Shown here: one piece after another, positions 1 through 35,904 of the stretch | How the letters are laid out: each line of letters opens with the position of its first letter | How positions within the stretch are numbered: position 1 is the first letter of the stretch | Assembly (NCBI GenBank): GCA_003153375.1 | Contig: PLYM01000141.1 | Coordinates: 1 to 35,904 of the forward strand | Source: Planctomycetaceae bacterium | Lineage (GTDB): Bacteria > Planctomycetota > Planctomycetia > Pirellulales > PALSA-1355 | Reading direction: 5' to 3' | Length of the DNA stretch: 35,904 nucleotides | Position numbers and translations under genes: made by a program | The notes under the pieces: model-generated | The model's database searches: none | The model's input: the letters and a program-made list of their open reading frames with translations, nothing else | Told to the model about the DNA's origin: nothing

Positions 1-53
1 ACGCGCACGACGACGCGCTGGATGGTCTGTTGAAGGATTTGGGGTTGGAGTAG
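1..53 (+). CDS. C-terminal end of an unidentified upstream gene (partial)
   Basis: An open frame enters from the window edge and ends with TAG at 51-53, giving the tail AHDDALDGLLKDLGLE. The hydrophilic, leucine-patterned tail and GC-rich third positions look like real coding DNA, but only 16 residues are visible, so no function can be given. It would be followed by the glycosylase gene 66 bp downstream on the same strand. Confidence 0.4.
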   Translation, partial: AHDDALDGLLKDLGLE

Positions 54-119
54 TGGCCTCCAACCTGGCTGGACGTTGGGCACTTGTCATCGTGGCCACC
101 GGCACGGTAGCCTAGGGAC

Positions 120-764
120 ATGGAGCTCGACTTCGACCCTGAAGAGGCCGTCACGGTCCTGACGAAAGCCGATCGAAAGCTGGCGCGTGTCATACGACGC
201 GCCGGGCCCTTCACGCATCGGCCGGAGAAAATGCAGAGCCCCTTCCAGGCATTGCTGCGGGCGATTGTCTACCAGCAGTTGTCGGGCAAGGCAGCGGCCA
301 CGATCCTCGGCCGCGTGCACGATTTGCATCCCCACGGTTCGCGAATCAAGGCCGAGGGATTGCTGGATCTTTCCCAGGAGCAATTGCGCGGGGCTGGCTT
401 GTCGCGGGCGAAGGTGCTGGCCGTTCACGACCTCGCCGCCAAGACGCTCGACGGCACCGTGCCGACGTTGGCCCGATTGAAGAAGATGAGTGACGAGGAA
501 ATTGTCGCGCGGTTGGTGCAAGTGCGCGGCGTCGGCCAGTGGTCGGTCGAGATGCTGCTGATGTTTCGGCTGGGCCGGCCCGACGTGCTGCCGGCAAGCG
601 ATTTTGGCGTCCGCAAGGGCTTCATGCTTACGTATGCCACGGCCGATATGCCCACGGTCAAAGCCGTGTTGGCACACGGCGAGCGGTGGCGTCCCTATCG
701 GTCGGTCGCCAGTTGGTACATGTGGCGGGCCATCGACATGGCGCGGCAGGCCGGGGCCTCGTAA
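120..764 (+). CDS. DNA-3-methyladenine glycosylase, AlkA-like (HhH-GPD)
   Basis: A 214-aa base-excision-repair glycosylase that removes alkylated purines from DNA in the cytoplasm. The helix-hairpin-helix lies around residues 131-146 (VRGVGQWSVEMLL), and the catalytic aspartate expected for the HhH-GPD family is D161 in LPASDFGVRKG. The segment LLRAIVYQQLSGKAA at about residues 42-56 is the typical start of the HhH-GPD domain. The protein lacks the extra N-terminal domain of E. coli AlkA (about 280 aa), so it is the short single-domain form. The ATG at 120 has AGGGA a few bases upstream. The stop is only 2 bp from the stop of the convergent gene at 767. Family assignment is firm; exact lesion specificity is not readable. 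Confidence 0.9.
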   Translation: MELDFDPEEAVTVLTKADRKLARVIRRAGPFTHRPEKMQSPFQALLRAIVYQQLSGKAAATILGRVHDLHPHGSRIKAEGLLDLSQEQLRGAGLSRAKVLAVHDLAAKTLDGTVPTLARLKKMSDEEIVARLVQVRGVGQWSVEMLLMFRLGRPDVLPASDFGVRKGFMLTYATADMPTVKAVLAHGERWRPYRSVASWYMWRAIDMARQAGAS

Positions 765-766
765 GG

Positions 767-2827
767 CTATTCGGCGGCGTGAAACAAATCGTCGGCGCCG
801 AGCCGACGGCGAGCCAGGTTCGGGCCCGCGATATCGACCTCAAGCGTGGAATTGGCTTCGGTCCGATAGTAAATCGTCAGTGCGATCGAGTGCAGCCCCT
901 TGCCGAGGGCGATCTTGCCGAACTGCTCGCGCTTGTGGCTCTGGCTCTCGACGACCGGCACGCCAGCCACGCTCAATCGTCCTCGCGGCGAACAGCGCAG
1001 ATAGAATGTATACACGCCAGCAGCCGGAACCTCGACCAGGCCGGTGAAGTGAAAGCCAAAGTCTTCCGGCCGCTCGGCTGCATCGACGCTAAACTCATCG
1101 ACGACCCCGGTCCTTGCCGGCTTGGCCGCGGGAACGACATCCAGCGTGGCGTCGTCCAGTTTCTCAAAGTAGCGATAAGCAAGGCCCGTCTTGCGTGTGT
1201 TCGTGGTCAGTGGATCGTGCAGGGTGAGGCATGAGAGCTGGGCATTGCGAACATGACTGGCCTGGTGATCGACGAAGGCCTTGGCCCGCAGTGTGATGGT
1301 GCGATCGAGTTGAAAGGGACCCACGTAGCGCTCGGAGGATTCGTTTGGCTCGCTGTCATCGAGCGTAAAGTGAATCGCGGCCGTGGGCGCCGCGGTCAAC
1401 GTGATCGTGCTCCGCTCGACGAACGCTTCGCCGCCCGACGAGGCAATGGCCGGCGGCTCGATCCAGGTCTCGGCCACGCGGGGGTTCGTGCCGTTGAGAA
1501 ATTCTTCCAGGTCCGGGTAGCCATCGCCGTCGGTGTCCTGCGAACTGGGAGTGGCCGTTTTCGGATCAAGCCCGTTCTTCAATTCCCAGGCGTCGCTCAT
1601 GCCGTCGAGATCGGTGTCGGGCGCCGGCGCAGCGCCTGCCAAAGGGGGCCAGCCGCCGACCTCGGTCTGCGAATCGATCAGCCGGCCCGTGCCCTGGCGA
1701 ATCTGTTCGAACAGCCGCGCGTCGACCGCGTCGCGAACCGGCAGCACGGCGCCGCCTTCGCGCAGGATCTTTTCATACGCTGCCTCGGCCGTGTCGGTCG
1801 TCACGGTGCAAGTCGGGAAGGCATGATCGGCTCGCAGCGCCCGGCGGGTCGCTTCGGGCGTGCTGTGGTTGGGCGGCTTCACCAGCAACCAGTTGTCGGC
1901 GGTTCCGGCGAGGTAGCCGAAAAAGTAATTGCCACCGAAGTACAATCGCTGAGACATTCCGCCGGGGCTGAAGGCAATGTCCTTGAGCTTCGAGTAGGCC
2001 AGCGGCCGGAGATAGTTGTTGACGTAGTTGAGCTCCAGCCGCTCGTCGCCGCTGTAGCCCGCGCGATCTCCCCAGCCGTAGAGCAAGTTGTTGCGAAAGT
2101 CGAGCCGCACGTCGCCACCGCGCGGGCTGCGGCTGCGATGAAACGCATAGACGTTGTGGTGGTAGCTGATTTCACCCGGCCCGCTGATCAGCGAACCGTA
2201 GCCGTGCGAGCCCTTGTGGTGCACCGAGTGGTTCAGGCTTTCGACGATCAGGCACCATTGCACGGTGACCTCGGCCGAGTCGGCGTTGGTCGAAATCGTT
2301 TCGTCGATCCCCCAACTCGCCGAGCAATGGTCGAGAATCACGTTGTGTGCGCTCGAACTGATGCAATCGAGCTCGCGTCGCTGGATGTCGCCGGGCCGCA
2401 CCCGTAGGTAGCGAATGACGACGTCCGGCGCGCGGATCACCAGCGACGCGCCCTGCAGGCAGACGCCGTCGCCCGGCGCCGACTGGGCCGCGATCGTCAG
2501 ATGAGGATCCGTGACGTCGAGATCGGTTTTGAGCGCGATGTTGCCGGCCACGCGAAACAGGATCAGCCGCGGTCCCGGCGTCCTAATCGCGGCCCGCAGC
2601 GTGCCGGCGATGGGCCGCTCGCGGCGCGGATCGTAATCGTCGAGCGAAGTGACCAGGAGCACCTTGCCCCCGCGACCGCCGGACGCATAAGCCCCCGCGC
2701 CTTCGGCGCCCGGAAAGGCCGAAAACAGCCGTTGATCGAACGGGCCGCCGAAAGCCGATGCATTCGCGAACCAAACGAGCAGCACGGCAACGACGAGGGA
2801 GGAGCGACGAGCAACAATGGAGAGCAT
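767..2827 (-). CDS. Secreted pectate-lyase-like (PL1) multidomain protein
   Basis: A 686-aa exported protein. Residues 1-26 are a signal peptide (hydrophobic core VVAVLLVWFANASA). Residues about 35-400 form a right-handed beta-helix of the pectate lyase type, beginning AFPGAEGAGAYASGGRGG and including LDHCSASWGIDE and SYHHNVYAFHRSRSPR, motifs typical of planctomycete PL1-like proteins. Next come two Asp-rich calcium-binding repeats (DTDLDGMSDAWE, DTDGDGYPDLEE; about 408-455), a chitobiase/hexosaminidase C-terminal-like beta-sandwich (about 457-535), and a PA14-like carbohydrate-binding domain (about 550-683). It lies last in a minus-strand group behind a DUF1501 gene and a PSCyt cytochrome gene, 70 bp downstream of the former. 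The likely role is cleavage of acidic polysaccharide outside the cytoplasm; the actual substrate is unknown. Confidence 0.82.
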   Translation of the reverse strand: MLSIVARRSSLVVAVLLVWFANASAFGGPFDQRLFSAFPGAEGAGAYASGGRGGKVLLVTSLDDYDPRRERPIAGTLRAAIRTPGPRLILFRVAGNIALKTDLDVTDPHLTIAAQSAPGDGVCLQGASLVIRAPDVVIRYLRVRPGDIQRRELDCISSSAHNVILDHCSASWGIDETISTNADSAEVTVQWCLIVESLNHSVHHKGSHGYGSLISGPGEISYHHNVYAFHRSRSPRGGDVRLDFRNNLLYGWGDRAGYSGDERLELNYVNNYLRPLAYSKLKDIAFSPGGMSQRLYFGGNYFFGYLAGTADNWLLVKPPNHSTPEATRRALRADHAFPTCTVTTDTAEAAYEKILREGGAVLPVRDAVDARLFEQIRQGTGRLIDSQTEVGGWPPLAGAAPAPDTDLDGMSDAWELKNGLDPKTATPSSQDTDGDGYPDLEEFLNGTNPRVAETWIEPPAIASSGGEAFVERSTITLTAAPTAAIHFTLDDSEPNESSERYVGPFQLDRTITLRAKAFVDHQASHVRNAQLSCLTLHDPLTTNTRKTGLAYRYFEKLDDATLDVVPAAKPARTGVVDEFSVDAAERPEDFGFHFTGLVEVPAAGVYTFYLRCSPRGRLSVAGVPVVESQSHKREQFGKIALGKGLHSIALTIYYRTEANSTLEVDIAGPNLARRRLGADDLFHAAE

Positions 2828-2897
2828 CTGTGAGTCCGAGGCGCGAAAAAGGAGAGCGACAAATGAAGCAGCAGCGGATGGCGAGCGGCGCGCCCGG

Positions 2898-4352
2898 TCA
2901 GGCGAGAAGCTTGGGCACGACCTCGCCGGCTACGTCGGTCAGGCGGAAGTTGCGGCCCTGGAAGCGGTAGGTGAGTTTCAGATGGTCGAGGCCCAGCAGG
3001 TGCAAGATGGTGGCCTGCAAGTCGTGTACATGGATCCGGTCGTCGACGGCGTTGTAGCCCAATTCGTCGGTGGCGCCGATCGTTTGCCCGCCGCGCACTC
3101 CGCCGCCGGCAAGCCACATCGTGTAACCGTCGATGTGATGGTCGCGCCCGACCAGATCGCGCGGTTCGCCCATCGGAGTCCGGCCGAATTCGCCACCCCA
3201 GATTACGAGGGTGTCCTCGAGCAGTCCGCGCGCCTTCAGATCTTTGACCAGCGCGGCAGCCGGCTGATCCGTTTCCTTGCAGCGGGCGTCGAGTGGCTGG
3301 CCCAGGTGCGTGTCCTTGTTGCCGTGATGGTCCCAATCAGTGTGATAGAGTTGCACGAAACGCACGCCGCGCTCGACCAGGCGGCGGGCGAGCAGGCAAT
3401 TGTTGGCGAACGAAACCTTGCCGGGCTCGGCCCCGTAGGCATCAAGCGTTTGCTGGGTCTCGCCCGCCAGGTCGATCAGCTCCGGTGCGCTCGATTGCAT
3501 GCGATAGCCCATTTCGTAGGCGGCGATGCGCGTCGAGATTTCCGGATCACCCACGGCGGCCAACCGCTGCGAATTGAGGTTGCGCACGGCCGCAAAGAAT
3601 TCGGCTTGCCCCGCTCGGTCGATGCCAGGTGGGTTGGCCAGGTTCAAGATCGGCTGCGGACCGGGCAGCAGCGGCACGCCCTGATAGGCCGTGGGCAAAA
3701 AGCCGCTGCCCCAAAGCGGATTTCCGCCGCGCGGACCGCGCGGGCCCGACTGCAGCACCACGAAGCCGGGCAGATCGCGCGACAAACTGCCGATTCCATA
3801 CGTGAGCCAGGCCCCCATGCTCGGCAGACCGAAGCGGCTGGTGCCGGTGTTGACGAACAGTTTGGCCGGGCCGTGGTTGAACACGTCGGTGACCATGCTG
3901 CGGATGATGCAGACATCGTCGACCGTGGTTGCCAGGTGCGGCAATAGCTCGCTCAGCTCGGCGCCCGACTGACCGTGGCGAGCGAACTTGCGGCGCGTAC
4001 CCATTAGCTTGGCGTCGCCCTTGATGAACGCGAACCGCTTGTTCTTGGTATACGAAGGAGGAACGACCTGTCCGTCGAGTTCCTGCAATTTCGGTTTGTA
4101 GTCGAACAATTCCAGCTGGCTCGGCCCGCCGGCCATGAATAGAAAAATTACGCGCTTCGCGCGCGGTGCAAAATGCGGCGCGCGCGGAGCCAACGGATTG
4201 CTCGGATCGGGTGGCTCGACGTTGGCAGCGCACTCCTCGGCCAAGAGCGAGCCCAGCGCCAGCGAACCCAGCCCGACACCGCACTGGCCAAAGAAGTGGC
4301 GTCGCGTCGTCGAGAGCAAGGGCGAAGGTTCCTGAGGCGTGCCGTGCGACAT
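2898..4352 (-). CDS. DUF1501 family protein, Tat-exported (copy 1)
   Basis: A 484-aa member of DUF1501, a family in the alkaline phosphatase/sulfatase-like superfamily that is abundant in planctomycetes; its activity is not established. A twin-arginine signal is visible at the N-terminus (TTRRHFFGQCGVGLGSLALG), so folded export is expected. Family hallmarks include VIFLFMAGGPSQLELFDYKP near residue 70, the C-terminal VIWGGEFGRTP, and GRDHHIDGYTMWLAGGGV with conserved histidines. The start ATG lies 4 bp after the stop of the PSCyt gene at 4357, so the two are almost certainly co-transcribed and probably translationally coupled. The C-terminus (GRNFRLTDVAGEVV) is nearly the same as that of copy 2 at 29113. 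Confidence 0.88.
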   Translation of the reverse strand: MSHGTPQEPSPLLSTTRRHFFGQCGVGLGSLALGSLLAEECAANVEPPDPSNPLAPRAPHFAPRAKRVIFLFMAGGPSQLELFDYKPKLQELDGQVVPPSYTKNKRFAFIKGDAKLMGTRRKFARHGQSGAELSELLPHLATTVDDVCIIRSMVTDVFNHGPAKLFVNTGTSRFGLPSMGAWLTYGIGSLSRDLPGFVVLQSGPRGPRGGNPLWGSGFLPTAYQGVPLLPGPQPILNLANPPGIDRAGQAEFFAAVRNLNSQRLAAVGDPEISTRIAAYEMGYRMQSSAPELIDLAGETQQTLDAYGAEPGKVSFANNCLLARRLVERGVRFVQLYHTDWDHHGNKDTHLGQPLDARCKETDQPAAALVKDLKARGLLEDTLVIWGGEFGRTPMGEPRDLVGRDHHIDGYTMWLAGGGVRGGQTIGATDELGYNAVDDRIHVHDLQATILHLLGLDHLKLTYRFQGRNFRLTDVAGEVVPKLLA

Positions 4353-4356
4353 GGCG

Positions 4357-6927
4357 TTATTCTCGAGTGATGAATTCGTCGACGTTCAACAGCACGCGGG
4401 CCAGCATAGTCCAGGCGGCCGCCTCGCAGGCGCCGGCTCCACTGCCGGCATTGACCGCCGCGGCGCCGGCCACGGTTGCCGCATCTTGCGGCGCGGCCGC
4501 AAATCGCTGCCGCTGCTGGCTCAGGTAATCGGTCAGGCCCGCCAGCTCGTCGCTTTGTGGATCGCGCGCCAATGAGCGAAGGAAAGCAGCGCGGATGCGC
4601 TGCTGATCATTGGCAGCCGGTGCGGCCAGGATGCGAGCGGCAAAGCCCTGCGCAAACTCATAGAAGGCCGGATCATTGGCCAGCGTCAAGGCCTGCAAAG
4701 GTGTGTTCGAGCGCGGACGGCGCGTGCAGGCCGTGTTGGCGTCCGGCGCGTCGAACGTCTTCAGGAACGGATAGGGGCTCGATCGCCAGAAGTAGATGTA
4801 GAGCCCGCGGCGATAGCGATCGGCGTTTTTGTTCTCGCCCCAAAATTTCACCTGCTGCGTGAAACGGTAGATTCCTTGCGGTTGCGGCGGATACACGCCG
4901 GGTCCGCCGATCTCGTCGCTGAACAGACCGCTGACGCTCAACGCCGCGTCGCGAATCGTCTCGGCCTCGAGCCGCAGGCGCGGTTGTCGACCGAGCAGTT
5001 TGTTGTAGGGATCGGCCGCCGCCAGGTCGGGCCGGGCGCGCGACGACTGGCGATAGGTGGAACTCGTCACGATCAGGCGGTGCAACGCCTTCAGGCTCCA
5101 GTGACCGTCGACCAGCGCGCCGGCTAGCCAATCGAGCAGCTCGGGATGCGTTGGCCGGTCGCCTTGCAACCCAAAATCGTTCTCGGTGGCCACCAGGCCC
5201 TGGCCGAAATACGTCTGCCAGATGCGATTGACCGTGACCCGCGGGGTCAGGGGATTGCGCCCGTCGACCAGCCAGCGGGCAAAATCCAACCGGTCGGGCT
5301 GGCCGGCGCGGGCCGCGAGCGCAGGCAGCACGGCGGGCACGTTCGGCTCGACCGGGGCACCCTGGTGCAGGAAGTCGCCACGTACGTGGATGTGCGTTGC
5401 GCGCGGTTCCTGGCGCTGGCGAACGATCAAGGTGGTCGTGATCGCGCGGTCGATCTGCTGTTGGTTTTGTTTCAGCTCGGTCAGCTGCTTGACGAGTGGG
5501 ATGCGTTCGGGGTCGACTTTTTGAAACTCCAGCCGCAGCAGTTTCTTTTGTTCGTCGTTGCGCTGATCGCGAACCACGGCCAGTGCGGCTTGCACCGGCG
5601 CGGGTACTTCGGCAGCGGCCTTGTCGTCCGCAGCCTTGTTTTCGGCGGCTTTGCCTTCCGCGGCCAAGGCTGCGGCCTGCAGCCGCGCGGCCAGTTTGGT
5701 TTCCCATTCGCCCTGCCGGCCGCCGGCGTTGGCGTCGACCTCGGCCAGCCGCGTCTGCACCTGGGCAATTTCGGCCAACAGCGCCGGCAGCTCTTTGGCC
5801 TGCTGATCGGTCGGCACTTGCAACACGGGCTCGTCGGCCCCATTAAAGATCGCGAAAAGCTGGTAGAACTCGCGCTGCGAAATTGGATCATATTTGTGAT
5901 CGTGGCAACGCGCGCATCCGAGCGTCAGGCCGAGAAACGCCGAGCCCGTGGTGCTGACGCGATCGACCACGGCCTCGACGCGAAACTGTTCGGGGTCGGT
6001 GCCGCCTTCTTCGTTGACCAGCGTGTTGCGATGGAAACCGGTGGCGATGAGCTGGTCGACCGTGGCCCCCTCGAGCATGTCGCCGGCCAATTGCTCGATC
6101 GCAAAGCGGTCGAACGGCAGATCACGATTCAGCGCGCCGATCACCCAATCGCGATACTTCCAAATCGAACGGCCGCTGTCGATCGTGTAACCGTTCGAGT
6201 CGGCGTAGCGAGCTACGTCGAGCCAATGCCGGCCCCATTGTTCGCCATAGTGGGGCGAAGCCAACAGAGAATCGACGAGCCGCTCATAAGCCCCTTCGCC
6301 GGTGTCGGCCAGGAATGCGCCGACTTGCTCGGCCGAGGGCGGCAGACCTACCAAGTCGAAACTCAAGCGGCGAATGAGTGTGGTTTTGTCAGCCTCGGGC
6401 GAGGGCGCGAGCCCAGCAGTCTCGAGTCGTGCGAGCACGAAGGCGTCGATCGGATTGCGCACCCAACCACGGTCCTTGACCGGCGGAGGCGCGAGCCGCG
6501 TGACGGCTTGAAACGACCAATGATCGGAGTGGCGCGGCTTTTCGACCGAGGCGGTTTCGGTGGGAACTTTGGCGCCTTCATCAACCCAACGGGTCAGCAA
6601 CTCGATCGCCGCCGGCTCCAGCACCGATCCCTTGGGCGGCATCTTGGCGACATCCTCGGCCCCACGGATCGCCTGAATCAGCAAGCTCTCCGATGCCTTG
6701 CCAGCGACGATCGCCGGACCACTGGCACCGCCGGCCAACAGATCGCGCGCGGTGTCGAGCCGAAAGCCCGACTCCTGCTTTTTTTCGCCGTGACATTGAT
6801 AACAATGGGCCGCCAGAATCGGCACCACCTCGCGGCCAAAGTCGACCGGGTCGGCCGCCATGGCAAGCGTGGTGCAACCGCTGGCGAGCCAGCCGCCCAG
6901 CCAGGCAAGCATGCCGGGCCGCAGCAT
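4357..6927 (-). CDS. Planctomycete cytochrome c PSCyt1 / DUF1549 / DUF1553 protein (copy 1)
   Basis: A 856-aa exported c-type cytochrome-like protein. After a signal peptide (MLRPGMLAWLGGWLASG..) comes PSCyt1 with heme motif C42-YQ-C45-H46. DUF1549 (PSCyt2) follows from about residue 150 (NPIDAFVLARLE, HYGEQWGRHWLDVARYADS) and contains a second heme motif C338-AR-C341-H342 DHKYDPI. A charged Ala/Glu/Lys-rich linker follows at about 400-460, then DUF1553 (PSD1) to the end (RVTVNRIWQTYFGQGLV, THPELLDWLA). The open frame extends upstream to 7158; I chose the ATG at 6927 because only this start puts a signal peptide at the N-terminus. An ATG at 7023 is the alternative. It pairs with the DUF1501 gene 4 bp downstream. 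Function is unproven; periplasmic electron transfer or polysaccharide oxidation has been suggested for the family. Confidence 0.85.
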   Translation of the reverse strand: MLRPGMLAWLGGWLASGCTTLAMAADPVDFGREVVPILAAHCYQCHGEKKQESGFRLDTARDLLAGGASGPAIVAGKASESLLIQAIRGAEDVAKMPPKGSVLEPAAIELLTRWVDEGAKVPTETASVEKPRHSDHWSFQAVTRLAPPPVKDRGWVRNPIDAFVLARLETAGLAPSPEADKTTLIRRLSFDLVGLPPSAEQVGAFLADTGEGAYERLVDSLLASPHYGEQWGRHWLDVARYADSNGYTIDSGRSIWKYRDWVIGALNRDLPFDRFAIEQLAGDMLEGATVDQLIATGFHRNTLVNEEGGTDPEQFRVEAVVDRVSTTGSAFLGLTLGCARCHDHKYDPISQREFYQLFAIFNGADEPVLQVPTDQQAKELPALLAEIAQVQTRLAEVDANAGGRQGEWETKLAARLQAAALAAEGKAAENKAADDKAAAEVPAPVQAALAVVRDQRNDEQKKLLRLEFQKVDPERIPLVKQLTELKQNQQQIDRAITTTLIVRQRQEPRATHIHVRGDFLHQGAPVEPNVPAVLPALAARAGQPDRLDFARWLVDGRNPLTPRVTVNRIWQTYFGQGLVATENDFGLQGDRPTHPELLDWLAGALVDGHWSLKALHRLIVTSSTYRQSSRARPDLAAADPYNKLLGRQPRLRLEAETIRDAALSVSGLFSDEIGGPGVYPPQPQGIYRFTQQVKFWGENKNADRYRRGLYIYFWRSSPYPFLKTFDAPDANTACTRRPRSNTPLQALTLANDPAFYEFAQGFAARILAAPAANDQQRIRAAFLRSLARDPQSDELAGLTDYLSQQRQRFAAAPQDAATVAGAAAVNAGSGAGACEAAAWTMLARVLLNVDEFITRE

Positions 6928-7289
6928 CCCGACATCGCGAAATCCTCGCGCCGCCGACGGGCGCCGAAACGGCGGGCTAGACGACAATTCGAGAGCACAT
7001 TTTGAATGCCGGGCAGGAGGCATGGTAAGGCGTTCGGTCGGGAGGTTTCCGGGCGGCAAAGCGGGCGGAAGCGCAACGCCCATCTTACACCAAACGTGAG
7101 GGCGAGAGAACCATTTTGGGGCAGCCCGCTTCACGCCCGAAACCAGGCAAGTCGCCACGAACCGCGGATCGAGGGGCTATAACCGTGACGGGATCAGCTT
7201 CTCGCGCGCGTGGGGAACTGGGGGAGGTACTCGTGGGCCGCGACGGACCTGTCGTCGCCGCGACTGAGTGCGTTCTTCGCTGACCGCGT
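6928..7289. other. Intergenic stretch upstream of the PSCyt gene
   Basis: This 362-bp gap separates the dgoK-like stop from the chosen PSCyt start, both on the minus strand. Part of it is open in the PSCyt frame up to 7158, so a longer N-terminus is formally possible. On the minus strand TGTAAGAT near 7087 could be an extended -10 element, but no convincing -35 lies 16-18 bp upstream. I see no RNA gene, no strong hairpin with a T-run and no small gene. Confidence 0.4.
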
Positions 7290-8330
7290 TCAGATACCTC
7301 CAAGCTGGCGCAACAACACACCCTGACCCAATGCAGTAAGCCGCTCGACGTCGTCGGGCGCGATCGTGACGATTTGCTGCCTCAGGCCGAGCGCTCGGCA
7401 AGCCGCCTGATAAGGGGTCTGGAGCGGGGCGGTCGCACAGAGCAGGATCGGTCGGTCAGATCGTTCGGTCGCTTGCAAATACGCCAGTTCGGCGCCGAGC
7501 AGCACCCCACTCAAAAATGCGCGGTTTGTGGCCGCGAGGCAGTAGTCGATAATCTGTCGCGTACGTACGCGAAACAGCGCGGCCGACAGACCGATCTGAG
7601 CGCTGCGCGTCACGCCCTCGCAAAACGCTGCCGACGATTCCTCCGTCACTTCGACGGACGTTCCGCTGGCATCGAGCGAATGACGTAAAATGCTGTGCTG
7701 GTTGAGCACGTCATACAATTCGCCGGTCATGAACGTGCGAAATCCGCGAATCTGGCCCGCATCGATCTGGATGTGCTTCGAATGCGTGCCTGGCAGGATC
7801 AGGAGGGCCCCGGCAGCGAGTCGCTTGATCGACGGCAGTTGAAACGCGCCCAGGGCTTGCGTCTCTTCGCCCCGCATCACGTCGTCGTCCGTCCGCGCGC
7901 CAGAAACCAGTACCACCGGCCGGAGACCCTGTGGGGTATAGAGGGGTCCCAACGCGCGCCACACCAAACCGACGCTCGAGAGCCACAGGGGCAGCTCGGC
8001 ATAGGGCAATTCGTGCCAGCCAATCGACGAACTTGCCATGCCCGAGATGATCACCGGGCCACCCAGCGACTCGCGGCCGGTTTCCTGGTGGTGCTGTCGG
8101 CCCAGTTGTTCGAGCCCCTGGCAAAGTGCAATGCGAAACCGCTCCGCTCGCGGGCGGTCGTTAGCCTCCTGGGCCAGGGCGGCCACGCCTTGATCCGAGC
8201 GGAACTCGGCGACCGTCTCGCGCCCGCCGGCACGGATAGCGCGGAGCCGAAAATGGGTGCTTCCCCAATCGCAACTGACGAATTCGCCTGTTTCGGCCGC
8301 GGCGCGCAGGCTCGCTTCAATTTCCATCAT
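7290..8330 (-). CDS. dgoK: 2-dehydro-3-deoxygalactonokinase (DgoK-like)
   Basis: A 346-aa cytoplasmic kinase that phosphorylates 2-keto-3-deoxy-galactonate at O6, a step in De Ley-Doudoroff-type galactose and sugar-acid catabolism. Family signatures are SCDWGSTHFRLRA near the N-terminus (phosphate-binding loop), VIISGMASSSIGWHELPY, DDDVMRGEETQALGAF, LILPGTHSKHIQID and FMTGELYDVLNQHSIL. Length is slightly above the usual ~290-330 aa because of an N-terminal extension of about 15 residues. Two adjacent ATG codons lie at 8330 and 8327; a GGGAAA stretch is just upstream. No matching aldolase or dehydratase lies in the window. The gene is upstream of, and on the same strand as, the PSCyt/DUF1501/pectate-lyase group, but a 362-bp gap means co-transcription is only a possibility. 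Confidence 0.85.
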   Translation of the reverse strand: MMEIEASLRAAAETGEFVSCDWGSTHFRLRAIRAGGRETVAEFRSDQGVAALAQEANDRPRAERFRIALCQGLEQLGRQHHQETGRESLGGPVIISGMASSSIGWHELPYAELPLWLSSVGLVWRALGPLYTPQGLRPVVLVSGARTDDDVMRGEETQALGAFQLPSIKRLAAGALLILPGTHSKHIQIDAGQIRGFRTFMTGELYDVLNQHSILRHSLDASGTSVEVTEESSAAFCEGVTRSAQIGLSAALFRVRTRQIIDYCLAATNRAFLSGVLLGAELAYLQATERSDRPILLCATAPLQTPYQAACRALGLRQQIVTIAPDDVERLTALGQGVLLRQLGGI

Positions 8331-8468
8331 TGCATTTCCCAGACTGGGTGGTTTACCATAATCCCGTTCAGCAAACTAACGATTCTGCAAGAAAACACCC
8401 TTGGGGGGCGAAACTTTTGGCCACCGGCGGGGTATCAATACTAATAGATTCGAGCCGCTTTTGCGGGC

Positions 8469-8491
8469 GCGCACGAATTCTCCTCGTGCGC
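8469..8491. other. Perfect 8-bp inverted repeat in the pseudopilin leader
   Basis: GCGCACGA at 8469-8476 and TCGTGCGC at 8484-8491 form a perfect stem with a 7-nt loop, ending 22 bp before the ATG at 8514 and just before the AGGGG ribosome-binding region. No T-run follows, so it is not a standard terminator. It could be an operator or an mRNA hairpin controlling translation of the pseudopilin gene. Confidence 0.5.
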
Positions 8492-8513
8492 CAGGGTTAA
8501 GGGGTCAGGGGCA

Positions 8514-9110
8514 ATGGCAAATCACGGCCGATCGCACCGCGCGGGCATGACGCTCGTCGAACTGCTGGTGGTGATCGCCATCATCGCCGTGTTGGTGGGC
8601 TTGCTGCTGCCGGCCGTGCAATATGTGCGCAATTCGGCTCGGCGCAACCAATGTTTGTCCAATCTGCACAACATTGGCCTGGCGATGGAAAGCTATATGG
8701 ACTCGCGTGGGCAGCGGGCATGGTTCCCTGACGCGGCCCGGCTGCCCGAGCAGCAACTTCCGCCTCCCGCCCCGCCGAAACCGAGCCTGGCCAAGGTGCT
8801 GGCCGATTACAGCGAAGCCAACAATAAGATCTTTCTTTGCCCTGGCGACGATGCCTCGTATCGCGATGCGGACCTGGCTCAGGCAGTTCCCCCTTTGGTG
8901 CCCGAGGGCCTGAGCTATTTCGACAAGGACGGCATTAGCTACGAATATCAGGCCTCGACGCTAGCGCTGAAGACACGACAAAATGTCACTGCGAAGAAGG
9001 CTAGCGCCACGGTGATGATGGCCAACGATCTCGATCCCTTTCACGGACCGACGGGCGACGACGGTTCGCGCTGCTACATCTATCTTGACGGTCACGCCGA
9101 TTCTTCTTGA
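8514..9110 (+). CDS. Type II secretion/type IV pseudopilin-like protein (DUF1559-like)
   Basis: A 198-aa protein with a textbook prepilin N-terminus: short basic leader ending in RAG, then [20 protein letters not shown], with Glu at +5 of the mature protein, so it should be cut and N-methylated by a prepilin peptidase. The following [20 protein letters not shown] is characteristic of the planctomycete DUF1559 pseudopilin class. The body is shorter than usual (those proteins are often 300 aa or more) and the C-terminal H-x9-DG motif is present only in a stretched form ([17 protein letters not shown]). AGGGG about 10 bp before the ATG supports the start. It is followed after 28 bp by a glycine-rich membrane protein, probably co-transcribed. 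Role: cell-envelope filament or secretion component, partners unknown. Confidence 0.82.
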
Positions 9111-9138
9111 ACCATTTTGGCAGGCGGGGTTTTTTGCC

Positions 9139-9759
9139 ATGAACAAGACGACCAAGCGAACGCTGTTGGCCTTGCTGCTCCTGCTGCTACTATCGGCGGT
9201 CGGCTGGGCATTCTGGGGACCAGGTGAGGATCCGCAGATCGCGAAGATCAAGGAAATGCGCGCCCAGATCGAACAGGCCCCGCGCGAGCAGCAGCGCGAG
9301 ATGTTTGGCAAGATGCGGGAAGAATATCAGAAGCTTTCGCCGGAGTCGCGCGAGGCCCTGTTCGCCGAGCGTCGGAAGCAATGGCAAGAACGAGAGCGCA
9401 AACAGATGGGCGAGTTTTTCGCCATGTCGTACGCGCAGCAGATCGCCGAAATCGACAAAAGTATTGACGATCGCGAGAAGCGTCGTCAGCGCCGCGCCCA
9501 AAACGGCGGTAACAACGGTGGACCACGAAATGGTCCTCCCGGCGGTGGTGGGTTCGGCGGCGGCGGTGGACCGGGCGGTGGGGGGCCTGGTGGTGGCGGG
9601 CCCGGCGGTGGCGGCGGAGGTCAGGGTAATGGCCGCGACACGAATGATCCGAATGCGCGACGTAAGAACTATCTCGACCACACCACGCCGCTAGACCGGG
9701 CGCAGCAGCAAAACTATCGGCAAATGGTGCAACAGCGCCGCACCCAACGGGGTCTCTAA
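9139..9759 (+). CDS. Membrane-anchored, glycine-rich coiled-coil protein of unknown function
   Basis: A 206-aa protein. The frame is open from 9085, but the ATG at 9139 begins a clear signal anchor (KRTLLALLLLLLLSAVGWAF) and is preferred. Residues about 35-140 are highly charged and predicted helical or coiled coil (QIAKIKEMRAQIEQAP, EEYQKLSPESREALFAERRK, AEIDKSIDDREKRRQRR). Residues about 140-180 are almost pure glycine with some Pro and Asn. A short basic/polar tail follows (LDRAQQQNYRQMVQQRRTQR). No enzymatic motif is present. The Gly-rich stretch makes locally repetitive DNA at 9532-9630. Its position 28 bp behind a pseudopilin gene suggests an envelope role, but that is inference. Confidence 0.72.
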   Translation: MNKTTKRTLLALLLLLLLSAVGWAFWGPGEDPQIAKIKEMRAQIEQAPREQQREMFGKMREEYQKLSPESREALFAERRKQWQERERKQMGEFFAMSYAQQIAEIDKSIDDREKRRQRRAQNGGNNGGPRNGPPGGGGFGGGGGPGGGGPGGGGPGGGGGGQGNGRDTNDPNARRKNYLDHTTPLDRAQQQNYRQMVQQRRTQRGL

Positions 9760-9877
9760 AGTCGCTGTGCCAATGCACAAGCGGGGTGTTAGCGGTCCTC
9801 TCAATCCGCGCGGAATTGCTTCTAAGTCTGCTCGTGATGCCGATTTGCAGACCAGCTTGGAGGCATTTCGGCTGTGC

Positions 9878-9906
9878 TTGACCCGACCGGGCCAGCCCGC
9901 TAAACT
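9878..9906 (+). promoter_or_regulatory. Candidate sigma70-type promoter of the 71-aa gene
   Basis: TTGACC at 9878-9883 and TAAACT at 9901-9906 are separated by 17 bp. The match is 5 of 6 at -35 and 4 of 6 at -10. Transcription would start near 9913, about 60 nt before the ATG at 9973. Confidence 0.5.
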
Positions 9907-9972
9907 CCCGCCCTTTCCTGGTGCCAGCCTGCTTGGGGCGGCATGAAAAATGGATTTTTCTAGGGAGATATC

Positions 9973-10188
9973 ATGAAGACGCTCGTATTTCTGGCAGCTT
10001 TGGCGGTCGTTGGCTTGGTTGTCACCGGAGCCATCAAGCTGCAAAAAACCACGGACAATAACCTCACGATTCAGGTCGATGAGAATCGCGTGGCCGACGA
10101 CGCGCACCGTGCCGTCGACGAGGGTCGCGAGATCCTGCACCAGGCTGAAAGTGCCCTGCAATCCTCACAAGGTGGCGTGCAAAAGTAG
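9973..10188 (+). CDS. Small single-span membrane protein of unknown function (71 aa)
   Basis: A 71-aa protein starting MKTLVFLAALAVVGLVVTGA, which is a signal peptide or an N-terminal membrane anchor, followed by a polar, acidic and probably helical region (DDAHRAVDEGREILHQAESA). AGGGAGA lies 6-12 bp before the ATG and is a good ribosome-binding site. A separate promoter candidate lies at 9878-9906, which suggests a free-standing gene. No known domain is recognised. After it, a 272-bp gap holds a GC-rich inverted repeat (GGCCGCC 10222-10228 / GGCGGCC 10245-10251) without a T-run; I see nothing else there. Confidence 0.7.
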   Translation: MKTLVFLAALAVVGLVVTGAIKLQKTTDNNLTIQVDENRVADDAHRAVDEGREILHQAESALQSSQGGVQK

Positions 10189-10460
10189 CTCGCCGCCTCT
10201 TTCTCGTGCCTTTTGACCAATGGCCGCCGGCCCCGGGCTCACCGGGCGGCCCGCGGCTGCGCGCTCAACTGGCCCGGCCAGTCGAATGCCCGACCACAAG
10301 GTAGCCGATCGCCTGCATCGCCGGGCTAGAGAAAAGTCTGGATTTTTGCTTCTGCCGGCGTTATCGTATCGGCTACTACCTCGCGTGCGCGCACACCGGA
10401 ATGCGCCTCACGCACCTACCTCGCATTCATTCCGAGCAGACCGGTTCAGCAGGGGTGGCC

Positions 10461-12845
10461 ATGAAGATATTGCCGGCTCATAGGGCCAGGCGTGTGGCCG
10501 TACGTTCGCGTCGATTGCGCATTGAGCCACTCGAGGAGCGCCGGCTGCTCGACGCCGGTCTGGCTCACGCCGCGGTTGCCAGCGCCGCAGGTTCGGCCTG
10601 GCAGAACCCGCTGTTTCCGATGGACGTGACAAACGACGGCATGGTCAGTCCCATTGACCTGGCCACGTTGTCCGACTTCCTGCGCACCCATGGCATCGTC
10701 ACCGCGCCGGCCCGCGATCCGCAGCATCCGGCGCAAGTTTACTATGACGTCAACGGCGATGGCGTGGTTTCTCCGGTCGATGCTCTGATGTTGGTGACTC
10801 GCCTGAGCAATCCGACGGTCGTCTCGCTGTCGATGCTCGTGCCTTCGTCGAGTGTCGACGCGACGCCGCAGGTGACGGTGAAGGCCACGAGCCCCGCGTC
10901 ACTGCCCAACGGCCGCGCGGTGCAGATTGACGTCGACCTGAATGACGACGGCAATTTCACGGGTTCCGAGATCGGCTATTCCCTCGGAACGCTCTACAAC
11001 GGTTCGGCGATCTTTGATATCACGCCGGGGCTTCCTTCGAGCGACAAGACTGGCCCTTATACGGTGAACGTGCGGGCGCACGTGCAAGATTCCGACGGCG
11101 TGGTGGGCTATAGCAACGTGCAACCGTTGACCATCAACACCACGCCCTCGAATGCGCTCAAGGCCTACGTCGCCGCGCCCGATAGCTCCTATCAGTACAC
11201 CGTCAAGGCCACGACGCCGGAACCAGGCACGATCAACGGCATTCTGGTGCCGAATCTGTATACGGTTTACGACATCAGCATGACGAGCCAGACCTGGCGC
11301 TCGACCGACGACGTCAACCAGCCGGTGTGGAAGCACTGGGTGCGCGTGATCGTGCCCAACGCGCTGACCGGGCCGTTGCAGTCGACAGCCTTGCTGCTGA
11401 TCGACGGCGGCTCGTATTCCGATACGCTGCCTTCGACCGATATCACCAGCGATCCCACGATCGGTGAGTATGGTCAGGCGGCCGTGGGGTTGCACACCGT
11501 AATGATCGACCTCGAGGATGTGCCCAACGAGCCGTTGACCTTTACTGGCGATCCCGGCGACCCCCGGTCGGAAGACGCGATCATCGCCTACACGTACAAT
11601 CAGTTCCTCAACAATATCGGCCAGCCGGGCAACGACACCTGGCCCGCCCTGTTGCCCATGGTCAAAAGCGCCGTGCGCGCCATGGACACGGCCCAGAACC
11701 TGCCCACGCAGATTCCAGGCTTTCCGACGATCGAAAACTTCATGGTCACCGGCTATTCGAAGCGCGGCTGGACGACGTGGCTCACCGCGGCGGTCGATCC
11801 CCGCGTCATGGCGATCATCCCCGGCGTGTTCGACAATCTCGACCAGGCCGCGCAGATGGTACACCAGTACGAGGTTTACGGTTTCTTCTCCGAAGCCGTG
11901 AAGGACTACAACGACTTCAATATCTTTGGTCGCATTGCGACGCCTCAGGGCCAGCAGCTGTCGTCGATCGTCGATCCGTACTACTACCTCAGCGATCCGC
12001 GCTTCGCGTCGATGCCCAAACTGTTGATCAATTCGGCCGGCGACGAGTTCTTCGTTTCCGACTCGGCCCAGTTCTACTTTCACGACCTGCCGGGCACGCA
12101 AAACTATCTGCGCTATCTGCCCAACGATGGCCACGGGCTCGACACGACGAATCCGATCAATAGCACGATCACCTTCTACAACGCCGTGGTCAATCACCTG
12201 CCGCTGCCGCAGTTCTCGTGGGTCGTGCAGCCTGACGGCTCAATTAAAGTCAATACGGTCGACGCGCCGAGCCAGGTGCTGCTGTGGCAAGCGACGAATC
12301 CCGTGGCGCGCGATTTCCGCCACTCCACACTGCTGAATCCGAACTCGCCATTGTGGACAAGTAGTCCGCTGACCGACCAGGGCAACGGTGTCTATATCGG
12401 CAGCACGCCCATGCCGGCCAGCGGGGCCACGGCCTTCTTTGTGGAATTGACCTTCCCGAGCACGATTCCCGGCAATCCGTTTGTCTTCACGACCGAGATT
12501 CACGTCAACACGAATTTGCCGTTATATGGTTGGCCGCCTCCGTCGGTGCCGGCCGTTGGCGCCATCGCGGCCGATGCCACTCCCACGGCCGGGGCACTAT
12601 CGGCCGTGGCGAGCGCCCTGGTGGCCAGGCCGGTTAGCACACCTCCGAGCGCCGTCGCCGCGCCTGCCGCGCCGCCGCTGGCCCCAGTCGAAAGCAGCAA
12701 CGCCACCAACGCCGTCACCAGCTCGATCGCCACCGCCTCGCCCGTCGATCCGATCACCGGTGACGACAAGTCGACCTCTGACGAAGACGACACCGAGTTG
12801 CTCGACGAAGTCTTCGGCTCGAAACTCGACGATCTGCTGCTCTAG
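10461..12845 (+). CDS. LEPR-XLL/dockerin/PhoPQ-activated pathogenicity-related (PqaA-type) surface protein
   Basis: A 794-aa protein from the ATG at 10461 (preceded by AGGGGTGG; the frame is open from 10401). The basic N-terminus followed by IEPLEERRLLDA matches the LEPR-XLL signature of giant planctomycete exported proteins. Two dockerin-like calcium loops follow within about residues 50-110 (DVTNDGMVSPIDLATLSDFL and DVNGDGVVSPVDALMLVTRL). An Ig-like segment spans about 115-225. The remainder to about 690 is a PhoPQ-activated pathogenicity-related alpha/beta-hydrolase domain with an apparently intact triad: S433 in VTGYSKRGW, D528 in SAGDEFF, H558 in PNDGHGLD. The C-terminus is Ala/Pro/Ser-rich with a very acidic end (SDEDDTELLDEVFGSKLDDL). 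The likely site is the cell surface or an extracellular complex; substrate is unknown. Domain calls are by motif only. Confidence 0.82.
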   Translation: MKILPAHRARRVAVRSRRLRIEPLEERRLLDAGLAHAAVASAAGSAWQNPLFPMDVTNDGMVSPIDLATLSDFLRTHGIVTAPARDPQHPAQVYYDVNGDGVVSPVDALMLVTRLSNPTVVSLSMLVPSSSVDATPQVTVKATSPASLPNGRAVQIDVDLNDDGNFTGSEIGYSLGTLYNGSAIFDITPGLPSSDKTGPYTVNVRAHVQDSDGVVGYSNVQPLTINTTPSNALKAYVAAPDSSYQYTVKATTPEPGTINGILVPNLYTVYDISMTSQTWRSTDDVNQPVWKHWVRVIVPNALTGPLQSTALLLIDGGSYSDTLPSTDITSDPTIGEYGQAAVGLHTVMIDLEDVPNEPLTFTGDPGDPRSEDAIIAYTYNQFLNNIGQPGNDTWPALLPMVKSAVRAMDTAQNLPTQIPGFPTIENFMVTGYSKRGWTTWLTAAVDPRVMAIIPGVFDNLDQAAQMVHQYEVYGFFSEAVKDYNDFNIFGRIATPQGQQLSSIVDPYYYLSDPRFASMPKLLINSAGDEFFVSDSAQFYFHDLPGTQNYLRYLPNDGHGLDTTNPINSTITFYNAVVNHLPLPQFSWVVQPDGSIKVNTVDAPSQVLLWQATNPVARDFRHSTLLNPNSPLWTSSPLTDQGNGVYIGSTPMPASGATAFFVELTFPSTIPGNPFVFTTEIHVNTNLPLYGWPPPSVPAVGAIAADATPTAGALSAVASALVARPVSTPPSAVAAPAAPPLAPVESSNATNAVTSSIATASPVDPITGDDKSTSDEDDTELLDEVFGSKLDDLLL

Positions 12846-12990
12846 CATCCGCTCGCAACGACTTGCAGGTTGCTTCACCGCATCATTGCTGAAGTTAGCG
12901 GCCCTGGGCGCCCCCGCGTCGGCCAAATCCTTGCACTTCCGTAAGTTTCGTAGCATTCGCCGCTGTATCGCGCATAGTTGATGCAGTGTA

Positions 12991-13028
12991 AGGCTCCCGC
13001 ATGCAAGTGCGGGCTCGCCGGGGAGCCT
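12991..13028 (+). promoter_or_regulatory. Stem-loop competing with the downstream terminator (attenuator-like)
   Basis: AGGCTCCC at 12991-12998 pairs with GGGAGCCT at 13021-13028; alternatively an inner hairpin CCCGCA (12996-13001)/TGCGGG (13008-13013) can form. The right arm GGAGCCT is also the left arm of the terminator that follows, and the left arm AGGCTCC recurs exactly at 13049-13055. The two large stems therefore cannot form together, which is the geometry of an antiterminator/terminator pair. A regulatory role is inference; two overlapping terminator hairpins would look similar. Confidence 0.4.
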
Positions 13029-13062
13029 GCCTTGCTGCAAAGTGGGGCAGGCTCCTGTTTTT
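13023..13062 (+). terminator. Rho-independent-type terminator
   Basis: GAGCCTGCC at 13023-13031 pairs perfectly with GGCAGGCTC at 13046-13054; the stem can be lengthened by wobble pairs to leave a 6-nt loop. It is followed by CTGTTTTT (13055-13062). This is the clearest intrinsic terminator in the window. It lies 180 bp after the PqaA-type gene and 150 bp before the 54-aa gene. Confidence 0.7.
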
Positions 13063-13211
13063 CGAATTCGTCCCGCCGGGGCCATCGAGCCGCTGCTGGC
13101 ATTTCTCGCATTCCACCGCATCCGGCGGTTTGGTAGTCTTCCGCGACCTGGGGCCCTCAACGCGGTCCTCCCCTCTCGTTTTAACGACACGGAAAACTCA
13201 GGTGCATCCCC

Positions 13212-13376
13212 ATGATTGAGTACTCGCAAGCCAAACGAGGCGACAAGATTACTGACAAGCAGGGTCGCGTGTGGATGGTGCAGGCCGTGAAGAACGACAC
13301 ACTGCACGTCAGCAACCGCGACACGCACTCGGAAATTCGCGCCGATGACGTGCAGATCGTTCACGTCAAAAGATGA
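13212..13376 (+). CDS. Small hypothetical protein, 54 aa (SH3-like fold possible)
   Basis: ATG at 13212 to TGA at 13374-13376. The product starts MIEYSQAKRGDKITDKQGRV and ends DDVQIVHVKR. AGGTG lies about 11 bp upstream of the ATG. Codons are GC-rich at the third position and the composition is that of a soluble protein. The alternation of short beta-prone stretches (GDKITD, RVWMVQAVKND, TLHVSN, VQIVHV) suggests a small beta-barrel of the KOW/SH3 kind, but I do not recognise the family. It has no membrane segment. It is downstream of the terminator/attenuator-like structure at 12991-13062 and converges on the DUF3500 gene. Confidence 0.6.
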   Translation: MIEYSQAKRGDKITDKQGRVWMVQAVKNDTLHVSNRDTHSEIRADDVQIVHVKR

Positions 13377-13488
13377 TCTCAAAGGGAACCCGCGCGCCCC
13401 GCGGATCTTCGCGCAAGGTTTTCAACCAGGCGACGGCACCGCGCCGACTAAGCATGCCGCGGGCTGCCAGCGGGGATCGACAAGGTCT

Positions 13489-14553
13489 TTACTTGCCGGG
13501 CGTCGCGCCGGCCGCCTTCACTTCATTACCAAAGTTGCCGGCCAGGTTATGCCATACGGTGTGCACGTGATTGGCCAGGTTGCCGGCCGAATCGGGCTGG
13601 GTGTTGTTGAATTCGATCAGGAACGTCTTGCCCTGCACGCGATAGTCGTGGCCAACGTCTGACTTGTCGCCGCCCGACCAGCAGAACTTGATCTCGCCAT
13701 AGCCTTCCTTCTCGATGGCCGATAGCCGCTCCTCGGCCACGTCGCTCGGCAAGTTGTGGGCATAGACGTCGATCAATGCCCGCAGAATCAACACTTGCGG
13801 CTTGGTCATCTCGCTCGCGGCCAGTCCCACGGCCGGCGAGTTCGGCGGCGTGGCCTTGCCGGCATCGCGAACGTCGCTAGGGGCCTTGTCGGCCACGACC
13901 GCCTTGGCTCGTTGCTCGGGGGTTAGCGACCGCAACAGGTCGAACGCCAGCTCCTCTTCCTTGGCCAGCACGCGCACGCCCTTCTTGAAGTCGCCGCCGT
14001 AGTCGGCCAGCAGCACGGCAGGGTTCGCGCCAAAGAACGTCGGCGTCGAGGATGCCACGCGATTGTGATCGACCACGAAATTGAGCGACAGATGATGCCC
14101 CTCGATGCTCAAGCCCCAGCGAGCATCGCCCCCCGGCTGGCCGAACAAGGTGAAATAGTAGCGCAGCGGGTCGCGGATCATGCCGTTGGTTTTGTTCTTT
14201 TCCAACTCGTGCAGAATCGATTCCAGCTCCATGATCTTGGTCGCCTTGCCATAGCCCACGGCGCTCAGGGCGCTGTTCAACAGCTCGAGTGCCGCCGTCC
14301 GCTGGGCGTCGGTCATCTCCTTGATTTGCAGTCCCTTGCGTGTCGGCTTCGGGATGTAGTGCCAATCGGTGCGGGCCGGAGCGTCATAGGCCATCAAGGC
14401 CTTGCCCTTTTGATCCTCGTTGAGCGTTTTGACAAACGCCTCGGCTGCCGTGGTCATCGCCGCTCCGGCGCTGGCGACCTTCAGATAGCTGAACCCCGCG
14501 GCACTGCACAGCGCGACGGCCACCAACGCGAAACCGAACAGGCGATATTTCAT
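13489..14553 (-). CDS. Exported DUF3500 family protein
   Basis: A 354-aa protein with a signal peptide (MKYRLFGFALVAVALCSAAG). The body fits DUF3500: WHYIPKPTRKGLQIKEMTD, RDPLRYYFTLFGQPGG, RWGLSIEGHHLSLNFVVDH, TPTFFGANPA, then FCWSGG and YRVQGKTFLIEFNNTQ with NHVHTVWH near the end. The conserved histidines (GHH, HVHTVWH) hint at metal binding, but the family has no assigned activity. The start at 14553 is chosen over the upstream in-frame start at 14607 because it begins the signal peptide and has AGGA about 9 bp upstream. A promoter candidate lies at 14624-14652. The gene appears to be a single transcription unit. Confidence 0.85.
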   Translation of the reverse strand: MKYRLFGFALVAVALCSAAGFSYLKVASAGAAMTTAAEAFVKTLNEDQKGKALMAYDAPARTDWHYIPKPTRKGLQIKEMTDAQRTAALELLNSALSAVGYGKATKIMELESILHELEKNKTNGMIRDPLRYYFTLFGQPGGDARWGLSIEGHHLSLNFVVDHNRVASSTPTFFGANPAVLLADYGGDFKKGVRVLAKEEELAFDLLRSLTPEQRAKAVVADKAPSDVRDAGKATPPNSPAVGLAASEMTKPQVLILRALIDVYAHNLPSDVAEERLSAIEKEGYGEIKFCWSGGDKSDVGHDYRVQGKTFLIEFNNTQPDSAGNLANHVHTVWHNLAGNFGNEVKAAGATPGK

Positions 14554-14623
14554 GGCAGGATTCCTGGGCAGGTTGTCTGGGGAGCAGCGGTTCGCCATCT
14601 CATGCACCGGGCGAGCCGTTCAC

Positions 14624-14652
14624 AATATACTGCCACCCGGGGCCGGTGACGA
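14624..14652 (-). promoter_or_regulatory. Candidate promoter of the DUF3500 gene
   Basis: Read on the minus strand, TCGTCA (14652-14647) and TATATT (14629-14624) are 17 bp apart. The -10 box matches 5 of 6 and the -35 box 4 of 6. It lies about 70 bp upstream of the start at 14553. Confidence 0.45.
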
Positions 14653-14674
14653 GCGAGTTGCCACCGAAAACCGC

Positions 14675-15352
14675 TCACCGTGCGGCCGGATGGTCGTGAT
14701 CGGCGTGGTGTGGGCCGAGCCCATGGTGGCCGTTGTCAAAGTGTACATGAACGCCGGGCATTTCCTCCTCGAAACGGCCACGTGCCTCATCGCTGACTTG
14801 CGTGCGATCGAGGTAGAGCGACTCCAGGTTTTTCAGCGCACGGAGAGATTCCAACCCCGCGTCCGTGATCGGGGCATCCATCAAGTGCAGATGCCGCAGT
14901 TCTTTCAAGTTGGTCAGCGAAGCCAGGCCATGATCGTCCAGGTGCCTGCTGGCGAGCCGCAACTGCATCAAGTGCGGAAGCTGGCAGAGCCGGGTTAGCC
15001 CCTGGTTCGTGATTTCAGTGCGCGAAAAATTGATGCGTGTCAGCCGATCTTCCAGCCCATCGAGTCGGCTCAGATCGTCGTCGGTGACCACGGTGTGCGC
15101 GAGCCGGATTTCGTCCGCTTGCCCGTCGCGAACCGCCGCCACTTGCTCGGCCAAGGAGGGCTCGGAACGCGCGGGTGGGGCCGCTACGCGAGTACAACCG
15201 AGCAAGGACAGCGCGCAAAGTATGGCTACGACGAATTGACGCGGCGTGACGCTGCAACAGGTCTGTCCAAGGGCAAGCTGGGCACTGCTGGACAAGCCAG
15301 CAGTGGCACCCGAGGGACGTGGAGGGCTGGGAGTTATCGGCACTGGGAACAC
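14675..15352 (-). CDS. Leucine-rich-repeat lipoprotein with a histidine-rich tail
   Basis: A 225-aa protein. The N-terminal ~34 residues precede a lipoprotein-like signal (VVAILCALSLLGC), so it is probably lipidated at that Cys. About four LRR units of the 24-residue bacterial type follow (LTRINFSRTEITNQGLTRL, LMQLRLASRHLDDHGLASL, LRHLHLMDAPITDAGLESL, LESLYLDRTQVSDEAR). The C-terminus is rich in histidine (GVHVHFDNGHHGLGPHHADH), suggesting metal binding. The ATG at 15352 is 4 bp after the stop of the zinc-ribbon gene, supporting an operon with it and threonine synthase, but it leaves an unusually long region before the signal; a TTG start (Leu20, 15295) would shorten it. Ligand unknown. Confidence 0.75.
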   Translation of the reverse strand: MFPVPITPSPPRPSGATAGLSSSAQLALGQTCCSVTPRQFVVAILCALSLLGCTRVAAPPARSEPSLAEQVAAVRDGQADEIRLAHTVVTDDDLSRLDGLEDRLTRINFSRTEITNQGLTRLCQLPHLMQLRLASRHLDDHGLASLTNLKELRHLHLMDAPITDAGLESLRALKNLESLYLDRTQVSDEARGRFEEEMPGVHVHFDNGHHGLGPHHADHDHPAAR

Positions 15353-15356
15353 CCAC

Positions 15357-15818
15357 TTAGCGGCGACATTGGGGGCAGGTCAGGGCATAGCGTGTAATGC
15401 CTGATGAACGCATTTGCTTGAGCTGCATGATATTGCCACAGCGGGGGCAATACTCCGGCGTGCCCGTGGCTTCGCCCCGTTCGGCCTTTCCCTGACAGGT
15501 GACACAAATCTTGGCGTCAGGAAACGCTTCCAGTCGTTCGCGGGCGATGGGCCGGCCGCAGTCCTGGCAGGCGCGGGCCATGCCCCAGTCTTCGTCCGAT
15601 TCCGGCGGAGCCTCGCGGGCCACAAGTCCTTGATGTGCGCACTTGGGACAAGAGAACTTCGGAGCGGCCGAGCGGAACAGCTCACCCAGCAGGTCCTCCT
15701 CCGGCGCGGTGTCCCTCCGCACCATCCGCACCCGGCGCAGCCAGTCGAGCATGGCCGTCGGACCACAGGTTGTCATCCAATGACATTTCGGACAGGCGAG
15801 TTCTGCCAGCAGCGCCAC
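15357..15818 (-). CDS. Multi-zinc-ribbon protein with DksA/TraR-type C4 finger
   Basis: A 153-aa cytoplasmic protein with 13 cysteines. Residues 9-60 hold CPKCHWMTTC and CPKC; the DksA/TraR finger is C84-QD-C87-GRPI..RLEAFP..C105-VT-C108; a C-terminal ribbon uses C124-PR-C127 and C148-PQ-C151. Start choice: GTG at 15818 is preceded at about 8 bp by AAAGGAGA, one of the strongest ribosome-binding sites in the window, and this avoids overlap with the upstream gene. The ATG at 15887 would overlap it. The gene follows threonine synthase by 13 bp and precedes the LRR lipoprotein gene by 4 bp. Nucleic-acid or RNA polymerase binding is possible from the finger type, but it lacks the long DksA coiled coil. 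Confidence 0.8.
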   Translation of the reverse strand: MALLAELACPKCHWMTTCGPTAMLDWLRRVRMVRRDTAPEEDLLGELFRSAAPKFSCPKCAHQGLVAREAPPESDEDWGMARACQDCGRPIARERLEAFPDAKICVTCQGKAERGEATGTPEYCPRCGNIMQLKQMRSSGITRYALTCPQCRR

Positions 15819-15831
15819 CGTCGTTCTCCTT

Positions 15832-17067
15832 TCAGGTCGAAACGCCGGCGGCGATCCGATCCCAATCGATCTTCGCCGGGTCGGCAATGCGGGGCAACTC
15901 GCAGGCCATGGCCTCGGGATATTTTTGCGCGGCGCCCGTGTTGAAGATCACGACCCGTTCGGCCGGCTTGATCCACCCCTCCCGCGTTAATTGTTCCAAG
16001 GCCCCGATGCAAGCCGCCGTTTCCGGACAAATCGCCAGGCCTTCGCTCCGCGCGCCCAGTTCCATCCACTCGCGGATGCGCGACTCGCTGACCGCCAGGG
16101 CTCGTCCACCACTGGCGCGAACGGCATCCAAGATCATGAAATCTCCCACCGCCGCCGGCACGCGAATGCCGCTGGCCACGGTCGCCGCCCCAAGAAACGG
16201 TTCGGCGAACCGCTCGCCGCGCTCAAACGCTCGAACGATCGGAGCGCAACCATCCGACTGCACGGCCACCATCCGCGGCCGCTTCGCGTCGGCCAACCAA
16301 CCCATTTGCTCCAACTCGGCGAAGGCTTTCCACATGCCAATCAAGCCCGTGCCGCCGCCGGTCGGATACAGAATCACATCGGGCAAATGCCAGTCGAACT
16401 GTTCGGCCAGTTCCAGCCCCATCGTCTTCTTGCCTTCGATGCGATAAGGCTCCTTGAGCGTCGACATGTCGAACCAGCCCATCCGCTGCTGGCCTTGGCG
16501 CACGATCTTGCCACAATCGGTGATCAGCCCCGGCACCAGAAACGTCTTGGCCCCAGCGAGCTGGCACTCGTACTGGTTGATCGTCGGCGTGTCGTCGGGC
16601 ATAAAGACGAACGCCTCGATGCCAGCCCGTGCGGCATAGGCTGCCATCGCTCCACCGGCATTGCCGGCCGTGGGAATCGCCACCCGCTGGATACCGAACT
16701 GCCGGGCCATCGTGACCGCCATGGCCAGGCCGCGGCTCTTGAAACTGCCCGTGGGCAGCCGCGACTCGTCTTTGACCCACAGGTCCGACAGTCCGAAGTG
16801 GGGACCCAGCCGGGGGCACGCGACCAGCGGAGTCATCGTCTCGCCCAGCGAAACCACCGCGTCGGACTGGGCATAAGGCAGCAGCTCCCGATAGCGCCAC
16901 ATCGATGCTGGCCGGCGGGCCAGCTCGGACCGCGCCAGGGCTTGCCCGGCCGACTCCAGGTCGTAGCGGACCCACAGCGGCCGGTCCTTGTGCAGGGTCT
17001 GTGGGCGATCGGCCGGTAGACGCGTGGCGTCCAGGGCGCTTTCCAGGTGCGTGACAAAGCAGTTCAT
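15832..17067 (-). CDS. thrC: Threonine synthase, PLP-dependent
   Basis: A 411-aa cytoplasmic enzyme that converts O-phosphohomoserine to threonine. PLP binds K110 in RLPTGSFKSRG; the phosphate-binding loop is in AIPTAGNAGGAMAAYA; DVILYPTGGGTGLIGMWKAF and FNTGAAQKYPE are further fold-type-II motifs. The N-terminus (FVTHLESALDATRL..PLWVRYDLE) aligns by pattern with threonine synthases that carry a Cys-rich zinc-ribbon-like start (HLEC..C...C.CG.PL.VRYDL), but the cysteines are replaced. It is the first gene of a minus-strand operon with the zinc-ribbon and LRR genes and is divergent from the tetR gene. An allied activity such as cysteate synthase or a diverged threonine synthase cannot be excluded from sequence alone. 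Confidence 0.85.
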   Translation of the reverse strand: MNCFVTHLESALDATRLPADRPQTLHKDRPLWVRYDLESAGQALARSELARRPASMWRYRELLPYAQSDAVVSLGETMTPLVACPRLGPHFGLSDLWVKDESRLPTGSFKSRGLAMAVTMARQFGIQRVAIPTAGNAGGAMAAYAARAGIEAFVFMPDDTPTINQYECQLAGAKTFLVPGLITDCGKIVRQGQQRMGWFDMSTLKEPYRIEGKKTMGLELAEQFDWHLPDVILYPTGGGTGLIGMWKAFAELEQMGWLADAKRPRMVAVQSDGCAPIVRAFERGERFAEPFLGAATVASGIRVPAAVGDFMILDAVRASGGRALAVSESRIREWMELGARSEGLAICPETAACIGALEQLTREGWIKPAERVVIFNTGAAQKYPEAMACELPRIADPAKIDWDRIAAGVST

Positions 17068-17120
17068 GGGGGTGTCCGGCGGGCAGAGCGGAGCAAGGGG
17101 CTAGCTTTTGCGCTTGGAAT

Positions 17121-17134
17121 TGCGTGTTCACGCA
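17121..17134. promoter_or_regulatory. Inverted repeat between thrC and tetR
   Basis: TGCGTG (17121-17126) and CACGCA (17129-17134) form a perfect 6+6 palindrome with a 2-bp centre. It lies 54 bp before the thrC start and 18 bp upstream of the tetR -35 box. It may be a regulator binding site, but the short length makes chance occurrence possible. Confidence 0.3.
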
Positions 17135-17151
17135 CAGTTTACCGATCGACC

Positions 17152-17181
17152 TTGACTGGCGAGAGGGGTCGGGCATAGATT
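17152..17181 (+). promoter_or_regulatory. Promoter of the tetR-RND efflux operon
   Basis: TTGACT at 17152-17157 and TAGATT at 17176-17181 are 18 bp apart; each box matches the sigma70 consensus closely (5 of 6 and 4 of 6). The palindrome at 17180-17198 overlaps its 3' edge, as expected for repression by a TetR protein. Transcription would begin near 17188. Confidence 0.65.
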
Positions 17182-17198
17182 ACTTACCGACAAGTAAG
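17180..17198. promoter_or_regulatory. Probable TetR operator
   Basis: TTACTTACCGACAAGTAAG contains TTACTT (17180-17185) facing AAGTAA (17192-17197), and a second offset pair CTTAC/GTAAG. The form resembles AcrR-type operators controlling RND pumps. It overlaps the -10 box and start point of the promoter of the TetR gene, so autorepression is the simplest reading. Confidence 0.65.
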
Positions 17199-17231
17199 TT
17201 GCCCCGCCTTCCGGCCCGCGGCCCCCCTCTC

Positions 17232-17822
17232 ATGGCGTCTGTTGCCGAAAATGTGATTGCCAACAAGCTGCTCGAGGCTGCGGTGCAGTTGTTCGCGACC
17301 AAGGGGTATCCGGCCACTTCGACGCGCGAGATCGTCGAAGCCGCGGGCGTGACCAAGCCCATGCTGTACTACTACTTCCAGAGCAAGGAAGGCCTGCTGG
17401 CGGCGGCGATCGGCCATTTTCTGGATGCGTTTTATCAGCGGCTGCGCGAGGTGCTTTCGCAACCGCGCGAGCCTTACCAGCAGTTGGTCGAACTGGTCTG
17501 GGCCCATCTCGATTTTTGCCAGGGGCACATGCCCTTGGCCCGGCTCTTCTATGCGTTGTACTTCGGGCCCGACGACCAGAAGGGATTGGTGGACCTGAAA
17601 AAATACACCGACGTGGGGCACGAATTGCTGATGCAAGGTGTCGACCGGGCGGTCGCGGCCGGGCTGGTGCGGCCCGACTGCCGCGAGGATCTCGGTCTTG
17701 CCTTGCACGGAATGATCAATATCTGGACCATAGCCGCCCTGAACGGAGAAGCGGAACTTAACTTCGACATCGCGCGAAAGATCATCGACGATCTGCTGCG
17801 CGGCTTTCGCAATTCCCTATGA
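17232..17822 (+). CDS. TetR/AcrR family transcriptional repressor
   Basis: A 196-aa regulator. The N-terminal helix-turn-helix is clear: LLEAAVQLFATKGYPATSTR and EIVEAAGVTKPMLYYYFQSK at about residues 14-54. The remaining helical domain (about 60-196) would bind an inducer. The frame is open from 17124, but that region contains the promoter and operator, so the ATG at 17232 is used; there is no obvious Shine-Dalgarno before it. The stop codon TGA at 17820-17822 overlaps the ATG of the adaptor gene (ATGA), so repressor, adaptor and pump are one operon. It should bind the palindrome at 17180-17198 and repress the whole operon until a toxic ligand is bound. Ligand unknown. Confidence 0.88.
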   Translation: MASVAENVIANKLLEAAVQLFATKGYPATSTREIVEAAGVTKPMLYYYFQSKEGLLAAAIGHFLDAFYQRLREVLSQPREPYQQLVELVWAHLDFCQGHMPLARLFYALYFGPDDQKGLVDLKKYTDVGHELLMQGVDRAVAAGLVRPDCREDLGLALHGMINIWTIAALNGEAELNFDIARKIIDDLLRGFRNSL

Positions 17823-19198
17823 ACCCATCATCCTGGGCCTTTCCGGCCATGAAATCACGTTTTCACGTCGCCTCATTCATTGTGTTTGTCTTGATTCTCG
17901 CGCTTGCCCTGGGCTGCAATCGCGAGCGCGAAAAAATGCCGCCCCAGGCGGCCGCGTCGCCGGGCGCGGCCGAGGCCGTCAAAGTCACGGTGCAGCCGGT
18001 CACGTTCCGCCCCGTGCAACGTCACGTCGACCTCGTTGGCACGCTGCACGGTTACGAAGAGATCTCGCTTGGTGCGAAGATCGAAGGCCGCGTGCGCAAA
18101 ATCATGCACGACGTGGCCGATCGCGTGACGCCCGGCGAAACGCTGCTCGAGATCGATCCGACCGACTATCAACTGAACGTGCGCCAGGCCCAGCGGGCGC
18201 TGCAAGTCGAACTGGCCAAGCTCGGCCTCAGCGAGCCGCCGGCGGGCAAGTTCGACGTCACGCATATTCCCACGGTCATTCAGGCGCAACTGCGGCGCGA
18301 CAATGCCGAGAAGCGGCTCGATCGATCCAAGACGCTGGTTGACAAGAAGGCCGCCTCGGAAGAAGACCTGAGTGAGAAAACGTCCGAATATCGGGTGGCC
18401 ATGGCCGAGTACGACAATCAGGTGCTGGTTGCGCGCGCCGGCATGGCGGCGCTTCAGGTCAAGCAAGAAGCCCTGTCGATCGCGCGGCAGCAACTGGCCG
18501 ACACGGTAGTGCGCGTGCCCGAGCCCAGCCAGGTCGTGCCGGGCTTCGACAAGGGCGTGAGCTATGCCATCACCGGACGGCCAGTTTCCGAGGGCAGCTA
18601 TGTGCGGCCCGGCGCCGACGTGTTCAAGATCGTCATCGAGCGGCCCTTGAAGTTCCGCGGCCGCGTGCCCGAGCGCAAGAGTGGTGAAGTACGATTGGGT
18701 CAGAAGTCGGCGGTGTTCGCGGCGGCTTTTCCCAAGCCGTTTCCCGGCGAGGTGACGCGCATCAATCCTTCGATCGATCCACAAACGCGGGCATTCGAGG
18801 TAGAGATTCTCGTGCCCAACGCCGGCGGGGAATTGAAGCCAGGCGGATTTGCCAAGGTCGGCATCCTGACCGATCTCGACAAACATGCGGCCACGGTGCC
18901 GCTCGAAGCCTTGGTACACTTTGCGGGGGTGACCAAGATTTTTCTCGTGGTCGATGGACACGCGAAAGAAGTGCAAGTGACCCTGGGCACGCAAGACACG
19001 GCCTGGGTCGAGGTGGCCTCCCCTGCCCTGCCCGAGAATGCCCAGGTCGTCACCAGCGGCCACTCCGCGATTGCCGACGGCACCTTGGTGGCCGTTCGCG
19101 CTGTTGAGCCTCCTGCCGCGCCGGTCGTTCGCGACGGCGAGTCGCCGCCAGCCGAGACGACGCCACCTCCGATGGCTCGCAGAGAGATGGCGCCGTGA
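17819..19198 (+). CDS. RND efflux periplasmic adaptor (membrane fusion lipoprotein)
   Basis: A 459-aa HlyD/AcrA-type adaptor that links the inner-membrane pump to an outer-membrane channel. A lipoprotein signal ends in LALALGC33, so it is probably anchored by lipid. Then come a barrel-sandwich half (VDLVGTLHGYEEISLGAKIEGRV), an alpha-hairpin of about 150 residues (AQRALQVELAKLG to ALSIARQQLADTVVRVP), the second lipoyl half (GRPVSEGSYVRPGADVFKIV) and beta-barrel/membrane-proximal regions (INPSIDPQTRAFEVEI). Its ATG overlaps the tetR stop (ATGA). A second ATG at 17849 gives a more typical signal length and could be the true start. The stop overlaps the GTG start of the pump gene. The C-terminus is Pro-rich. 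Confidence 0.88.
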   Translation: MNPSSWAFPAMKSRFHVASFIVFVLILALALGCNREREKMPPQAAASPGAAEAVKVTVQPVTFRPVQRHVDLVGTLHGYEEISLGAKIEGRVRKIMHDVADRVTPGETLLEIDPTDYQLNVRQAQRALQVELAKLGLSEPPAGKFDVTHIPTVIQAQLRRDNAEKRLDRSKTLVDKKAASEEDLSEKTSEYRVAMAEYDNQVLVARAGMAALQVKQEALSIARQQLADTVVRVPEPSQVVPGFDKGVSYAITGRPVSEGSYVRPGADVFKIVIERPLKFRGRVPERKSGEVRLGQKSAVFAAAFPKPFPGEVTRINPSIDPQTRAFEVEILVPNAGGELKPGGFAKVGILTDLDKHAATVPLEALVHFAGVTKIFLVVDGHAKEVQVTLGTQDTAWVEVASPALPENAQVVTSGHSAIADGTLVAVRAVEPPAAPVVRDGESPPAETTPPPMARREMAP

Positions 19199-22100
19199 AC
19201 ATTTCCGAGATTTGCATCCGTCGCCCCGTGTTCACTTGGGTGCTGGTCGCCATTCCGGTGGTGATGGGCACCGTGGCCTACTTCGATCTGGCGGTCGACC
19301 TGTTTCCCAAGGTCGATTTTCCCGTGGTTTCGGTGACGGCCAATCTGCCGGGCACCAGTCCCGAGGAAATGGAGGCTAGCGTCACGCGGCACATCGAAGA
19401 GGCGATCAACACCGTCTCGGGTGTCGATGAGCTGCGCAGCGTGGTGCGCGAGGGCACCACATCGGTCGTGGCCCAATTCGTGCTCGAGAAGGACGGCGAC
19501 GTGGCCGCGCAGGAAGTGCGCGACAAGATCACGTCGATCGCCAAGCAAATGCCCCAGGGCATGGAGCCGCCGCTGGTCGACAAGTTCGATTTCGACTCCG
19601 CGCCGATTATGACCATCGGCGTCTCCGGCCGCCGCGACGTGCGCGAAGTGACCGAAATCGCCAAGCACGAAATCCAGGAAGTGCTGCCCAAGGTGCCCGG
19701 CGTGGGCCGCGTTTTCCTGACCGGCGGTCACACGCGGGCCATCAACATCATTCTCGATATTCACCAGTTGATCTCCCACGGGCTGTCGGTCGAAGAGGTG
19801 CGCCAGGCCGTGCTGACGCAGCACATGGAAGTGCCCGGCGGCATCGTGCAGCAGGGCCCGCGAGAACTGGTGCTGCGCACGCTGGGACGCATCTCGACGG
19901 CTTCGGAATTCGACGAGCTGATCGTGGCCAACCGTGACGGCTATCCGATCCGCATTAAGGACGTCGGCCGCGCCGAGGACTCGATCGAAGAGCCACGGGG
20001 ACTGACACGGCTCGACGGCGCCAATGCGGTCAGCCTGTTCATCCAGAAGCAGTCAGGCACCAACACGGTCAAAGTCTCGGATGGCGTGCAGAAGTTACTG
20101 GCCACGATCGCCAAGCGGCTGCCGCCCGACATTCACATCGAGATTGTCAACGACCAGTCGCGATTCGTGCGCAACTCGATGGAAGAAGTGAAATTCCATT
20201 TGCTGCTGGCCGGCGTGCTGGTGTCGCTGACGATTCTGCTATTCATTCGCGACTGGCGCACCACGCTCATCGCCACCCTGGCGATTCCCACCTCGATCAT
20301 TCCGACGTTCTTGTTCATGAGCCGGATGGGCTTCACGCTCAACAACATCACGATGTTGGCCTTGATTCTGGCGATCGGCATCGTGATCGATGACGCCGTG
20401 GTGGTCCACGAGAACATCTTTCGCCACATGGAAGAAGGCGGACTGGATGCCATGGCGGCCGCCCGCAAGGGAACCAAGGAAATCGCCCTGGCCGTGATGG
20501 CCACCAGCCTGTCGCTGGTCGTGATCTTTCTGCCCGTGGCCTTCATGGGCGGCATCGTCGGCCGGTTCTTCAGCAGTTTTGGCATGACCGTGGCCTTCGC
20601 GATCCTGATGAGCCTGTTCGTGTCGTTCACGCTGACGCCGATGCTCTGTTCGCGGTTCCTCAAGCTCGATCCCTCGGAAGTCGGCCACGCCGGCTCGAAG
20701 TCGGGCATCGTCTATCGTTCGGTCGATTGGTGCTATGGCCTGACGTTGCGGTTTGCGATGCGTCATCGCTGGCTGGTGGTGATTCTGTGCATTGGCGTCG
20801 TGTTCAGCACGGGGCCGATCGCCCGGCGAATGGGGGCCAACCTGGTGCCGCGCGACGATCAGAGCGAGCTGCAGGTGACGATTATCACCCCCGAGGGCTA
20901 CACGCTCGAGCGGGCCGACCAGGTGTTCACCGAAATCGAAAACCGACTGATGAAGCTGCCCGGCGTCATCCATCGCTTTACCGTCATTGGCGAAAACAAC
21001 AACGCCGCCGGCAAGGGCCAAGGCGACGTCACCCGCGGCTCGATCTATCTGCGGCTCAAGCCCCTGGAAGAGCGCGAGTACACGCAGTTTGACGTGATGG
21101 CCCGGGCGCGCACTCTGCTAAAGGATTTTCCGGACCTGCGGACGGCGGTTTCGGACGTATCGACCATTCAAGCCGCCGGCCAGGACAGCCGAAACTTCCA
21201 ACTCTTGCTCTCGGGGCCTGACCTGGAACAACTGGGCCGCTATTCGGACCAATTGATGGAACGGCTGCGCAAGATTCCGGGCCTGGTCGACGTCGACACG
21301 ACCCTCTCGCTGCGCAAGCCGGAAGTGCAGGTGGCCATCGATCGCGAACGCGCCAGCGACCTGGGCATTCCCGTGCAGACGATCGCCAACACGCTCAATG
21401 TGCTGGTCGGCGGCCAGCCGATTTCGCGGTTCACCGAGGGCACTGAGCAATACGACATCTGGCTGCGGGCCGACAAACAGTTTCGCGCCAATCCGCAGAC
21501 GCTCGATCTGCTCAGCGTCCCCTCGCCCAAGGTCGGGTTAGTCGAGCTGAGCAGCCTGGCGAAAGTGACCGAATCGCGCGGACCGAGTCAGATCAACCGC
21601 TTCAACCGCCAGCGGACGGTGACGATTCTGGCCAATCCCGACGGCGTCTCGCTGAGCGATGCCACCAGTGCCGCCGAGCGCGAACTCAAGGCAATGGAGC
21701 TGCCGCCGCAATATGAAGTCGACTTTTCGGGCCAGTCGAAGACCTTGGGCGAGACGGCCTACTACTTCATGGTCGCGCTGGTGTTGTCGATTTTGTTCAT
21801 GTATATGATTCTGGCCGCACAGTTCGAAAGCTGGGTGAATCCGCTGGCCATTCTCTCGGCCCTGCCGGTGACGATCCCCTTCGGCCTGATCTCGCTGTTG
21901 CTGTTTCGGCAGCCGATCGATCTCTACGCCATGTTCGGCCTGTTCATGCTGGTGGGCATCGTCAAGAAGAATGGCATTCTGCAAGTCGACAAGACCAACG
22001 AGCTGCGCCGCGGAGGTATGAACCGCGAACAGGCCATTTTGGAAGCCAACCACACGCGGTTGCGGCCCATTTTGATGACCACGCTGATGCTCGTGGCGGC

Positions 22101-22323
22101 CATGGTTCCCATCGCGCTGGGCCAGGGCCCCGGCGCCGCCGCGCGGGCCAGCATGGCCAAGGTGATCATCGGCGGTCAAATGCTCAGCCTGCTGCTGGCA
22201 CTGCTCGTGACGCCTGTGATCTATTCGCTGCTCGACTCCCTGACCTGGCTGCTCGGCTGGCGCAAGACGTTCGCGGCGACGCCGGAAGGTGCGAGCAAGC
22301 CGACCCCGGCCGTCGTCGATTAG
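19195..22323 (+). CDS. RND efflux pump, inner-membrane transporter (AcrB/MdtB-like)
   Basis: A 1042-aa proton-driven efflux transporter, normal length for the AcrB/HAE1 family. Starts MNISEICIRRPVFTWVLVAI (TM1). Twelve membrane spans in two halves and two large periplasmic loops are evident. The proton-relay residues are present: D399 and D400 in GIVIDDAVVVHENIF (TM4) and K925 in VKKNGILQVDK (TM10). The start is GTG at 19195, overlapping the adaptor stop (GTGA), so translation is coupled. No outer-membrane factor follows, so a TolC-like channel must be encoded elsewhere. Substrate is not predictable. Confidence 0.92.
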   Translation: MNISEICIRRPVFTWVLVAIPVVMGTVAYFDLAVDLFPKVDFPVVSVTANLPGTSPEEMEASVTRHIEEAINTVSGVDELRSVVREGTTSVVAQFVLEKDGDVAAQEVRDKITSIAKQMPQGMEPPLVDKFDFDSAPIMTIGVSGRRDVREVTEIAKHEIQEVLPKVPGVGRVFLTGGHTRAINIILDIHQLISHGLSVEEVRQAVLTQHMEVPGGIVQQGPRELVLRTLGRISTASEFDELIVANRDGYPIRIKDVGRAEDSIEEPRGLTRLDGANAVSLFIQKQSGTNTVKVSDGVQKLLATIAKRLPPDIHIEIVNDQSRFVRNSMEEVKFHLLLAGVLVSLTILLFIRDWRTTLIATLAIPTSIIPTFLFMSRMGFTLNNITMLALILAIGIVIDDAVVVHENIFRHMEEGGLDAMAAARKGTKEIALAVMATSLSLVVIFLPVAFMGGIVGRFFSSFGMTVAFAILMSLFVSFTLTPMLCSRFLKLDPSEVGHAGSKSGIVYRSVDWCYGLTLRFAMRHRWLVVILCIGVVFSTGPIARRMGANLVPRDDQSELQVTIITPEGYTLERADQVFTEIENRLMKLPGVIHRFTVIGENNNAAGKGQGDVTRGSIYLRLKPLEEREYTQFDVMARARTLLKDFPDLRTAVSDVSTIQAAGQDSRNFQLLLSGPDLEQLGRYSDQLMERLRKIPGLVDVDTTLSLRKPEVQVAIDRERASDLGIPVQTIANTLNVLVGGQPISRFTEGTEQYDIWLRADKQFRANPQTLDLLSVPSPKVGLVELSSLAKVTESRGPSQINRFNRQRTVTILANPDGVSLSDATSAAERELKAMELPPQYEVDFSGQSKTLGETAYYFMVALVLSILFMYMILAAQFESWVNPLAILSALPVTIPFGLISLLLFRQPIDLYAMFGLFMLVGIVKKNGILQVDKTNELRRGGMNREQAILEANHTRLRPILMTTLMLVAAMVPIALGQGPGAAARASMAKVIIGGQMLSLLLALLVTPVIYSLLDSLTWLLGWRKTFAATPEGASKPTPAVVD

Positions 22324-22394
22324 TGGCAAGGATCGCGCGCGACCGGTAGACTGTTAGGAGTTTACTGGTTGCCTCTCGAACACCGGTCTCCGCG

Positions 22395-23528
22395 ATGATC
22401 ACTCATCCCTCGCTGGGGCGCTGCTTGCTTGCCCTGCTGACAGTCGTTCTTGCGGTACAATCCGCCTCCGGGATCGCGGAAGAGCCGGCGAGAAACGGCC
22501 GCTATCTGTATGTGGCCGTGCCCGGAATCCGCGATTACCTGGAGTTTGGCGGTCACGGGCTGCTGGTGTTCGACATCGATCACGGCCACCAGTTTGTCAA
22601 GCGAATCGCCACCGCGGGCGTCAACGAGACCGGCCGGCCGTTGAACGTCAAAGGCATCTGCGCGAGCGCTCGCACGGGGCGACTCTATATCAGCACCATC
22701 AAGCAGTTGATGTGCTTGGACCTGGCCAGTGAGAAAACTCTTTGGGAGCGTAAATACGACGCCGGCTGCGACCGAATGTCGATCACGCCCGACGGACAAA
22801 CGATCTATCTGCCGTCGCTCGAAGGGCCCCTGTGGTATGTCGTCGACGCCGAGACCGGCCAGGTTCGCCATAAGGTGGTAACCAACTCGGGCGCCCACAA
22901 CACGATTTGCGGCCCGACCGGCGACTTTGCGTACCTGGGTGGCTTGAAGTCGCCGCTGTTGCAGGTCGTCGACACGCGCGACTACAACTTGCACGGCGTG
23001 GGACCATTCAGCGCGTCGGTCCGCCCGTTCACGATCGACTCGCGGCAAACTCGCTGCTATGTGAACGTCAACGAGCTCTTGGGCTTTGAAGTCGGCGATC
23101 TGGCCAGCGGCGACAAGCTGTTCCGCGTCGAAGTGCAGGGCTTCAGCAAAGGCCCCACCAAACGGCACGGCTGTCCCAGCCACGGGATCGGCCTGACGCC
23201 CGACGAAACGGAACTGTGGGTGGCCGACGCCGCCAACAGCCGCATGCACATCTTCGACGCCACGGAGATGCCGCCCAAGCAAGTGGCCAGCATCGCGCTA
23301 CGCGAACAGCCGGGTTGGGTCACTTTCAGCATTGACGGGCGCTACGGCTATCCATCGACGGGCGAGGTGGTCGAGACGAAAACTCGCAACATCGTGGCTG
23401 CGCTGGCCGACGAGGAAGGGCGGCCAGTACACAGCGAAAAGATGCTCGAGATTGACTGGTCCAATGGCAAGGTCGCTATCGCCGGCAATCAGTTTGGAAT
23501 TGGACGGGCCAAAGACGCGGCAAAATAG
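22395..23528 (+). CDS. Secreted YVTN/beta-propeller repeat protein
   Basis: A 377-aa exported protein. The signal peptide is residues 1-28 (LLALLTVVLAVQSASGIAEE). The rest is made of beta-propeller-like repeats with small-residue turns (GRLYISTIKQLMCLDLAS, DRMSITPDGQTIYLPSLEG, FTIDSRQTRCYVNVNELLGF, GIGLTPDETELWVADAANSR). No catalytic motif is seen; such proteins act as binding scaffolds or quinoprotein-like sensors in the periplasm. It follows the pump by 71 bp with no terminator visible, but its function fits better with the exported oxidoreductase downstream. Fold assignment is by pattern and fairly safe; function is unknown. Confidence 0.75.
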   Translation: MITHPSLGRCLLALLTVVLAVQSASGIAEEPARNGRYLYVAVPGIRDYLEFGGHGLLVFDIDHGHQFVKRIATAGVNETGRPLNVKGICASARTGRLYISTIKQLMCLDLASEKTLWERKYDAGCDRMSITPDGQTIYLPSLEGPLWYVVDAETGQVRHKVVTNSGAHNTICGPTGDFAYLGGLKSPLLQVVDTRDYNLHGVGPFSASVRPFTIDSRQTRCYVNVNELLGFEVGDLASGDKLFRVEVQGFSKGPTKRHGCPSHGIGLTPDETELWVADAANSRMHIFDATEMPPKQVASIALREQPGWVTFSIDGRYGYPSTGEVVETKTRNIVAALADEEGRPVHSEKMLEIDWSNGKVAIAGNQFGIGRAKDAAK

Positions 23529-23674
23529 CTGCCGAGGGTAGCTGGATGGCCTTGCGGCGATCAATTAAACTCTAGGAGTCTGCCAGGATTCGCACCATCC
23601 CCTGCTCTGTTCGCCGCGCGGCAGCGGCAGTCCATCCAACCCCCGCACACGACATCGCACAGGAGTTGTCTCTC

Positions 23675-25051
23675 ATGCACGAGTCCCTGCCCCATGCCTC
23701 GCGACGCGCCTTTCTGCAAAACACCGGCCGAGTGGCCGCCGCCACGGCGTTGGCGTCCGTGGCCATTCCCAAGGTACACGCTGCCGAGGATAACACGATT
23801 CGCATCGCTCTGATCGGATGTGGTGGTCGCGGCGGCGGAGCCGCTTCGGATGCGATGAGCGCTCAGAACGTGCCCGTGCAACTGGTGGCCATGGCCGATG
23901 TCTTTCCGCGCAAGCTCGACGATGCCTTCAAGAATCTGAAGCAGCAGCATAGCGAGCGGATGGACGTAACCGAGGACCGCAAGTTCATTGGCTTCGACGG
24001 ATATAAGAAAGCGATGGACTGCCTGAAGCCGGGCGACGTGGCGATCTTTGCCACCCCGCCGGCCTTCCGCTGGGTCCACTTCACCTATGCGATCGACAAG
24101 GGCTTGAACGTCTTCATGGAGAAGCCCGTCTCGGTCGATGGCCCCAGCTCGCGACGGATGTTCGCCCTGGGCGAAGCCGCCAAGAAAAAGAATCTCAAGG
24201 TCGGCGTCGGCCTGATGTGCCGCCATTGCAAGGCCCGGCAAGAGCTGTTCGACCGCATCAAGATGGGCGAGATCGGCGACATCACAATGTTGCGGGCGTA
24301 CCGCATGCACGGACCGGTCGGCAGTGCCTTTTCGCCCCCCAAGCCGGCCGATCAGAATGAACTGATGTGGCAGGTGTCGCGGTTCCACAGCTTCCTATGG
24401 GCCAGCGGCGGCTGCTACTCCGACTTCCTGATCCACAACATCGACGAGTGCTGCTGGATGAAGGACGGCTGGCCGGTCAAGGCCCAGGCCATCGGGGGAC
24501 GCCACTATCGGGGCAACAACATCGACCAGAACTTCGATTCCTACGGCGTCGAATATACCTTCGATGACGGCGCCAAGCTGTGGCTCGATGGCCGCGTAAT
24601 GGGGGGCTGCAACGACAAGTTCTCCAGCTATGCCCACGGCACCAAGGGCTCGGCCACGATCTCCGAGTCGTCGCACACGCCGTCGCGGGCCAAGATCTTC
24701 CACGGCCAGAACATCAAGGATCGCGGGGGCGACGTGGCCTGGGCCTGGGGCACCCGCGAACCGAATCCCTATCGGCTGGAGTGGGAAGACCTGTTCGACG
24801 CGATCCGCAACGACAAGCCGTATAACGAAGTCGAGCGCGGCACGTCGGCCAGCCTGGTCACGGCCATGGGCCGCATGGCCGCTCACACGGGTCAGGAAAT
24901 CACCTGGGATCAGATCCTCAACTGCGATCATGAATTTGCCCCCGACGTCGACAAGCTGGTGCTCGACGGCCCGGCTCCGATCCAGGCCGACGCCGAAGGC
25001 AAGTATCCGGTTCCGCAGCCGGGCATTACCACCAAGCGCGAATACGCTTAG
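23675..25051 (+). CDS. Gfo/Idh/MocA family oxidoreductase, Tat-exported
   Basis: A 458-aa NAD(P)-dependent oxidoreductase of the glucose-fructose oxidoreductase family. The N-terminus has a twin-arginine signal (SRRAFLQNTGRVAAATALAS) ending near VHAAEDN, as in many planctomycete members. The Rossmann motif IRIALIGCGGRGGG follows, then the conserved EKP tripeptide (FMEKPVSVDG) at about residue 150 and a C-terminal alpha/beta domain with SGGCYSDFLIHNIDECCWM and DGAKLWLDG. The ATG at 23675 has AGGAG exactly 9 bp upstream, which decides the start over the TTG at 23666. The sugar or cyclitol substrate is unknown. Ends before a pair of hairpins at 25061-25122. Confidence 0.88.
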   Translation: MHESLPHASRRAFLQNTGRVAAATALASVAIPKVHAAEDNTIRIALIGCGGRGGGAASDAMSAQNVPVQLVAMADVFPRKLDDAFKNLKQQHSERMDVTEDRKFIGFDGYKKAMDCLKPGDVAIFATPPAFRWVHFTYAIDKGLNVFMEKPVSVDGPSSRRMFALGEAAKKKNLKVGVGLMCRHCKARQELFDRIKMGEIGDITMLRAYRMHGPVGSAFSPPKPADQNELMWQVSRFHSFLWASGGCYSDFLIHNIDECCWMKDGWPVKAQAIGGRHYRGNNIDQNFDSYGVEYTFDDGAKLWLDGRVMGGCNDKFSSYAHGTKGSATISESSHTPSRAKIFHGQNIKDRGGDVAWAWGTREPNPYRLEWEDLFDAIRNDKPYNEVERGTSASLVTAMGRMAAHTGQEITWDQILNCDHEFAPDVDKLVLDGPAPIQADAEGKYPVPQPGITTKREYA

Positions 25052-25060
25052 TCTCGCGAG

Positions 25061-25122
25061 CGGCTTAAGCCGAACCGCGAAATATGCGACAAGCCGCCAC
25101 GCCGAGGGCCGCAACCCTCGGC
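25061..25122. terminator. Two consecutive hairpins after the oxidoreductase gene
   Basis: The perfect palindrome CGGCTTAAGCCG (25061-25072) is followed by GCCGAGGG (25101-25108) facing CCCTCGGC (25115-25122) with a 6-nt loop. They begin 9 bp after the stop at 25051 and end 37 bp before the next ATG. No T-run follows, so this may be a non-canonical terminator, an mRNA stabiliser or a short intergenic repeat element. Confidence 0.4.
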
Positions 25123-25159
25123 CTGGTTCATTGGATCTTCGCAAACACGACCAAGGCCA

Positions 25160-26242
25160 ATGATGAAGGGCGAAGTCGTTTATCTGTATGCCTTCGACGT
25201 GGCCAACGAGATCGCCACGGACAAAGTCCAGGATATCCTGGCCAGCAAGCCTTTCCCGTTCGAGATCCAGACGCCGCGCACGTTTCCCAAGGACGTGCCA
25301 CTCTATCGCCCTCTGGCCATCCAGCCGCCGGCGCTGACCTCGCCCCTCGGGGGCCGGCCGGTACGCCTCCTGGTGCGCGTTTACGACGTGGGCGTGGTAT
25401 CGATCACGATGCGCGTCGATTGCGAAGTGGCGAGCCTGGCCGACCTGCACGCTCGGCATCGCGCCGTGCTCGACAACGGCGTGTCGCTCGACCGCGTGGC
25501 TCGCGACGTCTGCGCCGAAGTCTGCAAGAGTCTGGCCGATGTGCTGGTCGACACGTCCGCGGCATCCGAGCCCGAGGCCTACACCGTCTTTTGCCTGACC
25601 GACCTCGACGGCCAGCAGGAAACGAGCGCGTGGCTGGCGGCCAACCGGCCGGCGGTGGCCGAACTGCTCACCGAGGCCCGGCCAGGAACTCTCAGTGAAA
25701 TGCAAGTGGCCGATTCGCTGCGCATTGCCCGGTCATACAATCGCACCGACCTGATCGTCATCGATTGGGACGCGGCTCTGGCAGTTGACCTGAGCGGCTA
25801 CATGGACGACGTGCTCTATGTGATCGAGCTGGCAAACCTGCAATTGGAAGAGTATCGCGTGATGGACCGGCGGCTCGACCGGCACTTGGATCGGGCGTAC
25901 GAAGATCTCAAGCAGCGCCGCTTTGGCTGGTTGGGAACTTACTCCAGGACGCTCAGCACGCTGAGGCTGTTTCGCGTCGACGTCACCAAGCTCAATGACG
26001 AGGTCACCCACATCAGCAAGTTCTTTGGCGACTGGTATCTCGCCCGGGTTTATCTCGGCGCGTTTGAGCGGTTTTACCTGAATCAATGGCGGCAAAGCGT
26101 CGAAAACCGCCTGGGCCAACTGGACGAGCTTTACAGCGTGGTCAATGGAGACATCAACAACCGCCGCATGGTGCTGTTGGAAGTGATCGTCGTCGTCTTC
26201 TTCGCGATCGATTTGCTGTTGCTGATGTTCTTCAAGCGTTGA
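25160..26242 (+). CDS. C-terminally membrane-anchored protein, DUF155/RMD1-like
   Basis: A 360-aa protein. No N-terminal signal; the only membrane segment is at the extreme C-terminus (VLLEVIVVVFFAIDLLLLMF), so it is probably tail-anchored in the inner membrane facing the cytoplasm. The helical region before it (YMDDVLYVIELANLQLEEYR, RRLDRHLDRAYEDLKQR, WRQSVENRLGQLDELYSVVN) followed by NRRMVLLEVIVV resembles the C-terminal part of DUF155/RMD1-like proteins, where a helical bundle precedes an LE-type membrane helix. The N-terminal part (VVYLYAFDVANEIATDKVQD) is only weakly similar. Function is unknown. It converges on the amidohydrolase pair with a 7-bp gap. Confidence 0.65.
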   Translation: MMKGEVVYLYAFDVANEIATDKVQDILASKPFPFEIQTPRTFPKDVPLYRPLAIQPPALTSPLGGRPVRLLVRVYDVGVVSITMRVDCEVASLADLHARHRAVLDNGVSLDRVARDVCAEVCKSLADVLVDTSAASEPEAYTVFCLTDLDGQQETSAWLAANRPAVAELLTEARPGTLSEMQVADSLRIARSYNRTDLIVIDWDAALAVDLSGYMDDVLYVIELANLQLEEYRVMDRRLDRHLDRAYEDLKQRRFGWLGTYSRTLSTLRLFRVDVTKLNDEVTHISKFFGDWYLARVYLGAFERFYLNQWRQSVENRLGQLDELYSVVNGDINNRRMVLLEVIVVVFFAIDLLLLMFFKR

Positions 26243-26249
26243 TCGCAAC

Positions 26250-27614
26250 TTAATGCGGTCCCTCGCTGACTACGCGGCCCTGAATTACGCAGCCCGTGCA
26301 GTGCGAGGTGTACTCGAATGGGTCGCCGTCGTAGAGCGCGATGTCGCCGTCCTTGCCGACTTCCAGCGAGCCGACCCGCTCGGCGATGCCGAGAATTCGG
26401 GCCGCGTCGATCGTGATCGTGCGCAGTGCCTGGTCGAACGTGAGCCCGTTGGCCGCGGCGATGGCCGCCTCGAACAGCACCAGCCGGGTCTTGGGAACAT
26501 AGGCCTCGTAACCGCTTTGCAGGGCCACGGGGATCTTGGCCGCGACCAGCTTGGCGGCCGTGTCGAAGCTCTGATTCTCGCGCTCGCCGATCGCCCGCGC
26601 CATCGGCGGATGCAGGATCACCGGTACGCCGGCCGCCTTGATGTCATCAATCAACAGATAGGCTTCGCTGGCTCCATCGAGCCAGATCTTGATGTCAAAT
26701 TCCTTGGCCAGCCGCAGCGCGCTGGAAACATCCTGCGCCCGATTGGTCGTGATCATTAGCGGCAGCTCGCCCGCGAGCACCCGGCCCAGCGCTTCCATCC
26801 GCAGATCGCGCGAAGGCTTATCGGCAGCTTTCTCGCTTGGCTTCTCGTCCTTCTTGTCAGCCGCTGGATCAGCTGTCTTATCTGGATTTTTGTCGGATGG
26901 CTTATCGATCGCCTTGTCCGCGGGTTTCTCAGCGGCTTTGTCGCCCGCCTTCTCATTCGCCGCGGCACGGCGGTGCTTGTCTTGATACTCGCGGGCTTTG
27001 ATCAGCTCAGCCCGCAACATGGCCATCGTTTTGCCGCGCGTGCCCGGCGACTTGGAACCGGTTTTCTGTGCCGCGGGGCCGATCGTGGCCGCCACGGCCC
27101 GAGCTTCGACGATCACCGCGTCGGCAACCGTGCGGCCGCTGGTCTTGGCGACCAGTGTCTGGCCCGACATCAGCTCACCGGGAGCGTGCCCGGCATGAAT
27201 CGTGGTGACGCCGAAGCCTCGAATCCACTCGATCAAGTCTTCCTGCGAGTTGTAGGCGTCGATCGCCCGCAACTCGGGCTGAATCGGCGAGGAATGTTCG
27301 AGCTGATCTTGATCGTGGTCGTGATTCAAGATGCCCGAGAAACCGACCGTGCTGTGGGCGTCGATCAGACCCGGCGTGACCACGTTGGCCTCGAGCACGC
27401 GAAAGCCCTGCGGCACCGCGATTTGTCCGGCCTGACCGATGGCTGAAATCTTGCCGTCCTGAATCACGATCATGCCATCGCTGATTGTGGCGCCGGCCAT
27501 GGTGTGAATAGTTTTGCCATGCACGGCGACTTGGGCTTGGGCCGTCGAGGGGAAGAGGGCAAGCAGTGCGAGAAGGAGGCCGGCGTACGGCATGCTCAGC
27601 GTGAGCTTGATCAT
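26250..27614 (-). CDS. Amidohydrolase-superfamily paralogue with eroded metal site, exported
   Basis: A 454-aa protein with a signal peptide (LLLALLALFPSTAQAQ). Overall it is an imidazolonepropionase/prolidase-like amidohydrolase: VVTPGLIDAHSTVGFSG, TPGTRGK-like SKSPGTRGKTMAMLRAELIK, and the C-terminal ARILGIAERVGSLEVGKDGD. Compared with its neighbour at 27611 the metal ligands are missing: DAHST instead of DTHSH, LMITTNRAQD instead of IIHHHTHRHD, WLDGASEA instead of VLHHVSDG, and ALQSGYE instead of AFHTDD. A charged Lys/Asp/Pro/Ala insertion with repeating xDKxxDKP units lies at about residues 216-267. Its ATG overlaps the stop of the neighbour (ATGA), so the two are co-translated. It is probably a non-catalytic partner; this is inference. 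Confidence 0.82.
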   Translation of the reverse strand: MIKLTLSMPYAGLLLALLALFPSTAQAQVAVHGKTIHTMAGATISDGMIVIQDGKISAIGQAGQIAVPQGFRVLEANVVTPGLIDAHSTVGFSGILNHDHDQDQLEHSSPIQPELRAIDAYNSQEDLIEWIRGFGVTTIHAGHAPGELMSGQTLVAKTSGRTVADAVIVEARAVAATIGPAAQKTGSKSPGTRGKTMAMLRAELIKAREYQDKHRRAAANEKAGDKAAEKPADKAIDKPSDKNPDKTADPAADKKDEKPSEKAADKPSRDLRMEALGRVLAGELPLMITTNRAQDVSSALRLAKEFDIKIWLDGASEAYLLIDDIKAAGVPVILHPPMARAIGERENQSFDTAAKLVAAKIPVALQSGYEAYVPKTRLVLFEAAIAAANGLTFDQALRTITIDAARILGIAERVGSLEVGKDGDIALYDGDPFEYTSHCTGCVIQGRVVSEGPH

Positions 27615-28948
27615 TTGGCGGCTCCGGTGTCGGCGTTTTCGAAGCAGCAGAGATAGGGGGCCTGGTCGTGACCAGCGCCGTAACCGCCGATGGCGTAAAG
27701 ATAATCGGTCGGATCGGTGCGATCGAAGACCTTCACTCCTTCGACCCAGGTTTCCAGTGTCTTGGCATAGACGCTCAGCGGATCCGCGTCGAGGATCGTG
27801 AAATCGGCGTCTTTGCCGGGCGTCAGCGAACCGATGCGGTCCTCGAGCCCCAGCATCTTGGCCCCCGAGATCGTCAAAGCCTTGAGGGCTGCCTCACGCG
27901 ACATGCCAGCCCGCACGGCCAACGCGGCACTGCGGCGAAACAGCCGCGAATCGGTGATCCAATCGTCGGTATGAAACGCGGTCAGCACGCCGGCTTTCTC
28001 CAGCACGCCGCCCGTCTTGAAGGAAGAATCCCGAGCTTCGAGCTTGCCTCCGGGCGAGTCGATCACGATTACCGAGCAAGCCACACGGGCCTTGGCAATC
28101 TCGTCGGCGACCTTCCAGCCGTCGCTGACGTGGTGCAGCACGACCTTCAGCCCAAATTCCTGGGCCAGTCGTAGCACGGTGATGATGTCGTCGTGGCGGT
28201 GTGTGTGATGGTGGATGATTCGCTTGCCTTGCAGTGACTCGACCAGCGCCTCGAGATTCAGATCGCGTGGCGGCAACTTGGCGGCATCGCCGGCTGCTCG
28301 GGCGACCTTGTCTTGATACTCGCGGGCCTTGATGTATTGTTCGCGCACCAGGAACGCGCTCTTACCCCGCGTGCCGGGAAACGGTGGCTCGTGCATCGAG
28401 TTGGTGCCGTTGGCCATTTTCAACCCGCCGAGCGGAGCGCCCCCGGCGTCGGCGATGAAAAAGTCGTCGATCTTCTTGGGCTTGGGATGGGCCAGTCGCA
28501 GCTTGACATAGATCGTTTGGCCGCTGATCAAATGGCCCGAGCCGGGCATGATGTTGAGCGTCGTCAACCCGCCGGCGGCCGCCCGTTTGAATCCCGAATC
28601 GAGCACGTTGATCGAATCGTAAATCCGCACGCCCGGCTGAATCGGCCCGCTGCCGTCGGCGCCACCCAAACTTCCGCTGCCGCCGATGTGGCTATGCGTG
28701 TCGACCAGCCCCGGCATGATCACGCGTCCCGCGACGTCGATCTTGTTGGCGCCCAGCGGAATGGGCACATGCTCGTCTGGTCCAATTGCCGTGATCTTGC
28801 CTTTTTCGACGACCAAGGTGCCCTGGGGAATTTCATCGCCGTCAACGCGAATGATGCGCGCGCCAACGAACGCCAGCGGCCGGTCCTGCGCCATCGCCGT
28901 CACGGCTGACACCATCAGGCAGCTCGCCAGAAAAACGCCAATCCGCAT
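27611..28948 (-). CDS. Exported metal-dependent amidohydrolase
   Basis: A 445-aa amidohydrolase with signal peptide (MRIGVFLASCLMVSAVTAMA). The HxH metal motif is in MPGLVDTHSHIGGSG; further ligand-type histidines are in IIHHHTHRHDDI and VVLHHVSDG, and the catalytic-type aspartate region is AFHTDDWITDS. The C-terminal MLGLEDRIGSLTPGKDADF is the usual composite-domain motif. Substrate (a cyclic amide, dipeptide or similar) is unknown. The frame is open to 29059, but the ATG at 28948 begins the signal peptide and has AGAGG about 9 bp upstream. A promoter candidate lies at 29016-29044. The 3' end overlaps the start of the degenerate paralogue by 4 bp. Confidence 0.87.
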   Translation of the reverse strand: MRIGVFLASCLMVSAVTAMAQDRPLAFVGARIIRVDGDEIPQGTLVVEKGKITAIGPDEHVPIPLGANKIDVAGRVIMPGLVDTHSHIGGSGSLGGADGSGPIQPGVRIYDSINVLDSGFKRAAAGGLTTLNIMPGSGHLISGQTIYVKLRLAHPKPKKIDDFFIADAGGAPLGGLKMANGTNSMHEPPFPGTRGKSAFLVREQYIKAREYQDKVARAAGDAAKLPPRDLNLEALVESLQGKRIIHHHTHRHDDIITVLRLAQEFGLKVVLHHVSDGWKVADEIAKARVACSVIVIDSPGGKLEARDSSFKTGGVLEKAGVLTAFHTDDWITDSRLFRRSAALAVRAGMSREAALKALTISGAKMLGLEDRIGSLTPGKDADFTILDADPLSVYAKTLETWVEGVKVFDRTDPTDYLYAIGGYGAGHDQAPYLCCFENADTGAAK

Positions 28949-29015
28949 CTCGAGCCTCTTAGAAAGGGTGCGTCGATTTCGATCGCGCGGCAGGAGCCGG
29001 CGACCGTGAGTTCCC

Positions 29016-29044
29016 AGTATAGTTGGCCCAAAGCCGCGGGTCAG
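29016..29044 (-). promoter_or_regulatory. Candidate promoter of the amidohydrolase pair
   Basis: On the minus strand CTGACC (29044-29039) and TATACT (29021-29016) are separated by 17 bp; they match 4 of 6 and 5 of 6 consensus positions. It lies about 70 bp upstream of the start at 28948. Confidence 0.5.
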
Positions 29045-29112
29045 GGCTGGCCATGACAATCGCCAGGCGACCTGACGAAGTCAGCTTTTGGCCGCCGGCG
29101 GGGCTAAACCGG

Positions 29113-30579
29113 CTACGCCACGACTTCTTTCACCACGTGCCCGGCAACGTCAGTCAGACGGAAGTTGCGGCCGTTGGAGCGGTAGGTAAGCTTTTCGTGG
29201 TCGATGCCCAACAAGTGCAAGATCGTGGCGTGCAGGTCGTTGATACTCACGCGGTCGGTCACGGCCTTGTGGCCGATTTCGTCGGTGGCGCCGTAATGGA
29301 CGCCTCCCTTGACGCCGCCGCCGGCCAGCCAGGTCGTGAAGGCGTGCGGATTGTGGTCGCGCCCCGTGCCCCCCTTCTGCACGATGGGCAGCCGGCCAAA
29401 TTCGCCATTCCACACCACGAGCGTGCTCTCGAGCAGCCCGCGCTCGTGCAAGTCGTTGAGCAAGGCGCCGATGGGAATGTCCGTCTCGCCGGCGAATTGA
29501 CGATGATTCTGCTCGATGTTCGCGTGGCCATCCCAACTGCGCTCGTTTTCCATGCCGCCGCTATAGATCTGCACGAAGCGCACGCCCCGCTCGACCAGAC
29601 GCCGCGCCGTGAGCACCTGCTTGGCAAAGTGCGCGCACTTGGGATTGTCGATGCCATACAGCTCGCGAATCGCCTTCGGCTCGCGGTCGATATCGAGCGC
29701 CTCGGGCGCGGCCATTTGCATCCGATAGGCCAGCTCGAAACTTTCGATCCGCGCTGCCAGGTCGGCTTCGCCGGCTTCTGGGTGGTGCTTGTTCAGCTTG
29801 CGCAGCAGTTCGAGCTGCGCCAACTGTTCGGCGTCGCTCAATCCTTCGCGGCGAAAAAGGTTATTGATCGGAGCGCCTTGGGCATTGAGCGCGGTGCCCT
29901 GGAACACGCCGGGCAGGAAGCCGGCGCCCCAGTTTTGGGCGTGGCCCTTGGGCAGCCCGCGACCGAGCGTGTCGTACATCGTGATGAAGCCGGGCAAGTT
30001 TTGATTCTCGGTGCCCAGGCCGTAGGTTACCCACGCGCCCATGCAGGGAAAGCCCATGCGGCTCATGCCGGTGTTGATTTCGAACAGGGCTGGCGAGTGG
30101 TTGTTCGTTTGCGTATAGCACGAGTGCAGGAATGCCATCCGATCGACGTGCTCACCCATCTTCGGAAAGATTTCCGAGACCCAGGCTCCCGACTGGCCCT
30201 GCCGGGCGAATTTGAAAGGCGACTTCATCAACGGCCCAACCTGCTCGGTGAAGAAGCCCGTGTTCTTGTCGAAACCGGTCAGATCCTGGCCGTCGCGCTT
30301 CTCCAACTCGGGCTTATAGTCCCAGGTATCGACCTGGCTGGGACCGCCGTTCATGAACAGCCAGATCACGCTCTTTGCCTTGGCCAAAAAATGCGCCGGC
30401 CGAGGCGCCATGGGGTTCAATCGCACGTCGCCGGCCAGCGCATCCCTCTCCAGCAAGCCTTGCTGCTCCAACATCGCCGCCAACGCCACCAGTCCGCAGC
30501 CGCTGCCGGCCCGCCGCAAAAAATCGCGGCGCGAAGCATAGGTCGAGGAAGGCGAAGCGAACAGATGAGGATGGTTCAT
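29113..30579 (-). CDS. DUF1501 family protein, Tat-exported (copy 2)
   Basis: A 488-aa DUF1501 protein with a twin-arginine signal (SRRDFLRRAGSGCGLVALAA). Conserved features are VIWLFMNGGPSQVDTWDYKP, VVWNGEFGRLP, GRDHNPHAFTTWLAGGGVKG and the C-terminal YRSNGRNFRLTDVAG. The frame can be extended to a GTG at 30621, but the ATG at 30579 places the Tat motif at a normal distance. It lies 50 bp downstream of the PSCyt gene at 30630 and should form a transcription unit with it. The surrounding gene order repeats that of copy 1 (2898-6927) but without a lyase gene downstream. Catalytic activity of the family is not known. Confidence 0.88.
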   Translation of the reverse strand: MNHPHLFASPSSTYASRRDFLRRAGSGCGLVALAAMLEQQGLLERDALAGDVRLNPMAPRPAHFLAKAKSVIWLFMNGGPSQVDTWDYKPELEKRDGQDLTGFDKNTGFFTEQVGPLMKSPFKFARQGQSGAWVSEIFPKMGEHVDRMAFLHSCYTQTNNHSPALFEINTGMSRMGFPCMGAWVTYGLGTENQNLPGFITMYDTLGRGLPKGHAQNWGAGFLPGVFQGTALNAQGAPINNLFRREGLSDAEQLAQLELLRKLNKHHPEAGEADLAARIESFELAYRMQMAAPEALDIDREPKAIRELYGIDNPKCAHFAKQVLTARRLVERGVRFVQIYSGGMENERSWDGHANIEQNHRQFAGETDIPIGALLNDLHERGLLESTLVVWNGEFGRLPIVQKGGTGRDHNPHAFTTWLAGGGVKGGVHYGATDEIGHKAVTDRVSINDLHATILHLLGIDHEKLTYRSNGRNFRLTDVAGHVVKEVVA

Positions 30580-30629
30580 GTTGGTGCTCGTGGGACGGAG
30601 TGTTTTCCGGCCGTCAATCACTTCGGCTT

Positions 30630-33770
<3,141 letters not shown>

Positions 33771-34223
33771 GACTCACAGCTCAGGGTGGGAGATTGCCGA
33801 GCCCCGGTGGCCAATGGAGCCGCAACAACTGGTTTCTAGCGGTATGGTGCCAATCCTGCAGCCCCTTGCACCCGGCCGGATGGGGCTGGCATGGCCCCCA
33901 GCGGGTCGAGTCCTTCGATGGGGTCGCGCGCGGCCCGCTTTCGGCCAGACTAGTGCGTGGCCAGGGCGCTGTCCAGGTTTTCCGCCCGCGAGTTTTTTCC
34001 CAACATGGCGTTGGGCTGAAAAAAGCGAATTTCCCGGCCGAGGCAACTTTCTGCTTGACAGGCCTGGGGCGTCTCCTATGATAGGGCCTGATTCAAAGAC
34101 CCCACGAGACCGCTAATGAACTCATGAGAAACAAGCGTTCCTCCCGCCACGTTGCGGGTCGTTTCGTTTGGATAGCATGTGTTCGTTTCTTTCCCGCGGT
34201 TTGATTTTCTCAGGGGTTGTCTC
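33771..34223. other. Divergent intergenic region with promoter and leader
   Basis: This 453-bp gap separates the divergent genes at 33770 and 34224. The left part (33771-34050) shows no clear element for the minus-strand gene. The right part holds the strong promoter at 34055-34082 and a leader of about 135 nt with a small hairpin CCCGC (34144-34148)/GCGGG (34154-34158 approx.) and a 26-codon open frame at 34124-34204. Confidence 0.5.
34055..34082 (+). promoter_or_regulatory. Near-consensus sigma70 promoter
   Basis: TTGACA at 34055-34060 (6 of 6) and TATGAT at 34077-34082 (5 of 6) are 16 bp apart. This is the best promoter match in the window. Transcription would begin near 34090, giving a leader of roughly 135 nt before the ATG at 34224. 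Confidence 0.72.
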
Positions 34224-34781
34224 ATGAATGCTTTATGCCTCCGGCGCCTTTCTCTCGTGGGCGCTGTCAGTTGGCTTTGTTTGTCGTTCGCTACATTCCT
34301 GCCGGCCGGCCAGATCTATATCGAATCTGGCCATTCTCCCGCCGAACCCGGCCCTGCTCCTTCGCTGTTCGCCGACGCTACGCGTTCGACGGCCGCGACC
34401 CCGATTCAAGTGTTCGCCGCGCCGCGCGCCACTCCCGCTGATTCGTCGGCTGCCCTGGTCGCCGGAGTCGACTCACTGGGCGGCTCGCTCACCGGCACCT
34501 TGGCGTTGGCTCCCGAAGTCGAGCGCCGCAATCCGCTGCTGGCCCGACAGTGCAAGGTGGCGTTCGCGCGATTGGCCGATGCGCCGGTCTATGCCGACGC
34601 ACCGCTGATGCACACGATGTCCGAGGCTCAACGGCAACTCGAGCTCACGCTCGCACGCGGCGAAGCCATCGCGGCCCTGGGCGTCGGCGAGTTTTCCGCC
34701 GGCTCCTTCGCGATGATCTCGACCGTGGTTCACGAACAGCGTTCGCGGCTGCTGGTGGGCCTCGAGTATCTGAATCTCTAG
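34224..34781 (+). CDS. Small exported protein of unknown function
   Basis: A 185-aa protein. The ATG at 34224 (with CAGGGG about 9 bp upstream) begins a signal peptide (LSLVGAVSWLCLSFATFLPA); the frame is open from 34179 but that part precedes the signal. Residues about 30-80 are rich in Ala, Pro, Ser and Thr, likely disordered. The C-terminal half is more ordered (ARQCKVAFARLADAPVYADA, EAQRQLELTLARGEAIAALG, SFAMISTVVHEQRSRLLVGL). No recognised domain. It has the strongest promoter in the window, so it may be well expressed. The double-VOC gene follows 36 bp downstream. Confidence 0.7.
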   Translation: MNALCLRRLSLVGAVSWLCLSFATFLPAGQIYIESGHSPAEPGPAPSLFADATRSTAATPIQVFAAPRATPADSSAALVAGVDSLGGSLTGTLALAPEVERRNPLLARQCKVAFARLADAPVYADAPLMHTMSEAQRQLELTLARGEAIAALGVGEFSAGSFAMISTVVHEQRSRLLVGLEYLNL

Positions 34782-34817
34782 CGCACCGCCGTCGCAAGGC
34801 GGCTCGGAGTCGGCACC

Positions 34818-35726
34818 ATGAATAGTGCTTGTCGCACGGCGATTGTCGCCGCGCTTGTGGCTTATTGCTCGCTCGGCGGGGCCTGCCGGCTGACGGCGCA
34901 AACGGTCGAGCCGGCCCACTTTCATCACGTGCTGCTCAACTCGGTCGATCCGGCCAAGTCGATGCAATTCTATCGCCGCGTTTTCGGCGCCACCCCGATC
35001 AAGTTTCGCGGAGTCGCCGACGCGCTGTTTACCGAGCGTTCGTTCCTGCTGTTCAACAAGGTCGACACGCCGCCCGACGCCAAATTGAACACCGGCATCT
35101 GGCACATCGGTTGGGGCGGCGTTGACGTCAAGAACGAATACGAATGGTGGAAGCGGCACGACGTCACGATCCACACCCCGCTCTCGCCGTTGGGCGGGCC
35201 TGACAACTACTACATATACATTTCGGGCCCGGACAAGGAGTTGATCGAGATCAACACGATGGGCCATCACCGTTTCGGCCATGTGCATTTCTTTTGCACC
35301 GACGTCAATGAAAGCCTGGCCTGGTATGCCAGACACCTGGGCCTCAAACCCCGCTTGCCGCAGGTCAAGAAGCCCAAGGGGGACATGTCGACCCTGAGCG
35401 GCATCTGGATCAATATCATTCCCTGCGACAACGTGACGATGATCTTCTTCGGCAAGCCCGACGTCTCGCCGGCCCCGCCCTGGTGGCCCGACGAGCCGCT
35501 CAAGGACATCCAGCCCACCAAGGGCCGCCCGCTCGATCGCGTGGCCTTCTCCTATCGCCAGATCGAGCCCATCTTCGAGCGCATGAAGGCCGCCGGCGCC
35601 ACGATCCTCGAGCCCATCACCGACCGCCCCGAGTTCAAATTCAAAAGCTTCCTCGTCGAAGGCCCCGACAAGGTCACCGTCGAGATCGTCGAAGCCAAGC
35701 CGATCCCAGAAGGCGCGTGGGATTGA
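34818..35726 (+). CDS. Exported double VOC (glyoxalase/dioxygenase-fold) protein
   Basis: A 302-aa protein with an N-terminal signal (AIVAALVAYCSLGGACRLTA) followed by two vicinal-oxygen-chelate domains. Domain 1 (about residues 33-150) starts HFHHVLLNSVDPAKSMQFYR and has WHIGWGG and KELIEINTMG, so the H/H/E metal ligands appear present. Domain 2 (about 153-300) starts FGHVHFFCTDVNESLAWYAR and ends DKVTVEIVEAKP. VOC enzymes include glyoxalase I, extradiol dioxygenases and antibiotic-binding proteins; the specific reaction is not predictable. Exported VOC proteins are less common than cytoplasmic ones. GGAG lies upstream of the ATG. It probably shares the transcript of the gene at 34224. Confidence 0.82.
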   Translation: MNSACRTAIVAALVAYCSLGGACRLTAQTVEPAHFHHVLLNSVDPAKSMQFYRRVFGATPIKFRGVADALFTERSFLLFNKVDTPPDAKLNTGIWHIGWGGVDVKNEYEWWKRHDVTIHTPLSPLGGPDNYYIYISGPDKELIEINTMGHHRFGHVHFFCTDVNESLAWYARHLGLKPRLPQVKKPKGDMSTLSGIWINIIPCDNVTMIFFGKPDVSPAPPWWPDEPLKDIQPTKGRPLDRVAFSYRQIEPIFERMKAAGATILEPITDRPEFKFKSFLVEGPDKVTVEIVEAKPIPEGAWD

Positions 35727-35904
35727 GAAAAATGGGACGGCCCGACCCCTTTCATTCACCCTACTTCGAAGTGGCGGGTGCAATCGTCTTGGGCGGTTGC
35801 GCTGTTGATGATCCGGCGTCTGGAGTAGCCGTCGCTTTCATGGTCAGGTGCTTGCCCGACGCCTCGCTGTCGTAGGTGGCGGCAATCGTTCATACCCTGG
35901 GGAG

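Follow-up and report, generated by a model that had tools for sequence, protein, structure and literature searches.

Two described systems come closest to the locus analyzed here, one in mechanism and the other in fold. Specifically, the Trypanosoma prozyme is a dead paralog whose heterodimerization with S-adenosylmethionine decarboxylase (AdoMetDC) relieves autoinhibition, and, being a dead paralog maintained as the partner of an active enzyme, it is the nearest mechanistic precedent (PMC5201418, PMC6221367). It is a eukaryotic system of the AdoMetDC family with proven biochemistry, whereas the pair here is bacterial and known from sequence. The nearest precedent in fold comes from Pseudomonas aeruginosa, in which an inactive dihydroorotase homolog is needed for ATCase activity (PMC7053772). 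The likeness lies in an inactive chain of amidohydrolase fold serving as a partner, and the difference in the protein partnered, which is ATCase in that system and an active amidohydrolase paralog here. The ATCase-pseudo-dihydroorotase system was rejected as an identity for the locus, the adjacent gene being the amidohydrolase paralog and not ATCase, with no further conserved neighbor. Neither a heterodimer of an amidohydrolase with a pseudoenzyme nor a tandem pair of this kind in Planctomycetes turned up in our search of the literature, which was of partial coverage, and the pair described below, which is bacterial, apparently exported, and very widespread, is apparently undescribed in the literature searched.

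A tandem pair of amidohydrolase paralogs

The window, that is, the whole stretch of 35,904 nucleotides of Planctomycetaceae DNA analyzed, contains the one pair of its source genome, with the gene for an amidohydrolase that retains its metal ligands (hereafter, live) upstream of that for a degenerate paralog (dead) on the minus strand (Table 1). An earlier note had described two genes that overlap by ATGA and share an architecture, and both points held, in that the reading frames and their overlap lie where tabulated and the products are full-length paralogs with 30% identity (E 6e-48, single comparison) that have the same closest structure in the PDB, the Thermotoga maritima amidohydrolase 3ooq. 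Both proteins were above the Pfam cut-off for Amidohydro_1/Amidohydro_3 (PF01979/PF07969), and both have the amidohydrolase superfamily fold (TIM barrel plus beta-sandwich), based on Pfam and on the comparison of the dead-copy model with 3ooq. Among the matches listed, no NCBIfam model reached its cut-off for either protein. Profile similarity of both to HutI and other named amidohydrolases was weak and far below cut-offs, and imidazolonepropionase HutI (TIGR01224) was rejected as an identity, at 54.7 and 56.4 bits for the two proteins against a curated cut-off of 298.15. The HSH, H, H, and D of 3ooq match the ligands of the live copy and do not align with the replacements in the dead copy. 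We take the locus name of 3ooq to be TM0814, under which no paper was found in the literature.

Table 1. Positions in the window of the two genes and of the residues discussed in the text.
Feature	Position	Strand	Remarks
Live amidohydrolase, 445 aa	27611..28948	-	Signal-like hydrophobic N-terminal segment; Pfam Amidohydro_1/3; 3ooq E 1.3e-53
Dead paralog (pseudo-amidohydrolase), 454 aa	26250..27614	-	Own signal-like segment; Pfam Amidohydro_1/3 (C-terminal part); 3ooq E 5.8e-34
ATGA overlap, live stop/dead start	27611..27614	-	Commonest spacing among homologous pairs
Live H85-S-H87, strand-1 metal ligands	28688..28696	-	His at both columns in 97/97
Live H248, strand-5 ligand	28205..28207	-	His in 98/98 live, 0/108 dead
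Live H273, strand-6 ligand	28130..28132	-	His in 98/98 live, 0/108 dead
Live D328, strand-8 ligand	27965..27967	-	Asp in 98/98 live; column is E370 in 108/108 dead
Dead H87-S-T89, replaces HxH	27348..27356	-	Second His absent in 108/108 dead
Dead H140 and H143, end of strand 2	27186..27197	-	Live N132, P135; H140 in 100/103, H143 in 102/103
Dead T289, replaces strand-5 His	26748..26750	-	Thr in 100/108
Dead D313-G314, replaces strand-6 HH	26673..26678	-	D313 in 101/108; G or S at 314 in 100/108
Dead H335, M338, R340, after strand 7	26595..26612	-	Live D297 at R340; H335 in 103/103, R340 in 103/103
Dead Q366-SGYEAYVPKTRL block, replaces HTDDWITDSRL	26481..26519	-	E370, Y372, V373, P374, K375 invariant

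Several other features of the region were observed. Upstream of the pair on the same strand (window 29113-33770) are a DUF1501 protein and a PSCyt1/PSCyt2(DUF1549)/PSD1(DUF1553) protein (Pfam), and a convergent 360-aa ORF at 25160-26242 has a hydrophobic segment at its C-terminus and is without a Pfam or NCBIfam match. A GGYGxG...CC motif ends many live copies (e.g., window 27611-27690), and several of the fusions described below end in CCLxF although the dead single proteins have no such ending. Additionally, residues ~220-268 of the window's dead protein (26811..26957, minus strand) form a Lys/Ala/Asp-rich low-complexity insert of low pLDDT, which is of variable length or absent in relatives (mostly gaps).

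Ligand loss, selection, and age of the pair

What is generally known of the superfamily, together with the alignment to 3ooq, leads us to take the columns of H85, H87, H248, H273, and D328 as the metal ligands. Across Planctomycetota and Acidobacteriota, the residues in these columns were counted in 98 live and 108 dead proteins. The ligand set of a metal-dependent hydrolase (HxH, strand-5 His, strand-6 His, and strand-8 Asp) was complete in the live proteins (97-98 of 98, gaps aside), and four of the five ligands were lost in every one of the 108 dead homologs. When the window's own dead protein is aligned with 3ooq and the live copy, its ligand columns hold H87, T89, T289, G314, and, at strand 8, Q366-SGYE. 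All four of the substitutions that had been quoted from this sequence were indeed present (DAHST for DTHSH, TTNRAQD for HHHTHRHD, DGASEA for HHVSDG, and QSGYE for HTDD). The accompanying statement that every metal ligand is gone was right for four of the five and wrong for the first His of HxH, which the window's copy keeps as H87 and 75 of the 108 dead homologs likewise have. The E370-x-YVPK motif was present also in those fused C-terminal halves that are nearest to the unfused dead clade.

Chance does not account for the ligand loss, because each of the 108 homologs checked shows these losses, and on the evidence of these alignments the loss is ancient. In close pairs, dN/dS (Nei-Gojobori) was 0.06-0.26 for the dead and 0.06-0.21 for the live copy, several of the estimates being rough, with a synonymous distance near or above 1, and the unsaturated pairs agreeing with them. 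The degenerate copy is thus under purifying selection, with dN/dS about as low as that of its partner. A recent decay of a duplicated amidohydrolase into a pseudogene would fit the missing ligands of the window's copy, but the same loss is seen in every homolog across two phyla, the frames are intact, and dN/dS is well below 1. This explanation, refuted by the orthologue alignment together with dN/dS, has a negligible probability. Selection for a pseudoenzyme, which the earlier note had proposed might act as a heteromeric partner or a regulator, was instead supported by a loss that is universal and ancient among orthologous pairs (108 dead, 98 live) and by the low dN/dS of the dead copy. The AlphaFold2 model of the dead protein (pLDDT 86.2, pTM 0.85) superimposed on 3ooq with a Z of 50.5 and an rmsd of 2.0 A over 379 residues; the dead copy is predicted to keep an intact, 3ooq-like fold.

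Among 146 genomes of the order (Pirellulales), many dead homologs were recovered that adjoin a live gene. With the dead alignment as query, at least 577 relatives were recovered from named genomes in Planctomycetota and Acidobacteriota, with one MAG labelled Alphaproteobacteria also among them, from which the best-scoring 80 were kept as a biased sample. In a tree of 80 copies, all the live, N-half, and upstream copies fell to the same side of a fully supported (100%) branch, and the 26 adjacent dead copies formed one group on one side of another branch. One duplication followed by ligand loss in one branch would be the simplest reading of this unrooted topology. Barring transfer, the pair dates back at least to the split between the sampled Planctomycetota and Acidobacteriota copies.

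Gene order and natural fusions

Wherever the sequence extended far enough upstream (77 loci), the gene directly upstream of the dead one, on the same strand, was in every case the live gene, and the remaining three of the 80 stopped at a contig edge. The census of the 146 Pirellulales genomes, which is less biased than the set of 80 best-scoring relatives, found the live gene in 27 and the dead gene in 29, with all 27 common to both; in the two dead-only genomes (G050 and G064) the reading frame runs to the contig end. The spacing of -4 (ATGA), an overlap of the type associated with translational coupling, was the commonest, being found in 29 of the scored pairs (L065-L144) and in most of a set of 20 pairs. 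Among the neighboring ORFs around the pairs, no third gene or wider operon was conserved, and therefore the pair itself is the unit. Gene order, ligand counts, dN/dS, and the census together show that selection has kept the dead paralog alongside the active gene.

The two copies were also found fused into one protein in several families (genomes G015, G077, G092, G096, G004, G165, G296, G158, and G187). These fusions encode 851-948 aa (stop-to-stop frames), with the live half N-terminal and the dead half C-terminal. More distant fusions (L181, L182, and L184) have the same live-then-dead order, preceded in L182 and L184 by an extra dead domain. The latter two proteins (L182 1154-5653 and L184 4776-9257) are ~1500 aa long and comprise three amidohydrolase domains, of which the second keeps the ligands and the first and third are without them. 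At L063 2917-15439 (G125:C84), ~8 amidohydrolase-like ORFs follow one another in tandem on the same strand, the majority of them lacking HxH, and clusters of matches in G529:C1 (~1382920-1395419) and G530:C1 (~480885-493192) resemble it.

A signal-like N-terminus was present in 77 of 93 live and 99 of 103 dead proteins and in none of the fusion linkers, as would be expected if the two halves were exported together in a single chain. From these hydrophobic N-termini only, we infer that both proteins are probably exported. Modeling of the fusion L175 (855 aa) with AlphaFold2, from an alignment of 12 rows that held fusions only, gave a pLDDT of 78.8 and a pTM of 0.80. The relative placement of the halves is probably predicted with some confidence, because randomly placed halves would be expected nearer 0.5. 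A Foldseek search with this model returned matches to single domains only and nothing on the interface.

The natural fusions and the pTM of the fusion model bear only indirectly on a putative physical contact between the live and dead proteins and on any effect that it may have on activity. Operon pairing and fusion can also arise from a shared pathway without binding. Two proteins of the same pathway or compartment that are co-translated for dosage and form no stable complex would look identical in operon arrangement and co-occurrence alone. We consider such an arrangement improbable here, given the fusions in several families, the fairly confident two-domain model, and a dead copy that is without recognizable catalytic apparatus of its own kind.

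The barrel mouth of the dead copy and the reading of the pair

New residues are near-invariant in the dead proteins at H140, H143, T289, H335, R340, Q366, E370, Y372, P374, and K375, with H140, H143, H335, and E370 conserved at 97-100% among 103 of them. A total of 43 positions were at least 95% conserved in the dead copies and different or variable in the live ones. These positions were enriched just past the C-termini of the barrel strands, as located by DSSP on the model and by our own reading of the barrel, with an odds ratio of 4.1-4.5 (p ~1e-4) without the post hoc block and of 5.5 when the range included that already-seen block. In the alignments, the barrel mouth of the dead copy is recoded and not eroded, and its conserved residues suggest that the dead copy may have a ligand or activity of its own. 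The earlier note had held that alternative His/Asp ligands in the degenerate copy would speak against a pseudoenzyme, an objection that is answered only in part, since conserved His and Glu residues that are new in the dead copy do lie at its barrel mouth.

Along these lines, the dead copy might have been repurposed, with H140, H143, D313, H335, R340, Q366, E370, and K375 binding a ligand or another metal, as a sensor, substrate carrier, or new enzyme of the same pathway. Both the enrichment of the 43 positions at strand C-termini and the strong conservation of H140, H143, H335, and E370 favor this explanation, but in the fused C-terminal halves the three His are kept inconsistently (H143 is not shared, and H140 and H335 are shared only partly) whereas deadness and partnership are kept, and such a pocket is equally compatible with a heteromer. 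We regard repurposing as unlikely. What all forms have in common is that their metal ligands are lost and that they are partnered with a live copy; the His set is specific to the unfused clade, in which it could be a new site. Only tentatively do we entertain that the dead barrel mouth was rebuilt as a new ligand or metal site, which would turn the pair into an exported hydrolase equipped, by way of its own paralog, with an integral sensor or a second active site, and kept in at least two phyla.

The reading we favor, at a probability of about two in three, is that the pair is one functional unit, in which an exported amidohydrolase and its catalytically dead paralog form an obligate heteromer. 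In such a unit, the live subunit would hold the metal centre and carry out hydrolysis, while the dead subunit would keep the whole fold, with its metal site replaced by other conserved residues. The dead subunit would most likely stabilize, complete, or regulate the live one, by analogy with the action of prozyme on AdoMetDC.

Family profiles name the dead proteins as amidohydrolases, which is misleading about their activity. The enzyme-pseudoenzyme paralog pairs with proven activation found in our literature search are eukaryotic, whereas the present pair is bacterial. Hundreds of genomes carry it, some as two genes and others as a natural fusion, and this variety offers ample natural material for studying how an enzyme grows dependent on its dead copy.
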